From positions 1,488,001 to 1,552,000 of the forward strand of contig NZ_BAABKV010000001.1 of the NCBI RefSeq assembly GCF_039544005.1: 64,000 bases of DNA, written 5' to 3'. The translations under genes and the position numbers were made by a program. Source of the DNA: Kitasatospora paranensis (GTDB taxonomy: Bacteria > Actinomycetota > Actinomycetes > Streptomycetales > Streptomycetaceae). Below are positions 1 to 64,000 of the stretch, one piece after another (positions within the stretch are counted from its first letter, which is position 1; every line of letters starts with the position of its first letter). The notes under the pieces are model-generated. The model worked only from the letters and a program-made list of their open reading frames with translations. It was not told where the DNA came from and made no database searches.

Positions 1-276
1 GCCGGGGCCGGCAGCGCCCCCATCTTCCACCGGGATGTCAGGAAAAGTGCGGAACGCGCGAGATGTCGCTTCCGGTCGGGCCGGACGGTGGTGGGCCACC
101 GGGCGGCAGCCGGCAGGTCGGACGCGTGCCCGGACGCTCCCCCGGCCGGACGAGGATCGCGTCCCGTCGGGCGCCACCGACCGGGCCGTGGCCGGGCGGG
201 CGCGTAAATGGATCGATCGGTCCGCCCCGGCCTCCTACAGTGGCGGGGTCCCCGCCCCCGCCGACCGGAGCCGATC
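1..276. other. no supported gene upstream of the RNA ligase
   Basis: Frames that are open across this stretch run on into the antisense or alternative frames of the RNA ligase gene and show no protein-like composition. A weak GGAG lies at about 267-270, just before the ATG at 277. I see no convincing -35/-10 pair. Confidence 0.4.
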
Positions 277-2067
277 ATGCGCGTGCCCTACCCGCGGACC
301 CCGCACCTGCCGTGGTCGCCCGGGGCGAGCGCCGACGACGTCCGGGCCGACGGGGTGTCAGGCCTGCGCGGGTGCGAGGTGGTCGTCACCGAGAAGCTCG
401 ACGGCGAGAACACCACCCTCTACCGCGACGGCCTGCACGCGCGCTCCCTGGACTCCGGCCACCACCCGTCCCGGACGTGGGTGAAGGCCCTCCAGGGGCG
501 GATCGGCAACGGGATCCCGGCCGGCTGGCGGATCTGCGGGGAGAACATGTTCGCCCGCCACTCGCTCGCCTACCGCGACCTCGACTCCTGGTTCTACGGC
601 TTCTCCGTCTGGGACGAACGGGACACCTGCCTCGGCTGGGACGAGACCGAGCGCTTCCTGCGGCGCCTCGGCGTTCCGGTGCCGCCCGTGCTGTGGCGCG
701 GAGTCCTGGACGAACGGGCGCTGCGGGCCCTCACCGTCGACACCGAGCGGCAGGAGGGCTACGTCGTCCGGCCCGCCGGCGCCTTCCGCCGCGCGGAGTT
801 CGCCGGGCGCGTCGCCAAGTGGGTCCGCCCCCGGCACGTCACCACCGGCACGCACTGGATGCACACGGCCGTGGTGGAGAACGGGCTCGGACCGGCCGCC
901 GCGCTGTGGACCGTCCGATCCGGCGGGACGGCCGACCTCCCCGCCCTGCTCGCCATCGCGGGGTACCCGCGCGGCGCCGGCGACACACCGGAGACTTCGG
1001 CCCCCGCGACCGCAGCGGCCGTCGCGGCCGTCGCCGACGTGTCGGCCCGACTCGACACGCTGGGACGGACCGGCGACGCACGGCTCGCCGGAGTCCTCGC
1101 CGCCGCCCTGCACGCCACCCGGCGCGAAACGCTCGCCCCGCGGCTCGCCGCCCCGCTCGGGACACCGGTGGCCCGCCGGGTCGCGGACCTCGTCGGCCTC
1201 CACCCCCGGCTGCACCTGCCCTACCCGGACGACGACCGGCGCACCGGGCTCGTCCGGCTGTCCGCCGCGGCCGATCTCGGCGTGCTGCACGCCGTGGCGG
1301 CGGCCGTCCTCACCGGCCGGACCGGCGCCGATGCCGACGAGGCCCGCGGCCAGGTCGACTGGTCCGCCCTGCACGCCGAGGACGCCGGCCTGCTCACCAC
1401 CGGCACCGGCACCGCGCACCCGCTCGCCCGGCTCCGCAGCGGCCTGCGCGAGGCACTCGCCGACCTGCCGCCGGCCGCCGCCGAGCGCTGCTGGGCGGAG
1501 GCCCGTGAGGCGTACGCCCTCGGCCGGATCAGCGGGACCGAGGAGGCGGTGGCGGCCACCTGGCGCTGGCGCTCCGGCGCGTTCCCGCAGCTGGTGCAGC
1601 TGACCGGCCCGGCCGGCAGCGGCAAGAGCCGGCTCGCCGCCCGGCTGCCCGGCATGCACACCCGGATCGGTCTCGACGAGCTGCGCGCGGCCCGCGGCGA
1701 CCGCGCCGACCAGCGCGCCAACGGCGACGTCCTGCGCGAAGGGCTCGACCGCCTCGACCGGGCCCTGACCGCCGGCGCGGTCGTCGTCTGGGACGCGACC
1801 TCGCTCAACCGCCACCAGCGCTCCCTGGTGCTGGCCGTGGCGCGCCGCCGGGACGCCCTGGTCACCCAGACCGTGCCGCTCGTCGACCCGGACGAGCTGC
1901 TGCGGCGCAACGCCCTACGGCCGCACCCGGTGCCCGCCGCCGTCCTCACGGACCAGCTGCGCCGCTTCGCGCCGCCCTACCCGGGCGAGTCGCACCGCAC
2001 CTGGTACGTCGGGGCGTCCGGCACCGTCGACGACACCGCAGGCACACTCGACGCGGAGGACCCGTGA
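277..2067 (+). CDS. RNA ligase fused to polynucleotide-kinase-like domain
   Basis: Predicted RNA end-healing and sealing enzyme of about 596 residues. The N-terminal half is a Rnl/DRB0094-type nucleotidyltransferase: motif I is EKLDGEN with the adenylated lysine at about K40, motif IV is EGYVVRP around residue 160, and motif V is AKWVRP around K181. A helical linker follows. The C-terminal part is a P-loop kinase with GPAGSGKS at about 444-451 and a [11 protein letters not shown] segment like that of T4-Pnkp-type polynucleotide kinases. I chose the ATG at 277 because ligase homology begins there; the frame extends 69 bases upstream with low-complexity Arg/Pro sequence. Its stop overlaps the start of the next gene, so the two are almost certainly co-translated as an RNA-repair cassette. 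The family assignment is strong; the RNA substrate is unknown. Confidence 0.85.
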
Positions 2068-4963
2068 TGCGCACCAGCGAGGAGATCTACCACCGGGTGC
2101 GGTGGGACGCCCGGTTCGACCCGGCACGGTTCGTCCTGGGCGTGCAGCAGCGCGGCGCCCAGCCCAAGCGCGTCCCACTGGACGCCTTCACGCCCGGCGG
2201 CGAGATCCCCTGGCACCGGGTGCTGTTCGTGGAGGCCGACGGGGAGACCGTGTGGGACCGTGCCGCGGGCATCGACCGCCTCGACTCCTGCACCGCGGGC
2301 GCGCCACCGAGCAGCGGCGCCTGCCCGCGCCGTTCTTCACCGCGCGGACGCCGCACGTCTGGCAGAGCGGCGGCTGGCAGCCCGTCGCCGACGCGACGAC
2401 CCGCCCGGTGCCCACCGGCGGCCTGCGCGTGCTCACCTGGAACACCCTCTGGGACCGCTACGACCACGACCGGATCGACACCGCCCGGCGCCGCCCGCTG
2501 CTGCTCGAAGCCCTCGCGGCCGCCGACGCCGACATCATCGCCCTCCAGGAGGTCGAGGCAGGGCTGCTCGCCCTGCTGCTGGACGCCCCCTGGGTCCGGC
2601 ACGGCTACGCCCTCAGCACCGACCCGCACGGCCGGGACGTCGACGACTTCGGGCTGCTGCTGCTCAGCCGGCTGCCCGTACTGGAGGCCGGACTGCACCG
2701 CCTCGCCCCGCACAAGGCCGTCGCCGCCGTCACCGTCCGCTCCGCCGACGGCCCGCTGACCGTCTGCGCCACCCACCTCAGCAGCGACCACTCGGACGAC
2801 GGCCCGGCCCTGCGGCGCGCCGAACTCGCCCGCGTCGCCGAAGGGCTGGCGGGCCTCGACGGCGAGGCCCTGCTCGTCGGCGACCTCAACGACGGCCGGG
2901 ACGGCCCCGACGGGCCCGCCGCCGTCCTCGGCCTCGCCGACACGTGGTCCCAGGTGCACGGCCCCGCGGACCGCACCCCGACCTTCGACCCCTCCGCCAA
3001 CCCGCTGGCCGCGGTCTCCTCGCTCAGCGGCCGCGCCTCCCGGCTCGACCGGGTCCTGCTGCGCCCCGGCGGCACGCTCCGGGCCCGCCGGGCGGTGCTG
3101 CGCGGCGACCGTCCGACGGCGGACGGCCTGTACGTGTCCGACCATTACGGTGTGGAGGTCGACCTGACGGCGGACGGCGCCGAAGCCGGCGGGGCGTTCG
3201 ACGTCGCGCCGACGGCGCGCACCGCGGTGGCCTGGATCCCGCCCGCGGCGCTGTGGCCCCCGATCCAGGAGATCCGGCAGGCCCACGACCCGCAGATCCA
3301 CCGCTGGCCGCCGCACGTCAACGTGCTCTTCGGCTTCGTCCCCGAGGCGGACTTCGAGCGCGCCGCCCCGCTGCTCGCGGCGGCCGCCGCCGAGGCCGGG
3401 CCGTTCACCGCCCGCCTGGACGGGGTGCGGACGTTCCGGCACCGGCAGGACGCCACCGTCTGGCTGGACCCGGCGGCCGCCGGGGCACGCCCCTGGGCCG
3501 ATCTGCACCGGGCGCTGCTCGACCGCTTCCCGCGCTGCCGGGGCCGCGCCGAGGGCTTCACCCCGCACCTCAGCCTCGGCCGCACCCACCACCCGCAGCA
3601 GGCTGCCGCCGACCTCGCCGCCCGGCTCACCGGCCTGACGGCGGAGATCGGCGAGCTCACGCTGCTCTCCCGCCGCGGCGACGAGCCGATGCGGTCACGG
3701 GCGGTGGTCTCGCTGGGCACGGGCGCCGTCCGCCTGCTGCCAGAGGCCGCCGCCGCCCCGATGCCCGCCGCCGAAGCCGCCCGCCTGGACGACCTGGCGG
3801 CCGACACCGCCCGCCGGATCGCGGCCGCGCTGCCCGAGGCCGCCGTGCACGTCGCCGGCTCCCGCCGGACGGGCTGCGCCCTGCCCGGCGCCGATCTGGA
3901 CCTGGTGGCCGCGGTGCCCGGCGATCCGGCGCCCGCCGAGCTGAGCACCCGGGTGGCCGCGGCACTGCCCGGCGCCCGCCGGATCCGTCAGGTGACCGGC
4001 GCCCGGGTGCCGGGCCTGCGATTCACCGTCGGCGGCCCGGACGGTCCTGATCTCCAGGGCAGCGATCTCCAGGGCGGCGCGCTGGCGGTCGACCTCGTCC
4101 TCGTGCCGACCGGCCCGCTCGACCCGGCCGAGGCCGTGGCCCGCCGCGCGGAGCTCGGCGAGGCCGCCGCCGTCGCCCTGAGCGCGGTCTCCGACGCCGA
4201 CGCCGTCGTCGCCGACGTGGGCGGGGCCCCGGAGGCCTTCCGCCGCCTCGCCCGGGACGTCAAGGCGTGGGCGGCGGCCCGCGGCCTGGACAGCGCACCG
4301 TTCGGCGGCCTGCCCGGCCTGGCCTGGACGGCGCTCGCGGCCCGGACCACGGCCGAGGCCCCGCAGCTCGACCCGGACGGACTGCTGCGGCACTTCTTCG
4401 GCAGCTGGGCCGCCTGGGACTGGCGGGCCCCGGTCGGCCCGCGCGCGGCCGTCCCCGTCCCGGCGGGCGCCGTCGTGATCACCACCCCGACCGCCCCCGT
4501 CCGCTCCTGCACCGCCCAGGTGACGGCCGACGGACGCGACCTGCTGGCCCAGGAGCTCTACCGCGCCTGGGAGATCACCGAGGCGGCCGCGGAGAGCGGC
4601 ACGGACCCGAGGCCCGAACTGCTGGAACCTCCGGCGCTGCACCGCCGGCACGCCGCCTGGGCCGTGGTCACCGTCGCGCCGCCCCGGGCCGGGGACAGGG
4701 ACGAGACCCTCGGCGCCGTCCGGGGCCGGATGCGGGCGCTGCTCGCCGCGCTGCAGGAGGCCGGCGCCACCGGCGTGCAGGCCTGGCCCCGCCCGTACGA
4801 CACGTCCGGCACCGGACCGGTGGTCGCACGCTTCGCCGTCGGCCTCGGCCCGGAGCCGATCGACGCCGACCGTCTGGCGGGCGTCACCGAACGGTGGGTG
4901 CGCGGCCTGCCCGGCGTCGAGGTGACATGGACGGACGGCGGCGGGGTGCCGACCCTGCGCTGA
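2067..4963 (+). CDS. multidomain RNA repair protein (MJ1316 + EEP nuclease + 2H + poly(A) polymerase), one frameshift
   Basis: Domains in order: an MJ1316/DUF504 RNA cyclic-end recognition domain (first ~72 residues, beginning [13 protein letters not shown]); an endonuclease/exonuclease/phosphatase domain ([38 protein letters not shown]); a 2H phosphoesterase (HVNVLF and HLSLGR); and a poly(A)-polymerase-type nucleotidyltransferase ([15 protein letters not shown] and a third acidic residue in AVDLVLVP, with a PAP-central-like region after it). Together about 967 residues. The MJ1316 domain is in a different frame from the rest; the switch is near 2285-2315 and equals one missing base. The ATG at 2067 has GGAGGA six bases upstream; a GTG at 2064 overlaps the ligase stop. 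The domain set suggests trimming or opening of cyclic or phosphate RNA ends plus nucleotide re-addition, complementing the upstream ligase-kinase. Confidence 0.85.
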
Positions 4964-4975
4964 CGGCCTGCGGGC

Positions 4976-5004
4976 TTGATCCACAAGTAATTGAAGACTA
5001 AACT
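4976..5004 (+). promoter_or_regulatory. candidate promoter of the GNAT-OsmC-pirin operon
   Basis: TTGATC at 4976-4981 and TAAACT at 4999-5004 are separated by 17 bases in an AT-rich patch that stands out from its surroundings. AGTAATTGAAGACTAAACT forms a loose inverted repeat around GAAGAC, which could be an operator for a MarR-type redox regulator; that part is inference. Confidence 0.5.
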
Positions 5005-5061
5005 AAAACACAGGCGCCGGACCGGGGCACCGACCGGCCACGACGAGAACCAGGGGAGACC

Positions 5062-5367
5062 ATGAGCACGCACGTGACGGACAACCAGGAGAGCTCGCGC
5101 TTCGAGATCTTCCAGGACGACGAGCTCGCCGGCTTCGCCGAGTACCAGCGCCGCGACGACGCGATCGACTTCGTCCACACCGAGATCGACCCCCGCTTCG
5201 GCGGCCTCGGGCTCGGCGGGCAGCTCGCCCGCGCCGCCCTCGACACCGTCCGGGCGGCGGGCCTGGCCGCCCTGCCGCACTGCCCCTTCATCCGCGGCTG
5301 GATCGCCAAGCACCCCGACTACGCCGACCTCGTCCCCGCCGACCAGCACGCCCGCTTCGGCCTGTGA
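5062..5367 (+). CDS. small GNAT-type N-acetyltransferase (NATD1-like)
   Basis: 101 residues, the usual length of the compact YjdJ/NATD1-like GNAT family. It carries the conserved pattern FEIFQDDELAGFAEYQ, an acidic HTEIDPRFGGLGLGGQL acetyl-CoA loop, and the C-terminal CPFIRGWIAKHPDYADLV. These proteins bind acetyl-CoA, but their acceptors are mostly unknown. The ATG is preceded by GGGGAGA. It is the first gene of a probable operon with OsmC (20 bases downstream) and pirin. Confidence 0.85.
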   Translation: MSTHVTDNQESSRFEIFQDDELAGFAEYQRRDDAIDFVHTEIDPRFGGLGLGGQLARAALDTVRAAGLAALPHCPFIRGWIAKHPDYADLVPADQHARFGL

Positions 5368-5387
5368 CCGGCCGGGAGGACCGCACC

Positions 5388-5930
5388 ATGGACACCACCG
5401 TCACGGACACCAGTACCACGGACGCCGGCGCCACGGACACCACCGTCACCGTCTCCTCGCCGGCCGGTGAAAACGCCGCCGGTGCGCCGCAGTTCGTCCG
5501 CTCGGCGGCTGCCGTCGCCACCAGCACCGGCGACGACTACCGCGTCGACATCCGCTCCGGCCACCACCTGCTGGCCGCGGACGAACCGGAGTCCGCCGGC
5601 GGAGCCGACACCGCCACCACCCCCGTCGGCCTGCTGCTCTCCGCCGTCGGTTCCTGCACCGCCATCACCCTGCGGATGTACGCACAGCGCAAGCAGTGGC
5701 CGCTCGACATCGTCCGCGTCCACCTCGGCTACGAGAAGGGCCCCGACGCCACCGCCCGCATCACCCGGCGCATCGACCTGATCGGCGACCTGGACGACGC
5801 CCAGCGCGCCCGGCTCCTCGACATCGCCGAACGCACCCCCGTCACCCGCGCCGTCCGCGGCGGCACGCCGATCGTCCCGGCCGAACCCCACGGCCCGCAG
5901 CCCGTCCGGGAGCGCAACCACCATGAGTGA
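5388..5930 (+). CDS. OsmC/Ohr-family protein
   Basis: About 180 residues with an OsmC fold: YRVDIRSGHHLLAADEP, the helix SAVGSCTAITLRMYAQ containing the first redox cysteine, and a C-terminal IAERTPVTRAVRGG. In peroxide-reducing OsmC/Ohr proteins this last segment normally has CPV with the second catalytic cysteine; here it is TPV, so thiol peroxidase activity is doubtful. The N-terminus is a Thr/Asp-rich low-complexity extension. I chose ATG 5388 over GTG 5364 because GGGAGGA lies 7 bases before it. The pirin gene starts inside the 3' end (8-base overlap). Confidence 0.8.
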   Translation: MDTTVTDTSTTDAGATDTTVTVSSPAGENAAGAPQFVRSAAAVATSTGDDYRVDIRSGHHLLAADEPESAGGADTATTPVGLLLSAVGSCTAITLRMYAQRKQWPLDIVRVHLGYEKGPDATARITRRIDLIGDLDDAQRARLLDIAERTPVTRAVRGGTPIVPAEPHGPQPVRERNHHE

Positions 5931-6880
5931 CCTCGACCGCCACCCCTCCGCCGAACGCTGCGGCGGCGAGGCCGCCCACGGGCCCGTCCGCGACCTCCTG
6001 CCCGCGCGCGAGACGGCACTCGGCGGCTCCACCGTCGTCCGGCGGCTGCTGCCGTCCATGGGCCGCCGGATGGTCGGAGCCTGGTGCTTCGTCGACCACT
6101 ACGGGCCCGACGACATCGCCGGAGAGCCCGGCATGCAGGTGCCACCGCACCCCCACATGGGGCTGCAGACCGTCAGCTGGCTGCACCAGGGCGAGGTGCT
6201 GCACCGCGACAGCCTCGGCAGCCTGCAGACCGTGCGCCCGTACGAGCTCGGCCTGATGACCTCCGGCCGCGCCATCTCGCACTCCGAGGAATCGCCGCGG
6301 GAGCACGCCCGGTTCCTGCACGGCGCCCAGCTCTGGGTCGCCCTCCCGGACGCCCACCGGCACCGGGAGCCCGCCTTCGAGCACCACGCCGAACTCCCCG
6401 GGTCACCGCCGCCGGCCTCGACGCCCACCTCATCCTCGGCACCCTCGACGGCGCCACCTCACCCGGCACCGTCCACACCCCGATCGTCGGCGCCGACCTC
6501 GCCCTCACCGAGGGCAGCCGCCACCGCCTGCCCCTGGAGCCGGAGTTCGAGTACGCCGTCCTCACCATGTCGGGTCTCACCGAGGTCGACGGCGTCCGCC
6601 TGGAGCCCGGCTCGATGCTCTACCTCGGCTGCGGACGACGCGAACTCCCCTGCACGCCCACACCGACGCCTCCCTGCTCCTCCTCGGCGGCGAGCCCTTC
6701 GAGGAGAAGCTCGTGATGTGGTGGAACTTCATCGGCCGATCCGGCGAGGAGATCACCCAGGCCAGGACCGACTGGGAACAGAGCTCCCGGTTCGGCGAGG
6801 TGCACGGCTACGACGGCGCCCGGCTGCACGCACCGGAACTGCCTCCGCTCCCCCTCAAGCCGCGCGGACGGGTGCGCTGA
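5923..6880 (+). CDS. pirin-family cupin protein (two frameshifts)
   Basis: Pirins are iron-binding bicupins, some with quercetinase activity. The N-terminal cupin has HPHMGLQTVSWLHQGEVLHRDSLGS with the metal-binding His pattern, followed by GLMTSGRAISHSE. The reading frame breaks twice: near 6396-6402 (ELP then VTAAGLDAHLILGTLDG) and near 6645-6650 (RRELP then LHAHTDASLLLLGGEP). Each break is one missing C in a CCCC run. The last part reads VMWWNFIGRSGEEI and ends with TGA at 6878-6880. The repaired protein would be about 319 residues, normal for pirins. It is the third gene of the GNAT-OsmC-pirin operon. Confidence 0.8.
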
Positions 6881-6950
6881 CCTGCGGGTAAGCCCGTACC
6901 GAGGTCCGCGTGAAGGGTCGCAGGAACGACCGGCAAGGAAGCGCCGGACG

Positions 6951-7090
6951 ATGGTCGCGCCGACGACGCGGATCCTCGCGCCGCTCGGCAGCGCCCGCAC
7001 CTGGCTGGAGACGCACAACGCCGCCGTGACCTCCCTCGTCCTCGCCGTGATCGGCGCCCTCCTGCTCGCCGACGGCGCCAGCACACCCTG
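6951..7090 (+). pseudogene. C-terminal remnant of a GAP/Sap-type membrane protein
   Basis: ARTWLETHNAAVTSLVLAVIGALLLADG resembles the final transmembrane segment of GAP-family (Sap) small-molecule exporter-like membrane proteins. No matching upstream domain exists in any frame, so this is a truncated remnant at best. Confidence 0.4.
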
Positions 7091-7479
7091 CCCCGCCCGG
7101 CGAGCGATGTCCCTCATGTCCTTCGAGGACCGGCTCAGCATTCGACAGCCCCTCGCGGCGTGCACGAGGCCGCTGACTCGCCCGCCTTGAGCACGGCTCC
7201 GCCTCACGCGGTGGGGTGCGTCATCGGCCGGGAGCGCCAGAGCTGCCGGCCTGCCGCGCCTGCCCGTCAGTCGTCGCGGGTGCGTTCGGCGGCGAGGCGG
7301 TGCAGGGAGCGGGCGCGGCGTAGGTGGCGGGTGATTTCACCGCCGATGCTGACGCCGACGGGTCAGGCGCACGGCCCCGTTCGGCCAGCTGCGACCGGAG
7401 GCCGAGTTGCACGGACGGATACACGGGTGCGGACGGCGGCGCCTCGGCCGGGGCCGGGGCGGCCACCCGGACGGGCTGG
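7091..7479. other. intergenic stretch with gene debris
   Basis: No complete gene is supported. On the minus strand, about 7355-7268 reads GEITRHLRRARSLHRLAAER followed by a stop, which looks like the tail of a lost gene. The rest is non-coding in composition. Confidence 0.35.
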
Positions 7480-8171
7480 TCATGACAGGTCGGGAACCAG
7501 TCCGACCCGGTGGGCGAGGACGACCGCTTGGACGCGATCACGCAAGCCGAGTTTCGCCAGGATTCGCGACACGTAGGTCTTGACGGTCTCGGGCGTGATG
7601 AACATCGCCGCGGCGATCTCGGCGTTCGATAGCCCTTCGGCGATCAACTGGAGCACCTCCAGCTCGCGGGGGTCAGCACGCGTACGACGTCCTGCCTGGC
7701 AGCCCGGGAGGTGTCGGCCGGTCGCAGGTGCTGGGCGAAGTGGCCGATGAGGTGGCGAGTAACGGCCGGTGCCAGCAGGGCTTCGCCCCGGGCGACGGTC
7801 CGGATGCCATTGACCAGCTCCGCCGGAGGCGCGTCCTTGAGGAGGAATCCGCTCGCTCCGGCACGCAACGCGTCGTAGACGTAGGCGTCGACGTTGAACG
7901 TGGTGACGACCAAGACCCTCAGCGTGCCTTCGGCATCGGGGCCTGCCAGTTGCCGCGTCGCTTGGATGCCGTCGAGCAGGGGCATCCTGACGTCCATCAC
8001 GACCACGTCGGGGCCCAGTCTGCGCGCGGCCTGAACCGCCTCGTGGCCGTTCTCGGCCTCTCCGACGACCTCCATGTCGGGCTGTGCGGAGAAAATGGTG
8101 ACGTAGCCGGTCCGCACCAGCGTCTGGTCGTCGCAGACGAGTACGCGGATCGGTGACGGTGCATCACTCAC
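7480..8171 (-). CDS. NarL/LuxR-family response regulator (one frameshift)
   Basis: The receiver domain starts [17 protein letters not shown] with the phosphoacceptor Asp in [14 protein letters not shown] and the conserved Lys in GFLLKDAPP. The LuxR HTH follows in another frame: [18 protein letters not shown], then [19 protein letters not shown], ending VPDLS. The switch occurs at the CCCCC run near 7665-7670 and equals one missing C. The GTG at 8171 lies four bases after the stop of the histidine kinase gene, so the pair is one operon and one two-component system. Upstream in-frame sequence belongs to the kinase gene. Confidence 0.85.
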
Positions 8172-8175
8172 GGGG

Positions 8176-9390
8176 TCACTCCTGAAGGGTCTTGGCAGGA
8201 ATCGTGGCGCGGACCTCGAAGCCGCCCTCGGGCCGGGGACCTGCCTCCAGTTCACCATCGAGCATCCGCACCCGGACACGCAGCCCGGCCAGCCCCCGTC
8301 CGCCGGCGACCGGTTCCCGCGTGACCGGTACACCGACGGGTCCGTCCGTGGCCACCTCGATCCCGAGCTGCTCGTCGCCGTACCGCAGCAGGACGCGGGT
8401 CGGTTTCCCGGGCGCGTGCTTCAGGGCGTTGGTGAGCGTCTCCTGCACCACCCGGTACGCGGCCAGCTCCACGTCCACGCCCTGCGGCCGCCGCTCGCCC
8501 TGCTCACTGAACTCGACCGGCTGACCCGACTTGCGGGCCCGCTCCACCAGGTCCCCCACCCGTCCCAGGGTGGGTGCCCGGTCCGCGCGCGCCGGGTCCG
8601 CGGGCGCCGACTCTCCTGTGGCCTCCAGGACACCGAGCAGGTAGCGCAGTTCGGTCAGCGCCCGGCGGCCGGTGTCGCTGACGGCCGTCAGCCCTTCCCT
8701 GGCGCGTTCCGGTGCGGACGTGAGCAGGAACTGCGCCGCGTCGGCCTGGACCACCATGGCCGTCACGTGGTGGGTGACCACGTCGTGCAGCTCGCGGGCG
8801 ATCCGCGCCCTCTCGGCGGCGGTGGCCGCCTCAGCAGTCAGCCGCCGCCGCTCCGCCTCTCCCGCGCGCCGCGTGCGCACCGTACTCCCCAGCATCCGGA
8901 CTGCGACCAGGACCAGGAAGAACGCGAGATAGTCCGGTCCGGACTGCGGTGAACCGAGGCGGTCCAGGGCGACGGCCAGCACGACGTAGCCCGCACCCGC
9001 CACGGCGGCCAGGCCGTGGCGGAAGCGGACCTGATGGGCCCCGGCGGAGTACAGGGCCAGATACAACCCCACGCTCGCGAACGTCGTCGCGTAGCCCAGC
9101 GCCTGATGCACCGCGAACGCGCCCGCAATGACGGCCAGACAGGCCGCGGGCCACCTGCGGCGAACTGCCAACGGCAGGGCTTGGGCCAGAACCAGCCCCA
9201 AGCCCACCACGTTCGCCGGCCGCTCGGGCAGATCGCCGATCTGCGCGCCGATGCCGGACAACGTCGGCACGAAGGCCCCCAGGGCGATCACCAGGGCGAG
9301 GACGCTGTCCCTGAGGAGGACGTCCCGCTCCCGCCACCGATCGAGCAACCCCGGGAGCAGCGGAATGCTCCACGGTGACTGACTGGACAT
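8176..9390 (-). CDS. NarL-type sensor histidine kinase
   Basis: About 404 residues. The N-terminal ~150 residues hold several membrane segments (LVIALGAFVPTL, LGLVLAQALPLAV, VGLYLALYSAGA, YVVLAVAL, LAFFLVLVAV). The HisKA_3 box is ARIARELHDVVTHHVTAM with the phosphorylated His. The ATPase domain has VVQETLTNALKHAPG and GGRGLAGLRVRVRMLDGEL. ATG 9390 is preceded by GAGGAAACGG, so the upstream in-frame Met at 9432 is less likely. It forms a pair with the regulator directly downstream. The stimulus is unknown. Confidence 0.9.
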   Translation of the reverse strand: MSSQSPWSIPLLPGLLDRWRERDVLLRDSVLALVIALGAFVPTLSGIGAQIGDLPERPANVVGLGLVLAQALPLAVRRRWPAACLAVIAGAFAVHQALGYATTFASVGLYLALYSAGAHQVRFRHGLAAVAGAGYVVLAVALDRLGSPQSGPDYLAFFLVLVAVRMLGSTVRTRRAGEAERRRLTAEAATAAERARIARELHDVVTHHVTAMVVQADAAQFLLTSAPERAREGLTAVSDTGRRALTELRYLLGVLEATGESAPADPARADRAPTLGRVGDLVERARKSGQPVEFSEQGERRPQGVDVELAAYRVVQETLTNALKHAPGKPTRVLLRYGDEQLGIEVATDGPVGVPVTREPVAGGRGLAGLRVRVRMLDGELEAGPRPEGGFEVRATIPAKTLQE

Positions 9391-9418
9391 CACTTCCGTT
9401 TCCTCCCGTGGATCCGTC

Positions 9419-10305
9419 TCAGCAGCCCGCACGCCGCCGGCTCTTCAGCCCGCCGTTGCGGTGGGCGAGGACGAGCATCCGGATGGCGAGAGCCAGGGCG
9501 GTGAGGACGGGCACCACCGACGCCTCCAGGCCGAAACCGCCACCGGTCAGGAGGGCTGAACCGTGCATGCCGACGGTGAACAGGCCCTCGGGGGCGTGTC
9601 CGGAGACCGGGATGCCGAGCAGTTGCTCTGCGGTGTTCCAGGCGAAGTGCAGACCCGCGACGAACCAGATGCTACGCCGCCACAAGAACGCCGCACCGAG
9701 CAGGGCACCCGCCTCCAGGGCGATCGCCAGTCCGCTCCACGCGTTCGCTCCCGGGGCGCCCAAGTGGGCGGCGCCGAAGAACAGCGAGGTGATCGCGAGG
9801 GCGGCCCGGCTGCCCCACAACTGCTCCAGGGCCTGCAGGGCAAGGGCACGGAACAGCAGTTCCTCGGTGACCGCAGCGCCGATCTGCACCATGACCGCGG
9901 TCCGGACGACCGGCAGGACATCGCTGCCCGCCCAGGAGAACGAGTAGCCTCCGCACACCGTGATCAGGAGAGTGGAGACGAGGACGAAGACCAGGCCTAT
10001 TCCGCCGCCGAGCAGCGCCGCCCGGCCGGCCCCCGCCGGGCGGTCTCCGGCGTGGAGCGTCCTGCCGCACGGTGCATGACCAACCGGTACACGGCCACCG
10101 CGGCGGCCGCGCCCAGCACCGGCACCGGGCCGGGCCCGGTCGCTGTCAGGCCAGAAACCAGGCCGACACCCACTGTCCCCGTCAGCATCCAGCCGATCGG
10201 AGAGCGGACGATCCGGCCGAACCGGCCGAACCGGCCGCCGCGCCCGTCACCGTCCTCGCCCACATCGGAGCCGGTGTCGTGCGGTGTGGCGGACGTCGTA
10301 CCCAT
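9419..10305 (-). CDS. CPBP (CAAX-like) intramembrane metalloprotease (one frameshift)
   Basis: Membrane protease of the Rce1/CPBP family. The conserved motifs are present: EELLFR, FFGAAHLG and HFAWNT. The first ~90 residues (GRIVRSPIGWMLTG, then VLGAAAAVAVYRLVMHR) are in a different frame from the catalytic part; the switch is near 10030-10040 at a GGGG run and equals one missing G. The repaired protein is about 295 residues with roughly seven to eight hydrophobic segments. It lies 29 bases upstream of the histidine kinase in the same direction and may share its transcript. Confidence 0.8.
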
Positions 10306-10378
10306 GGTGGCCTCCCCTGTCGTGGTCGTACCTGCGCCGACCTGACGACCACGCTAGGAATTCGTCGGCGTCCGCGAA

Positions 10379-10729
10379 TCACCCGTGCAGGGACGGCTCC
10401 GGTAGCTCGCACGGGGGATGCGCAACCCGCCGCGGCGACATCGAGGCGGGAATTGGCGTCCGGCGACGGGCCGCCGTCCGGTGGTCCGCAACGGCCGCCA
10501 CCGGACCCGGGCCGTGGCCGTTCGCAAGTCGTGACAGGGTCAGGTGGGACAGGGGCAACTGGCCACTCCAGGTCAGCGCGACGAAGCCCGGCTCGGTGAG
10601 GCCGGCGTCGCAGCCCCGGAACGTACCGACGAAGTCCGGGGCGCAACTTGGGCAACGGTCCACCCAGGACGCGACGGGTTTCGGTCCAGTCGCCAGGCAT
10701 GCCGCAGGCGCGAGGATGGAGATCAGCAA
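10379..10729 (-). CDS. hypothetical protein
   Basis: An open frame of 116 codons with a TTG start preceded by GGGAG, and with the third-position GC bias of real genes here. Contains WVDRCPSCAPDFVG with a CxxC pair. No family recognised. It could equally be a chance frame, so confidence is low. Confidence 0.3.
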   Translation of the reverse strand: MLISILAPAACLATGPKPVASWVDRCPSCAPDFVGTFRGCDAGLTEPGFVALTWSGQLPLSHLTLSRLANGHGPGPVAAVADHRTAARRRTPIPASMSPRRVAHPPCELPEPSLHG

Positions 10730-10836
10730 TGCTCCCGGAGTTCCGTCATCACCAGCCCCCGAGCCACCTGCATGTCCGGCACCCCGTCAGCACCGCAGGG
10801 TCTGCGGGCGGCGGACCTGCTGCGGGCGGCGGACCG

Positions 10837-11073
10837 TCAGGCGGCGGCCCGGGGCGCCTGGTCGCGCAGTGCCCAGGCGCGTGTGCGGGCCGCGTCGGCG
10901 GCCCGGACCCCTTGCGCGGCCGGGGTCGTACCCGCCAGGCGCAGCTGCAGACGGTGTATACGCGCGTCGAGGGCGATCGAGATCCGGCGGCGGGAGCCGT
11001 CGCGGACCGCGGTGATGGTTGTGGTGCTCGTGTCCAGGCCCGCGGCGAGGTAGGTCGCGGGCCGGCCCTGCAT
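10837..11073 (-). CDS. hypothetical protein, start uncertain
   Basis: Frame ending QLRLAGTTPAAQGVRAADAA with good coding composition. The same frame is open upstream to about 11240 (RRLLRPPERRPARIARST) but lacks an ATG or GTG before the Met at 11073, so the true 5' end may be lost or frameshifted. It follows the DUF2267 genes in the same direction. No family recognised. Confidence 0.4.
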   Translation of the reverse strand: MQGRPATYLAAGLDTSTTTITAVRDGSRRRISIALDARIHRLQLRLAGTTPAAQGVRAADAARTRAWALRDQAPRAAA

Positions 11074-11240
11074 CGCCAGTTCGGCTGGGATCGCGGCCGC
11101 CGGCTCTGCGCCAGTCAGGCCCCGGTCGGGGGTCGGCAGCTCGTTCTGCCTGGGCAGTGGGATGCCGAGAGCGGCGTCGGCGGTGCTGCGGGCGATCCGG
11201 GCCGGACGTCGCTCGGGTGGGCGCAGCAGGCGGCGGATGC

Positions 11241-11639
11241 TCAGGCGGCGACCGTCAGATCGGCACGGCCGAACAGGAGCGCGTAGCCGCGGGGCAGGTG
11301 GGCGAGGAGGCGGTCAGTGAGAGGGGCGCCGGCGAGGTCGGTGAGGGCGGCCAGGACGGAGGAGGTGTCCCAGCGGGCCGCGGGGAGGCTGGTGCCCAGG
11401 TTGCGGGCGACGGCCTCGACGAAGGCGGGGGCGGGGACCGGCTCGGGGAGGGGGATCTGGGTGGCGAACACGGTGCGGGCCCGTTCGGGCAGCATGACGG
11501 CGAGGTCGCAGCGCTCGTCGCCGGTGAGCTGGGATCCGAGGACGGCCAGGACCGCGTCGAGGACGCGTTCGGCCTCATCGTCGGTGGTGTAGCGGCCGAG
11601 GGTGCGGACCTGCTGAAGAAGACGGCGGTGCCGGGTCAT
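11241..11639 (-). CDS. DUF2267 family protein
   Basis: 132 residues matching the helical DUF2267 fold: YTTDDEAERVLDAVLAVLGS, LTGDERCDLAVMLPERAR, and the typical C-terminal LLAHLPRGYALLFG. Function unknown; such proteins often sit in actinobacterial stress clusters. It has a tandem paralogue 55 bases upstream in the same direction, suggesting duplication and co-transcription. Confidence 0.8.
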   Translation of the reverse strand: MTRHRRLLQQVRTLGRYTTDDEAERVLDAVLAVLGSQLTGDERCDLAVMLPERARTVFATQIPLPEPVPAPAFVEAVARNLGTSLPAARWDTSSVLAALTDLAGAPLTDRLLAHLPRGYALLFGRADLTVAA

Positions 11640-11694
11640 GACGGTGGCCTTCCAGGAGTGGGGCCGGCCGCGCAGTGCGCGGCGGCACGGGACG

Positions 11695-12099
11695 TCAGGG
11701 CCGGTGGCCGGGAGCGGGGCGGCCGAAGAGGAGGTCGTATCCGGGGGGCAGCTGGAACAGGACGCGGTCCAGGAGGTCGTCGCCGGCGGCGTCCGCGGCG
11801 GTGCTCAGCACGGCGCCGGTGTCCCACAGGGCCGTCTGCTCGGTGGCGCCTTCGATCCAGGCCGCGGCAGCCCGCACGAACCGTTCCGGGCTGAGCGGTT
11901 CGGCGGCCTGCAGGGGATTGAGCAGGACCAGGGCGAGGGTCTCGGGCAGACGCGCGGCGAGGGCAGAGCGGACGTTGCCGACCAAGTGGGCACCGAGCAG
12001 GGCCAGCACCACGCGTGCGGCCCGCTCGGCCTCCTCGGGTGTGTCGTACTCGCCGCGTTCTTGAACCTCCTTCAGGAATGCCTCCCATCGAAGAGTCAT
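11695..12099 (-). CDS. DUF2267 family protein (paralogue)
   Basis: 134 residues: MTLRWEAFLKEVQERGEYDTP, then LLGAHLVGNVRSALAARLPE and FQLPPGYDLLFGRP. Same architecture and length as its downstream neighbour but diverged. A clear RBS (GGGAGGGAG) precedes the ATG. Probably the first gene of a small operon running toward 10.8 kb. Confidence 0.8.
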   Translation of the reverse strand: MTLRWEAFLKEVQERGEYDTPEEAERAARVVLALLGAHLVGNVRSALAARLPETLALVLLNPLQAAEPLSPERFVRAAAAWIEGATEQTALWDTGAVLSTAADAAGDDLLDRVLFQLPPGYDLLFGRPAPGHRP

Positions 12100-12149
12100 G
12101 GCGTGTCTCCCTCCCGTCTTTCGAAGGTGTGGTCACCCGCCGGACGGGG

Positions 12150-12480
12150 CGTTCGGGGCCGGCGCGGCGAGGCGCCGTTGAAGAGGCGGGTGAGCTTGAG
12201 GAGCGGCTACGCGGCGGCCGACCCGGTGAAGGGCCGGGTGAGCGCCGCGCCGGTCGGCCGGGTTGCGCGCGGACGAGGGCGCCCACGCCCGGGCAGTCCA
12301 GGAACGTCACCTCCGACAGCGCGAGCACCACCTCGGGATGCACGTCGAGCGCGACGGTCAGGCCGGCGCAGCGAGGGGGCGATGGCGCAGTCGACCGCCC
12401 GCACCGCGAAGGGTTCGCGTTCTGGCGTGCGTACTTGGTGGGGATGGGCTTCCGGCCGGCCCGCAGCGAGGACGGCCCAG
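12150..12480 (-). pseudogene. degraded STAS-domain protein
   Basis: The minus strand reads FAVRAVDCAIAPSLRR, then LTVALDVHPEVVLALSEVTF and LDCPGVGALVRA, then LLKLTRLFNGA, each in a different frame. Together these are the core of a STAS anti-sigma-antagonist domain. The N-terminus is missing and at least two shifts are needed, so it is either a truncated pseudogene or a real gene damaged by several missing bases. Confidence 0.5.
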
Positions 12481-12503
12481 GGAGGACGGTCGGCGGCCGG
12501 GGT

Positions 12504-12544
12504 GTTCCGCACCGCTCCTCGGGGGATGAGGAGCGGTGCGGAAC
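12504..12544 (-). terminator. intrinsic terminator after hsp20
   Basis: A perfect 17-bp inverted repeat (arms 12504-12520 and 12528-12544, starting GTTCCGCACCG) with a 7-base loop lies 15 bases beyond the hsp20 stop. Typical of streptomycete hairpin terminators, which often lack a U-run. Confidence 0.75.
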
Positions 12545-12558
12545 GGCATCGGGACGGG

Positions 12559-12993
12559 TCAGCCTCGGATCTGCTTGCGGTCGCCGCTGTGGCTGATCGC
12601 GATCTTGCGGGGCTTGGCCTTCTCCGCGACCGGGATCTTCAGGGTGAGCACGCCGGCGTCGTAGTCGGCGCTGATCCCGGCCGGGTCGAGGGTGTCGGAG
12701 AGCATGACCTGGCGGGAGAACACACCGAGCGGCCTCTCTGAGAGCTCCCACTTCACGTCCTCGCCCTCGCGGCGGGGCCGGCGCTCGGCCTTGACGGTCA
12801 GCATGTTCCGCTCGACGTCGATGTCGATCGCCTCCGGATCCACACCCGGCAGATCGAAGCAGATCACGTACTCGTCACCGGCACGGTAGGCGTCCAACGG
12901 CATCGGGGTCGGACGCGACCAGGTGCCGGTCGTGTTGAGGAACTGCTGCGTCAGGCGGTCCAGCTCGCGGAACGGGTCGGTGCGCATCAGCAT
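12559..12993 (-). CDS. Hsp20/alpha-crystallin small heat shock protein
   Basis: 144 residues, the normal length of HSP18-type chaperones that hold unfolding proteins. The alpha-crystallin domain runs from about residue 35 ([20 protein letters not shown]) to the GVLTLKIPV signature near residue 123. Start MLMRTDPF has GGAGGTG upstream. Divergent from the HSP18-type regulator at 13103, with overlapping promoters and an inverted repeat between them, which implies that the regulator controls this gene. Confidence 0.92.
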
Positions 12994-13045
12994 CGCGAAA
13001 CACCTCCAGGGGAACTCAGGGGGCCAGTGCGCTTCACCTGAAACC

Positions 13046-13096
13046 TTTCTATCGCGTCATCCATCCGATGACAAGTCCGGACGTCGCCTATAGAGT
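13046..13096. promoter_or_regulatory. overlapping divergent promoters with inverted-repeat operator
   Basis: Toward hsp20: TTGTCA (13074-13069) and TAGAAA (13051-13046) on the minus strand, 17-bp spacer. Toward the regulator: ATGACA (13068-13073) and TAGAGT (13091-13096), 17-bp spacer; this -10 ends six bases before ATG 13103, so that mRNA is probably leaderless. The inverted repeat GTCATC-CATCC-GATGAC (13056-13072) overlaps both -35 regions. Confidence 0.6.
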
Positions 13097-13102
13097 GACT
13101 TC

Positions 13103-13788
13103 ATGAGCCAGAAGCACCGCACACCCTCCGTGGACCCTCCCGCGCCCGTCGAGCCCGCTTCCTTCGCCGCCGCCGCCGCGGCTCTGGCCGCCATAGACGA
13201 CGCCGTCCGCACCGCCCGGACCCGCGCGCCCCAGCCGGCCCCCGAAGAACAGGAAGGCCCAGCGCCCGCCCTGGCCGCCGTCCTGCTCCTGCGCGAACTG
13301 CGCACCGAACTCGCCGGCTGGGAAGCGGGCCTCGTGGAGAACGCCCGCGACGCCGGCGCCACCTGGGCCGACCTCGCCCACCCGATGGGCGTCGCCAGCC
13401 GCCAGGCCGCCGAGAACCGCTACCTACGTCTCAAACCCGCCCGCGGCACCCCCGCCCGGCCGCCACCGGCGCCGGACGTGTCAAGGCCGTCCGCGACCGC
13501 CGCGCAGCGCAGCGCACCGTCACCACCTGGGCCCGCGACAACGCCGCCGAACTGCGCGTCCTCGCCGCCCAGCTCGCCGGCCTCGCCGACCTCGCGCCCG
13601 CGGCCGACGCCGCCAGGGCCGCCCTCACCACCGCCTTGGGCGCCGACGACGCCGCCGGCCTCGTGGCACCTCTGGCCGCCATGCGAGCCCACCTCGCAGC
13701 CGACCATGCCCACCTCGCCTCCCGCCTCGACGACCTCACCCACCACACCGACCGGCTCCGCCATGACAGCAACCAACGACGCGCCTGA
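13103..13788 (+). CDS. HSP18-type transcriptional regulator (one frameshift)
   Basis: The N-terminal half holds a helix-turn-helix-like region (VLLLRELRTELAGWEAGLVE, then ATWADLAHPMGVASRQAAEN), matching the regulators found next to hsp18/hsp20 in streptomycetes. After NRYLRLKP the frame breaks near 13445-13475 (one missing base) and continues with GRVKAVRDRRAAQRTV and TTWARDNAAELRVLAAQLAG to TGA at 13786-13788. The C-terminal part is helical and probably dimerises. No RBS is visible; the -10 position suggests leaderless translation. Its stop overlaps the next gene by 26 bases. Confidence 0.75.
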
Positions 13789-14161
13789 CCACCACGGCGA
13801 AAACGCGGAGGACCGCTGGCAGCACATTCAGCACCGGATCGCGGACCTCGAACAGCGGATCCGCACGACCAGCGCCACCGCCATCGCCGCCCTCGACACC
13901 CGCCTGGCCCGCCTCGACGCCATCCGTCAAAGCCTCGCCCAGGACCCCTGGCCCCCACCGGCCACTCCCGGCAAACCCCCGGCCGTCCCAGCACGACAAC
14001 CCGCGCAGGCCACCGCAGCCCATGGCAGACGCCCCGCACACCCCGCCGACCACCGCTCCTTCCGCCCCGGCGCCGCCGACCCACAGCAGTCCCGGGCCGT
14101 CCCGGCCACCCCTGCGGGCAGCCCGAAACAAGCGGCTCGTGCCGGCCGCGCAGCGGCGTGA
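13763..14161 (+). CDS. hypothetical protein with short coiled coil and Pro/Ala-rich tail
   Basis: 132 residues starting MTATNDAPDHHGENAEDRWQ. Residues ~18-55 (HIQHRIADLEQRIRTTS and onward) have a heptad pattern; the rest is Pro/Ala/Arg-rich low complexity. The start lies inside the end of the HSP18-type regulator gene, suggesting translational coupling. No family recognised. Confidence 0.5.
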   Translation: MTATNDAPDHHGENAEDRWQHIQHRIADLEQRIRTTSATAIAALDTRLARLDAIRQSLAQDPWPPPATPGKPPAVPARQPAQATAAHGRRPAHPADHRSFRPGAADPQQSRAVPATPAGSPKQAARAGRAAA

Positions 14162-14237
14162 AGGGCAGGCCCACCGGCCGAGACAGAAGACACGGCCAGG
14201 CACCGAGTCCACCCCGGCGCAGCGGACGCGGTGTCGG

Positions 14238-14639
14238 TCAGGCCGGTCGCTCGGCGTCGGCCCCCGGTCGAACTGCGAGGCTCGGCGGGCAGCCGCCGGA
14301 ACTCACCTGCAGCACCCGCCCCACTCCGGTGCGGCGCAACAGTGCCGCCACCTGTCCGGTCGGGGACACCAGCTGGAGCACGGCGGCCGCCTCGCGGGAG
14401 CGCAGGTGGGCGCGGATGACGGCGTTGAGGCCGCCGGAGTCGCAGAACTCCACCCCGGAGATGTCGAGCACCAGCGCGCCCGCCGCAGCGACCCCATCCA
14501 GCACGTCGGTTACCGCCACGTCCAGCAGCGGGCCCGTGACCTGATCCAGTTCACCCGCCGCTTCCAGCACCGGAGCGCCCTGTCCCGGCCGCGGCAGGAC
14601 ACGGAACGACGGCGGATCGACCTGCCCGGCCACGGTCAT
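14238..14639 (-). CDS. STAS-domain anti-sigma factor antagonist
   Basis: 133 residues with the anti-anti-sigma fold: APVLEAAGELDQVTGPLL and the phosphorylation loop LVLDISGVEFCDSGGLNAVI with the Ser in DSGG. In streptomycetes such proteins sequester RsbW-type kinases and release SigB-like factors. ATG 14639 is chosen because GTGGGGGACG precedes it; the upstream in-frame sequence has no protein-like pattern. No kinase gene is adjacent. Confidence 0.8.
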   Translation of the reverse strand: MTVAGQVDPPSFRVLPRPGQGAPVLEAAGELDQVTGPLLDVAVTDVLDGVAAAGALVLDISGVEFCDSGGLNAVIRAHLRSREAAAVLQLVSPTGQVAALLRRTGVGRVLQVSSGGCPPSLAVRPGADAERPA

Positions 14640-14787
14640 CGGTACGTCCCCCACCGCCACGGTGTCCGTGGCCTCCGATACACCCGCGCTTCGGGTGCAC
14701 CCGGCGGTCGGCGTGCGGGGCGGATCCATACCGTAGCGGTCCGGGCGCCCGGCGTGGCCCGCTCCGCGACACCGGTCCGGGCGGGGG

Positions 14788-15111
14788 TCAGGTCTCGGTC
14801 GGGGGCACCGACCGGTCGGCGGAGTCGCGCGGTTCCTCATTGCGGCCCCAGGCGGCCTCGATGGGCGTGCCCTGGTCGACGAGGTCCCGAGCGCGCATCG
14901 CGATCCGCAGCTGGTAGCGGGAGAAGCGGCGGTGACCGCCGTCCGAGCGCAGCGGGGTGATGAGGCCCTGGTCGCCGAGGGCGCGCAGGAAGCCGGCGGT
15001 GCTGCCGGTCATCTCGGCGGCACGGCCCATCGTGCAGGCGGGGTAGTCGTGGTCGTCAGAGGAATCGGAGCCGGATTCTGGGGTGCGGGGTCGGACGGTG
15101 GTCGCGGTCAC
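14788..15111 (-). CDS. MerR-family transcriptional regulator
   Basis: About 107 residues with a MerR-type winged helix: CTMGRAAEMTGSTAGFLRAL, then GLITPLRSDGGHRRFSRYQL and an IAMRARDLVDQGTPIEAAW dimer helix start. It lacks a long effector-binding domain, like the short MerR proteins common in Streptomyces. The GTG at 15111 has AGAGGTG upstream. Confidence 0.8.
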   Translation of the reverse strand: MTATTVRPRTPESGSDSSDDHDYPACTMGRAAEMTGSTAGFLRALGDQGLITPLRSDGGHRRFSRYQLRIAMRARDLVDQGTPIEAAWGRNEEPRDSADRSVPPTET

Positions 15112-15164
15112 TGCACCTCTTTCACATGCGGTTCGGATGTTCGTGCTGGTTGGTAACGCGCGGA

Positions 15165-15197
15165 GGGGCCCCGGCGCCATTACGGCTCCGGGGCCCC
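15165..15197. terminator. GC-rich hairpin upstream of the MerR gene
   Basis: GGGGCCCCGG at 15165-15174 and CCGGGGCCCC at 15188-15197 form a perfect 10-bp stem with a 13-base loop. It lies 54 bases upstream of the MerR start and is not next to any gene end, so it may be an orphan terminator or a regulatory hairpin in the leader. Confidence 0.4.
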
Positions 15198-16384
15198 GAA
15201 GGGATACATCACCATCTGCCGGCCCTGGGCCGGCTTCCTTGTGTGCGCACGGCCCCAAGGGATGGGGCGTGCGGGGATCGCGTATGCGTGACCGGAAACC
15301 ACCGTCCTTCGCACTCTGGGGGTCTGCGGTGTCCGCCCGGAAAGCACTCCTCACGGGCCGGGCGATCCTGATGGCGCTCTGTCCCTCCGTCCCTCTGTCG
15401 GCACTCTCCGACCTGGTACTGCCAACTGCTTGCACTGCCCCGGCGGCCCGCAAGGCCACCCGGTCCGACAGCCGGCCCCTCCCCCGTCACCTGCCCGGGC
15501 TCCGGAACCCACCGGCGAACCTCCCAGCACGCGCGCCCGCAGCCCGGCGCCTTCACTGGGATACCGCAACCTGCCACTGCTGGTACAGCACCTTCGCCCG
15601 CCGAACTGCAACTGCGGGTCCCACTCGGTGGCAGCCCCTGATACCTGCGGGCCACCGGGCCCGGCCGCCGATCCCGTCGCCGTACTGCACCATCTCTGGC
15701 TTCAGAACCCCGCAACCGTGCCGACCTGCGAACCTCTCGCACAACTCCCGGCAGTTCGTGTCTGCCGGGCACCTCTCGACTGCTGGCTACGAGAGAAACC
15801 ATAGCCACGCCGGAAGGCAATGTCTACTCTGGCCGTAACAGATTTTCCCGCACCCGGAGGGACGGTATTCTTCACCCGCGCAAGGACGGGAAGCAGGGGC
15901 CCGGCCCTGGCCGCGTGAGGTGTAGGCCGCCGCAGCCAGAACGGCACGCGGCGCCTCGCGGCGGCATCGGCAACGAGTATTGAGGAGCAACCGCGCTCGG
16001 ATACGACGCGTGAGGAACCGTGCGCGGCCCCGGGAGTGTGCTGCGGCTACGGCGGCGTACCGGCGGCGGGTGCAGGAGGTGCATCGGCGGTCGGACCGAC
16101 GTCCTGGGGGTTGGGCAGCGGCGGTGTTCGAGCTCCGGCCAGCATTCATGCCGCAGGGTGTGCTGTGCGCCATTGGCGTCCTGTCGAAGGCCGGTTCACC
16201 ACCCCGGCCGCAAACGTGAGCTGGAGTGCCGGAACACTCTGCGAGCCTTCACAGTCGGGTGCCGCCTGCGGGCCCTCAGGCTCTGATCAGCGCCCTGACC
16301 GGGCTCAACGCTTCGGCGAAGGAACCGACGCCTCGGCAGGGATGATTCGTCGGGCGGGACGACAGTCCCCTCGGATTCTCGCCT
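15198..16384. other. 1.2-kb gene desert
   Basis: Open frames on both strands have mixed codon positions, clustered Arg/Pro/Gly residues and no recognisable motif. GC content is visibly lower and less biased between 15.7 and 16.3 kb than in nearby genes. I see no RNA gene. It may be relict DNA or hold an unrecognised RNA. Confidence 0.4.
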
Positions 16385-17515
16385 TCAGGTGTTGTCGGTG
16401 CGGGGGAAGACGTACTCGTCGAGGACCAGGCCGAGGGCGACCGCGGCCGGCACCGCGACCAAGGCCCCCACAAGGCCCAAGAGCGCGCCGCCCAGCAGAA
16501 CCGCGACCACCGTGACGATCGGGTGCACGTCCACCGCGAACTTCATCGCCCTGGGCATGATCAGGTAGTCCTCGAGGAGCCGGAAGGCGATGTAGAAGCC
16601 GGCAGTGGCAAGGGCGACCGGCAGCGATATCGACAGCGCGACCAGACTGACGACGATTCCTCCGATGGTCGAGCCGACCATCGGGACCAGGTCCATCAGT
16701 GCGACGAAGACCCCCAGCGCCCCCGCGTAGGGGACGCCGGTGGCCGCGCACCAGACGAAGGTCGCCAGGCCGGCGACGGCGGAGGTCAGCACGTTGCCCA
16801 GCATGTAGCGGCCCGTGCGGCTGAGGATCTCCTCGGTGATCTCCTCCACCCCCGGGCGCCGGCTGCGCGGGACGAAGCGGTAGCAGAACGCCTTGATGGC
16901 CGGCAGGGCCGCCATGACGTACAGGGTGACGCTGACGACGATCACCGCGGACGTCACGGTACTGAGCAGCAGCCGGCCCGCGCCGAGCACCCCGCCGAAT
17001 ACCCCGGAGGCCGAACCGCCCGAACCCAGCTGCGCCTTGGCGCGCGCGATCAGGTGGTAGTGGTCCTCGATCCGGCCCAGGGTCGACTGATGGTCGTGCA
17101 ACTGCTGCAGCCAGCCCGGCACGGCGTCGACCAGCGCATTCACCTCGTCGTCCACCGGCGGGACGACCACCGCCAAGAGGCCGGCCAGCACCACGCCCAG
17201 CCCCGTCACCACGACCGTCACCGCCCAGGTGCGGCGCAGACCACGGCGTACCAGCCACGCGACCACAGGCTCCAGACTGACCGCGATGAACACCGCGAGG
17301 AGGAGCAGCGTGAGCAGCGATGTGAGCTGGAGGACCGCGTCCACCAGGTGCCACGCCAGCAGTGCGCCCACGCTGAGCGCGAAGCCCACCCGGAACCAGG
17401 ATCTGACCCGCGGCGCGGTGCGTGCCGTGGTCTGGATCCGGGTCCGCGGTCCGCTGCCTCGGCGTGCCGGTGTCAGGTCGCGGGCGGGGTTGCTCGCGGA
17501 CGTGTCTGCGTCCAT
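16385..17515 (-). CDS. AI-2E family (PerM/YdiK-like) transporter
   Basis: 376 residues. A cytoplasmic N-terminus is followed by paired membrane helices (VGALLAWHLVDAVL, LLTLLLLAVFIAVSLEPVVAWL, VVVTGLGVVLAGLLAVVVPP), an extracytoplasmic helical region (NALVDAVPGWLQQLHDHQS), and the family signature VPYAGALGVFVALMDLVPMV followed by GSTIGG and a C-terminal hairpin. Family members export autoinducer-2 or act as ion antiporters; the substrate here is unknown. ATG 17515 is preceded by GAGGAGAAG. Confidence 0.88.
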   Translation of the reverse strand: MDADTSASNPARDLTPARRGSGPRTRIQTTARTAPRVRSWFRVGFALSVGALLAWHLVDAVLQLTSLLTLLLLAVFIAVSLEPVVAWLVRRGLRRTWAVTVVVTGLGVVLAGLLAVVVPPVDDEVNALVDAVPGWLQQLHDHQSTLGRIEDHYHLIARAKAQLGSGGSASGVFGGVLGAGRLLLSTVTSAVIVVSVTLYVMAALPAIKAFCYRFVPRSRRPGVEEITEEILSRTGRYMLGNVLTSAVAGLATFVWCAATGVPYAGALGVFVALMDLVPMVGSTIGGIVVSLVALSISLPVALATAGFYIAFRLLEDYLIMPRAMKFAVDVHPIVTVVAVLLGGALLGLVGALVAVPAAVALGLVLDEYVFPRTDNT

Positions 17516-17704
17516 CGCTTCTCCTCGGGCCCTCGGGTGGTGGGCGGTTGCCCCCTCGCCGCTTGCCGTCTGCCCCCTGAGGTGTGCCGCAGTCCCGGTC
17601 GAGGAGCGGACCGGTGCCGTGAGGCGGCTGGCTCTGTCCACGAGCACCGTGAGCCAAGGCAGGCGGCAGACCCTATGGGCAGCCCCGGCGGCGGAAGCGG
17701 ACGT

Positions 17705-17742
17705 GACGAGGGGCACGCACCGTGTGGTGCGTGCCCCTCGTC
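17705..17742 (-). terminator. strong hairpin terminator after the hydrophobic protein gene
   Basis: A perfect 16-bp stem (arms 17705-17720 and 17727-17742, GACGAGGGGCACGCAC and its complement) with a 6-base loop, 33 bases past the small hydrophobic protein gene. It separates that gene from the AI-2E gene. Confidence 0.75.
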
Positions 17743-17775
17743 CCCGCAGTCCTTCCGGTGTCGCTGGCGGCCCCG

Positions 17776-17946
17776 CTACCAGCGGTACCAGCGGCCGCGG
17801 CTGCCGGAAGCGCCGGTGCCGCGGGCCACGAACCCGAGCAGCCACACCACCAGCACCACGATCGCCACCCACCACAGGGCCTTCAGTGCGAATCCGGCAC
17901 CGAAGAGGACCAGTGCCAGCAGCAGAACAAGAAGAAGCGGAACCAT
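17776..17946 (-). CDS. small hydrophobic membrane protein
   Basis: 56 residues: two near-continuous transmembrane segments (LLLVLLLALVLFGAGFAL, WWVAIVVLVVWLLGFVA) then a Gly/Arg-rich tail ending GRWYRW. This matches a short hydrophobic protein family common in Streptomyces, often beside CsbD. ATG 17946 has GGAGGT upstream. Function unknown; the context suggests envelope stress. Confidence 0.75.
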   Translation of the reverse strand: MVPLLLVLLLALVLFGAGFALKALWWVAIVVLVVWLLGFVARGTGASGSRGRWYRW

Positions 17947-18073
17947 CTCGACCTCCGTCGTCAGCGTCGTCGGCGATCCGCGTGCCCCGGCCTGCGGCAC
18001 ATATTCGGGGAATCTCGGGCCGGGGCAGGGGCAGGCGATGAGCCAGCACAGCTTCGACGAACCGGAGGCCGAC

Positions 18074-18247
18074 ATGAGTGCCAGTGACAAGATCGAGAAC
18101 GCCGCGGACAAGGCCAAGGGCACGGTCAAGGCAGGCGCCGGCAAGGCGACCGGCAACGAGCGCCTGGAGGCCGAGGGCAAGGCCGACAAGGCCAAGGGCG
18201 ACCTCAAGCAGGCGGGCGAGCACATCAAGGACGCCTTCAAGGACTGA
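18074..18247 (+). CDS. CsbD family stress protein
   Basis: 57 residues, highly charged and helical: IENAADKAKGTVKAGAGKAT, GNERLEAEGKADKAKGDL, KQAGEHIKDAF. CsbD proteins are general-stress (SigB-type) proteins of unknown mechanism. GGAGG precedes the start, and a strong palindromic terminator follows the stop. Confidence 0.9.
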   Translation: MSASDKIENAADKAKGTVKAGAGKATGNERLEAEGKADKAKGDLKQAGEHIKDAFKD

Positions 18248-18259
18248 CATACCCGCCTG

Positions 18260-18303
18260 CCCTGTGGCGGTGAGCCACTCCGGAGTGGCTCACCGCCACA
18301 GGG
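18260..18303 (+). terminator. 44-bp perfect palindrome after csbD
   Basis: Arms 18260-18281 and 18282-18303 are exact reverse complements with no unpaired spacer (left arm begins CCCTGTGGCGGTGAG). It begins 13 bases after the CsbD stop. As RNA it would fold to a very stable hairpin, so a terminator is the simplest reading. Confidence 0.75.
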
Positions 18304-18413
18304 CTGAAGCGGCCCGGCAGACCCGGGTGACATCGCTGCGGCGCCCGGCTGACCGGCACAGCCGTCTGGTCCGGCGCCGCACCCGTCCAGAACACCGTGG
18401 AAGGAATCGCACC

Positions 18414-19843
18414 GTGGGACTCACGCACCCCCGACACCGCCGGCGCCCGCAGACCGAGGGGAGCGCCAACCCCTGTTCGGCCGGGAGCAGCGCACCGTGG
18501 CCCGGCATGAGCTCCCGCGCCGCGAGATGGATCCGGACACGGCCTACCAGATCGTCCACGACGAGCTGATGCTCGACGGCAACGCGCGCCTCAACCTGGC
18601 CACGTTCGTGTCCACCTGGGCCGAACCCCAGGCCGAGCGGCTCATGGCGGAGTGCGCCGACAAGAACATGATCGACAAGGACGAGTACCCGCAGACCGCA
18701 GAACTGGAGGTCCGCTGCACCGCGATGCTGGCCCGGCTGTGGCACGCCCCCGACGCCCACCAGGCGGTGGGCTGCTCGACCACCGGATCCAGCGAGGCCG
18801 CCATGCTCGCCGGCCTGGCCCTCAAGCGGCGCTGGCAGCACGCCCGCCGGGCCGCGGGGAAGTCCGCCGAGCGGCCGAACCTGGTCATGGGCGTCAACGT
18901 GCAGGTGTGCTGGGAGAAGTTCGCCGCGTACTTCGAGGTCGAAGCCCGCTACGTTCCGATGGACGGCGACCGCTACCACCTCTCCGCCCAAGGCGCGGCA
19001 GAGCTGTGCGACGAGAACACGATCGGCGTCATCGCCGTCCTCGGCTCCACCTTCGACGGCAGCTACGAACCGGTCGCTGACATCGCGCAGGCTCTGGATG
19101 ACCTGCAGCAGTCCTCGGGCTGGGACATCCCCCTCCACGTCGATGCCGCCTCCGGCGGCATGATCGCCCCCTTCCTCGACCCCGACCTCCCCTGGGACTT
19201 CCGCCTGCCACGCGTGGCTTCCATCAACACCTCCGGCCACAAGTACGGCCTGGTGATGCCCGGCGTCGGCTGGGCCCTGTGGCGCGACGCCGCGGCGCTG
19301 CCCGAGGACCTGATCTTCCACGTCGACTACCTCGGCGGCGACATGCCCACCTTCGCCCTCAACTTCTCCCGCCCCGGCGCCCAAGTCATCGCGCAGTACT
19401 ACAACTTCCTGCGCCTGGGCTTCGACGGCTACCGCCGCGTCCAGCAGACCTGCCGCGACGTCGCCACCCGCCTGGCCGGCGAAATCGCCAAGCTCGGCCC
19501 CTTCGAACTCATCACCGACGGCTCCGAACTCCCCGTCTTCGCCGTACGCCTGCGCGAGGACATCGACAACTTCTCGGTGTTCGACGTCTCCGCCGCCCTG
19601 CGCGAGCACGGATGGCTCGTCCCCGCCTACACCTTCCCCGCCAACCGCACCGACCTCGCCGCCCTGCGCATCGTCGTACGCAACGGCTTCGGACACGACC
19701 TGGCCGACCTCCTCCTGGACGACCTGCGCCGTGTCCTTCCCCGCCTCCAGACCCAGCAGACACCGCACCGCGACGCCGACAACGCCGGCGGATTCGCCCA
19801 CGGCGCCGAGACCAAGAACCCGCAGCAGCCCGGCCGCCGCTGA
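18414..19843 (+). CDS. gadB: glutamate decarboxylase (probable N-terminal frameshift)
   Basis: PLP-dependent decarboxylase converting glutamate to GABA with proton consumption. The core is intact from ARHELPRREMDPDTAYQIVH on: HVDAASGGMIAPF and the PLP lysine in NTSGHKYG (K249 counting from GTG 18497; about K277 in the repaired protein, as in E. coli GadB). A longer start is likely: GTG 18414 has GGAAGGAA upstream and gives GLTHP; after one missing C in the CCCCC run near 18430 the frame continues DRGERQPLFGREQRTVARH, like the N-termini of other GadB proteins. The C-terminus has a short Gln/Pro tail. If no base is missing, the gene starts at GTG 18497. Confidence 0.88.
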
Positions 19844-20375
19844 CCGAGGACGGGAACCAGGCCCGCGAGGCGCCCGCTGCTCGGGCCGCCAGGTGGCCAC
19901 CAACGATCTGCGCCAGATCGGGGCCCGTCCTCCCGACGCTCGGCCGAGACCCGGTCGGAGTGGGCGAGCGGCTTCCGGCCCACCGGGACCGCCCGGACGA
20001 GACGTCGCCATGGACGCCTTCGCTTCGCCCCGCGCCCTCCCGGGAGTGCCCAGTGGTCGCACCGGAGTCCGGCAAGCAGAGCGCAGCCGTACATCCTCAC
20101 GTGGCGCCCACCGACTTTCATTGCCTCGGCCTGGCGTCGCGTCACCGCTTGGGGCCGGCAGAAGACCATCACGGAACCACTCCGGGGCCGGCCCTCAGCC
20201 GCGCTGGGTACGCCGGAAGTCGTCAAGCGTGAGTTCCTGGGTCAAGACTTGTTGGCCGGATCCCTGCGACTCAGCCGAGTTGACCGGCGGGGCGTAGGCG
20301 CCGGCGGAGCCGTGCCGGGCCGCTACGGACGGCCGGGCTGCGGTGGCCGAGAGGCCTTTCGGCGGCACGGGGGCT
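19844..20375. other. 532-bp intergenic region
   Basis: No complete gene. On the minus strand 20229-20191 reads LTLDDFRRTQRG followed by a stop, apparently the tail of a lost gene. The remainder has no coding bias. Confidence 0.4.
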
Positions 20376-20987
20376 TCAGTGCCCTTCGCCCGCTGGGGGA
20401 ACGGTGCTGCCGGTCGGGGTCAGGCAGCGGCGCACGAGTGCGAGAGTGCGTTCCGTGACTGTGTCGAGGGGTGTGCCGTGCTCGACGGCGGCGAGGGCGG
20501 TGTGCAGCATTCCGGCGATGAGGTCGGCCGTGAGCGCGGGCTCGGGAGCGCCGAGCTCCCGGACGGCGGCGCGGAACGGTTCGACCTGTTCCAGATGGAG
20601 TTCCATCAGCCGCTGCTGGCAGGCCGGGGGAAGGCCGGCGTTCATGAGGGCGGCGGCGGGCCGGTGTGCGCCTTCGGCGCCGAGGCGGAGACTCTCCCTG
20701 AAGAACGCCTCGACGCGTTCCAGCGGGCCGTCCGCGGTGGCCATGGCGCGGGTGAGTGCCTCGTTGGAGCGCCGGAAGGCCTCTTCCGTGATGGTGGTCA
20801 GGAGGGCTGCCGAGGAGTCGAAGTACTGGTAGACGCTGGAGCGGGCCAGGCCCGCGAGGGCGCCGACCGCCGCCGGTGTGACTGCGGTGGCGCCCTCGTT
20901 CACCAGGATGTCGATCGCCGCCTCGATCAGCGCCTCGCGTTGCTGGGCGCGGTGCTCGGCGACAGTGGAGGCGTTGATCTTCGGCAT
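20376..20987 (-). CDS. TetR-family transcriptional regulator
   Basis: 203 residues. The HTH is REALIEAAIDILVNEGATAVTPAAVGALAGLARSSVYQYF (residues ~17-57, two segments); the C-terminal ligand domain is divergent. It lies downstream of, and in the same direction as, the ABC transporter genes and probably represses them; palindromes upstream of the permease gene are candidate operators. Confidence 0.88.
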   Translation of the reverse strand: MPKINASTVAEHRAQQREALIEAAIDILVNEGATAVTPAAVGALAGLARSSVYQYFDSSAALLTTITEEAFRRSNEALTRAMATADGPLERVEAFFRESLRLGAEGAHRPAAALMNAGLPPACQQRLMELHLEQVEPFRAAVRELGAPEPALTADLIAGMLHTALAAVEHGTPLDTVTERTLALVRRCLTPTGSTVPPAGEGH

Positions 20988-21048
20988 GTGGGGCGGGCTC
21001 CTGGGTGGCGGACGGGGCCGGGAGCGACGTTCGGGTCTGCGGCGCCGG

Positions 21049-21765
21049 TCAGGACAGGCGGCCGTCGACCATCTCGTGCACCCGGTCGGCAGCGTCCATT
21101 ATCGCCGTGTCGTGCGTGACCATGACCGTGGCCGTTCCGCGTTCATGGGTCTGCTCGGCGATCAGCCGTACCGCCTCGGCGGAGCGGACCCGGTCCAGCG
21201 CCGAGGTGGGTTCGTCCACGAGCAGGACGGCGGGGGAGGTCATCAGGGCCCGGGCCAGGCCGGCGCGCTGGCGCTCTCCTCCGGACAGCTGGTGCGGGCG
21301 GGAGGCGGTGCGATGGGTGAGTCCGACCGCCTGGATGAGTTCGTCGGCCCGGGCGCGGGCCGTGGCGTCGAGGCGTCCGTCGATGTGCAGGGGCAGCAGG
21401 AGCTGCTCCAGGACGGTGAGGGAGGCCAGCAGGTTCGACTGCTGGAAGACGAAGCCGATGTGGCGGCGCCGGGCAGCGGTGCGCTGCTTGTCCGACAGGG
21501 CGGTCAGCTCGGCGCCGGCGATCCGGACGGTGCCGGCGGTGGGGCGCTGGAGGCCGCCGGCGACGGCGAGGAGGCTGGACTTGCCGGATCCGGAGGGGCC
21601 GACGACAGCGACGAACTCGCCGGGGGCGACACACAGGCCGACGTGGTCGAGGGCGGTGACGGCGGCATCGCCGTCCCCCAGGGTGAGGGTGACGTCGTCC
21701 AGTCGCAGTCCGCCGGATCCCGCGGCGTCCGGGGCGGCCTGATGGTCGGTGGCGGATGCGGTCAT
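21049..21765 (-). CDS. ABC transporter ATP-binding protein (MacB/LolD type)
   Basis: 238 residues with Walker A GPSGSGKSS, Q-loop FVFQQSNLLASL, signature LSGGERQRAGLARAL, Walker B VLLVDEPTSALD and the H-loop in VTHDTAIMDAADRVHEM. The ATGA overlap with the permease gene shows coupling. It should energise the single FtsX/MacB-like permease next to it, as a dimer. Confidence 0.92.
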   Translation of the reverse strand: MTASATDHQAAPDAAGSGGLRLDDVTLTLGDGDAAVTALDHVGLCVAPGEFVAVVGPSGSGKSSLLAVAGGLQRPTAGTVRIAGAELTALSDKQRTAARRRHIGFVFQQSNLLASLTVLEQLLLPLHIDGRLDATARARADELIQAVGLTHRTASRPHQLSGGERQRAGLARALMTSPAVLLVDEPTSALDRVRSAEAVRLIAEQTHERGTATVMVTHDTAIMDAADRVHEMVDGRLS

Positions 21766-22889
21766 CGGGTGGCTCCCAGAGCGGTCAGGGGGTCGACGGC
21801 GGTGATGCGGCGGACGGCGACGACGGCGCCCACGGTCCCGAGGGCGACCAGGAGGCCGGAGGAGGTGGCGATGGCCGGGGCGGACAGGGAGAAGGGGGCC
21901 TTGCCGATCATTGCGCTGCCCAGGGCCAGGCCGACGGCGGTGCCGGCGACCGTGGCGCCCACGAGCACGGCGACGACCTGGGCGAGCGCGTCGCGCAGGA
22001 TGTATCCGGTGGGGGCGCCGAGCGCCTTCAGCAGAGCGATCTCGGCCCTGCGCTGCACCGTCCAGACGGTGAAGAACGCGCCGACGACCAGCGCGGAGAT
22101 GACGTACAGGAAGCCCTTGATCAACGCCATGGTGCTCGACTCGGCCTCATAGCCGGGGGACGCGTCGAAGGTGGCCTCCTTGGTCTCGGCGCGGGTCGCG
22201 GTCGCCTTCTCCACAGCGGCGACGTCGGCGCCCGGCTTCAGGGTCAGGGCGACGGCTGTGGCCTGCCGGGCCGCGGCCTCGGGCAGGTCCCCCGGCAGGC
22301 CGTAGTTCAGGCGCCGCCACGTGTCGAGGTCGGCGTAGACGACGCCGATGTGGCCATAGGAGACGGTCCCGTCGACCAGGCCCACGACCTTCAGCCGCAC
22401 CTCGCTCCTGTCCGCGGTCAGGACATCCCCGACCCGCACGCCCAGATCGGCGACCTCCCGGGTGATCACGATGCCCGCACCTCCCTCCTTCAGGCCCTCG
22501 CCCTCGGTGGGGGTCGGGGCCAGGGAGGAGTCCGGTGCCATGCCGAAGACGGCGAGGTTGACCTGCTCGCCCTTCCTGGCGCCCTCGGTCACCTGGGCAT
22601 TGGCCAGGGTGTTCCCGAACGGCTCCGCCCGCTCCACCCCCGGGGCCCTGGACCACGCCTGCCAGTCCTCCTCCTCCACGGTCGAGCGGGAGAACTGCTC
22701 GCTGGTCGCCTTCTCGTCGAAGGCCATATGGGTCACGGGCAGCGCGCGCAGACCGGATATGCCGGCGTCCGCCAGACCGGAGGCAAGCCCGGACAGCAGG
22801 ACGCCGAGCACGGCGATGAGCGCGACCACCGCGCCCATCAGGGCGAAGCGACCGCGGGCGAAGCGCAGATCGCGTAGGGCGAGGAACAC
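21762..22889 (-). CDS. ABC transporter permease (FtsX/MacB type)
   Basis: 375 residues. One N-terminal helix (ALMGAVVALIAVLGVLLSGLA), a large extracytoplasmic MacB-PCD-like domain (residues ~45-235) and three C-terminal helices of the FtsX domain (VISALVVGAFFTVWTVQRRAEIALLKALGA, VLVGATVAGTAVGLALG, LLVALGTVGAVVAVRRITAV, ending DPLTALGA). GTG 22889 is preceded by CGGAGA. Such systems export peptides or lipids or resist antibiotics; no substrate can be assigned. Confidence 0.85.
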   Translation of the reverse strand: MFLALRDLRFARGRFALMGAVVALIAVLGVLLSGLASGLADAGISGLRALPVTHMAFDEKATSEQFSRSTVEEEDWQAWSRAPGVERAEPFGNTLANAQVTEGARKGEQVNLAVFGMAPDSSLAPTPTEGEGLKEGGAGIVITREVADLGVRVGDVLTADRSEVRLKVVGLVDGTVSYGHIGVVYADLDTWRRLNYGLPGDLPEAAARQATAVALTLKPGADVAAVEKATATRAETKEATFDASPGYEAESSTMALIKGFLYVISALVVGAFFTVWTVQRRAEIALLKALGAPTGYILRDALAQVVAVLVGATVAGTAVGLALGSAMIGKAPFSLSAPAIATSSGLLVALGTVGAVVAVRRITAVDPLTALGATR

Positions 22890-22967
22890 GGAATTCTCCG
22901 AGGGATGAAGGTACGAGGGCACGACGACCGAGCACGCCAGCTCTTTACTCAAAGTTGACGACTCATG

Positions 22968-23011
22968 TGTCGGCATCCTATCGGATGTTATCGACATGCC
23001 TGTCGGCATGT
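22968..23011. promoter_or_regulatory. candidate TetR operator
   Basis: A perfect palindrome ACATGCC-TGTC-GGCATGT lies at 22994-23011; its internal 9-mer TGTCGGCAT is repeated at 22968-22976, 33 bases away. The cluster is about 80-120 bases upstream of the permease start, in a region of lower GC. Confidence 0.45.
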
Positions 23012-23344
23012 TGGCCCGAGTCGGAAACGCGGCCGCCCGAGAAGCGCTCACCTCCCACAGCACGCCGGAACGGCCGGTCAGGTCGATCCGGGTCGGCCCC
23101 GAGCAGGAATCGCCCCTCAGGGAGTGAGCGTGAAACCGCGTTCCAGCGGTCAGGACCGCCGATCCGAGGGCTTCGTCGATGCTCCGTACTGTGCGGGCCA
23201 GCAGGGGACGAGAGAACTGACAGAGTCTTCGTGGTAGCCGCAGAGGATATTGAGCAATGCTTCGGCCCAGCCCGGTGGGCCGAACGTGGCGGCAAGCACA
23301 GGGACCCCGACCGCGAACCCCGACGGCGGCGCCGTGCGACATAC
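23012..23344. other. intergenic stretch without a supported gene
   Basis: Open frames here show no family features. The minus-strand frame running through GDSCSGPTRIDLTGRSGVLW is not recognisable. It lies between the ABC operator and a transposase fragment. Confidence 0.35.
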
Positions 23345-23617
23345 ACCCGACCGCCAGATGATGTAGCGGCGGATCATGCTGCCCTGCGCCTGGTGGCTGG
23401 GGTGGTCGGTGCCGTCGAGTGCGAAGTAGCGCAGGGCCGTGAACTGAGCCTCGATCCGGTTGAGCCATGAGCTGTTGGTCGGGGTGTAGGCGATCTCCAC
23501 GTTGTTCGTCGCGGCCCAGGTCCCGACCCGCTGGCACCGCCTCGTGGTCAGGTGCGGTGAGTAGTTTTCGCAGATGCACGCCAGGATCAACAGGGCGAAC
23601 GTTGCGTGATGCGGCAC
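23345..23617 (-). pseudogene. IS630-family transposase fragment
   Basis: The minus strand encodes NYSPHLTTRRCQRVGTW, NNVEIAYTPTNSSWLNRIE, QFTALRYFALDGTDHPSH and MIRRYIIWR, the C-terminal DDE-3 domain of IS630 transposases, including the catalytic Glu in NRIEAQF. The N-terminal HTH, first catalytic Asp region and true C-terminus are missing, and no terminal inverted repeats are visible. Dead insertion-sequence remnant. Confidence 0.75.
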
Positions 23618-23813
23618 CAGCGGTCTTACTTCGAGCCAGTCATAGAATCGTCGCCCCGTGAGACGTACTGGGTTGTCCGATTCTGAGAGCCGGTGGGCCG
23701 CTCCTGTGCCTGCCGAGCCCTCGGGCCACGCCCCCGACGGACGTCCCGTCGTGGCGGCGGGGCGCGGCGGAATCGAACCATGGCCGTGTGCGGGCAGCCT
23801 CTACGCTGGGACC

Positions 23814-24500
23814 ATGCACGAGACGGACGCGATTACCTCGGCAGTACGGGTCCTGGTGGTCGAGGACGATGCGGGGATCGCCCGTTCCCTGGTGCGTGGC
23901 CTCGGCCGGGCCGGCTACTCGGCGCGGAGTGTCGGAACGGGGCACGCCGCTCTCTGCGTCGACCCGCTGCCCGACGTGGTCCTGCTCGACCTGGGCCTGC
24001 CCGACCTGGACGGGGTCGAGGTCTGCCGCCGGCTGCGCAGGCGGTGCGATGCGGCGATCATCGTGGTGACCGCGCGCGGCGAGGAGGGCGACCGGGTTTC
24101 GGCCCTGGACGAGGGTGCGGACGACTATCTCGTCAAGCCGTTCGGGCTGGCCGAACTGCTCGCCCGGATCCGGGCGGTGCTCCGTCGCACGCGCCCCGTC
24201 GAACCGGAGCTGCTCCGGCACGGCGTGCTCACCGTGGATCCTCGGACCCGCAAGGTGAGCGTCGAGGGGAACGAAATCGCTCTCACACCGAAGGAGTTCG
24301 ACATCCTGGAGTGCCTGGCGGTCGACCCGGGCCGGGTGGTGTCCCGGCAGGAGATCCTGGAACGGGCCTGGGACGAGCACTGGTACGGCCCCACCAAGGT
24401 GCTCGATGTCCACATGGCCGCCCTGCGCCGCAAGCTCGGCGTGCCCGGGCTGGTGGAAACGGTATACGGCCGGGGCTTCCGGCTCGGCGAGCCGGGCTGA
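23814..24500 (+). CDS. OmpR-family response regulator
   Basis: 228 residues. Receiver domain: VLVVEDDAGIARSLVRGL, phosphoacceptor Asp in DVVLLDLGLPDLDG, Lys in YLVKPFG. OmpR winged helix: ALTPKEFDILECLAVDPGRV, then KVLDVHMAALRRKLG and VYGRGFRLG. TACGCT at 23802-23807 ends six bases before ATG 23814, so a leaderless transcript is possible. Followed 6 bases later by its sensor kinase. Its direct-repeat targets could include the 11-bp repeats near 35.4 and 37.2 kb (inference). Confidence 0.92.
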   Translation: MHETDAITSAVRVLVVEDDAGIARSLVRGLGRAGYSARSVGTGHAALCVDPLPDVVLLDLGLPDLDGVEVCRRLRRRCDAAIIVVTARGEEGDRVSALDEGADDYLVKPFGLAELLARIRAVLRRTRPVEPELLRHGVLTVDPRTRKVSVEGNEIALTPKEFDILECLAVDPGRVVSRQEILERAWDEHWYGPTKVLDVHMAALRRKLGVPGLVETVYGRGFRLGEPG

Positions 24501-24506
24501 CCGGCG

Positions 24507-25903
24507 ATGACCCGTCGGATCGCACTGACCGTCCTGGCCCTGGTCACCGTTCTCCTGGTGCTCGCCGTCGTTCCACTGGGCGTGCTGCTGACCCAGCGGG
24601 AGGAGACCTCCTTCCGCAGCACGGCGGAGGCCTCCGCAGGGACTCTCGCCTCCGCCGCCGAGGAGCACCTCTCCGACCACAAGCCCGACACCGACATGCG
24701 GGAGCTGCTCGACGAGACACAGGACGAGGGCGGCTGCGCGGCGGTCTTCGACGCGGCCGGACAGGTGGTCGCGCGCACCTCCTGCTCCACCGCCACGGAC
24801 GACGGGACCCGGAGCCTGGTGGCCGCCGCCCTCGCCCACCCGCACACCACCGCACACCGGTCCGGCGACACCCTGACGGTGGCGACACCGATCGGCGACA
24901 GCGCCGACAAGGTCGGGGTGGCCGTCCTGGTGAAGTCGGCCGACCCGCTGGACGACCGGATCGCGGTGGTCTGGGGCTGGCTCGCGCTCATCGGTGTCGT
25001 GGGGCTCGTCCTGGGCACCGTCGTGTCCGTACGACTGGCCCGATGGGTGGGCCGCCCCTCCAGTCCGTCGACGCCGCAGCCAGGCGCCTGGGCGAGGGCG
25101 CGCTGGACGTCAGGGCCCCGGCCGACTCCGGGCCGGAGGAGGTACGCCGGCTCGCGGCCACCTTCAACACCATGGCCGCACGGACCGAGGCCCTGGTGCA
25201 CGGCCACCGGGCGGTGACCGCGGACGTCTCCCACCAGCTCCGGACCCCGCTGACCGCGCTGCGGCTGCGCCTCGACCTGCTGGCGGCCGACGCCGAGGGC
25301 GAGGACGCGGTCGAACTGGCCGGCGCTCAGGAGGAGATCGCACGCCTGTCCCGGCTGGTGGACGGCCTGCTGGCGGCCGCACGGGCGGAGAACGCGGTGC
25401 CCAGGCCCGTCCCCGTGCGGCTGGACGACGTGGTCGCGGAGCGGATCGCGGCTTGGGACCCGGTGGCCGCCGAACGACGGGTGGAACTGAGCTCGCACTG
25501 CCCGGGGCGGCCCACCGTGTTCGTCGGTGCGGGCGACCTGGAGCAGCTCCTCGACAACCTGCTGGCCAACGCGCTGGACGCCGTACCCGGGGGCGGCCGC
25601 ATCCGGGTGGAGGCCGCCCCCGCGGCCGCCGCCTTCGGACCCGGCACGGAGTTGCGGGTCATCGACGACGGACCGGGGATGAGCCCCGAGGCGCGGGCGA
25701 CCGCGTTCCGGCGGTTCGGCAACCCGGAGGCCCGCGGCACGGGACTCGGGCTGGCCATCGTGCACCGGCTGGCGACCGCCAACGGCGGCACGGCGCGGCT
25801 GGAGGACACCGACGGCGGCGGCCTGACCGTCGTCCTGGAGCTGCCCGCGGTGCCGCGCGGGCAGGTGCAGGAGCCCGGCCGGCCACCGCAGCCGACCGGC
25901 TGA
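24507..25903 (+). CDS. sensor histidine kinase (one frameshift)
   Basis: About 466 residues once repaired. N-terminal helix (VLALVTVLLVLAVVPLGVLL), ~130-residue extracytoplasmic sensor, second helix (LALIGVVGLVLGTVVSVRL), HAMP, then HisKA with ADVSHQLRTPLTALRLRL and HATPase with NLLANALDAV, DDGPGMS and GTGLGLAIVHRLA. The frame breaks near 25045-25055 in a CCCC run (VGRP then LQSVDAAARRLGEG), one missing C. It pairs with the upstream OmpR-type regulator. The electron-transfer operon begins 220 bases downstream on the same strand and may be its target. Confidence 0.88.
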
Positions 25904-26122
25904 GCCCTCCTCCGCGCGTTCCCAGCCGTTCCATGGGCGTTCCGCTCTCGCTCCACCTGCCGTGACCAGGTACTTCTCCGGCCTTTACAGGATCCGAAGG
26001 ATTTCTGAACGGGATCCCGACCGCCTGTGTCGGACGCTGGAGGCCTGGCGGTACGGACGCGACCCCGCCGAGACGCATCCTCGGACGACGGGTGCCGGGG
26101 CGCCGCCGTCGGGAGGTGCACG

Positions 26123-26431
26123 ATGCCGGACTCCGACCCTTTCCAGGACCAGCGCGCCGTCCGCCGGCGCGACCGAGGTCTGCGCCGTGTCGGCGCGGTC
26201 ACCGCCGCCGCGCTGACGGCCGCCGCCGCTGGCACCGCGATCCTGGGCACCCAGTACCGCAGCCAGCTGCCGGGTGCCGCCGTCGCCCCCGCAACGACGA
26301 CCTCACCCGGTGCAGCGGGCACGCCCGGGACGCCGACCCCGCAGTCGACCGCGCCGCGGCCGCCCGCCCAGGCCCCGGCGCCGGTCACCCCGCACACGCA
26401 GGCACCGGCCACCACCTCGGGTGCGTCGTGA
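26123..26431 (+). CDS. small membrane-anchored Pro/Thr-rich protein ending in SGAS
   Basis: 102 residues: charged N-terminus, one transmembrane helix (VGAVTAAALTAAAAGTAILG), then a Pro/Thr/Ala-rich linker that ends abruptly with ATTSGAS. In related actinobacterial operons this position is held by an FMN-binding domain protein with the same anchor and linker. Here the FMN-binding domain is absent, but the last residues resemble an ApbE flavinylation acceptor motif (S/T-G-A-S/T) without its acidic residue. GGGAGGTG precedes the ATG; the stop overlaps the ApbE start. The role as a minimal flavin carrier is speculative. Confidence 0.65.
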   Translation: MPDSDPFQDQRAVRRRDRGLRRVGAVTAAALTAAAAGTAILGTQYRSQLPGAAVAPATTTSPGAAGTPGTPTPQSTAPRPPAQAPAPVTPHTQAPATTSGAS

Positions 26432-27390
26432 CCGCGGCGGCCGTCCGACACTCCACCACGACCTTCCCGGCCTTGGGGACGACGGCGGTGCTGCTGGTGG
26501 CCGACCCCGGCGGCACGGCAACCGCCCTCCGGGTGCTGGAGGAGGAACTCTCGGCGATCGACCTCGCGTGCAGCAGGTTCCGGCCCGACTCCGAACTCTC
26601 CCGGGCCAACCGCGCCGACGGCCCGGTCACGGTCGGCCCGCTGTTCGCCGAGGCGATCGAGGCCGCGTTGCGGGCGGCGGAGGCCACCGACGGCGCGGTC
26701 GATCCCACCGTCGGCCCTGCCGTCTCGGCGCTCGGCTACGACCGGACCTTCGCCTCGGTGCGGCCCGAGGACGTCGCACCGGTGACCCCGGTCCGGCCGT
26801 CCGGCTGGCGCTGCATCGAGTGGCACGCACGGGCCAGGCGGCTGCGGCTGCCTCCGGGGACCGCACTCGACCTGGGGGCAACGGCCAAAGCGCTGGCCGC
26901 GGATCGTGCGGCCGAGCGTGCGACGCGTCTCACCGGGTGCGGGGTGCTGGTCAATCTCGGCGGTGATCTGGCGACCGCAGGCCCCGCACCGGGCGGGGGC
27001 TGGCAGGTGGCGATCGCCGACGATCACACGGCCCCAGCCGACGGAGCCGGCCCTGCGGTGTCCGTCCGCAGCGGTGGCCTGGCCACCTCGGGCACCACCG
27101 TGCGGAGCTGGCGGCGCGGCGGCCGGACACTCCACCACATCGTCGACCCGGCCACCGGGGACATCCCGGTCCCCCTCTGGCGGACCGTCAGCGTCGCCGC
27201 CGCGACCTGCGTCGACGCCAACACCGCGGCCACCGCGGCGGTCGTACGCGGTGCGCAGGCGCTCAGCTGGCTGAACACACTCCGCCTGCCGGCCCGCCTC
27301 GTGCGCACCGACGGATCCGTGGTGGTGGTCGGCGGCTGGCCGCCCGACCCCGCCGCCGATCCCGCCCGCGCCCAGGGAGGATCCCGATGA
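26428..27390 (+). CDS. apbE: FAD:protein FMN transferase (ApbE family)
   Basis: 320 residues. ApbE enzymes attach FMN covalently to Thr/Ser in target proteins using FAD and Mg2+. Motifs: TTFPALGTTAVLLVAD start, EEELSAIDLACSRFRPDSELSR split by the usual spacing, DPTVGPAVSALGYDR, LDLGATAKALAAD, GVLVNLGGDLATAG, GGLATSGTTVR and HHIVDPATGDI; all expected substrate and metal segments are present. No signal peptide or lipobox is visible, so it acts in the cytoplasm or needs another route. GTGA overlap with the upstream gene and ATGA overlap with the downstream gene show a tight operon. Confidence 0.92.
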   Translation: MTAAAVRHSTTTFPALGTTAVLLVADPGGTATALRVLEEELSAIDLACSRFRPDSELSRANRADGPVTVGPLFAEAIEAALRAAEATDGAVDPTVGPAVSALGYDRTFASVRPEDVAPVTPVRPSGWRCIEWHARARRLRLPPGTALDLGATAKALAADRAAERATRLTGCGVLVNLGGDLATAGPAPGGGWQVAIADDHTAPADGAGPAVSVRSGGLATSGTTVRSWRRGGRTLHHIVDPATGDIPVPLWRTVSVAAATCVDANTAATAAVVRGAQALSWLNTLRLPARLVRTDGSVVVVGGWPPDPAADPARAQGGSR

Positions 27391-28139
27391 CCGGCACCAT
27401 GCAGTTCGCCTCCGCGGGCCCGAGCCCGCTCTGGTACGCGACCCGGGCCGGCGGCACCGTCGCACTCGTCCTGCTCACGGCCACACTCGTCCTGGGGATC
27501 GCGGCCGGCGGCCGGTACGCGCCCAAGCGGATCGCCCGGTTCGAGATCGGCGCCCTGCACCGGAACCTCTCACTGCTCACCCTCGCGTTCCTCGGCCTCC
27601 ACATCGCGACCGCGATCGCCGACCCGTTCGTCCACCTGACCTGGCTGGACGCGGTGGTGCCCTTCGCCTCCTCGTACCGCCCGCTGTGGCTGGGACTCGG
27701 GGCCCTCGCCCTGGACCTGCTGCTGGCCGTCCTGGTGACCAGCGCGGTACGGCTGCGGATCGGCCGCAGGGCGTGGAAGGCGGTGCACTGGCTCGCCTAC
27801 GCGGTCTGGCCGCTGGCGCTGTTCCACGGCGCGGGCACCGGGACGGACACCCGGCTGACACTGCAACTGGGTCTCACCGCCGGCTGTCTCACCGCCGTGG
27901 TGGCCGCGGTGTGGTGGCGCCTGGTCCGGGCGGGTCCAGGGCACCGGGCCGGCCGGATCTGGGCTGCTCTGTCCGCGGCCGCCGTGCCCGCCCTCGTGGT
28001 GGCGCTGCTCGCGGCCGGCCCGGCAAGGACCGGCTGGGCCCACCACGGCGGCACCATCGAGCGACCGGGCACGGTCGCCACCGACCACCGGACCGCCGGC
28101 GACGACGGCGCGGACGTGGACCGAGGAGACGACCAGTGA
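27387..28139 (+). CDS. ferric-reductase-like transmembrane protein
   Basis: 250 residues with about six helices (TVALVLLTATLVLGIAAGG, LTLAFLGLHIATAIADPFV, LWLGLGALALDLLLAVLVTS, VHWLAYAVWPLALFHGAGTG, LGLTAGCLTAVVAAVWW, AAVPALVVALLAAG). Histidines in GALHRNLSL, GLHIA, VHWLAY and FHGAG are positioned for two hemes, as in ferric reductase/NOX-like domains. A His/Asp-rich C-terminal tail follows. No flavin domain is fused, so electrons probably come from the following NuoF-like and ferredoxin proteins. Confidence 0.85.
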   Translation: MTGTMQFASAGPSPLWYATRAGGTVALVLLTATLVLGIAAGGRYAPKRIARFEIGALHRNLSLLTLAFLGLHIATAIADPFVHLTWLDAVVPFASSYRPLWLGLGALALDLLLAVLVTSAVRLRIGRRAWKAVHWLAYAVWPLALFHGAGTGTDTRLTLQLGLTAGCLTAVVAAVWWRLVRAGPGHRAGRIWAALSAAAVPALVVALLAAGPARTGWAHHGGTIERPGTVATDHRTAGDDGADVDRGDDQ

Positions 28140-29476
28140 TCCCGCAGACCAGCACAGTCGAGGCCCCGCAGCCGCAGTACATCCCCGAAGGCCCGGCCGG
28201 CGCCAGGCTGCTGCACGGCTGGTACGCCACCGGCGGGCCCGCCGGCCTGGCCGAGCACCTGCGGCGGTACGGTCGGCCGCCCACCGCTTCCGGCCGCCGG
28301 GCCGCGACGGGGCTGATCCGTGCGGTCGACGAGGCCGGGCTGACCGGGCGGGGCGGCGCCGCCTTCCCGACCGGGCGCAAGCTCCGCTCGGTCGCCGAAC
28401 GGCGGGGCCGGGCCGTGGTCGTGGCCAACGGCATGGAGAGCGAGCCCGCCAGCGGGAAGGACACGGCCCTGCTCGACCTCGCCCCCCACCTGGTGCTCGA
28501 CGGCGCCACCCTGGCCGCAGCCGCCGTCGGCGCCTCCGCCGTCCATCTCTGCGTGCCCCGCACCCGGTCGTGGCAGTTCGAGCGGCTGACCGCCGCCGTC
28601 GACGAGCGGCGGCGCTCCGACCTGGACCGGGTGCCCGTCCACGTGCACGCCCTTCCCCACCACTACGTCTCCAGCGAGGAGACCTCGCTGGTGCGCTGGC
28701 TGAACGGCGGCGACGCCCGCCCCTCGGCCGCCCCGCCACGGCCGTACGAGAAGGGCGTGGGCGGGCGCCCCACCCTCGTCGACAACGTGGAGACCCTCGC
28801 CCACCTCGCCCTCATCGCCCGCTACGGGCCACAGTGGTTCCGCGCCGCCGGGAGCCCGGACGCGCCCGGCACGAGCCTGGTCACGGTCTCGGGTGCGGTC
28901 CGTGTCCCCGGCGTCCGCGAGATCCCGCTCGGCACCCCGGTCGGGGCCGTCCTGGACGCCGCCGGCGGCGCCTCCGAGCCGCTCCGGGCGGTCCTTGTCG
29001 GCGGGTATTTCGGCAGCTGGCTGCCGCTCCCGGCGACGGACGTGCCGTTCAGCCGGAGCGGACTCGCCCAGGTCGGTGCCGGGCCGGGCGCGGGTGTGCT
29101 CACCGCGCTCCCCGAAGATGCCTGCGGCCTCGCCGAGACGGCGCGGGTGCTCGGCTACCTCGCCGCCCAGAGCGCCCGCCAGTGCGGGCCGTGCCGGTTC
29201 GGGCTGCCCGCCGTCGCCGACGACTTCGCCCGGCTCGCCGACGGGCACGCCGACCCGGAGCTGCTCGAACGGCTGCACCGCAGGACCGGTCTGCTCGCCG
29301 GCCGCGGTGCCTGCCGCCACCCTGACGGCGCCTCCCGGCTGGCCGCGACCGCCCTGGAGGTGTTCGAGGACGACGTGCGCCGACACGTGCTGCAGGGGCC
29401 TTGCGGCCCCGCCGTGCGCCGGGCCGTCCTCTCGGTGCCCGACCATGCGGACCCGGAGAGCGAGGGGTGGCGGTGA
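28136..29476 (+). CDS. NuoF-like NADH-binding/SLBB iron-sulfur protein
   Basis: 446 residues similar to the 51-kDa subunit of Complex I and to RnfC-like proteins: GLTGRGGAAFPTGRKLRSV (FMN/NADH site), VVANGMESEPASGKD, GVGGRPTLVDNVETLAHLA, an SLBB-like VSGAVRVPGVREIPLGTPV, and a C-terminal cluster motif SARQCGPCRFGLP plus GACRHPDG. Compared with canonical SCGxCxxCRxG the first cysteine is Ala, so three of the usual four ligands remain and the cluster may be altered. Probably oxidises NAD(P)H and passes electrons to the ferredoxin next door. GTGA overlaps on both sides. Confidence 0.85.
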   Translation: MIPQTSTVEAPQPQYIPEGPAGARLLHGWYATGGPAGLAEHLRRYGRPPTASGRRAATGLIRAVDEAGLTGRGGAAFPTGRKLRSVAERRGRAVVVANGMESEPASGKDTALLDLAPHLVLDGATLAAAAVGASAVHLCVPRTRSWQFERLTAAVDERRRSDLDRVPVHVHALPHHYVSSEETSLVRWLNGGDARPSAAPPRPYEKGVGGRPTLVDNVETLAHLALIARYGPQWFRAAGSPDAPGTSLVTVSGAVRVPGVREIPLGTPVGAVLDAAGGASEPLRAVLVGGYFGSWLPLPATDVPFSRSGLAQVGAGPGAGVLTALPEDACGLAETARVLGYLAAQSARQCGPCRFGLPAVADDFARLADGHADPELLERLHRRTGLLAGRGACRHPDGASRLAATALEVFEDDVRRHVLQGPCGPAVRRAVLSVPDHADPESEGWR

Positions 29477-29700
29477 CCCGGCACCACCGGCTCGCCGTCG
29501 ACCGCGTCGCCTGCGACGGCCGTGGACTCTGCGCCGAGTTGCTGCCCGAACTGGTCACCCTCGACGAGTGGGGCTACCCGGTCCTCACGGGGTCCGCCGT
29601 GCCCGGAGAACTCCTGGCCGACGCCCGGCGCGCGGTCGCGGCCTGTCCCGTTCTGGCACTGCGGCTGGAACGGGGCCCCGATCGTCCCGTCCGCACGTGA
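29473..29700 (+). CDS. ferredoxin, [3Fe-4S] type
   Basis: 75 residues: VDRVACDGRGLCAELLPE and AVAACPVLAL give the C-x5-C ... C-P pattern of actinobacterial [3Fe-4S] ferredoxins. GTGA overlap with the NuoF-like gene. It is the likely one-electron link between that protein and the membrane heme protein. Confidence 0.85.
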   Translation: MTRHHRLAVDRVACDGRGLCAELLPELVTLDEWGYPVLTGSAVPGELLADARRAVAACPVLALRLERGPDRPVRT

Positions 29701-29755
29701 CCTGAACCACTTCTTAGTGCTCACCCGGGCACACTGCTGACGGTCCCGCACCGGA

Positions 29756-29770
29756 CGGGACACCGTCCCG
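29756..29770. terminator. inverted repeat after the ferredoxin gene
   Basis: CGGGAC-ACC-GTCCCG, 56 bases after the ferredoxin stop and 43 before the next gene. The loop is too short for an ideal terminator, so a regulator-binding site for the b561-like gene is an alternative. Confidence 0.4.
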
Positions 29771-29812
29771 CCCACGGCGCGGTCCTGCATCACCGGAAGG
29801 CGGAGTCAGCAC

Positions 29813-30529
29813 ATGCACTCGACAGGCAGCACCACGGCGCCGACGGGCAGGACCGTACCGACTCCGACGGGGCTCCTGGGAGGGCCCGACGGGAACCGGC
29901 GGCTGGTCGCCGCCACCGGTGCGCTCCTGCTGGTCCTCCTCGCGGCGCAGGGCGTCACCATTCTGTTCCTCGGGCAGCTCCTCACTTGGCACTTCTTCAT
30001 AGGAATGCTGCTCGTCGGCCCTGTCGTGCTCAAACTCGGCAGCACGGGCTACCGCTTCGTCCGCTACTACGCCGGCAACCCGGCCTATCGGCGACAGGGA
30101 CCGCCGCATCCGCTGCTGCGGCTGCTCGCCCCGCTCGTCGTCGCCACCACGGTCGCCGTGCTGGCCACCGGCGGTGCGCTGGCACTCATGGGGCGGGACA
30201 CCGGGCCGGTGCCCGTCCTGTTCCTCCACAAGGCCAGCTTCGTCTGCTGGGCGGCGGCGACCGGCGTCCACGTGCTGGCCCACGTGTGGCGTCTGCCCAG
30301 GCTGATCGGCGCCGACCTGCGGCTGCGCGCCGCACGCCACGGTGGGCCCCGCGTCCGCGGCACCGCCGTCCGCTGGTCGCTGCTGGGTGCGGCGCTGGCA
30401 GCAGGGCTCGCCCTGGCCCTCGTCGGCACACCGCTGGCCGCGCGGTGGCAGTCGTCCGCTCACCACGCCGGACGACACCACGTGAAGCACTCCGCTGCCT
30501 CGGCACCGGCGGCCGGCCGACCGTCCTGA
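29813..30529 (+). CDS. cytochrome b561-like membrane protein (DUF4405-like)
   Basis: 238 residues with five predicted helices. Histidines in LTWHFFIGMLLVGPVVLKLG, FLHKASFVCW and ATGVHVLAHVWRL are placed like heme-b ligands of small membrane cytochromes. The tail is His-rich (SSAHHAGRHHVKHS) and may bind metal. It follows the ferredoxin operon after 112 bases in the same direction and probably completes its electron path. Confidence 0.7.
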   Translation: MHSTGSTTAPTGRTVPTPTGLLGGPDGNRRLVAATGALLLVLLAAQGVTILFLGQLLTWHFFIGMLLVGPVVLKLGSTGYRFVRYYAGNPAYRRQGPPHPLLRLLAPLVVATTVAVLATGGALALMGRDTGPVPVLFLHKASFVCWAAATGVHVLAHVWRLPRLIGADLRLRAARHGGPRVRGTAVRWSLLGAALAAGLALALVGTPLAARWQSSAHHAGRHHVKHSAASAPAAGRPS

Positions 30530-30639
30530 CCCGAAGCACGGTCGACGGGAGGCCGCGATCCGGCCTCCGGTCGACGGTCACGCATCGCACCGGCGCGTCC
30601 TGGCGTCGCGCTGGGGAGTCCCCGGCTGCGGGGCCGCGC

Positions 30640-30965
30640 AGTCGGTGGACGATCGTGCACGGCGCCTCGACCGTCACCCGCTGGATCAGCCGGAATCGCT
30701 CCGGCGGGACGTCGTGGACCGGCGCGACATGCTGGATGCCGGCGTTGTCGACCACGATGTCGGCGTCCTCCGGCAGGCCGTCCGCGGCGACCGGGTCGGA
30801 CAGGTCCACCACCACCGCCGTCCCGCCGCACTCCTCGGCGCTCGCATTCGCCGCCTCGGCGGCGCGCTCCACGACGTGGACCCGGGCCCCGCGCCGGCGA
30901 ATCCGAGCGCACCGGCCCGGCCGCGACACGGCCCGGTGGCCCATACCGCTCGTGGCACCCTCTGA
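30640..30965 (-). pseudogene. decayed short-chain dehydrogenase
   Basis: The minus strand holds GATSGMG, then RRRGARVHVVERAAEAANAS, CGGTAVVVDLSDPVAADGLP and DIVVDNAGIQHVAPVHDVPP: the Rossmann start and NAG motif of an SDR close to 3-hydroxybutyrate dehydrogenases. The catalytic YxxxK region is absent and the frame is interrupted after GMG. The rest of 30530-31100 has no gene. Confidence 0.6.
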
Positions 30966-31100
30966 AGCAAGGTGGGCCGTCGGTCGGCTCCGCGCGCCGC
31001 GGTCACGGCGTGCCGCGGACGTTTGCAAGGGCGGCACGGCGGGCCGCTCGCCCGCCCCGGCCTCAGGTCGCAGGCGGTTGGGCCTTCCGCCGGTCCCCTG

Positions 31101-31114
31101 GGGCCGACCGGCCC
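31101..31114. promoter_or_regulatory. DevR/DosR-like palindrome
   Basis: GGGCCGACCGGCCC matches GGNCCGNNCGGNCC. It lies 238 bases upstream of the flavodoxin start in a gene-free stretch (30966-31351). Confidence 0.4.
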
Positions 31115-31351
31115 CCGCAGCCACGACCCGGGTGGGCGAAGACTGGTAATGACGGGTCCGGCGCTGGATCAGGGAGATCCACGCCGGGGCGGGACGCATT
31201 CTCCACGGCTGCCACGGACCCGGCCGTGCCGGACGCCGACAGATCCATGAGACCGGCGGGGCAGCGCACGGGGACACCTCCCGGCCCTCGCGGTGGCCCT
31301 CCACCTGAACCCCGCCGACCGGCGGCGGCGAAGCGAAGGAAGTGAGACGCG

Positions 31352-31885
31352 ATGCAAGCCCTGATCGTCTACGAGAGCATGTACGGCAACACGCACGAGA
31401 TCGCCGAGGCGATCGCCGAGGGAATCCAGGAGGCCCACCCGGACGCCTCCGTTCGGTGCCTGACCGCCGTCGCGGCCGACGCCGACCAGACCCGTGCGGC
31501 CGACCTGCTGGTGGTCGGCGGCCCGACGCACATGCGCGGCATGTCCAGCGGCATGAGCCGCCGAATGGCCGTGTCGGCCGAAGCCAGGAAGGAAGGCCAC
31601 GACGAGCAGGCGCAGGAGGCGGCCGACACAGCAGAGGGACCGGGGTTGCGCCGCTGGTTCCACGACCTCTCCGACACCGAACCCGGCACGTACGCCGCCG
31701 CCTTCGACACCCGTCTGGACGGCCGGCTCGCCGGCGGAGCCGCCGAGGGCATCGCGCAGCGGCTCTCGCACCACCACTACGACGTCATGGTCGAGCCCGA
31801 GGGTTTCATCGTCGAGGACGCCGACGGGCCGCTGCGCACGGGCGAGATCGAACGCGCGAAGGCCTGGGGCTCCGGCCTCGTCTGA
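31352..31885 (+). CDS. flavodoxin family protein
   Basis: 177 residues. FMN phosphate loop VYESMYGNTHEIAEAIAEGI and the second loop VVGGPTHMRGMS are conserved. A ~35-residue charged insertion (KEGHDEQAQEAADTAEGPG) is followed by a Pro-poor C-terminal domain ending EGFIVEDADGPLRTGEIERA, typical of streptomycete flavodoxin-like proteins. Likely a soluble electron carrier or an FMN-dependent oxidoreductase linked to the nearby redox modules. Confidence 0.88.
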   Translation: MQALIVYESMYGNTHEIAEAIAEGIQEAHPDASVRCLTAVAADADQTRAADLLVVGGPTHMRGMSSGMSRRMAVSAEARKEGHDEQAQEAADTAEGPGLRRWFHDLSDTEPGTYAAAFDTRLDGRLAGGAAEGIAQRLSHHHYDVMVEPEGFIVEDADGPLRTGEIERAKAWGSGLV

Positions 31886-31887
31886 CC

Positions 31888-31905
31888 GCCGGTCCCGGGA
31901 CCGGC
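31888..31905 (+). terminator. palindrome after the flavodoxin gene
   Basis: GCCGGTCCC-GGGACCGGC is a perfect 18-bp palindrome beginning 3 bases after the stop codon. Terminator is the simplest reading, though the lack of loop also fits a protein-binding site. Confidence 0.4.
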
Positions 31906-32368
31906 ACCCGGCCGTCCGCGGCGCAGGGCAGGCGGAGCGCTCGGGCAGGTCCTCGGCCCGGTTCTCCGCGTGCGGCACAGCCACCAGCAGCAGGGCCCGA
32001 GGACGGGGCATGAACGGGCCGTCGCCGAACTCCCCCGGGCAGTCTCGACTGCCGCCATGGGCGACGAGCACAATCCCCAATTTCCCACGTGGGCTCGGCC
32101 GAAAGTTCCGGGCGAGTCCGGTGATGGCGGGTGGCAGGACCGCGCACCGTGCCCGCGTCCGCATGGACCTCCGGGTGGAGGTCGCCACGGGGACGGTGTC
32201 CTCCAGCGGGCCGACGGACCCCGGCACCGGTCGGTGGCGAGCAGCGCCGCGACGTGCCGTCCCATCGGATACGGCAGACAGTGGTGTGCGGAGCGCGATC
32301 GCCGGGGTCGACGGCCCGCACCGGGTACGACAGAACGGCATGCCGCCGGTTGAACACGAGGAGTGGCT
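31906..32368. other. gene-free stretch
   Basis: Frames on both strands are open but lack consistent coding composition. The minus frame with GKLGIVLVAHGGSRDCPGEF looks slightly protein-like but has no start, end or family I recognise. Possible decayed gene. Confidence 0.35.
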
Positions 32369-32755
32369 GTGAGCGAGGAACTTGCAGGAGACTGGTACAA
32401 CGAATTCGGCTCGCACCTGCGCCTGGTGGCCGATCCGGCCGGTCGGCTGACCGGGACATTCACCCCCGGCGCCGGGCCGGGCGGTCGGCGCGACCTTGTC
32501 GGGCAGTTCGACGTGGGTACCACAGCCGCGGGAATTGCGCTCGGGTGGACGGTCGCCTGGCGCGACGAGTACGGCGGACCCGCCTCGGTGACGAGCTGGA
32601 GCGGCCAGTGGCTGCCAGGAGAGCAACGCATCGTGGCGGGCTGGCTGTTCACGACCGCGACGGATCCGGATGAGGCGTGGAAGGCCACCGTGATCGGCCG
32701 GGACACCTTCCTGCGTCGACCGTCGTCCGGGGCAGCCGGACGGCCCGGTGCGTGA
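32369..32755 (+). CDS. streptavidin/avidin-family biotin-binding protein, cytoplasmic form
   Basis: 128 residues covering the whole eight-stranded avidin barrel: LAGDWYNEFGSHLRL, LTGTF, LGWTVAWRDEYGG, SVTSWSGQW, AGWLFTTATDPDEAWKATVI and GRDTFL. By motif alignment the streptavidin biotin contacts N23, S27, W79, S88, T90, W92, W108, W120 and D128 correspond to N11, S15, W64, S73, T75, W77, W92, W104 and D112; only Y43 (Phe) and S45 (Pro) differ. There is no signal peptide, unlike secreted streptavidin, so it should be cytoplasmic. GTG 32369 is chosen over GTG 32363 because GAGGAG is 5 bases upstream. Its role (biotin sequestration or binding of biotinylated enzymes) is unknown. Confidence 0.85.
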   Translation: MSEELAGDWYNEFGSHLRLVADPAGRLTGTFTPGAGPGGRRDLVGQFDVGTTAAGIALGWTVAWRDEYGGPASVTSWSGQWLPGEQRIVAGWLFTTATDPDEAWKATVIGRDTFLRRPSSGAAGRPGA

Positions 32756-33044
32756 CGGACGGCACGTCCCCCTGCCCGGGCGGACGCAGGAGGACGGCGC
32801 ACAGGGACATCACTGCCCTCGGCAACACCGAAGACCTGCCGACGACCGATCAGATACTCGGCGACCTCCTGCTGATCGGTAGGGCCATCCGGATGCTGGT
32901 GCGTGCCCGCCGGGAGGGGCTGCGCTGTCGGGCACGGACTCCGCCGCTTCCTCCGGCCGCGGACGACGAGCAGCCGGCCTGGGGTGGACCTGACCGGCCC
33001 GACCCCACAACCGATGCGGAACGAGCCACCCGCACCGTAGGGAT
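32756..33044. other. gene-free stretch after the avidin gene
   Basis: A plus-strand frame beginning GTG 32752 (overlapping the avidin stop) encodes TEDLPTTDQILGDLLLIGRA and could be a small coupled gene, but it has no natural end near here and no family match, so I do not call it. Confidence 0.3.
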
Positions 33045-33084
33045 GACCGCCGGGGGCGGGCCCGGGGGCCTGCCCCCGGCGGTC
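33045..33084 (-). terminator. terminator of the secreted protease gene
   Basis: Perfect 13-bp arms GACCGCCGGGGGC (33045-33057) and its complement (33072-33084) with a 14-base loop, 16 bases past the protease stop. Confidence 0.75.
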
Positions 33085-33099
33085 GCCGGGTGCCGTGGG

Positions 33100-35010
33100 T
33101 CAGGAGACGTTGAGGGCGGTGTCGTCGATCACGAAGCTGGTCTGCAGCGAGGAGTCCTCGGTGCCGGTGAACTTCAGGGTGACGGACTGGCCCGCGTAGG
33201 CGGAGAGGTCGAAGGTCTTCTGGGCGTACCCGGTGTTCTTGTTGAGGTTGGAGTAGGTGGCGAGGGTGGTGGTGTTGGCCTGGAGCTTCAGCGTGTCGTA
33301 GGCCGAGGTGGTCGTGGTCTCGGCGGTGTCGATGTGCAGCCAGAGGGTGAGGGTCGCCTTGCAGCCGGCGGGGACGCTGACGGCCTGCGACAGGGTGTCG
33401 GTGTGGGCGCTGCCGTAGCCGTTCAGCCAGGACTTCCAGGATCCGGAGTGCGCAGCCTCGGACGAGGAGTTGTCGACGACACCGGCGGAGGCGCTCCACG
33501 GTGCGGCGGTGCCGGTCTCGAAGCCGGGGTTGCCGAGCAGCTGGCGGGCGGTGCAGCCACCGCCGGTGGACTCCGTCCAGGAGAAGGAGGTGCTGCCGGT
33601 GGCGTTGGTGGTGTCCTTGGCGGTCACCGTCACCGTGGAGGTGCCCGCGGTGGTGGGGGTGCCGGAGACGAGGCCGGTGGCGGAGTTGATCGACAGGCCG
33701 GCGGGCAGCCCGGTGGCCGAGTAGGTGAGGGTCTGGCCGGACGCCGAGTCGGAGGCGCTGATCTGCAGGCTCACCGCGGTGCCGACGGTGCCGCTCTGGC
33801 TGCCGGGGTTGGTGACCGTCACGGTGTTGCCGGTGGAGCCGCCGCCCACGATCGGGTGGGAGATGGCGCAGGAGTTGGTGTCGTTGGACCAGCTGGCCTG
33901 CTCGGCCCAGGTGCCGAACCCGCCGAAGGTGATGTTGGCCGCGCCGCCCGTGGTGCCCGGGGAGAGCCAGGCGCACTCGTCGGAGTTCTCCTGGCCGTCG
34001 TAGCTGCCGCCGGTGTGGTTGGTCCAGCCGCCGGCCGGGTTCTGGTCGGACATCATCTCGTGCCACTCGTGGCCCAGCGTCATCGTCCACCCGTCCAGCG
34101 TGCCGGGGGAGTTGACGAAGCCGACGCCGCACCCGGCGCCCGAGTCCATGTTGTACGGCTGGTTGCTGAACGCGATGTCGCCGTACGGGGAGGTGACGGC
34201 GCCGCCGGTGAGCGTGCTGTCACCGTTGTAGTCGTGCCACGCGCAGTACTGGTTCTGGTAGTTGTCGGGGTTGGTGCCGTGCGGCGAGAGGATCACGTAG
34301 TACGCGTCACGGTTGGAGGCAGCCGTCGTGTTGCCGAAGTGCGCGGCCGCGTTGACGGCCTCCTGGCCGAGCTGGTGGCCGCTGGCGGCACTGGGCGACG
34401 CGGCCGCGTTGTCGTACCAGACGCCAGAGAGCACGCCACCGCTCTGGTACGGGACGAAGTTGGCGTTGGAGGGGCAACTCGTGGCACCAGTGGTCACGTT
34501 CGGCCCGTCGCACCACTGGGTCAGGTCCGCGGACCAGAGCTCGTTGCCGGTGCCGATGCCCTTGAACATCTGCTGCGCGGCGCCCGCGGCCCCGGCGGAG
34601 TCGCCGGAGAACTTCGCGTTCCCGTTGGCGTCGGTGCTCTGCGTGCCCCACTGCGTTCCGTAGAACACCAGATAGACCTTGGAGTGGCCGCTCTGGACGC
34701 CGATCCCGTCGATGCCGCCGCCGTAGGACAGCGTCTGCGGGCCGGTCGCGGCGTTGAGTGCCGGGTGGCCGGCCGCCCAGGCCTGCATCTTGGCGTGCTG
34801 CGGGATCGTCGGCACCACGCCGTGCCGGTAGGTGTGCTGGTAGGCGGGGCTGAAGGGGTTCGCGACGGCGCCGCTCTGCGACGGCTCCGCGGCCGTGACG
34901 GCCGATGCCTGGGGTGCGGCGGTGGCCAGCAGTGCGCCGGTGAGGAGCGAGAGTGACGCAAGGCCGGTCAGGGCCGTGCGCGCCGCGCTGCCGGTACGGG
35001 GGATACCCAT
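33100..35010 (-). CDS. secreted HExxH metallopeptidase-like protein with Ig-like and C-terminal beta-sandwich domains
   Basis: 636 residues. Sec signal peptide: [20 protein letters not shown] then [18 protein letters not shown]. The large N-terminal domain contains [12 protein letters not shown] with a zinc-binding H314-E-W-H-E motif, a following Glu/Asp-rich stretch ([10 protein letters not shown]) that may supply the third ligand, and several cysteines. Residues ~400-480 form a putative Ig (He_PIG-like) domain with [19 protein letters not shown]. The C-terminal ~150 residues ([10 protein letters not shown] through [11 protein letters not shown]) are a jelly-roll-like module common in streptomycete exoenzymes. 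ATG 35010 has GAGAGGAA upstream. Substrate unknown. Confidence 0.82.
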
Positions 35011-35404
35011 GTGTGGGGGTTCCTCTCTCCTGCAGACCCCGGCGCCGGTCGGCGCGGGCGGTCTGCTCCGTGGGACAGGTCCGTGGGACAGGGCAGTGAA
35101 GGGCACGGGTCGTGCGGCATTTCGGGGTGGCCGGACGAGGGCCGGCGTTCTCGCGACAGGACGGCAGGGCAGCTCTCCGCTCCGGTCCGCCCAGGCGGGG
35201 GCCCGGGCAGGGTGGACACCGGGTCCACGGTGGGGTGAGGTGCGGGGAACGTTCCGTACTGGCGTGAGGGTGAGCGCCACAGGCGGGGCGGGATGCACCG
35301 GATCTGACGCTCCGACAGCTGGTGTGCCGATCGCTGGCGTGAAGCAAAGCAGGGTTGACCGAGAGGGGTCAACGGATCCTGCGACGGTTTCTGTTCAGGC
35401 GTCA
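35011..35404. other. upstream region of the protease gene, no gene
   Basis: No coding pattern on either strand. This stretch and 35433-35788 together form an 880-bp intergenic space that contains the direct-repeat operator and the DevR-like box listed separately. Confidence 0.4.
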
Positions 35405-35432
35405 GAACTCAGAGGAAACTCAGAAGTTGACT
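35405..35432 (+). promoter_or_regulatory. 11-bp tandem repeat operator with adjacent TTGACT
   Basis: GAACTCAGAGG (35405-35415) and AAACTCAGAAG (35416-35426) are tandem 11-mers directly followed by TTGACT (35427-35432), a good -35 hexamer. Eleven-bp spaced direct repeats beside -35 are typical of OmpR/PhoP-type activators. A GAACTGAGAGG/AACCTCAGAGG pair occurs at 37177-37198. Confidence 0.5.
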
Positions 35433-35788
35433 TCCCGTCGAGCCTGGCAAAGACATTCCCAACGGTCGGAGAGGGAATCGTATGGGCCGGCTTCGGGGTC
35501 AGCCGTTCGGGCGCCCGACCCCTCTCGTGGCACCCGGTGGTGACGCCCCTGCCAAGTGGCCGCCGCCGGCACCCCGGCCGGGCCGAGCACCCCGACGACC
35601 CGCGACAGGAGCCCGTCCCCCGATTCGGCGCGCTGCTCCACCCTGCCGGTCCCACGGACGGGCTCCGCCGGCAGCTCACCGGCGTCCGCGGTGAGCGGAA
35701 GACGGCCGGGCGCGATCAGCGGAAGCGCGTGCCCGAAGCGGCGAAGCACGGACCAGAGCGAGCAGGCCACCCGACCGCCGACCGACCG

Positions 35789-35802
35789 GGACCGAACGGC
35801 CC
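35789..35802. promoter_or_regulatory. DevR/DosR-like palindrome upstream of site-2 protease gene
   Basis: GGACCGAACGGCCC matches GGNCCGNNCGGNCC and lies 95 bases upstream of ATG 35897. Confidence 0.45.
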
Positions 35803-35896
35803 TGTCCGGGGCCGGAGCATGGGCGGAGAGTGGGAGTGGAGGGGCCGCTGCCGCGTCCGTACGGGTCACGCGAGGCGGGCACGGAAGGAGGACGCG

Positions 35897-37211
35897 ATGA
35901 ACGGTTCGGTGCCGCTGGGCCGGCTCTTCGGCGTGCCGTTGCGGATCCACTGGAGCGCACCCCTGCTGGTCCTCCTGCTGAGCAACAGCCTGAGCGGGCG
36001 GACACTGCCCGCCTGGGCGCCCGGGCATTCCGCCGGCGTCTACGCGGCGGCGGGCCTGCTGGGCGCGGTGCTGCTGCTGGCGAGCCTGCTCGCGCACGAG
36101 GCCGCGCACGCGGTCGTGGCCCGCCGCGCCGGGATCGGCGTCCAGGACGTCACCGTGTGGGGCCTGGGCGGGGTGACCCGGATGGGGCGGGCCGGGACGC
36201 CCCGGGTCCAGTTCGCGGTGTCGGCTGCCGGCCCGCTGACCAGCCTGGCCCTCGGCGGGCTCGGGCTGGCCACCGGGGTCGGGGCGCACCAGGCCGGTGC
36301 GGCGGTGCTCGCGGCCGTACTGTTCTGGACGGGGTGGGCCAACCTGCTTCTCGGGGTCTTCAACCTGCTGCCGGCGGCACCCTGGACGGCGGGCGGGTCC
36401 TCCAGGCCGCGGTCTGGCGCCGGCTCGGTGATCGCGAGCAGGCGGAGCGGGTGGCCGGCCGCTGTGGCCAGGTGGCCGGCGCGCTGATGGTGTTCGGCGG
36501 CTGGTTCGAAGTGCTGCACGGTTCGGGCGCGGGGCTGTGGCTCCTGCTGATCGGATTCTTCGTCTCGGTGTCCGCGGGGGCCGAGGTCCGCCGTTCCGCT
36601 CTGGAGACCGCACTGCAGGGTGTCCCGATCACCGAGGCCATGTCCTCCCCTGTCGTCACCGCCTCCGACTGGCTCACCACCGAACGGCTCCTCGAAGAAC
36701 TCCCGACGAAGGGCCGCCACTCGGTGCTTCCGCTGGTCGACTTCGACGGGCGGGCGAGCGGCCTGCTCGCGGTTCGCCGTCTGTCGGCCGTCCCGGCCGC
36801 ACGGCGTGCTGAAGTACGGGCCCGCGAGCTGGCTGTTCCCCTGTCGCGGTGCCCCGTCGCCTCCCCGGCGACAGCCTGGTCGAGACGCTGGAACGTGCGG
36901 GCATGACATTGCCGCTGCTGGTCCTGGACGGCGGACGCCCGGTCGGCATCGTCACCGCCCACGACATTTCCCGTCTCGTCGAGCACCCTCGGCCCGACCG
37001 CCGGGCTCCCGGACCGACCCCCACCCCTCGGCGTAGCCGCCGGCCCACGCACGGGCGGGGTCGTGGGACCGGAGGCCCCGGCCGGACCAGTGCCCTGCCG
37101 TGGCACTGCGACCGGATCGGCGCGGCTGAGCGCGGGTGTGCCCGGCAGCCTCGGGCTTCTTTGCGTCCGCATGGTGGAACTGAGAGGAACCTCAGAGGTT
37201 CGAGGCGCTGA
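35897..37211 (+). CDS. site-2 protease (M50) with C-terminal CBS domains (two frameshifts)
   Basis: Intramembrane zinc protease. N-terminal helices include the active-site LLAHEAAHAVVARRAG (H67, E68, H71), and the third-ligand motif reads NLLPAAPLDGGRVLQA after repair. The frame breaks at CCCC near 36380-36385 (one C missing), continues LGDREQAERVAGRCG, GLWLLLIGFFVSVSAGAEV, ITEAMSSPVVTASDWLT, and breaks again at CCCC near 36868-36873 before GDSLVETLERAGMTLPLLVL and IVTAHDISRLVEH. CBS pairs may sense adenine nucleotides. The frame stops at 37211, but after VEHPRPDRRAPG the sequence loses family character; a third missing base would give a stop at 37034-37036, closer to normal length. GGAAGGAGG precedes the start. 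Confidence 0.82.
37177..37198 (+). promoter_or_regulatory. second 11-bp tandem repeat operator
   Basis: GAACTGAGAGG (37177-37187) and AACCTCAGAGG (37188-37198), nearly the same unit as at 35405-35426. It lies 172 bases upstream of the small membrane protein gene at 37370 and overlaps the extended 3' end of the protease frame, which supports an earlier true stop for that gene. Confidence 0.45.
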
Positions 37212-37369
37212 CAACAACCTGACGGAGCATCAGACTTGGCGGCGCCACGTCAATCACGACGGGGCGTACGACCGCGTCGGTCCGCCGGAGTGGAACGCCG
37301 TCCGGGCTGCCCGCCCCGGGCGGTGCGCCCTCCGGCGGACCGGCGCGGCCCTCGATCCCCGGAGGCCCC

Positions 37370-37807
37370 ATGTCACCGCGCACTCCTGCCCCCACCGCCC
37401 TCAGCGCGGCCGCCGCCGCCCTCTGCCTCGCGGTGTCCTGGATCCACATCCAGGACCAGGGCGGATTCCCCGGCGACAAGGCGCCCGGCTACGTCGGCGC
37501 CGGCTACTACCTCTTGGAGGCCGCGGGCATCGTCGCCGCCGCACTCCTGATCACCCATGGCCGGCAGGGGCGGCGCGCCCCATGGCTGCTCGCCGCAGCC
37601 GTCGCGGTCGGCCCCCTGGTGGGCTACATCCTCTCCCGAGGGCCCGGCCTGCCCAACTACAGCGACGACCGGGGCAACTGGAGCGAGCCCCTGGGCCTGG
37701 TCGCCATCGCCGTGGAGGCTGCCCTCGTGCTGACGGCCGGCGCCGTCCTCCTGGCAGGCCGGGGCGGTGCGGCAGCGCCCACCTCCGCGGCGTCCGAGGA
37801 TGACTGA
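37370..37807 (+). CDS. four-helix membrane protein of unknown function
   Basis: 145 residues: helix LSAAAAALCLAVSWIHIQDQ, conserved GGFPGDKAPGYVGAGYYLLE, helices IVAAALLITHG and APWLLAAAVAVGPLVGYIL, the loop SRGPGLPNYSDDRGNWSEPL, and helix LVAIAVEAALVLTAGAVLL. The loop motifs recur in uncharacterised streptomycete membrane proteins. The family is recognisable, the function is not. Confidence 0.7.
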   Translation: MSPRTPAPTALSAAAAALCLAVSWIHIQDQGGFPGDKAPGYVGAGYYLLEAAGIVAAALLITHGRQGRRAPWLLAAAVAVGPLVGYILSRGPGLPNYSDDRGNWSEPLGLVAIAVEAALVLTAGAVLLAGRGGAAAPTSAASEDD

Positions 37808-37810
37808 TCC

Positions 37811-37857
37811 GACATATCCGAGATGTCGCTTTCACGGATTCCTTACGATGCGAATCC
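37811..37857. promoter_or_regulatory. pair of inverted repeats in low-GC intergenic region
   Basis: GACAT-ATCCGAG-ATGTC (37811-37827) and GGATTC-CTTACGATGC-GAATCC (37836-37857) lie in a low-GC stretch upstream of the cytochrome b-like gene at 38098. No clear promoter hexamers. Candidate operator region; 37858-38097 otherwise holds no gene. Confidence 0.35.
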
Positions 37858-38097
37858 GAGATCTCCACGAAGACCGTGCCGAAGCCTTTCCGGAACCCGG
37901 CACCAGTGCTTGATCCTGGTGTAGCGTCATCGCCCGAAGCAGCGCGCTCTTCCGGGGAAAGAGCACACGTGCAAGGTCTCCCCGGGGTCGACGCCTGTAT
38001 TCACGGAGAATTGTGAAGACTTCTCGACCCGGCGTCTCCCGGGTCGGCCCCTTGCCGTGGCGCCCCGTGAGCGCGCCGGAGCAAGGAGTCCCGTTCC

Positions 38098-38847
38098 ATG
38101 ACCACAGATTCCGGTCCTCCCGGCCGACGGCGGGCGGTTGGCAACCCGGCCGTTCTCCTCACCGCGCTGGCGGTGCTGCTGGTGGTGGCCACCGCTCTGG
38201 CGCCGGAGGCATCGGCAGCGGCCCCACCGATACCCGGGTCACCGCTGGACGCGTACAACCGGAGAATCCCGTACGACACGGGTGTGCACAGCATCGCCCG
38301 GCTGGCCGCGATCATCGCCTACGCACTGATGGTGGCCACGGTCGTCCTCGGTGCGCTGCTCAGGCTCAGGCTCATGCAACGGACGGTGAACCGCACCACG
38401 ATGTACGGCGCCCATATGACGCTGGCCCTCTCCGCGCTCATCTTCGGCGGCATTCACGGCGTCACCTTCCTCTACCAGCCCATCTGGGACATCGGGCTGC
38501 ACCAGCTCGTCGTCCCGTTCTCGGGCGGTCGGCAACGCCTCCCGGTCGGCTACGGAATTCTCGGAACCGAACTCGGAATCGCGGTCGGCTGCTCGATCTG
38601 GCTCCAGCAGCGGCTCGGATACGCCCGCTGGCTGCGCTTTCACCAGCTCGCCTACGTCGCATTCGCCCTGGTCTGGGTCCATGTGTTCACCGTGCACCCG
38701 GAACCGCGGCACCTGAACCCGGTGGCCGTCGGAATCGCCGCCGGGGCCGGGGCCTGCCTGTTCGCCTTCCTGATCCGGATCCTTCCTTCGCGTTCACGCC
38801 TGCGGGCCCGGAAGTCCTTCGCGGCCGGCATGGGAGGCTCCCTGTGA
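38098..38847 (+). CDS. cytochrome b/ferric-reductase-like membrane protein
   Basis: 249 residues. An N-terminal signal-like helix (PAVLLTALAVLLVVATALAP) is followed by five to six helices: IARLAAIIAYALMVATVVLG, HMTLALSALIFGGIHGVTF, a loop, GILGTELGIAVGCSIWLQQ, FHQLAYVAFALVWVHVFTVH and VGIAAGAGACLFAFLIRI. Paired histidines (GAHMTL, GIHGV, RFHQLAY, WVHVFTVH) suggest two b-type hemes. GTGA overlap with the next gene, a ferredoxin/FAD reductase, implies that the two form one membrane oxidoreductase. Confidence 0.82.
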   Translation: MTTDSGPPGRRRAVGNPAVLLTALAVLLVVATALAPEASAAAPPIPGSPLDAYNRRIPYDTGVHSIARLAAIIAYALMVATVVLGALLRLRLMQRTVNRTTMYGAHMTLALSALIFGGIHGVTFLYQPIWDIGLHQLVVPFSGGRQRLPVGYGILGTELGIAVGCSIWLQQRLGYARWLRFHQLAYVAFALVWVHVFTVHPEPRHLNPVAVGIAAGAGACLFAFLIRILPSRSRLRARKSFAAGMGGSL

Positions 38848-40648
38848 CGGTCCACGGCGAGGGGCCGCTGTCCCCCCACCCCGTACCGGCCCACCCTGGC
38901 CACCCGCACACCTCCTGGACCGGTCCGCACCCGCACCTCCCGCCGCTGCCGCCCGGCCCGCTCCTCCCGCACCCGCAGGCGGGGCCGTGGTACCCGGCGC
39001 CGGCCGTGCAGCCGCCCCCGGTGTACCAGCCGGTGCCGTACACACCGCCGCTGCCCGTCCCGGCGGCGCCGCCCCCGAGCTCCCGCCGCCCGCACCGCTG
39101 CCCGCGGAGTCGTTCGGCCCGGCCCGACCGGCGCCGGTGCCCGAGACCGCGGCCGTCCGCATCAGCGTCGACAACAACCGCTGCCACATCTACGGCATCT
39201 GCCAGCAGGAGGCCCCCGAGGTCTTCCGGATCGCCGAGGGCGGCTCACTCCACTACACCCGGAACGTGCCCGCCCGCTTCGCGGCGCAGGCCCGGCAGGC
39301 CGTCCGGGTCTGCCCGATGCAGGCCATCGCGATCCGCGGCGGCCGGTTCCGCGAGGACGGGGCCCCCGGCGATCCGGCTCCCGCAAGCGGCCGGACACCG
39401 GCCCGCAGGCGGCGCCGGATCGTGGTGGCCGGCGGCGGACTGGCCGGGCTGAGCGCCGCCACCCGACTGCGCGAACGCGGCTTCGACGGCGAGCTGGTGA
39501 TCGTCGGCGAGGAACGGCACCGCCCGTACAGCCGCCCTCCGCTGTCCAAGCAGTACCTGGCCGGCTCCCTCGGCGCCGAGGACCTCCCGTTCCGCGCGGA
39601 CGCCTCGCTGGACGCCCACTGGCAGTTGGACACCCGCGTGGTCGGCCTCGACGTGGCCGGACGCTCCCTGGAACTGCGGGGCGGCGAACGGCTGCCGTTC
39701 GACGGGCTGGTGATCGCCACCGGTGTGGACGCCCGGCGCCTCCCCGAGGCGCCCGTGTTCAGCGAGCGGGTGCGCACCATCCGCACCCTGGAGGACGCGG
39801 CCGTCGTGCAGCGGGCCATGCACACCGCCCGCGCACACCACGTCGTCATCCTCGGCGGCGGCTTCGTCGGCTGCGAACTGGCCTGCACCGCCCGCGAACA
39901 CGGCATGGACGTGACCCTCGTCGTACACAGCGCACCACTGCTGCGCCGGGTCCTGGGCACCCGGATCGGCACGGTGGTCGGCGACATCCAGCGCCGGGCC
40001 GGCGTCGACGTCCGGCTCAGCACCCGGATCACCGAGTGGCGGGACACCGGCGACGGACTGCGGCTCCGACTGGACGACGGCGACGTCATCGACAGCGACT
40101 TCGTGGTGCTCGGCCTCGGCGGGGTGCCCCGCACCGAGTGGCTGCGCGGCAGCGGGCTGGACGTGTCCGACGGCGTACTGACCGACGAGACATGCCACGC
40201 GGTCGACCTCGGCGGGACGGCCGTGCCCCACATCGTGGCGGCGGGCGACGTCGCCCGGTGGCCCAACCCGCGCTTCGACACCGTCCCACGCCGCATCGAA
40301 CACCTGATCCACGCCGTCGAGATGGGCCAGCACGCCGCCGACTCGCTGCTCCGCGGCCCCGCGCGGTCCGCCCGGTTCACCCCGGTGCCGCGCTTCTGGT
40401 CCGAGCAGCACGGCACCCGCATCCAGGCCGTGGGCATCCCCGCGCTCGGCGAGGAGGTCGAGATCGTCGAGGGCTCGCTGCGCTCGGAGCGATTCGTGGC
40501 CAGGTACACCCGCCCGACCCGGCACGGCCCGCAGACGGTCGCCGCGGTGGCCTTCGACATGCCGCTCGAACTCCTCGCCCACCGGGATCTCGTCGGTCAC
40601 ACCACTCGTCCGCAGCCGCGGACCACGACACGAAGGAGACGCCGTTGA
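38844..40648 (+). CDS. ferredoxin-FAD/NAD(P) oxidoreductase fusion with Pro/His-rich N-terminus (one frameshift)
   Basis: About 601 residues. The first ~85 residues are Pro/His-rich (PGHPHTSWTGPHPHLPPLPP). One missing C at a CCCCC run near 39068-39073 restores the frame into ELPPPAPLPAESFGPARPAP. A [3Fe-4S]-type ferredoxin domain follows: VDNNRCHIYGICQQEAPEVF and AVRVCPMQAI. The rest is a rhodocoxin/putidaredoxin-reductase-like flavoprotein: RIVVAGGGLAGLSAATRLRE, RPPLSKQYLAG, VVILGGGFVGCELACTAREH, and HIVAAGDVARWPN. It should transfer electrons between NAD(P)H and the ferredoxin and, through it, the adjacent heme protein. Overlaps both neighbours (GTGA, TTGA). Confidence 0.85.
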
Positions 40649-40887
40649 GCCGCCGTGCCCGGCGCGGACGCACCGTCCCCCGACCCACCTACGGAGGCCC
40701 ACTGCCCTGGCTGCTCAGCCTCCCGGCGCGGCTGCACCTGCGCTGGGCGCTGATCCTCGCCGTCATGGTCGTCGCCATGGGGGCGTACGGCCGGACGCTG
40801 GTCACCGCCCCACCGATGCCGCCCGGCAAGGCCCCCGGCGTCGAACAGGGCGGCGCGCCGGCCGGCTCGTCCGTCGCGGCCCGCTGA
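40645..40887 (+). CDS. small single-helix membrane protein
   Basis: 80 residues from TTG 40645 (TTGA overlap with the reductase stop; AAGGAGAC upstream). One helix LRWALILAVMVVAMGAYGRT flanked by Arg-rich and Gly/Ala-rich tails. Probably a subunit or anchor of the preceding redox complex. Ends 10 bases from the convergent hydrogenase gene. Confidence 0.65.
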   Translation: MSRRARRGRTVPRPTYGGPLPWLLSLPARLHLRWALILAVMVVAMGAYGRTLVTAPPMPPGKAPGVEQGGAPAGSSVAAR

Positions 40888-40896
40888 CACGGCAGG

Positions 40897-42276
40897 TCAG
40901 CCGGCCGCCCCGTCCCGGTCGACCGTGAGGTCGAGGAAGTGGGTGGAGCAGGAGATGCACGGATCGTGGTTGCGGATCACCCGTTCACAGAGGGTGGTGA
41001 GCTCGGCGTCACCGGGGTCGCCGGACCGCAGCCGGTCCTGCACCGTGCGTCGGATGTCCTCCTCGATCGCGTCCTGGTTCTGGGCGGTCGGCGGGACGAG
41101 ATCGGCGGCGGTGACGGCTCCGTCCGCGTCGAGGGTGTAGCGGTGGTACAGCAGGCCGCGGGGCGCCTCGGTCGCCCCGTGCCCGGTGCCGGGCCTTGCG
41201 GGCACCTCGACGTACGGACGGGGAGGCGGCTCGTAGTCCTCGATGATGCGCAGGGCCTCGTCCACGGCGTGCAGCACCTCGACCGCCCGGACGACGATGC
41301 TGCGGAACGGGTTGCGGCAGACCGCTCCCTGCAGCGGGTCGCCGAGTCCGGCGTCCAGGGCGGCCTGCCGCGCCACCGGCGCGAGCCAGCGGCCGCTGAC
41401 GGCGTAGCGGGCCAGTGGCCCGGTCAGGTGGCGGCGGCCGTCGAGACGTGCGTGCAGGGCGGTGGAGTGCGGCGTCTGGTGCTCGACGACGTGCTCCCCG
41501 AAGGCGCGGACGGCGAAGGTGCGGGTGGCCAGCGCCCGGTCGCTGGTGGCGGCGAGTCCGGCCGTGTGCGGCGCGGCCATGACGGTCGGGGTGCCCGACG
41601 CGATCGCGTAGCTGCCGGGTTCGGCGAGGGCGAGCAGGTCGTGGTCGCAGCCCGCCTCGGGAAAGTCGAATCCGGCCACCCAGTCGACGGTCAGCGCCGC
41701 GTCCTCCCGTGCCCTGCGCAACTGCTCGACAAGAGTCAGGAGTTCGGCCCGGCCGGGGACCCGGTGGAAGCCGCCGACGCGGAGGTTGACCGGGTGGATC
41801 GCCCGGCCTCCGAGCCGTTCGATGATCGCGTTGCCGGTCTGCTTGAGCCGCAGGCCGCGTTCGACGTCGGCACGCCTGATCCGGGACAGTTCGACGACGT
41901 TGTCGCAGCCGTGGAAGTCGGGGGCGTGCAGGAGGTGGATGTGCAGGGCGTGGCTCTCGATCCACTCACCGCAGTAGACCAGGCTTCGCAGGGAAGCGAG
42001 TTGGCCGTCGACCTCGACCCCGCAGACGTCCTCGATCGCGCGGCATGCGCTCAGCTGGTACGCGACCGGGCAGATGCCGCAGATCCGGGACGTGAGGTCC
42101 GGGGGCTCGGTGTAGGAACGTCCGCGCAGCAGCGCCTCGAAGAAGCGCGGCGGCTCGTAGACCGCCAGTCGGGCCTCGGCGACCTCCCGTCCCCGCAACC
42201 GCAGGTGGAGGGCGCCCTCGCCCTCGACACGGGAGAGCGCCCCGACCCGCAGGACCCGGGAGCCTCGGTGGGTCAC
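40897..42276 (-). CDS. [NiFe] hydrogenase large (catalytic) subunit, group 3b type
   Basis: 459 residues. The two NiFe-binding cysteine pairs are present: SRICGIC (C66, C69) and DPCISCSTH (C440, C443, H446). The short length and sequence style match cytoplasmic NAD(P)-linked sulfhydrogenase alpha subunits. Thirteen residues follow H446, an extension of the kind removed by a maturation endopeptidase; such a protease gene is divergently encoded at 45675. GTGA overlap with the small subunit gene. The reaction is reversible H2 oxidation coupled to NAD(P)+ by the other subunits. Confidence 0.92.
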
Positions 42277-43060
42277 CGTTCGAGTTCCTTCCGCGAGGCG
42301 GCCTCGAACTCCTCGGCCGCGGTGTTGAACGTGCGCAGCACCCGGACGACGTCCAGGGTCTGCATGCCGTCCCGGCGCAGGAGCGGGACGAAGGCGGGCA
42401 GGTTGGTGGAATCGGACGGGCCGAAGCAGCCGTAGCAGCCGCGCCCGAAGGTCGGGCAGATCGCGCCGCAGCCGGCGTGGGTGACCGGCCCGAGACAGGG
42501 GTGCCGTGGGCCACCGTCACGCAGACCGTGCCACGCTGCTTGCACTCGAAGCAGACGGAGTGCGCGGGGACATCGGGGGTGCGTCCGGCGAGGTACGCGG
42601 AGATGACCTCGATCAGCTGACGGCGGTCGATGGGGCAGCCACGCAGTTCGAAGTCGACGGCGACGTGGGCGCCGATGGGGGTGGAGGTGGCGAGGGTGGC
42701 GACGTAGTCGGGGCGGGCGTAGACGGCGGCCCGGAACTCCTCGATGTCCGCGTAGTTGCGCAGCGCCTGGACGCCGCCGGCGGTGGCGCAGGCCCCGATG
42801 GTCACCAGTCGGCGTGAGGCGGCACGGATCCGGTGGATCCGGTCGACGTCCTGCGGGGTGGTCACCGAGCCCTCGACCAGGGACAGGTCGTAGGGGCCGG
42901 GGACGTCGGCGCTGGATGCCTCCGTGAAGTGTGCGATCTCCACCCGGTCGGCGAGGGCGAGGAGTTCGTCCTCGCAGTCGAGCAGGGTGAGCTGGCAGCC
43001 GTCGCAGGAGGCGAACTTCCAGACGGCGAGCGTCGGTCGGCGACGGGGGTCGGCTGTCAT
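42273..43060 (-). CDS. [NiFe] hydrogenase small subunit (one frameshift)
   Basis: About 262 residues. Proximal cluster [17 protein letters not shown], then [37 protein letters not shown] and [14 protein letters not shown]. After HGTP the frame breaks at a CCCC run near 42500-42505 (one C missing) and continues [20 protein letters not shown] and CYGCFGP, supplying the remaining Fe-S cysteines. Carries electrons from the active site to the gamma/beta subunits. ATG 43060 begins two bases after the gamma-subunit stop. Confidence 0.88.
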
Positions 43061-43061
43061 G

Positions 43062-43889
43062 TCACAACTCCCTGACCATGAGGAGCGGCCGGGCGGTGGC
43101 CCAGCCCACCACCGGCCCGTCGCGGCAGAGCAGGAGGGGCCCGAGCTGGCAGTGGCCGCAGTGGCCGGTCCCGCAGTGCATGGTGCGCTCCAGTGAGACG
43201 TGGACCCGGGCCGGCTCGACGCCGCGCAGGGTGAGTTCGGCCGCGGTGGCACGGATCATCGGTTCGGGACCGCAGACGAAGGCATCCGTGTCCTCGGGCC
43301 GGAGTGCGATGCGGTCGAGCAGGGTCGTGACGACGCCGACCTCCCCCCAGAGGCTGTCGGGCCGGTCCACGGTGGTGAGGACGCGGGCCGCGGACTGCCA
43401 GTCGCGGATCTCCGCGGTGTACAGCAGGTCGCGCGGTGTGCGGGCGCCGATCAGGACGCCGATCCGCCCGTACCCCTGCGACGCCGCCAGCGCCGCGCGC
43501 ACCAGCGGGCGCAGTGGTGCCAGGCCGATGCCGCCCGCGACCACCAGCAGGTCGCGACCGGCTGCCGCGGGCAGGCCCCAGCCGGTGCCGAAGGGCCCGC
43601 GGACGCCGACCGCGGCTCCGGTCTCCAGGGCATGCAGGGCGGTGGAGACGGCTCCGACGGAGCGGACGGTGTGGGTCAGCCGGTCGCCGTCCAGGGCGCT
43701 GACCGAGAGGGGGATGTCGCCGACGCCGAGCGCGTAGACCATCGCGAACTGGCCCGGAGTGAAGGGCGGCAGAGCTCGACCGGCCGGTTCGAGGACAATC
43801 GTGGCGGTGTCGTGGGTCTCGGGTCCGGCGGCCACCACCCGGTAGGGCGTCGGGACCGCGGCCGGACCGCCGAGGGGCGGCGCGGTCAC
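43062..43889 (-). CDS. hydrogenase gamma subunit, FAD/NAD(P)-binding reductase
   Basis: 275 residues of the ferredoxin-NADP reductase/dihydroorotate-dehydrogenase-K type: FAD-binding [20 protein letters not shown], pyridine-nucleotide site [29 protein letters not shown], and a C-terminal [2Fe-2S] motif [19 protein letters not shown]. This subunit exchanges electrons with NAD(P). GTG 43889 overlaps the previous gene's stop. Confidence 0.9.
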
Positions 43890-44356
43890 GGGGCCCGGCC
43901 GGTCTCCGCGGCACCGGCCGATCCGTAGAGGTCCAGCAGCCGTGTCCGGGTGGCCTTCAGCCGGCGGGCGACGACCGCGGCGACCTCGTGGGTCACCGCC
44001 AGACCGAAGGCGGGGTCCTCCCGGCATGCCGTGCGGACGCGGGCAGCGTCGAACTCGGACGCCGCCAGGGGGCCGCGGGTCTGCGCGCCGAGGTGCCACC
44101 GGTAGGGCTCGAACAGCCAGGACCAGCCGAGCAGATCGCCCTGACCGAGGGTTTCGACGACGGCGGCGCGTCGGCCCGGGACGTGGATGTCGAGGGCGAC
44201 GTGCCCGGACCGGATGATCCAGAACCGGTCGGCGTAACCGTCCTCCTCGAAGATCCGGGCGCCGCCGGGGACGGCGACCTCCCGGGCGTACCCGAGCAAC
44301 CTGTCCCGGTGGGCGGGGGCGAGGGCGGCGAGAAAGCCGTGCTGGGCCGTGTTCAC
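43886..44356 (-). CDS. cyclic nucleotide-binding domain protein in hydrogenase operon
   Basis: 156 residues: FLAALAPAHRDRLLGYAREV, IFEEDGYADRFWIIRSGHVA, VVETLGQGDLLGWSWLFEPY, then a helical end AVVARRLKATRTRLLDLYG. This is a CRP-like cNMP-binding beta-roll with no DNA-binding HTH, so it is unlikely to be a transcription factor. The usual PRxSE-type phosphate-binding Arg-Ser pair is not evident, so ligand binding is uncertain. It sits between the Fe-S and gamma subunit genes with GTGA overlaps on both sides, implying a role in complex control or assembly. Confidence 0.82.
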   Translation of the reverse strand: MNTAQHGFLAALAPAHRDRLLGYAREVAVPGGARIFEEDGYADRFWIIRSGHVALDIHVPGRRAAVVETLGQGDLLGWSWLFEPYRWHLGAQTRGPLAASEFDAARVRTACREDPAFGLAVTHEVAAVVARRLKATRTRLLDLYGSAGAAETGRAP

Positions 44357-45512
44357 CGCGGGTCCCCTGGCCGGTGGCCCCGGCCCCGGCCTCCCGCTCC
44401 CGGTGGAGCGCGTGCGCCTCCTCGGTGATGTCGATGCCGACCGGGCACCACACGATGCAGCGTCCGCAGCCGACACACCCCGAACTGCCGAACTGGTCGA
44501 ACCAGGTGCCGAGCTTGTGGGTGGCCCACTGCCGGTATCGGCTGCGCGGCGACGCACGGACGGGTCCGGGCGCCAGGTGGCTGAAGTCGAGGTCGAAGCA
44601 GGACTCCCAGCGCCGCCACCGTTCGGCGTGGTCACCCGTCAGGTCGGTGACGTCCTCGGCGGAGGTGCAGAAGCAGGTCGGACAGACCATGGTGCAGTTG
44701 CCGCAGGTCAGGCAGCGGGCCGCGACGTCGTCCCAGCGCTCGGCCGTGAGCGTGTCGCGCATCAGGGCCTGCAGGTCGACCGGCGGCATGCTCCGGCCCA
44801 TCCGGTCGGCAGCCCCGGCGACCCGGTCGCGGGCCGCCTCCTGCGTGGCCGGATCGGCCGGGCAGCGCGGGAGTTCGGCCAGTACGGCCGCACCCTCCTC
44901 GCTCCCGGCGCGAACGAGGAAGCGGTGCCCCGCGTCGTCGAGGACCTCGGTCAGCGCGAGGTCGTAGCCGGGCCCGGCGGCCGGGCCCGTCCCCATGGAG
45001 ACGCAGAAGCAGGTGGCGCCCGGATCGGTGCATTCCACCGCGACCAGAAAGGCCTGCTCCCGGCGGCCCCGGTACCCGGGGTCGGCGTACCGGCCGCCGG
45101 TCAGCACCCGGTCCTGGATCGCGATCGCCCGCAGGTCGCACGGGCGCACGCCCAGGAAGGCGTACGACGGGGGCACGGTCTCGTCCGCGGTCACGACGAG
45201 GTCGCCGTCGGCGCCGCGGTCGGCGCTCCACTCCCGGACTCTCGGCGGGTGCAGGAACGTCTTCCAGGACTGCGGGCCGGCACTGTGCGCGAACACGGCC
45301 CCGTCCGAACGGGCCCGCAGCCGGTAGGTCCCGGCCTCCAGTTCGACGCCCCAGCCGTACGGGAGGTCGTCACCGCCGGAGATCTCGGCGAGCACGATCG
45401 CACCGTCCCGCACGGTCGGTCCGACGACCGTGCGGCCGCGGGCGGCCAGGACGCCGATCAGCGCGTGCAGGCCGTCCCGGTCGATCACCGCCGCCGCCTT
45501 GGTGTCCGCCAC
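44353..45512 (-). CDS. hydrogenase beta subunit, 4Fe-4S protein (C-terminal frameshift)
   Basis: About 386 residues, first gene of the hydrogenase operon (GGGAGG before GTG 45512). The N-terminal domain (PYGWGVELEAGTYRLRARSD, FLGVRPCDLRAIAIQDRVL) resembles sulfhydrogenase HydB and F420-dehydrogenase beta proteins. Cysteines in ATCFCVSMG, CLTCGNCTMVCPTCFCTS and SGCVGCGRCIVWCPVGID ligate two or more [4Fe-4S] clusters. Without correction the frame runs on past the next gene; one missing base in a GGGG run near 44360-44400 restores the stop TGA at 44353-44355, which overlaps the next start as GTGA. Confidence 0.85.
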
Positions 45513-45674
45513 TGCCGAACCTCCCGGGTCGCGACCACTGTCCAGCCCAGTGTCGAAGGCTGCCGGCGGCGGACGCCGCCGCTGTGACCCGGGTGGCCCT
45601 GATCCGTAGCCCGTGCGGGTGCCGTCGGCCGCACACGCCGCTGCCGGCGCCCCCGGTGGGGAAGGGCACGCCCC

Positions 45675-46187
45675 ATGGACAGCGCCGCGCGGATCGCCGT
45701 CGTGGGCGTGGGCAACGAGTACCGGCGGGACGACGGCGTCGGCTGCGCGGTCGTGGCCGGGCTGGCCGCGCTGGGGGCGCACGGTGGGCTGCCGGGCGGC
45801 CCCGACCTGCTGCTGTGCGACGGCGACCCCGCACGGTTGATCGCGTTCTGGGAGGGGGCGGATCTCGCGGTCGTCGTGGACGCGGCCCACGCCCGTCCGA
45901 GCCGGCCCGGACGGGTGCACCGACTGGAGGTGTCCGGCGGGCGGTTGCACTCGGAACACCCGACCAGCTCGCACGGCCTCGGCCTCGGGGATGCCGTCGA
46001 GCTGGCCCGGGAGCTGGACCGGCTGCCGCGCCGGTTGGTCGTCTACGCCGTCGAAGGGGCCGACTGCTCGTTGGGCAGGGGCCTCTCGGCACCGGTCCGC
46101 GCGGCCGTGGCCCCACTGGTCCGACGGATCGCGGACGAGGTCGCGCGGTACCGCCGAGGTGCCCCGGACGGTTCGCCGGGGCCGTAG
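45675..46187 (+). CDS. hydrogenase maturation endopeptidase (M52/HyaD-like)
   Basis: 170 residues with the conserved metal ligands by motif: VGNEYRRDDGVG (Glu), VVVDAAHA (Asp) and SSHGLGLGDAVELA (His). These enzymes clip the large subunit C-terminus after nickel insertion. Divergent from the hydrogenase operon with a 162-bp spacer that should carry both promoters. GGGGAAGGG precedes the ATG. No hypA-F genes are in the window. Confidence 0.9.
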   Translation: MDSAARIAVVGVGNEYRRDDGVGCAVVAGLAALGAHGGLPGGPDLLLCDGDPARLIAFWEGADLAVVVDAAHARPSRPGRVHRLEVSGGRLHSEHPTSSHGLGLGDAVELARELDRLPRRLVVYAVEGADCSLGRGLSAPVRAAVAPLVRRIADEVARYRRGAPDGSPGP

Positions 46188-46194
46188 GGCGGGG

Positions 46195-46899
46195 TCATTC
46201 CAGACGGCCCTCGGCGCTCACCGCGCCGATCCGGCGGCCGGTGATGTGGTCGGGCCGGATGCGGATCCACACCGGCCGGTCGCCGCCGGCCCACGGCTCG
46301 GCGCCGGGCCGCCGTTCGAGCTGCGCGACGGCCGCCGGGTCGGTGACGTGCTCGGCCGCCCCGGTGATCAGGACGCTCCATCCGCGCCTCGTCCGCTCGT
46401 CGATCCGGTCGACCTGGAAGGAGACCGGCGAGCCCGGAAGGACCGCCGCCACTGTGTGCGGCGCGGTGCGGTAGACCACCGTCCCGCCGTCGACGGTGTA
46501 GTTGACGGGCAGCACGACCGGACCGGCGTCCGCAGGCAGGGCGATCCGGCCCACGCCGCGGTCGCCGATCCTGTCCCGGCACTCGGCCTCAGTGAGCCGG
46601 ATGAGGGCGGGGTGGCCCGAGGGGGCGGATCGGCCCGGCGGCGGGTCGATCGGGCCGTCCAGCAGGTCCTCGTAGGTCATGCCGAGGGCGGCGGCAATGC
46701 GCTGCAGACCGCCGGGGTCGAAGAGCGGACCGGCCTCGATGACGTGCTGGAAGTAGGCCGGGGCCATGCCGGCCCGGTCGGCCAGGGTCTCCTCGGCGAG
46801 GCCGAACCGGCTGCGGCGGTCGGCGATGCGCTGCCTGACGGCATCCATGTCGATCGTCGGCCCGGTGGTGGTGTCGGGGCCGGACTCGGTCGGCCGCAT
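46195..46899 (-). CDS. HTH (XRE) fused to flavin split-barrel (pyridoxamine oxidase-like) domain
   Basis: 234 residues. The N-terminal XRE-like HTH reads VRQRIADRRSRFGLAEETLA, GMAPAYFQHVIE, GLQRIAAALGMTYEDLLDG. From ~115 on, a split-barrel domain: LTEAECRDRIGDRGVGRIAL, PVVLPVNYTVDGGTVVYRTA, VSFQVDRIDERTRRGWSVLI, TGAAEHV. Such fusions are common in actinobacterial dormancy regions and may bind F420 or FMN. ATG 46899 has GAGGAGGCC upstream. A DevR-like box lies 94 bases upstream. Paralogue of the gene at 61650. Confidence 0.85.
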   Translation of the reverse strand: MRPTESGPDTTTGPTIDMDAVRQRIADRRSRFGLAEETLADRAGMAPAYFQHVIEAGPLFDPGGLQRIAAALGMTYEDLLDGPIDPPPGRSAPSGHPALIRLTEAECRDRIGDRGVGRIALPADAGPVVLPVNYTVDGGTVVYRTAPHTVAAVLPGSPVSFQVDRIDERTRRGWSVLITGAAEHVTDPAAVAQLERRPGAEPWAGGDRPVWIRIRPDHITGRRIGAVSAEGRLE

Positions 46900-46992
46900 G
46901 GCGGCCTCCTCCCGTCGCGTACCGGATGTATCGCCCTCCTCCAGCCTGCCCCGGCCCGTGGCCGCGTCCATGGGCCGGGCGGGCCGGGAACC

Positions 46993-47006
46993 GGGCCGGT
47001 CGGCCC
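46993..47006. promoter_or_regulatory. DevR/DosR-like palindrome between divergent genes
   Basis: GGGCCGGTCGGCCC has perfect 6-bp arms. It lies between the HTH-split-barrel gene (start 46899, minus) and the DevS-like kinase gene (start 47109, plus), in position to control both. Confidence 0.5.
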
Positions 47007-47108
47007 ACCCGGGCCCGGTCGACGGGTCGCACGCGGGCCCCGGATCTAGGCTGGGCGGTGGGGCGCGGGCGGTGGTGACCGTTGGTCGGGAGACGTTCGG
47101 AGGAACCG

Positions 47109-48826
47109 GTGGGCAGTACGTCGGAAGGGGACTCGGTGCCCGTGCCGCCGCTGCGGCCGGACGACCTCCTGGACGAACTGCAGGCGCGGCCGGTCGCCGC
47201 AGGGGGCACGCGCGACCGGGTGCACAGCCTGTTGGAGGCCGTGCTGGCGGTCGGCAGTGACCTGGAGCTCTCGCAGGTGCTGCGGCACATCGTGGAGGCG
47301 GCGGTCTCGCTCGTCGACGCGGAGTACGGCGCGCTCGGGGTGATCGGCGAGGACCGGCGGCTGTCGCGGTTCATCCCGATCGGGTTCACCGACGCTCAGA
47401 TCAAGGAGATCGGTCCGCTTCCGTCGGGACACGGTCTGCTGGGCGAGGTGATCCGCCACCCGGGGCCGCTGCGGCTTGCGGAGATCTCGGCGCACCCCGC
47501 GTCGTCCGGGTTCCCGGTCGGCCACCCCCCGATGCACAGCTTCCTGGGGGTCCCGATCCGGATCCGGGGGCGGGTGTTCGGGAATCTGTACCTGACGGAG
47601 AAGCGCGGCGGCCGTGAGTTCGACACCGAGGACGAGTCCGTCCTGACCACGCTGGCCGTGGCGGCCGGTGTCGCCGTCGACAACGCCCGGCTGTACACCC
47701 AGGCCCGGCTGCGCGAACGCTGGCTGACGGCGAGCGCGGAGATCACCCACCGGCTGATGTCGGACGCCGGTGAGGAGGAGGTGCTGGACCTGCTGGTGTC
47801 GCGGGCCGGGGAGATCGCCGGCGCGGATCTGACGGTCGTCGCCGCTCCGATCGCCGACGCGGACGAGCTCGAGGTGCGCATCGCTGTCGGCCTCGACGCC
47901 GAGGATCACGCCGGGCTCGTGCTGCCGCTGCAGGGATCCTTCGGCGGCGCCGCCCTGCGGACCGGCGGGCTGGTGGTGAGCGCGGACGTCCGGAAGGATC
48001 CGCGGATCACGGCCGGACCACCCCGCTGGGCCGGCCTCGGACCTGCCGTCGCCGTGCCGATCGCCACCGGCGAGGGCCGTGCGCGCGGTGTGCTGCTGCT
48101 GGCCCGGGCCGCCGGGCGACCCCTGTTCGAGGAGGACGAGTCGGCGCCGCTGGCGGGCTTCGCCGCCCAGGCGGCCGTCGCCATGGAGCTGGCGGAGCGG
48201 CGCCGCGACGCGGAGCAGCTCCTGCTGCTCCAGGAGCGCGACCGGATCGCCCGGGACCTGCACGACCTGGCGATCCAGCGGCTGTTCGCCACCGGCATGA
48301 CCCTCCAGGGCGCGACCCGGTTCATCGATCACCCGGAGGCGGCCGACCGGGTGCTGCGGGCCATCGACGACCTCGACGAGACCGCGAAGACGATCCGGGC
48401 CACGATCTTCGGGCTACGGGCCCGCGAGGCCGGTCCGCAGGCCAAGGGCCTGCGCGCCCGCGCGGTGGAGGCGGTCGAACGGGCGGCCGAGGCACTGGGC
48501 TTCTCCCCGGCCTGCGGATGACCGGCCTGCTGGACGTCGCCGTCCCCATTGAGGTGGCCGACGAGGTGGTGGCCGTCATCCAGGAGGGCCTGTCCAACAC
48601 TGCCCGGCACGCGCAGGCCGGGAGGGCGGAGGTCACCCTGGACGCCGGTGCCGAGCTGGTGGTCACCGTCACGGACGACGGCGTCGGGCTGCCCACGGGC
48701 GGCCGGCGCAGCGGCCTCGCCAACCTGGGCGAGCGGGCTGCCGCGCTGGGCGGGTCGTTCGACGCCGGGCGGCTGCCCCACGGCGGGACCCGCCTGGTGT
48801 GGCGGGTGCCGCTCAAGGACGGCTGA
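47109..48826 (+). CDS. DevS/DosT-like GAF sensor histidine kinase (one frameshift)
   Basis: About 572 residues: two GAF domains, then HisKA_3 and HATPase. GAF-A contains GHPPMHSFLGVP, where H139 matches the heme ligand of mycobacterial DevS by context; the phosphoacceptor is H385 in ARDLHDLAIQRLFATG. The 246-residue spacing equals that between H149 and H395 of DevS as I recall it. The frame breaks at CCCC near 48505-48510 (GFSP then GLRMTGLLDVAVPIE), one missing C, then EVVAVIQEGLSNTARHA and DDGVGLP complete the ATPase domain. GTG 47109 is preceded by GGAGGAA. Likely senses O2/NO/redox and phosphorylates the DevR-like regulator at 50910. Confidence 0.88.
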
Positions 48827-49790
48827 TCTCCAGCACGTCGCCGACCGGGAGCCTGGGCGTCGGGGATCCCTCCGGCCCGTACCCGAGGCGCACCAGCATC
48901 TGGACGTGGCCCGGGCCCCGGTCCGGGTCCTGCGCCGCCGCGCGCAGATCGGGCCACTCCACGAGCTCGTGGAGCAGACCCGCCCGGACGTGGTGAACGG
49001 TGGCCAGCAGGAGGGCGTGCTCCAGGGCCATGCCGGCCCGGATCCAGTCCCGTGGGCGGTCGTGCGCGGTGGTGAGGACGGCCAGGCACGGCTCGGCCTC
49101 GAAGGCCGCGGACCGGGGCCGGCCGGTGCCCGCGAAGTCCCGCACGGGTATCCGTCCTGCGGTGTCGTGGGGCCCGAGCGCGGCGACGGGGATGCCGCGT
49201 GCGGGCCCGCCCGGCTCGTGGACGGCGCTCCGGTCCTCGGCGCGGCGCGCCGGGTCGGCGGCGCTGCGCCGTTCGGCCCGGACGGCGAGGTCCAGCAGCC
49301 GCGTGGTCTCCTCCCGGTCGGGGAAGGACAGGTCGGCCTCCTCGGCCCGGGCGGCCTCGGCGAGGTCGTCGAGCACGGCGGCCGGGACGGGCTCACCGGT
49401 GAACGGTGTCCGGACGGTGTGCCGGCGCCAGATCGCGTCGTAGAGCCTGCCGGTGAGCGGCAGGGCGACCGGGGAGGGCCGGTCCAGCACGACGGACGCC
49501 ACCAGGTCGGGCGCCTCCGAGTCCGGCAGCAGCCGGACCTCGGGTGCCCAGCCCAGGCGGCGGGCGGCGGTGCGCAGATTGAGCAGCGCGGCGCCGACGG
49601 AGAGGTACAGGGCGCGCCCGTCGGGGTCGATGGCCGGCAGCGGGCGGTCGTCGCTCACCCGGAGTTCCAGGCTGGAGATGTCCTCGCTGAGCCGGAACCG
49701 CCAGGGCTGGCTGTTGTGGACGGACGGGGCGGCGACGGCGGCCGAGATGAGCTTCTCCAGGGCCGCGGCATCGATGGCCGGGGTGGTCAT
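48813..49790 (-). CDS. Acg-family nitroreductase-like protein
   Basis: 325 residues: AVAAPSVHNSQPWRFRLSED, ALYLSVGAALLNLRTAARRL, RRHTVRTPFTGEPVP, GMALEHALLLATVHHVRAGL, ending GYGPEGSPTPRLPVGDVL. Acg proteins belong to the nitroreductase fold and in mycobacteria are DosR-dependent; they may sequester FMN rather than reduce nitro groups. Its stop overlaps the 3' end of the DevS-like gene tail-to-tail by 14 bases. Lies 23 bases downstream of the SHOCT gene on the same strand. Confidence 0.85.
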   Translation of the reverse strand: MTTPAIDAAALEKLISAAVAAPSVHNSQPWRFRLSEDISSLELRVSDDRPLPAIDPDGRALYLSVGAALLNLRTAARRLGWAPEVRLLPDSEAPDLVASVVLDRPSPVALPLTGRLYDAIWRRHTVRTPFTGEPVPAAVLDDLAEAARAEEADLSFPDREETTRLLDLAVRAERRSAADPARRAEDRSAVHEPGGPARGIPVAALGPHDTAGRIPVRDFAGTGRPRSAAFEAEPCLAVLTTAHDRPRDWIRAGMALEHALLLATVHHVRAGLLHELVEWPDLRAAAQDPDRGPGHVQMLVRLGYGPEGSPTPRLPVGDVLEISRP

Positions 49791-49813
49791 GGCGGTCTCC
49801 TCCGAGTGCCGGG

Positions 49814-50107
49814 TCAGCCGGGCCCGGCGCCGCGGCCGGCTCGGAGGGCGTCCATGCGGTGGCGGTACTCGTCGGCGTCGATCTCGCCGCGCGCGAACCG
49901 CTCACCGAGCATGTCCTCCGGCGTGGGCCGCGGGACCGGACCGCCGGCCCGCGGGTCGGACGGCCGGGCGCCGGGGTGCTGGTGCTGCGCACGGCCGAGG
50001 TAGCGGACGAGGAGCACGACGCCGAAGACCAGCAGGCCCCAGAAGAGCACCATGGCAACGGTCATCAGGCCCCATCCCCAGCCGTTCATCCCGTGGTCGT
50101 ACATCAT
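49814..50107 (-). CDS. SHOCT-domain small membrane protein
   Basis: 97 residues. MMYDHGMNGWGWGLMTVAMV start, one helix (VLFWGLLVFGVVLLVRYLG), then a C-terminal SHOCT motif (PEDMLGERFARGEIDADEYR). Common in streptomycetes; function unknown. Shares a transcript with the nitroreductase gene. A near-perfect DevR-like box lies at 50186. Confidence 0.85.
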   Translation of the reverse strand: MMYDHGMNGWGWGLMTVAMVLFWGLLVFGVVLLVRYLGRAQHQHPGARPSDPRAGGPVPRPTPEDMLGERFARGEIDADEYRHRMDALRAGRGAGPG

Positions 50108-50185
50108 CGCGGCCTCCTCGGCCGGGCGTGGTCGGGTCGTGCGACCCTCACCACCAGCATCCGCCCGGGCTCCGGCCCCGCGATG

Positions 50186-50199
50186 GGGCCGATCGGCTC
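50186..50199. promoter_or_regulatory. DevR-like box, one mismatch
   Basis: GGGCCGATCGGCTC differs from GGNCCGNNCGGNCC at one position. It is 79 bases upstream of the SHOCT gene start. Confidence 0.35.
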
Positions 50200-50220
50200 C
50201 CTCCGCCGGGCCGGGTGGAC

Positions 50221-50910
50221 TCAGTGCGACCGGGGCGGATGCTCGGCCTCGGCCTGCGCGGCGAGTACTGCGGCCTGGAGGCGGCGCTCGACGCCGAGCT
50301 TGGCGAGCAGGCGCGAGACGTGGTTCTTGACGGTCTTCTCCGCCAGGTAGAGCTCCTGGCCGATCTGGCGATTGGTCTTGCCCTCGCCGACGAGCACGAG
50401 GATCTCGCGCTCGCGAGGGGTCAACTGGGCCAGCGCCGCATCGGTGTCGCTCTCGTCGTGGTGGCGCAGGCTCTCCATGAGCTTGCGGGTGGTGGCCGGG
50501 TCCAGCATGGACTGCCCGGACGCCACCGTCCGCACCGCCGCGACGAGGTCCGCACCCTTGACCTGTTTGAGGGCGTACCCGGCCGCGCCGGCCATGATGG
50601 CGTCCAGCAGGGCGTCGTCGTCGTCGAACGAGGTCAGCATCAGGCATGCCAGGTCGGGCATGGTGTCGCGCAGCTCCCGGCAGACGGTGACGCCGTCACC
50701 GTCGGGGAGGCGGACGTCGAGCACGGCCACGTCCGGGCGGAGCGCCGGCACCCGGGCCAGGGCCTGGGCGCAGGTGCCCGCCTCGCCGATCACCTCGATG
50801 TCGGGTTCGGCCTCCAGCAGGTCCCGGACACCCCGGCGCACCACCTCGTGGTCGTCGAGGAGGAACACCCGCACGGGCGGCCCGTCCTCGCCGTGGCGCG
50901 TGCCGTCCAT
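50221..50910 (-). CDS. devR: DevR/DosR-like NarL-family response regulator
   Basis: 229 residues. Receiver: VRVFLLDDHEVVRRGVRDLL, phosphoacceptor D65 in VAVLDVRLPDGDG, and Lys in YALKQVKG. LuxR HTH: AQLTPREREILVLVGEGKTN, RQIGQELYLAEKTVKNHVSR, LLAKLGVERRLQAAV. The YLAEKTVKNHVSRLLAKLG helix is close to that of DevR and OsdR. It is the probable partner of the DevS-like kinase encoded 1.4 kb away on the other strand, and the probable reader of the palindromic boxes in this region. Confidence 0.88.
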   Translation of the reverse strand: MDGTRHGEDGPPVRVFLLDDHEVVRRGVRDLLEAEPDIEVIGEAGTCAQALARVPALRPDVAVLDVRLPDGDGVTVCRELRDTMPDLACLMLTSFDDDDALLDAIMAGAAGYALKQVKGADLVAAVRTVASGQSMLDPATTRKLMESLRHHDESDTDAALAQLTPREREILVLVGEGKTNRQIGQELYLAEKTVKNHVSRLLAKLGVERRLQAAVLAAQAEAEHPPRSH

Positions 50911-51015
50911 CGTGGCTCCCTCGGGCAGACATCGGTCTCCTCGATTCTGCGCGTGAGTGCACGGTGGCGCGCAGCGGCAGGCACCGGACGGCGGCGGGCC
51001 GCACCGGGCCGATCG

Positions 51016-51618
51016 TCAGACCGGCGCAGTGGTCGCCACCGTGACGTCGACGACACCCGGGACGGCCCGGACGGCCGCGGCCAGCTGCGTGAGGACGGCG
51101 GCGTCCTGCCGGCCGCAGGTGAGGGTGATACGGCCGTCCTCCGCACGTACGCCGACGGACGCGGCGAGAGCGGGGCCCAGGACGGCCCGCAGCTCGGCGA
51201 CGATCTGGTCGACGAGGTCGGTGTCGGCCCGGAGATGCACTTTGAGCAGGTCACCGCGGCTGACGACACCGATCAGGAAGCCTTCGTCGTCGACCACCGG
51301 GAGGCGCTTGACGCGGCCGCGCGCCATGGCGCGCCCGGCTTCCGCGAGCGGGCTGTCGGGGTGGACGGTGATCGCCGGTTCCGACATCAGCCGGCCGGCG
51401 GTGTACGCGTCGGCCCGGTCGGGGTCGTGGTCCCGGGCGGCCAGCAGGTCGGTCTCGGAGACGACGCCGACGACCCGGCCGTCACCGGCCAGGACCGGCA
51501 CGGCCCGGACCTTCCACTGCTGCAGGGTCTCCAGGACCTCCGTGAAGGTCGCGCTGCGGCCGACGGCGACGACAGCCCGGGTCATGACGTCCGCGACGGT
51601 GTTCAGCCGGCTGTTCAT
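51016..51618 (-). CDS. CBS-BON domain protein
   Basis: 200 residues: two CBS motifs (VADVMTRAVVAVGRSATFTE with VRAVPVLAGDGRVVGVVSET; GRLMSEPAITVHPDSPLAEA with [20 protein letters not shown]) and a BON-like C-terminal domain (RITLTCGRQDAAVLTQLAAA). CBS pairs bind adenine nucleotides; in mycobacteria such proteins belong to the hypoxia regulon. ATG 51618 has GAGGAGC upstream; 10 bases after the upstream CBS gene, so an operon. Confidence 0.88.
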   Translation of the reverse strand: MNSRLNTVADVMTRAVVAVGRSATFTEVLETLQQWKVRAVPVLAGDGRVVGVVSETDLLAARDHDPDRADAYTAGRLMSEPAITVHPDSPLAEAGRAMARGRVKRLPVVDDEGFLIGVVSRGDLLKVHLRADTDLVDQIVAELRAVLGPALAASVGVRAEDGRITLTCGRQDAAVLTQLAAAVRAVPGVVDVTVATTAPV

Positions 51619-51628
51619 GAGGTGCTCC

Positions 51629-52087
51629 TCAGGTGGTCGGGCGGCGCCCCCGGGGCGCCGGGCCTGCGGCGCCCTCACGGAGCGTGCTCCAGGAGAGCGG
51701 GCCCAGCAGGTCCTCGAGTCGTTGCAGGACGTCCAGGAAGAGGTCGTCGACGGAGAGGAGGCCGACGAGTCGGCCACCGCCGAGCACGGGCAGCCGGCGC
51801 ACCCCTGTACGCCGGAACGTCCGGTAGGCGGTGCCGAGGTCGTCCGCGGCGTCGACGGTGGTCACGGGGGCGGACATCAGGCCCGAGACCGGGGTGTCCG
51901 GTCCCAGGCCGGCCGCGAGGGTGCGGAGTGCGAGGTCGCGGTCGGTGAGGACCCCGTGCAGACCGTCCGGACCGGTGACGAGCACGCAGCCGACGGACTG
52001 CTCGGCCATCCGGGCGGCCGCGTGGCGGGCGGTCGCGTGCAGAGGGACGGTGACCGGTGGTGTGATCATCAGGTCGGCGATGCGCAT
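51629..52087 (-). CDS. CBS domain protein
   Basis: 152 residues with two CBS motifs: RIADLMITPPVTVPLHATAR and VGCVLVTGPDGLHGVLTDRD; VSGLMSAPVTTVDAADDLGT and VRRLPVLGGGRLVGLLSVDD. Lacks the BON domain of its neighbour. ATG 52087 is preceded by GGAGCA. First gene of a two-gene operon; the DevR-like variant at 52208 is upstream. Confidence 0.88.
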   Translation of the reverse strand: MRIADLMITPPVTVPLHATARHAAARMAEQSVGCVLVTGPDGLHGVLTDRDLALRTLAAGLGPDTPVSGLMSAPVTTVDAADDLGTAYRTFRRTGVRRLPVLGGGRLVGLLSVDDLFLDVLQRLEDLLGPLSWSTLREGAAGPAPRGRRPTT

Positions 52088-52207
52088 CGGTGCTCCTGCC
52101 ACGTGGTCGGGGCCTCGCGGCCTCCTGGTGCCGCCGGCTCCCGGCCCGCCTCTTCAGGACGCCACACCTGGCAGCCCCGGGCGAGGGCTCGGCAGGGCAC
52201 CGCCGCT

Positions 52208-52221
52208 GGGTCGGTCGGCCC
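52208..52221. promoter_or_regulatory. DevR-like box variant between divergent CBS and PEP synthase genes
   Basis: GGGTCGGTCGGCCC differs by one base from GGNCCGNNCGGNCC. It is located in the 365-bp space 52088-52452 shared by the divergent genes; the rest of that space has no gene. Confidence 0.4.
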
Positions 52222-52452
52222 CTCGCGGGCGCTGCCCGGCCCTGCGGACAGGGGGCACGAGCCTCTGGAGCGGCGTGGCCCCGGTCGGTGACGCTGGGCG
52301 GGGAGGGAAGGGAGCAGAACGGCGGACTGCCGGTCCCGAAGGCGGTGGCACGACCCCGACCGGGTTCGCCCCGCCCGCGCGGCCGCGCACTCCGCCGTGT
52401 CTGCGCACTCCGTCCGGCCCCCGGCCGGACCTAACACGCCCCGGGAGCAGCC

Positions 52453-54820
52453 ATGTGCCGTGTCGTCAGGTTCGCCGATCTGGGACGCGACGACGTCGGA
52501 CGGGTGGGAGGCAAGAACGCCTCGCTGGGCGAGCTGGTCGGCCACCTCGCGCCGGCGGGCGTCCGCGTGCCCGACGGGTTCGCCGTGACCGCCGACGCCT
52601 ACCGCGAGTTCCTCGCCACCGGCGGGCTGCGGGAGACCGTCGCCGAACAGATCCGCCGCCTGCACGACGGCGCGCCGCTGGCGCAGGTGGGATCCGCGGT
52701 GCGGGCCGCCTTCCTGGCCACGGCGCTGCCGTACCCGCTGGTGGCGGAGATGGGTGATGCGTACGCCCGACTCGCCGAGCAGACGGGTCGGCCCGATCCG
52801 GACGTGGCCGTCCGCAGCAGTGCCACCGCCGAGGACCTACCGGAGGCGAGCTTCGCCGGGCAGCAGGAGACGTTCCTCAACGTCCGCGGCGCCGCCGCCC
52901 TGTCGGAGGCGTGCCGGCGCTGCTTCGCGTCCCTGTTCACCGACCGGGCGATCGACTACCGGGAACGGCTCGGCTTCGATCACCTCTCGGTGGCACTGTC
53001 GGTCGGCGTACAGCTGATGGTCCGTTCGGACCTGGGCGGCGCCGGAGTGATGTTCACCCTCGACCCGGAGAGCGGCTTTCCGCAGGCCGTCGTGGTGAGC
53101 GCGGCCTGGGGCCTCGGCGAGACCGTCGTCAGTGGGCAGGTCGACCCCGACGAGTACCTGGTCTTCAAGCCGCTGCTCAAGGACGAGAACCTGGATCCGG
53201 TTCTGGCGTCCACCGTCGGAGCCAAACGGCGCAAGGCCGTGTACGCGGACGAGGGCCTGACACGGACGGTCGACACCACGGCGCAGGAGCGGGCCTCCTG
53301 GTCCTGACCGACAGCGAGGTGCGCAGCCTCGCCCGGTGGGCGGTCGCGGTCGAGGAGCACTACGGCTGCCCGATGGACCTCGAGTGGGCGAAGGACGGCA
53401 CCACGGGAGGGCTGTACATCGTCCAGGCCAGGCCTGAGACCGTCCAGTCACGGCGCCGGGGGCCGTCCTGCGCCGCTACCGGCTGACCGGCACCGGCGAG
53501 CGGCTGGCCACCGGCATCGCCGTCGGCGAGGCGATCGGCACCGGCCCCGTGTGCGGTCTCACCAGCCCCGTGGAGCTGGAACGGTTCCCGGCCGGGGCGG
53601 TGCTCGTCACCCCGATCACCGACCCCGACTGGGAGCCGCTGATGAAGCTGGCCTCGGCGATCGTCACCGACCACGGCGGCCGCACCTCGCACGCGGCCAT
53701 CGTCAGCCGGGAACTCGGCGTGCCGGCCGTGGTCGGTACCGGGCGGGCCACCGCCGTGCTGACCGACCGGCAGGAGGTGACGGTCTCCTGCGCCGAGGGC
53801 TCGGAGGGGCACGTGTACGCCGGGCACGTGGACTTCGAGGAGTCCGAGACGGACGCCTCGGCGCTGCCCGCGACCCGGACGAAAGTGATGCTCAACCTCG
53901 CCGATCCGTCGGCGGCATTCCGCTGGTGGCGGCTGCCGGCCGACGGTGTGGGGCTCCTCCGGACGGAATTCATGGTCGCCCACCAGATCCGCGTCCACCC
54001 GATGGCACTGGTCCACCCCGAACGGCTGCCGGCCGCGGACAGGCGCCTGCTCGACGAACTGACCGAGGGATACCCGGACGGGACGGAGTACTTCGTCGAG
54101 CGTCTGGCGCAGGGCATCGCCAGGATCGCCGCCTCGCGCTGGCCGGACCCGGTCGTCGTGCGGATGAGCGACTTCAAGACCAACGAGTACGCACGGCTGG
54201 TCGGCGGCGCGCCGTTCGAGCCGGTGGAGGCCAACCCGATGATCGGGTGGCGGGGCGCCAGCCGGTACGACGACGAGCGCTACCGCGAGGGTTTCGCCCT
54301 GGAGTGCCGGGCGCTGCGCAGGGTCCGGGTGGACACCGGCCTGACCAATGTCGTCGTCATGATCCCGTTCTGCCGCACACCGCAGGAGGCCGACCGCGTC
54401 CTCGCCGCGATGGCGGGCAACGGCCTGGCCCGCGGCGACCACGGCCTGCGGGTGTACGTGATGGCCGAGATCCCGTCCAACATCCTGCTGGCGGAGCAGT
54501 TCGCCGAGCGGTTCGACGGGTTCTCCATCGGCAGCAACGACCTGACCCAGCTCACCCTCGGGGTCGACCGCGACTCCGAGCTGCTCGCCCACCTCTTCGA
54601 CGAACGGGATCCGGCTGTCACCCGCAGCATCGAGCATCTGATCACCGCGGCGCACACCGCCGGCCGCACCGTGGGCCTCTGCGGTCAGCGTCCGAGCAAC
54701 GACCCGGAATTCACCCGGTTCCTGGTCGGCGCCGGGATCGACTCGGTCTCGGTGACACCGGACAGCTTCGCCGCGGTGAAGCAGCACGTGGCGGCGGCTG
54801 AGCAGGCGCTCGCCGGCTGA
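52453..54820 (+). CDS. ppsA: phosphoenolpyruvate synthase (two frameshifts)
   Basis: About 790 residues after repair. N-terminal ATP-grasp: [73 protein letters not shown]. The frame breaks near 53290-53300 (QER then [20 protein letters not shown]) and at GGGG near 53458-53461 (RRRG then [18 protein letters not shown]). The phosphohistidine domain has [20 protein letters not shown]; the PEP-binding TIM-barrel has [56 protein letters not shown] and [12 protein letters not shown]. It makes PEP from pyruvate and ATP, feeding gluconeogenesis. Confidence 0.9.
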
Positions 54821-54833
54821 CACCTGGCCTTCC

Positions 54834-54858
54834 GTCCCGTGCCGGCCCGGCACGGGAC
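54834..54858. terminator. bidirectional terminator between convergent genes
   Basis: GTCCCGTGCCGG and its exact complement, separated by one base, lie between the PEP synthase stop (54820) and the CBS-BON stop (54866), so it can serve both. Confidence 0.65.
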
Positions 54859-54865
54859 GCAGGGG

Positions 54866-55561
54866 TCACCGCCCTGCGTGGTAGGCCCGGGGATGCTCGA
54901 CCGCCACGTCGGTGTCGTCCTCCAGGAAGTCCAGGGTCTGGTGGACGGCCACCACTCCGTCCACCGCGCGGCACAACTGCTCGGTGACGGCGACGAGACT
55001 GCGCCTCGGTACCCGGCCGGTCAGCGTGACCACACCGTCGTGCACGGTGACCCGGACGGCGTCCGGGGCCAGCCACAGCGTCCCGCCGAGCACGTCGTGG
55101 GTGATCTCCTCGCGGATCGCACCATCGTGGCGCAGGAAGACCTGGAGCAGGTCCCGCCGGCTGACGATGCCGACCAGCCGACCGATCTCGTCGACCACGG
55201 GCAGCCGCTTGACCCTGTGCTTGTCCATCGCGCGGGCGGCCTCGGGGATCGACCAGCCGGGACGGGCCGCCACAGCGGGCGCGGTCATCAGCCCGCCGGC
55301 GGTCTCGGCCTCCGCCCGGGCCCGGTCGTGCGCGCCGAGCCAGCGTCCGGGCGTACCGCTCTCCGGGTCGGGCAGCACCGCCGCCTTCCGGAGGAGGTCC
55401 GCCTCGGAGACCATCCCGAGCGGACGGCGCTGGTCGTCGACGACCGGCAGGGCGGTGATGTCGTTGCGGTGGAAGAGCAGCGCGATCTCCTTGAACGGCG
55501 TGTCGGGGCCGGCGGTGACGACCTCGCGGGTCATGACGTCGTGAACGGTGCGGTGCGACAT
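54866..55561 (-). CDS. CBS-BON domain protein
   Basis: 231 residues. CBS pair: [20 protein letters not shown] with [20 protein letters not shown]; a helical insert; [20 protein letters not shown] with [23 protein letters not shown] domain from ~160: [20 protein letters not shown] then [19 protein letters not shown] 55561 matches the conserved CBS start; the upstream in-frame sequence is intergenic. Divergent from the beta-CASP hydrolase with a DevR-like box between. Confidence 0.88.
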
Positions 55562-55624
55562 GGTCCTCACTCCTCCGGGTGGTCCGAACTCCTCCACTGT
55601 CCGCCGCACGGCGTCGACGGCACA

Positions 55625-55638
55625 GGGCCGTTCGGTCC
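55625..55638. promoter_or_regulatory. DevR/DosR-like palindrome between divergent genes
   Basis: GGGCCGTTCGGTCC matches GGNCCGNNCGGNCC. It is 64 bases from the CBS-BON start and 83 bases from the beta-CASP start. Confidence 0.5.
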
Positions 55639-55720
55639 CGGAGCCGGGGCCGCTGCGCCCGTGCCCGGAACGGTCCGGCGGAGCGACCATGGGCAGAGGA
55701 CCAGCCATCGGAGGCCGGAC

Positions 55721-57144
55721 ATGACCACGGAGAACGGCGCCGGCCGACCGGCGCCCCGACCGGGACTGCTCACCTTCCTCGGCGGCGTCGGGACGGTCAC
55801 GGGCAGCAAGTTCCTGGTGGAGACCGACAACGCGCGGCTGATGGTGGACTGCGGCCTGTTCCAGGGCCTGGCCGAACTACGGCGACGCAACCGCCGGCCG
55901 CTCCCGCTCGACGCTGCGGACGTCCGGGCGGTGGTCCTCACCCACGCCCACCTCGACCACTGCGGCTACCTCCCCGGCTGGTCCGCGAGGGGTTCCGGGG
56001 CCCCGTGCTGACGACCCCGGACACGGCGCGCCTCGCCGAACTGATCCTCCGGGACAGCGCCCACCTGCTGCGCGAGGACGCCGACCACGCCAACCGGTAC
56101 GGCTGGTCCAAGCACCGCCCCGCCGAGCCGCTGTACGACGACGAGGACGTCGAGAACACCCTGCGGATGTTCGATCCCGTCGCACTGGACACCGATGTCG
56201 AGATCACCGCCGGGATCGTCCTGCGGCTGCGCCGTGCCGGACACATCCTCGGCTCGGCCTGGGCACACCTCACCCTGGAGGACGGACACACCGTGGCCTT
56301 CAGCGGGGACCTGGGCCGGCCCGTCCACCCGCTGCTGCGCGCACCGGAGCCCTTCAGCGGCGCGGACGCGCTGGTGGTCGAGTCCACGTACGGCAACCGG
56401 CGTCACGAGGAGACAGCCGCACGCGAGTGGTTCGCCGGGGCGATCGAGCGCACCCTCGCCCGGGGTGGCACCGTGGTCGTCCCGTCGTTCGCGGTCGACC
56501 GGACGGAGGTCGTGCTGCACCAACTGGCCGAGCTGCGGCGCGAGGGCCGGCTCCCCGGGGACACCCCTGTCTTCGTCGACAGCCCGATGGCCCTGTCGGC
56601 CCTGCAGATCTACCGCGACGCCTTCGGGAACCGCTCGGACGAGCTGCGGCCCGATGTCCTGGAGCGCGGCGCCGCAGCCCTCGACCCGCAGCCGTTCACC
56701 CTGGTGCGCTCCCTCCAGGAGTCCCTGGCGCTCGAACGCTCCCGTGTCCCGTCCGTCATCGTGTCCGCCTCGGGAATGGCCACCGGCGGCCGTGTCGTGC
56801 ACCACCTGCGCGGCCTGCTGCCGGATCCCCGCAACACGGTGATCGTGGTCGGCTTCGCGGCCGCAGGCACCCGGGCCCGCGATCTGGTCGACGGCACAAG
56901 GGCCCTGAAGATGTACGGCAGCTACGTCCCCGTGCGCGCAGAGGTCGTCAACGTGCCCGCCTTCTCCGCGCACGCCGACGCTTCCGAGATCCTCGACTGG
57001 CTGCGCGCCGCACCGCCGCCCGGTGCCACCTACCTGGTCCACGGCGAGCCGGAGGGCTCCGCGGCACTGCGCGACCGGATCGACCGCGAGCTGGGCTGGA
57101 CGGCCGTCGTGCCCCGGCCGGGGGAACGCGTGCTGGTGCGCTGA
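55721..57144 (+). CDS. metallo-beta-lactamase/beta-CASP RNase-like hydrolase (one frameshift)
   Basis: About 475 residues. MBL part: [35 protein letters not shown] (motif II), [36 protein letters not shown]. Beta-CASP part: [38 protein letters not shown], and C-terminal [15 protein letters not shown]. The frame breaks at CCCC near 55972-55975 (GYLP then [17 protein letters not shown]), one missing C. Family members cut or degrade RNA with two zinc ions; homologous genes are found in the actinobacterial hypoxia regulon. Confidence 0.88.
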
Positions 57145-57152
57145 TCCGCGGG

Positions 57153-57949
57153 TCAGCCTGCGGGCGCCGCACCCACCGTGACCTCGTCCAGGTGCTGCAC
57201 GACTGGGCCCGCGGTCACCGGTCGGGGCGGTCCGTGGCCGTCCGGACGGGCGAGGATGCTCAGCCCGAACGGGATTCCCTCCGCGGCGGTCAGATGCGGC
57301 AGGCTGCCGGCCAGGGACGCCGCCCGGCCGCCGTCGGTGTGAAGCAGCGCGAGGGCCAGCCGGAACATCGCCGGGCTCGGCGGGCCGCCCAGCCCGTAGT
57401 ACTCGACGTCCACGGCGTCGACACACACCGCGACCAGCCCCGCCAGACCCGCGTGGCGCACCAGGAAGGCGCCGTGGCGGGTGGTGGACACCGCGGCCAC
57501 CGCAATGCCCTCGGCCCGCAGCGCACGCAGCAGCCGGTGGGCGCCCGGCCTGCACCGGGGGCCCGCTCCTGCATCAGGTCACGGAAGCGCCGCGCGCCCT
57601 CCGCGGCGAGCAGCAGGACGAGGTCGTCCTCGGACGGTCCGAGGTGTTCGGCCGCGAGGTCGATCCGCCCGGTCTGCTGCCTCAGCAGAACGGCCGCGAT
57701 GTCCAGGTCGAGGAGACCCGCCTCATCGGGCGCCAGGTGCACGGGTGGGTGCGCGCCGTACGGTTCTCCGGTGACGTGGGCGTACTGGCCCAGGAAGGCC
57801 TGCATGGCGTCGGCCCAGGCAGCGGTGCGCAGCGGCAGGCTGTCGGTGAGGACCGCGTCGGTGTCGACGACCACGGCGTCGATGCGGCGGGCGTCGATGC
57901 GCGGCCGCCCGGGGTCGGGTGGCCCGTGCGGGCGGGCGGTCCCGTTCAC
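57153..57949 (-). CDS. HAD-like protein with degenerate motifs (one frameshift)
   Basis: About 265 residues. Motif I reads AVVVDTDAVLTDSLPLRTAA, close to a beta-phosphoglucomutase start, with the helical cap after it (WADAMQAFLGQYAHVTGEPY). The frame switches near 57530-57560 (one missing base) into HRLLRALRAEGIAVAAVSTT. The later HAD motif region (GSLPHLTAAEGIPFGLSILA) lacks the usual DD/ED pair, so catalysis is doubtful. It resembles the N-terminal HAD half of mycobacterial OtsB1-type HAD-GH65 fusions, and a GH65 gene lies at 62348. ATGA overlap with the downstream CBS-BON gene is on the same strand. Confidence 0.7.
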
Positions 57950-58656
57950 GGGTCGGCCCGCCCGTCGGCGGCGTCGGTGTCGTTGTCGACGTCCCAGGTG
58001 AGCCGGTCGGTGACACCGGCGAGTCCCTCGATCCGGGCCACCTGGAGGCAGAGGGAGGCGGCGTCGCCGCGGGTGCGGGTGCGGCCGGTCAGGGTGACGC
58101 GGCCGCGTTCGCAGTGGACGTGCAGCGAGCCGGGGGCCACTCCGGAGCCGGGTGTCAGGGCAAGGGTCAGGGCCAGGGTGCGGATGGCCTCGTCGTGCTC
58201 GCGGAGCGCGTCGAGGAGGTCGTGCAGTGTCAGCAGGCCGACCAGGCGGCCGTCGCGGTCGACGACGGGAAGGTGGTGGAGTCCCCTCTCGCTGACGAGG
58301 GCCACCGCTTCGCCGATGCCGGTGCTGTCGGCGACCGTGACGGCCGGGGCCGTCATCAGGTCGTGGGCGAGGATCCCGACGTCGGTGCTGCGTCCGGCCT
58401 GTGTCGCGGCGTACGCCGCGAGGACGTCGGAGGCGGCGATCACGCCGGCCACCGTGCCGTCCGGCCGGACGACGGGCAGGATCCCCCGTCCGGAGGCGGT
58501 GAGGGCGGTGACCACGGCGGCGAAGCCGGTGTCGGGGGTGACCGCGACGGCGGGACGGGTCATGCAGGTGCGCACCTGCGTGTGGCGGAGCGGGCGCGGG
58601 CTCCGCGGCCTGGCGAAGGTGGTGGCAGAGGTGCCGTCGAGGATGCTGTGGTCCAC
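57946..58656 (-). CDS. CBS-BON domain protein
   Basis: 236 residues. CBS motifs: VRTCMTRPAVAVTPDTGFAA with GRGILPVVRPDGTVAGVIAA; AHDLMTAPAVTVADSTGIGE with LHHLPVVDRDGRLVGLLTLH. BON-like end: GSLHVHCERGRVTLTGRTRT. The ~30-residue Arg/Pro-rich N-terminus before VRTCMT is unusual; a shorter start at Met 32 is possible. Start GTG 58656 is five bases after the stop of the acyl-CoA synthetase gene, so it is co-transcribed with it. Confidence 0.85.
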   Translation of the reverse strand: MDHSILDGTSATTFARPRSPRPLRHTQVRTCMTRPAVAVTPDTGFAAVVTALTASGRGILPVVRPDGTVAGVIAASDVLAAYAATQAGRSTDVGILAHDLMTAPAVTVADSTGIGEAVALVSERGLHHLPVVDRDGRLVGLLTLHDLLDALREHDEAIRTLALTLALTPGSGVAPGSLHVHCERGRVTLTGRTRTRGDAASLCLQVARIEGLAGVTDRLTWDVDNDTDAADGRADP

Positions 58657-58661
58657 GGTGA

Positions 58662-61397
58662 TCAGTGCTCCTCGGTGGTGGCCGGGCGGCGCAGCCGGCG
58701 CAGGTGGGGGTCGATGGCGTGCCGGGGTTCCAGACGGATCCGGGCGTCGACGCCGAGGAGTCCGTCGGGGCGGGCGATCAGCGGGTTGAGATCGGCCTCC
58801 GCGAGCTGGGGCAGGTCGGAGGCCATCCGGGACAGTCCGGCGAGGGTGCGGCGGACGGCGGCGACGTCGAGCGGCGGCCCGCCGGCGGCTCCGGTGAGCA
58901 GGGGCGCGCTGCGGAGTTCGCTGACCATGGTGGTCAGGTCGTGTTCGGTGAGCGGGGCCAGCCGGGCGGAGCGGTCGTCCAGGACGTCGGCCGCGGTGCC
59001 GCCGAGGCCGAGGACGACGAGCGGGCCGAACACCTGGTCCTGGACGACGCCGGCGAGCAGTTCGAGGCCGGGCGCGGCCATCGGCTGGAGGACCGCGCCG
59101 TCCATCCGGCGGCCGTACCGTTCGGCGAATCCGCGGTAGGCGGCGCGGATTTCGGCCTCGCCGGCCAGCCCGGTCCGGACGGCGCCGGCCCTGCTCTTGT
59201 GCACCTGGTCCGGCCAGTACGCCTTGAGTGCGATCCTCCCGTCATGGCCCTGCGTGCACAGGGTCCGGGCGGCGTGGAGGACCTCGTCCTCGTCCCGTGC
59301 CCAGTACGAGACGGTCATCGGGAGGCCGTAGCAGGCGAGGAGGTCGGCGGTCCGCCCCGGGTCGAGCCAGCCGCCGCCGGGGCGGGAGCGGAGAAAGTCG
59401 TCCACCAGCTGCCGGGCGGTGGCGGTGTCGGCCCGGGGCGCGGCGGCGGGCACGGCGACGGGTTCGGCCAGCCAGGCGGCCCGGTCCCGGGCGTGGGCCA
59501 GGGCGCGGGCGGCCGCGGCCGGGTCGGCGTAGGACGGGAGCATGCCGCCGCCCACGCAGCTGACATGGCAGACCGGCACCTGCTGGTCGGCCTGCACGAC
59601 GGCGAGGGGGACGCGGCGGCGGGCCGGGCCCTCGCGGAGCGCCCAGAGGGCTTCGTGCGCCGCACCGCCGGCCAGCGCGGTGGGGACGAGGCAGATCAGC
59701 AGGGCGTCGACCGCCGGGTGCCGGGCCAGGAGGTCGGTGCACGCCTGGATCGCCGCCGGGTCGGCGGCCGCCGTGGTGTCCACCGGATTCCCGGCGTTCG
59801 CCCCGGCCGGCAGGACCGCGCGCAGGGCCGCCGCCAGGTCCGCGGGGAGTTCCGGCAGCAGCAACCCGGCGTCGGCACAGGCGTCGGCCGCGAGGATGCC
59901 GATCCCGCCGGCGTTCGAGACCACGACGACGGAGCCGCGCGGCGCGGGCAGTGGCTGGGCGTGCAGAAGGGCGGCCGTCTCGACGAGTTCGGCGATGCTG
60001 CGGGTGGCAGTGATGCCGGCCTGACGGAACAGGGCTTCGCGCGTCACGGTCGGGGTGGCGGCCGCGGCCGTGTGGGAGGCGGCACCGCGGCGGCCGGCGG
60101 CGGAGCGGCCGGCATCGACGGTCAGGACGGGGAACCGCCGGGTGACCCGGCGCGCGGTCCGCGAGAAGGCGCGCGGGTTGCCGAACGACTCCAGGTGCAA
60201 CAGGGCCAGGTCGGTGTGCCCGTCGCCCTCCCACCACCGCAGCAGGTCGTTGCCGCTCACGTCGTACTTGTCACCGAGGGAGACGAAGCTGGAGGCGCCG
60301 ATGCCGAGCCAGGCGAGGCGCGCCAGCAGGGCAATACCGACACCGCCGGACTGCACGGCGACACCGGCCGTGCCGGGCAGCGGGAAGGCGCCGCCGAACT
60401 CGGCGTCGAGCTGCACGGCCGGGTCGGTCTGGGCGATCCCGAGACTGTTGGGGCCGACCAGCCGCATGCTGTGGCGCCGGCAGGAGTCCACCAGGTCGCG
60501 AGCCTCGTCCGGGGCGAGACCGGAGGTGAGCACCAGCAGCGCGCGGACCCCGGCGCGGCCGCACTCCTCGGCCGCACCGGGCACGGCGGCGGCCGGAACG
60601 GCGAGCACGGCCAGGTCGGGGACACCGGGCAGGGCGGCGATCGCGGGGAAGGCGGCCTCGCCGGCGATCTCCTCGGCGTGCGGGTTGACGGCCCACAGGT
60701 CGCCGGTGAAGCCGCCCTCGCGGATCTTCGCCAGCACCGCCCGGCCGACCGAACCGGGCCGCCGGGAGGCACCGACCACGGCGACGGATCCGGGCCTCAG
60801 CAGGGCGGTCAGACTGGCGATGTCGGCGGTGCGGCCGCGTTCGTCGACGGCCTCCCGGTAGTGCTCGTCGTCCTCGTCGATCGGGACGCGGACCGTGATC
60901 TCGCCGTGTTCGAGGTGGCGGTGGACGGGCAGCCCGAGGTCGGAGAAGAGCTGCTGGACGGCCCGGTTCCCGGCCAGCGTGTCGGCCGCGAGTTCGCGGA
61001 CGCCGCGCTCACGGGCGACGTGGACGAGGTGCTCGACGAGCAGCGTCCCGACGCCGTGGTGCTGCCAGTCGTCGGCGACGGCGAGCGCGAGTTCGGCCGT
61101 GTCGCAGCGCCCGTCGACGCTCTCGCAGTCCGCCTCCCCGACCAGGGCGCCGTCCACCCAGGCGCCGAGGGCGAGCAGGCCGGGCCTCGGCGGGCCGCAG
61201 AGCCGGTCGGCAGCCATCCGGGGTGCGAGTCGGCTGGCGCCGAAGAAGCGCTGCCGCCGGCTGGCCTCCGACATCCGCACGGCGTGCAGGGCGTGGACGG
61301 CATCGTGGTCGGCCGGGCCGAGCGGCCGGATGAGGGCGGTGGTGCCGTCGGAGAGCAGCACCTCGGCGCTGAAGGGCCGGTCCTCGATGGCGGACAT
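58662..61397 (-). CDS. GNAT acetyltransferase / NDP-forming acyl-CoA synthetase fusion
   Basis: 911 residues, intact. The N-terminal ~175 residues are a GNAT domain (LIRPLGPADHDAVHALHAVR, AELALAVADDWQHHGVGTLL, LAGNRAVQQLFSDLGLPVHR). Then a CoA-binding Rossmann domain (SVAVVGASRRPGSVGRAVLA), a succinyl-CoA-ligase-like domain with the phospho-His motif GAASHTAAAATPTVTREALF, and an ATP-grasp domain (ARQLVDDFL through ALKAYWPDQVHKSRAGAV and EADLNPLIARPDGLLGVDAR). Related proteins acetylate lysines or make acyl-CoA; there is no cNMP-binding domain as in mycobacterial Pat. It heads an operon with CBS-BON and HAD; two DevR-like boxes are upstream. Confidence 0.9.
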   Translation of the reverse strand: MSAIEDRPFSAEVLLSDGTTALIRPLGPADHDAVHALHAVRMSEASRRQRFFGASRLAPRMAADRLCGPPRPGLLALGAWVDGALVGEADCESVDGRCDTAELALAVADDWQHHGVGTLLVEHLVHVARERGVRELAADTLAGNRAVQQLFSDLGLPVHRHLEHGEITVRVPIDEDDEHYREAVDERGRTADIASLTALLRPGSVAVVGASRRPGSVGRAVLAKIREGGFTGDLWAVNPHAEEIAGEAAFPAIAALPGVPDLAVLAVPAAAVPGAAEECGRAGVRALLVLTSGLAPDEARDLVDSCRRHSMRLVGPNSLGIAQTDPAVQLDAEFGGAFPLPGTAGVAVQSGGVGIALLARLAWLGIGASSFVSLGDKYDVSGNDLLRWWEGDGHTDLALLHLESFGNPRAFSRTARRVTRRFPVLTVDAGRSAAGRRGAASHTAAAATPTVTREALFRQAGITATRSIAELVETAALLHAQPLPAPRGSVVVVSNAGGIGILAADACADAGLLLPELPADLAAALRAVLPAGANAGNPVDTTAAADPAAIQACTDLLARHPAVDALLICLVPTALAGGAAHEALWALREGPARRRVPLAVVQADQQVPVCHVSCVGGGMLPSYADPAAAARALAHARDRAAWLAEPVAVPAAAPRADTATARQLVDDFLRSRPGGGWLDPGRTADLLACYGLPMTVSYWARDEDEVLHAARTLCTQGHDGRIALKAYWPDQVHKSRAGAVRTGLAGEAEIRAAYRGFAERYGRRMDGAVLQPMAAPGLELLAGVVQDQVFGPLVVLGLGGTAADVLDDRSARLAPLTEHDLTTMVSELRSAPLLTGAAGGPPLDVAAVRRTLAGLSRMASDLPQLAEADLNPLIARPDGLLGVDARIRLEPRHAIDPHLRRLRRPATTEEH

Positions 61398-61484
61398 GGG
61401 CGGTTCCCTCCGTTGGGCCCGGGGCGCGGCGCCGCCCGGGTGCGTCGTCCTCTCCAGACTCGCCTGCGGCGCACAGGGCCGACA

Positions 61485-61498
61485 GGGCCGTACGGTCC
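61485..61498. promoter_or_regulatory. DevR/DosR-like palindrome 1 in divergent promoter region
   Basis: GGGCCGTACGGTCC matches GGNCCGNNCGGNCC; 88 bases upstream of the acyl-CoA synthetase gene start (61397, minus). Confidence 0.5.
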
Positions 61499-61548
61499 GG
61501 GACTGCGGGCCACAGGGGGCAGCGGCGGACCTCGCGGCCCGGCCGACC

Positions 61549-61562
61549 GGCCCGTTCGGCCC
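61549..61562. promoter_or_regulatory. DevR/DosR-like palindrome 2 in divergent promoter region
   Basis: GGCCCGTTCGGCCC matches GGNCCGNNCGGNCC; 88 bases upstream of ATG 61650. The two boxes are thus placed symmetrically for the divergent genes. Confidence 0.5.
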
Positions 61563-61649
61563 TCCCGTCCGCCCCGCCGGGGGCCGAGGATGGAAGGGAA
61601 GGACCCAGCCGTGATCGGGCGGTCACCGCTACGCAGCCGGGAGGCGGAG

Positions 61650-62351
61650 ATGTTCATGAGCACCACGGAAGGCGGCTCTGTCCGGGCCGGCCCCGTCGGC
61701 CCCCGGGACACCGGCCGACGGCTGGTCGCCCGCCGCAAGCAGCTGGGACTGAGTCGCGAGGAGGTGGCCGGGCAGGCCGGCATGGGCACAGCCCACCTCG
61801 AATACCTCGAATCGAACCGGGGCGTCGTGGAGCTGGGGACGGCGTCCCGCCTCGCGGCGGCCCTGCGCACCTCCGTCCCGGACCTCCTGGGCGACAGTGG
61901 ATCCGGTCCTCCTCTGCCGGCCGGCCGGCCCGTCATGGAGGAGCTGGAGTCCTGGGAGTGCTGGGCGAAGCTCGCGCCCCGGGGTGTCGGCCGCGTCGCT
62001 CTGGCGCTGCCGGACGGACCATGCGTCATCCCCGTCAACTACCGGGTCCTGGACGGGACGGTGCTCTACCGCACCACCGCGCACAGCACCCCGGCCGGGG
62101 CGGCCGGCAGCACGGTCGCCTTCGAGGTCGACCGGCTCGACGACGCGCTCCGCAACGGCTGGAGCGTGCTCGTCGTCGGCCCCGCGAAGCTCGTCACCGA
62201 ACCCGAGGCCCTCGCCTGGTTCGGAGAGCACGCCGACCCCCGGCCATGGGTCGGGGACGAGGGCCGCGACACGTGGGTCCGGATCAGCCCGGGCCGAATC
62301 ACCGGCCGAGCGCTGCGCAGCACGGACGCGGCCCCGCCGGACACTCCGTGA
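61650..62351 (+). CDS. HTH (XRE) fused to flavin split-barrel domain (paralogue)
   Basis: 233 residues. XRE HTH: RRLVARRKQLGLSREEVAGQ, GMGTAHLEYLE, GTASRLAAALRTSVPDLLG. Split-barrel: LAPRGVGRVALALPDGPCVI, VNYRVLDGTVLYRTTAHSTP, VAFEVDRLDDALRNGWSVLV. Same architecture as the gene at 46899 but with only moderate similarity. GGGAGG is 5 bases before ATG 61650; ATG 61656 is an alternative. GTGA overlap with the GH65 gene suggests co-translation. Confidence 0.85.
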   Translation: MFMSTTEGGSVRAGPVGPRDTGRRLVARRKQLGLSREEVAGQAGMGTAHLEYLESNRGVVELGTASRLAAALRTSVPDLLGDSGSGPPLPAGRPVMEELESWECWAKLAPRGVGRVALALPDGPCVIPVNYRVLDGTVLYRTTAHSTPAGAAGSTVAFEVDRLDDALRNGWSVLVVGPAKLVTEPEALAWFGEHADPRPWVGDEGRDTWVRISPGRITGRALRSTDAAPPDTP

Positions 62352-64000
62352 CATCCGGGCGACCGGACGCCGCATGGCTGCTCCGCTTCGAGGGCTCCGA
62401 CCCGGCCGGGACGGGCACCCGCGAAGTGCTGTGCGCCACCGGGAACGGCTACCTGGTCAGCCGGGCAAGCGCACCGGAGGCGCGGGCCGACGGCGTGCAC
62501 TACCCGGGCACCTACCTGGCCGGCGTCTACGACCGGGCGTCGTCCGAGGTGGCGGGCCGTACCGTGGAGAACGAGGACCTGGTCAACTGCCCGAACTGGC
62601 TGCCGCTGACCTTCCGCCCGTCGGGCGGTGCCTGGTTCACCGGGCCACCGGCCGAAGAGACGCTCGAACTCGACATGCAAAAAGGGTTGTTGACCCGCCG
62701 AGCCCTGGTTGTCGACACCCTCGGCCGCCGTACCCGCCTGGTGCAGCGCCGTCTCGCCAGTCAGGCACAGCCGCACCTGCTGGCGCTGGAGACGGAGCTG
62801 ACCCCGGAGAACTGGTCGGGCCGCATGGAGGTCCGCTCGGCCCTGGACGGCGCCGTCACCAACACCGGCGTCGCCCGCTACCGGCACCTGACCGGCCGCC
62901 ACCTCGTCCCCGCCGGGACGGGGTGGGCCCCGACGGAGTGCTGTGGCTCCAGGTCTCGACTGCGGGCACACCGCTGCGCATCGCCCTGGCCGCCCGGACC
63001 CGGGTGCGGCACCAGGGTCCGAACCCCGAGGTGTCCCGCAGCGACGACCTCCGCGCGGACGCGGCATCCCAGACCCTGGGGATCGACGTGGTCCGGGGCG
63101 TCCCGGTGACGGTCGAGAAGACGGTGGCCGTCTTCACCTCGCGCGACCGTGCGACCGGCGACCCGCTCGCCGCGGCCCGGCGTCTCGCGGCGCGCACCGC
63201 AGGGTTCGACCGGCTGCTGCGGGACCACGCCGCACGGTGGGCCGAACTGTGGCACCGGTGCCGGATCGACGCCGACTTCGACGGGGCGACCGCCCTCCAC
63301 CTCAACCTCTTCCACCTGCTGCAGACGTACTCGGAGCACTCGGTCGACCTCGATGTCGGCATCCCGGCCCGGGGCCTGCACGGCGAGGGCTACCGCGGGC
63401 ACGTCTTCTGGGACGAACTGTTCGTCCTCCAGTTGCTCAACCTGCGTTTCCCGGAGCTCGCGCGGGCCGTCCTGCAGTACCGTCACCGACGCCTCGGCGC
63501 GGCCCGCACAGCCGCCCGCCGGGCCGGGTACGGCGGGGCGATGTACCCGTGGCAGAGCGGCAGCGACGGGCGCGAGGAGTCCCAGCAGCTGCACCTGAAC
63601 CCGCTCTCCGGGCGGTGGCTGCCCGACCACAGCCACCTGCAGCGGCACGTCGGTTCGGCGGTCGCCTACAACGTCTGGCAGCACTACCAGGCCACCGGCG
63701 ACCTGGAGTTCCTCGCCGGTACCGGCGCCGAGATGCTGTGGGAGATCGCCCGCTTCTGGTCGTCCGCCGCCGTCCACGACCCGGCACGCAACCGGTACTC
63801 GATCCGCGGCGTCCTCGGCCCGGACGAGTACCACGACGGCTACCCCTGGTCGGACCGCCCCGGGCTGGACGACAACACCTACACGAACGTGCTGGCCTCT
63901 TGGGTGCTGGCCCGGGCGCTCGAAACCGTGGAGATCCTGCCGGCACGCCGGCGCGACGAGCTCCTGGAACGCCTGGCCCTGGGCCGCGGCGAACTCGACC
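62348..64000 (+). CDS. GH65 family glycoside phosphorylase (partial, one frameshift)
   Basis: About 550 residues seen; continues beyond the window. N-terminal GH65 domain: VLCATGNGYLVSRASAPEAR, HYPGTYLAGVYDRASSEVAG, LVNCPNWLPLTFR. The frame breaks at CCCC near 62928-62931 (TGWAP then DGVLWLQVSTAGTPLRIALA), one missing C. The (alpha/alpha)6 catalytic domain has ARGLHGEGYRGHVFWDELFV, GAMYPWQSGSDGREESQQLH, YNVWQHYQATGDLEFLAGTG and the catalytic Glu in GVLGPDEYHDGYPW. GH65 enzymes phosphorolyse maltose, trehalose or kojibiose; the specificity cannot be read here. The degenerate HAD gene at 57949 may be its separated partner. Confidence 0.88.

Follow-up and report, generated by a model that had tools for sequence, protein, structure and literature searches.

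The window, a 64,000-nucleotide stretch of the Kitasatospora paranensis genome, contains at 26123–30529 the operon of overlapping genes described in the original prediction, every open reading frame being found where it had been placed. The genes and features are as follows.

23814–24500, plus strand: OmpR-type response regulator (PF00072, PF00486), a probable regulator, upstream of the operon
24507–25903, plus strand: sensor histidine kinase gene with a broken frame (three-frame reading)
26123–26431, plus strand: small tail protein (open reading frame; 102 residues, C-terminus ...APATTSGAS), the proposed ApbE substrate
26189–26242, plus strand: hydrophobic helix core VGAVTAAALTAAAAGTAI of the tail protein, a probable membrane anchor with the N-terminus inside (hydrophobicity scan)
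26411–26428, plus strand: TTSGAS tail, with Ser102 as the proposed FMN acceptor (homologue C-termini)
26428–27390, plus strand: apbE, FAD:protein FMN transferase (PF02424, 7.5e-52; continuous profile match, "type A")
27387–28139, plus strand: MsrQ-like/ferric-reductase-like membrane cytochrome, fer (PF01794, Ferric_reduct, 8.5e-7)
28136–29476, plus strand: NuoF-like NAD(P)H dehydrogenase subunit with FMN, SLBB and FeS domains (Pfam)
29467–29700, plus strand: single-cluster ferredoxin with three cysteines (PF13459, Fer4_15, 2.4e-13; relatives among solved ferredoxins)
29813–30529, plus strand: b561-like membrane protein (open reading frame; named by inspection)

Overlaps within the operon span 4 to 10 nt. 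By their coordinates, the small gene and apbE overlap through GTGA, apbE and the cytochrome gene through ATGA, the cytochrome and NuoF-like genes through GTGA, and the NuoF-like and ferredoxin genes by 10 nt; a 112-nt gap separates the ferredoxin gene from the b561-like gene. The b561-like protein matched no family above the cut-off in a Pfam search; its homologues are present in many related loci (designated by L numbers, genomes by G numbers), from which 31 distinct C-termini were collected. The histidine kinase frame is broken near 25040–25060 in the window and uninterrupted in L105, L085, L106 and L108. A second fer-nuoF-fd cluster of the K. paranensis genome (L083) has no ApbE match or tail-ending open reading frame nearby.

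Redox partners encoded in the operon

The cytochrome matches PF01794 with 29.5 bits against a cut-off of 28. The MsrQ family model matched it at 3.3e-5, under the model's own cut-off, and a fold search yielded nothing with E < 0.001, STEAP and NOX heading the weak matches. Four histidines (H58, H72, H134 and H147) are invariant in an alignment of 32 rows. The NuoF-like protein contains Complex1_51K (8.6e-33), SLBB (9.1e-7) and NADH_4Fe-4S (PF10589, 2.9e-15) domains. In contrast with complex I NuoF, which has the four cysteines of the N3 cluster, its FeS domain keeps three of four cluster cysteines, the first being replaced by alanine when aligned to Nqo1; alanine occupies this position in 38 of the 39 non-redundant relatives with a readable motif.

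A PF01794 cytochrome, an apbE gene and a NuoF-like PF10589 entry protein are also components of the MsrQ-like systems described in the relevant sections of Meheust et al. (2021, PMC8238504), where the NuoF-like PF10589 protein is the point of NAD(P)H entry in 31 clusters. According to the same sections, the MsrQ-like flavinylated electron transfer clusters of Actinobacteria typically hold a gene for an FMN-binding domain (PF04205), whereas the operon in the window has the tail protein in its place. The absence of an FMN-binding domain nearby, remarked on in the original prediction, was confirmed, the sole PF04205 match in the genome lying at 5888978, 4.37 Mb away.

A short membrane protein with a conserved C-terminal motif

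The tail protein is composed of an Arg-rich N-terminus, one transmembrane helix, a Pro/Thr-rich linker and the C-terminal TTSGAS. It matched no Pfam family at E values up to 1, and hence not PF04205, and no NCBIfam family. Its tail has the T-S-G-A-S of the acceptor motif D-x-x-[ST]-G-A-[ST], without the Asp. ApbE has been reported to need just a 7-residue tag, which works best at a terminus and receives the flavin on the last residue of the motif, and replacing the motif Asp by Ala had a minor effect (PMC12052999).

When 61 genomes were searched using just the small protein, a handful of real relatives emerged, the other matches being mostly low-complexity. Comparison with homologous operons, for which loci L065–L160 and the window were sampled, revealed similar proteins with the same ending, encoded 5' of the apbE or the cytochrome gene in numerous actinobacteria. 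Candidates were taken from the position immediately 5' of apbE (55 genes) or of the gene for the cytochrome (14 genes), the last 8 residues being ignored in choosing; cytochrome matches below 45% identity or with apbE 700 nt or less upstream were left out, as were two places at contig edges. Eighty places were tested, of which six had no candidate and five were duplicates, leaving 69 non-identical tail proteins, which are related sequences and not independent samples. The places with no candidate were L090 and L138 (the same region), L091, L125, L145 and L158 (at its cytochrome gene). At L090/L138 the upstream open reading frame visibly ends in VISGGS but a clear helix is absent, L145 has two tail genes, both outside the filter, and L125 has neither apbE nor tail, its cytochrome gene being matched only in part.

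All 69 proteins have an excess of Lys and Arg on the N-terminal side of the helix, and the tether, about 60 residues long in the window protein, ranges from 21 to 134 residues across the family. The last residue is Ser in 68 of the 69, position −4 is [ST] in 68, −3 is Gly in 59 and −2 is [GA] in 67, with entropies at −1, −2, −3 and −4 of 0.11, 1.15, 0.86 and 0.74 bits, compared with approximately 1.8–3.4 bits farther in. Gly takes the place of the motif Ala in 41 of the 69 tails, and 10 have Arg, His, Ser or Lys instead of the −3 Gly, with Arg or His in mycobacteria. The motif Asp is in place only in L067 among the 69; the complete D-x-x-[ST]-G-A-[ST] was seen in L067, L207, L210 and L220. Exceptions are L091 (THTSKHG), L110 (YRAS, without apbE), L112 (SGNS) and L158 (TSGGT, then SSG). 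Terminal [ST]-x-[GA]-S is found in 66 of the 69 tail proteins, against a mean of 1.2 and a highest value of 7 in 2000 rounds of random draws from the linkers themselves, ruling out a composition effect of Ser/Thr/Gly-rich linkers. The resemblance of TTSGAS to the acceptor motif that had been noticed in the window thus extends to its homologues at a frequency far above chance.

The overlap with the following gene offers another origin for the tail, as a by-product of translational coupling in which its codons form a Shine–Dalgarno site and the overlapping next start. A possible overlapping start, ATGA or GTGA, ends 59 of the 69 tail genes, the stop lies exactly at the position predicted from the estimated next start in 19, and some tail genes read GGGAGG or GGTGG before the overlap. 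The codons vary, however, with Ser encoded by both TCN and AGN, Gly by all four of its codons and Thr present at −4 in 11 proteins, and the motif is kept in all ten genes that have no possible ATGA/GTGA overlap. Tails are also encoded 5' of genes other than apbE (L065, L089, L131) or after the b561-like gene (L085, L086). Moreover, the 302 distinct C-termini collected for the other five operon genes, from matches of at least 45% identity, include no terminal [ST]-x-[GA]-S, though apbE and fer in the window overlap their next genes alike. Synonymous variation, together with retention of the motif in non-overlapping genes, points to a constraint at the level of the protein, and on the strength of codon choice, the non-overlapping genes and the control ends we rejected the coupling artefact as highly improbable. 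The possibility raised in the original prediction that an indel near 26420 conceals an FMN-binding domain was likewise rejected, as the motif and the stop are common to relatives whose linkers differ considerably.

ApbE types and FMN-binding proteins

The lone FMN_bind gene of K. paranensis adjoins a second, different (split-type) apbE. This pair resembles the operon in that the carrier gene lies just before apbE and the acceptor, proposed in the case of the tail, is SGA[ST]; the FMN_bind acceptor, in contrast, lies inside a folded domain (VSGATYTSDGY...), while the proposed one of the tail protein ends a low-complexity tether, and the two ApbEs belong to different branches. The FMN_bind carrier has an N-terminal hydrophobic stretch by inspection. 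An export signal peptide was not seen by inspection on either the operon ApbE, which was also aligned to solved ApbEs, or the split ApbE. A quick tree with partner labels assigned by hand grouped most tail-partnered ApbEs in a clade that excludes the split ApbEs encoded next to FMN_bind, although the tail-partnered enzymes do not form one clade. Given this separation and the lack of a Pfam match, the suggestion that the small protein is a truncated relative of the FMN-binding protein found no positive support.

Could the real substrate be a standard FMN_bind protein encoded elsewhere, with the small protein merely aiding membrane assembly? ApbE was found in all 24 genomes searched (two of them apparently identical), and at least one FMN_bind match in 18 of these; K. 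paranensis has a single one. The remaining six operon-bearing genomes have no FMN_bind match, and an FMN_bind-like sequence with internal SGA[ST] is located just upstream of the split-type apbE in 14 of 14 control loci, picked from genomes having FMN_bind, just as in K. paranensis. This candidate substrate, having an apbE of its own, was rejected and retains a very slim chance of being the right one.

The tail as a proposed flavin carrier

Given the evidence from comparative sequence analysis, we consider it very likely that the 26123 product is the adjacent ApbE's own substrate, with its last Ser flavinylated and the tethered flavin fed by the cytochrome. ApbE would move FMN from FAD onto the hydroxyl of the C-terminal Ser in T-T-S-G-A-S, so that the flavin would sit on the tip of a flexible tether, rich in Pro, Ser and Thr and anchored by one helix, with the C-terminus predicted to be outside. 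With no export signal seen on ApbE and the tail predicted outside, the flavin would have to be attached before the tail is translocated. The NuoF-like protein would oxidise NAD(P)H, and electrons would pass from its FeS cluster through the ferredoxin to the MsrQ-like cytochrome, whose two putative hemes would carry them across the membrane to the tail flavin. Delivery to an extracytoplasmic acceptor would follow, perhaps a metal or a quinone, or by way of the b561-like protein.

The same tail could instead serve in docking or recognition by a partner such as ApbE or the cytochrome, or be otherwise modified, with the flavin acceptor elsewhere. Such a role would accommodate the 10 tails with Arg, His, Ser or Lys at −3, a range broader than the published motif permits, the lack of a visible signal peptide on ApbE, and a second, loosely conserved element, L-x-P-P-x-x-P-P-x-P, 20–31 residues before the end of 14 of the 69 proteins. 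The final residue of the motif is nevertheless almost always a hydroxyl one, at the very position on which ApbE places FMN. Furthermore, ApbE is present in Mycolicibacterium chubuense (G075), where FMN_bind, NqrB/RnfD and DUF2271 gave no match, and in G069 and G070, the two genomes of the 24 whose ApbE matches are all split-type and not type A, the tail is decayed to YRAS or missing. We therefore regard a docking peptide as unlikely. Two other known substrate families were looked for in 10 genomes: DUF2271 was matched in 0 of 10, and NqrB/RnfD exceeded the cut-off in 0 of 10, with one sub-threshold match in G003.

A flavinylated tail would differ from the substrates described so far. The portions of PMC8238504 on DUF2271 and DUF3570 report that these were found via orphan apbE genes, have an [ST]GA[ST] acceptor and were proven by co-expression; they are domains of approximately 135 and 420 residues, unlike the short tail protein. 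In FMN_red substrates, predominantly from Firmicutes, flavinylation-like motifs lie on an unstructured stretch that extends the C-terminus, as outlined in a 2024 mSystems study (PMC11334425). A disordered C-terminal acceptor is common to both, but theirs extends a folded flavin-binding domain and none was found here. The engineered flavin-tag (Tong et al. 2021, as summarized in PMC12052999), in which ApbE flavinylates a short peptide at a terminus, is an artificial labelling tool, whereas the tail is a natural conserved operon component. No natural ApbE substrate of the terminal-tail kind was found in the literature searched.

Orphan apbE genes

Meheust et al. (PMC8238504), in the part concerned with orphan genes, take the remaining orphan apbE genomes to suggest that further ApbE substrates are still to be found. 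In a class-wide sample, 58 of 184 ApbE genomes gave no match to FMN_bind; this figure is an upper bound, since the profile missed an FMN_bind-like sequence in at least two of them. Forty-six orphan loci were fetched from 44 of the 58 genomes. The counts are based on the 38 loci in which ApbE matched strongly and continuously (E up to 1.2e-40); the remaining eight represent another ApbE type, two of them with an FMN_bind-like sequence in front. Two further orphan genomes, G054 (L102) and G059 (L099), have tails ending in SRGS and RTSGS, respectively, so that 46 of the 58 genomes were covered. A helix-plus-linker gene lies 5' of apbE in 31 of the 38 type-A-like loci. The [ST].[GA]S motif is terminal in 19 and no more than 4 residues from the end in 25, against 0.65 and 3.1 in random draws, and complete DxxTGAS stands at the end, or one residue before it, in three. 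In six loci the helix-plus-linker neighbour lacks the motif, and seven loci have no such neighbour. GC3-based guessing of neighbour genes was unreliable in distant loci.

Together, homologue tails and orphan loci strongly support the minimal tail-flavinylated carrier put forward in the original prediction as a candidate. We think it probable that Actinobacteria possess a widespread, unrecognised class of ApbE substrates that lack a flavin-binding fold, consist of one helix and a disordered tether, and bear the flavin on the last residue of this swinging arm, most of them being modified by an ApbE branch dedicated to them; these would explain many orphan apbE genes and allow flavin to reach cell-wall partners at tether-length distance. 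The tail protein is a concrete candidate substrate for a share of actinobacterial orphan apbE genes (25 of 38 type-A-like loci). If this is correct, a flavin need not sit in a binding pocket to take part in biological electron transfer, a flexible tether being enough to hold it. The family would also be a natural source of terminal acceptor sequences, each with its matching enzyme, for use in flavin-tagging.

The operon and its components

The original prediction described an operon that pairs an ApbE with a small protein ending TTSGAS, and this observation was confirmed. Its further claim, that no FMN-binding domain lies nearby, was borne out by a genome-wide profile search: in the window's genome (8.41 Mb, a single contig), PF04205 (FMN_bind) matches at a single place, 4.37 Mb from the operon. 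This lone FMN_bind gene sits just 5' of a second apbE, whose profile match falls in two pieces. Continuous ApbE matches, the window's kind, are here called type A and split matches type B.

24507-25903, 5' of the operon: sensor kinase gene, accompanied by an OmpR-type response regulator gene
26123-29700: operon (tail protein, ApbE, MsrQ-like cytochrome, NuoF-like protein, ferredoxin), gene overlaps of 4-10 nt
28136-29476: NuoF-like protein
112 nt past the operon's end: b561-like gene

The ApbE assignment is sound by sequence: the gene product matches PF02424 (7.5e-52, Pfam) and its core motifs align with those of solved ApbEs. The membrane protein exceeds the Pfam Ferric_reduct cut-off; the MsrQ model matches it at 3.3e-5, far under that model's cut-off. 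Its histidines 58, 72, 134 and 147 are kept in 32 of 32 aligned sequences, as would be expected for two hemes. A fold search with its structure model (mean pLDDT 79.7) placed STEAP and bacterial NOX proteins at the top of the list, all at E values of at least 0.001. The NuoF-like protein has FMN, SLBB and FeS regions (Pfam), and its closest relatives, on named contigs, come from a Streptomyces-named strain (85% identity) and Kitasatospora strains (75-76%). Its N3 cluster motif (ARQCGPC) lacks the first cysteine, leaving three; alanine occupies that position in 38 of 39 non-redundant relatives with a readable motif. The ferredoxin sequence contains three cysteines. The small tail protein matched no Pfam or NCBIfam family.

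A conserved C-terminal tail

Within the fetched loci, tail proteins were sought 5' of all homologous apbE genes and of all cytochrome genes (≥45% identity) with no apbE in front. The 5' neighbor was picked by two properties alone, a single hydrophobic helix and otherwise low-complexity sequence, with the last eight residues ignored. The 80 places yielded 69 non-identical tail proteins, of which 55 are encoded 5' of apbE and 14 5' of the cytochrome gene; their linkers span 21-134 residues (median 83). Counting back from the C-terminus, serine is found at −1 in 68/69, [GA] at −2 in 67/69, glycine at −3 in 59/69, and [ST] at −4 in 68/69. Overall, 66 of the 69, which share ancestry and are not independent samples, end in [ST].[GA]S, versus 1.2 expected from randomly drawn linker residues (maximum 7 in 2000 rounds); none of 302 distinct C-termini of the five other operon genes does so. 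This conservation supports the proposed reading of the small protein as a minimal tail-flavinylated carrier. Positive charge precedes the helix in all 69 proteins, and the tail is therefore predicted to lie on the outer side of the membrane.

Because 59 of the 69 tail genes finish with ATGA or GTGA, a possible overlapping start, and the tail glycine codons could act as a ribosome site, the motif might instead reflect the needs of the next gene at the DNA level. However, it is kept in all 10 tail genes without such a string, and its codons vary: serine is encoded by TCA, TCG, TCC or AGT at −1 and by TCN or AGC at −4, threonine replaces serine at −4 in 11 genes, and all four glycine codons are used. 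Moreover, some tails sit 5' of genes other than apbE, and two homologous loci (L085 and L086) carry an additional tail protein after the b561-like gene. We reject the DNA-level explanation; these patterns indicate that conservation acts on the protein.

The additional proteins (L085, position 7650; L086, reverse strand, 7203) have the helix-plus-linker form, end HHVTSGGS, and are perhaps second flavin tails.

Association of tails with ApbE

A quick tree was built from 122 ApbEs, whose partners we labeled ourselves. In it the window ApbE falls in an 88-row clade (support 99) in which 72 rows have a tail partner, 16 have another or an unassigned one, and none has an FMN_bind partner. Nine split ApbEs with FMN_bind partners form a separate clade (support 100). 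Seven tail-partnered rows fall outside the clade of 88, so tails are not limited to one clade.

Twenty-four genomes were searched by locus, two of which (G044 and G071) are apparently one genome; the choice was made to include genomes whose tail is not beside apbE and, being non-random, permits no probability. ApbE is present in all 24, with an FMN_bind match in 18 and none in six. Continuous matches occur in 22; the two genomes with split matches only, G069 and G070, are exactly those without an intact tail. At one locus (L110) the small protein ends AYRAS and no apbE lies between its gene and the cytochrome gene; at another (L125) neither apbE nor a small tail gene was found. Three genomes that the tree places in its mycobacterial branch (G054, G198, G269) have a type A apbE with no tail gene in front, and each encodes elsewhere a tail protein ending SRGS. 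In four actinobacterial genomes (loci L163, L167, L173, L178) the gene preceding the continuous-type apbE belongs to an unrelated family, marked by SIRRE.. and GES.ANL stretches at the end, and the tail adjoins the cytochrome gene elsewhere.

An independent sample of 345 genomes was drawn from the class. ApbE was detected in 184 and FMN_bind in 126, all within the 184, leaving 58 orphan genomes with ApbE and no FMN_bind match. From 44 of these, 46 apbE loci were fetched, and counts are based on the 38 whose continuous match was strong. A helix-plus-linker gene lies directly 5' of apbE in 31 of these type A-like loci. The exact [ST].[GA]S end occurs in 19/38, versus 0.65 by random draws (maximum 4), and the motif lies within four residues of the end in 25/38, versus 3.1 (maximum 11). 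Tails at L210 and L220 end in the complete published motif D-x-x-T-G-A-S, which in L207 stops one residue short of the end. Six loci (L190, L191, L196, L213, L216, L221) have the 5' helix-plus-linker gene without the motif, and seven (L200, L202, L204, L212, L214, L222, L224) have no such gene 5' of apbE, the tail being located elsewhere for L202 and L212. As a control, in 14 of 14 loci from genomes with FMN_bind, just 5' of the split-type apbE lies a sequence that resembles FMN_bind and contains SGA[ST] internally. With tails preceding type A and FMN_bind-like sequences preceding the split type, both kinds of ApbE seem to have their substrate encoded by the gene in front.

Proposed mechanism and relation to known systems

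According to PMC12052999, known ApbEs place FMN on the final residue of D-x-x-[ST]-G-A-[ST], and seven residues suffice as a tag, a terminus being the best place. The tail fits the later part of this motif, with T-S-G-A-S in the window protein, its candidate acceptor being the protein's last residue. Electrons would enter from NAD(P)H at the NuoF-like protein, pass through the ferredoxin to the cytochrome, and continue through the tail flavin to an acceptor outside. The sequence evidence makes a mechanism with a flavinylated tail likely, with three weak points. The Asp of the published motif is mostly absent from tails, and Gly often occupies the Ala position; in that paper, replacing Asp by Ala had little effect, and the yield fell to about half when Gly was replaced by Ala or Ala by Val. 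Finally, by inspection, window-type ApbE has no visible export signal, although the tail is expected outside. None is visible either in the split ApbE beside FMN_bind in the window's genome, so this puzzle is not peculiar to the tail.

MsrQ-like clusters are broadly conserved in Actinobacteria, and 31 have a NuoF-like protein, as does the window operon; unlike the latter, they typically include an FMN-binding-domain gene (Meheust et al. 2021, PMC8238504). The same paper states that ApbE substrates still unidentified exist. In a 2024 follow-up (PMC11334425), Flavodoxin_4 and FMN_red are reported to be ApbE substrates, the FMN_red motifs sitting on an unstructured C-terminal extension. No natural tail-only substrate was found in the literature searched, which was screened by titles, abstract openings and passages and included few subscription papers and no bioRxiv preprints. 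Enzyme, cytochrome and donor are thus known, and the kind of substrate seems unreported.

Neighboring and related genes

The sensor kinase gene has a frame shift near 25040-25060 in the window and is one uninterrupted frame in four homologous loci (L105, L085, L106, L108); the break is either a real mutation or a sequence error. Downstream of the operon lie genes for a flavodoxin-like protein (31352-31885) and an avidin-family protein (32363-32755; PF01382, 4.7e-19). A second fer-nuoF-ferredoxin cluster of the window's genome (L083, G000:C1:1085000-1097000) has neither an ApbE match nor a tail-ending ORF nearby, and is followed by genes whose products look secreted and contain repeated KDTA..SNC-like stretches.
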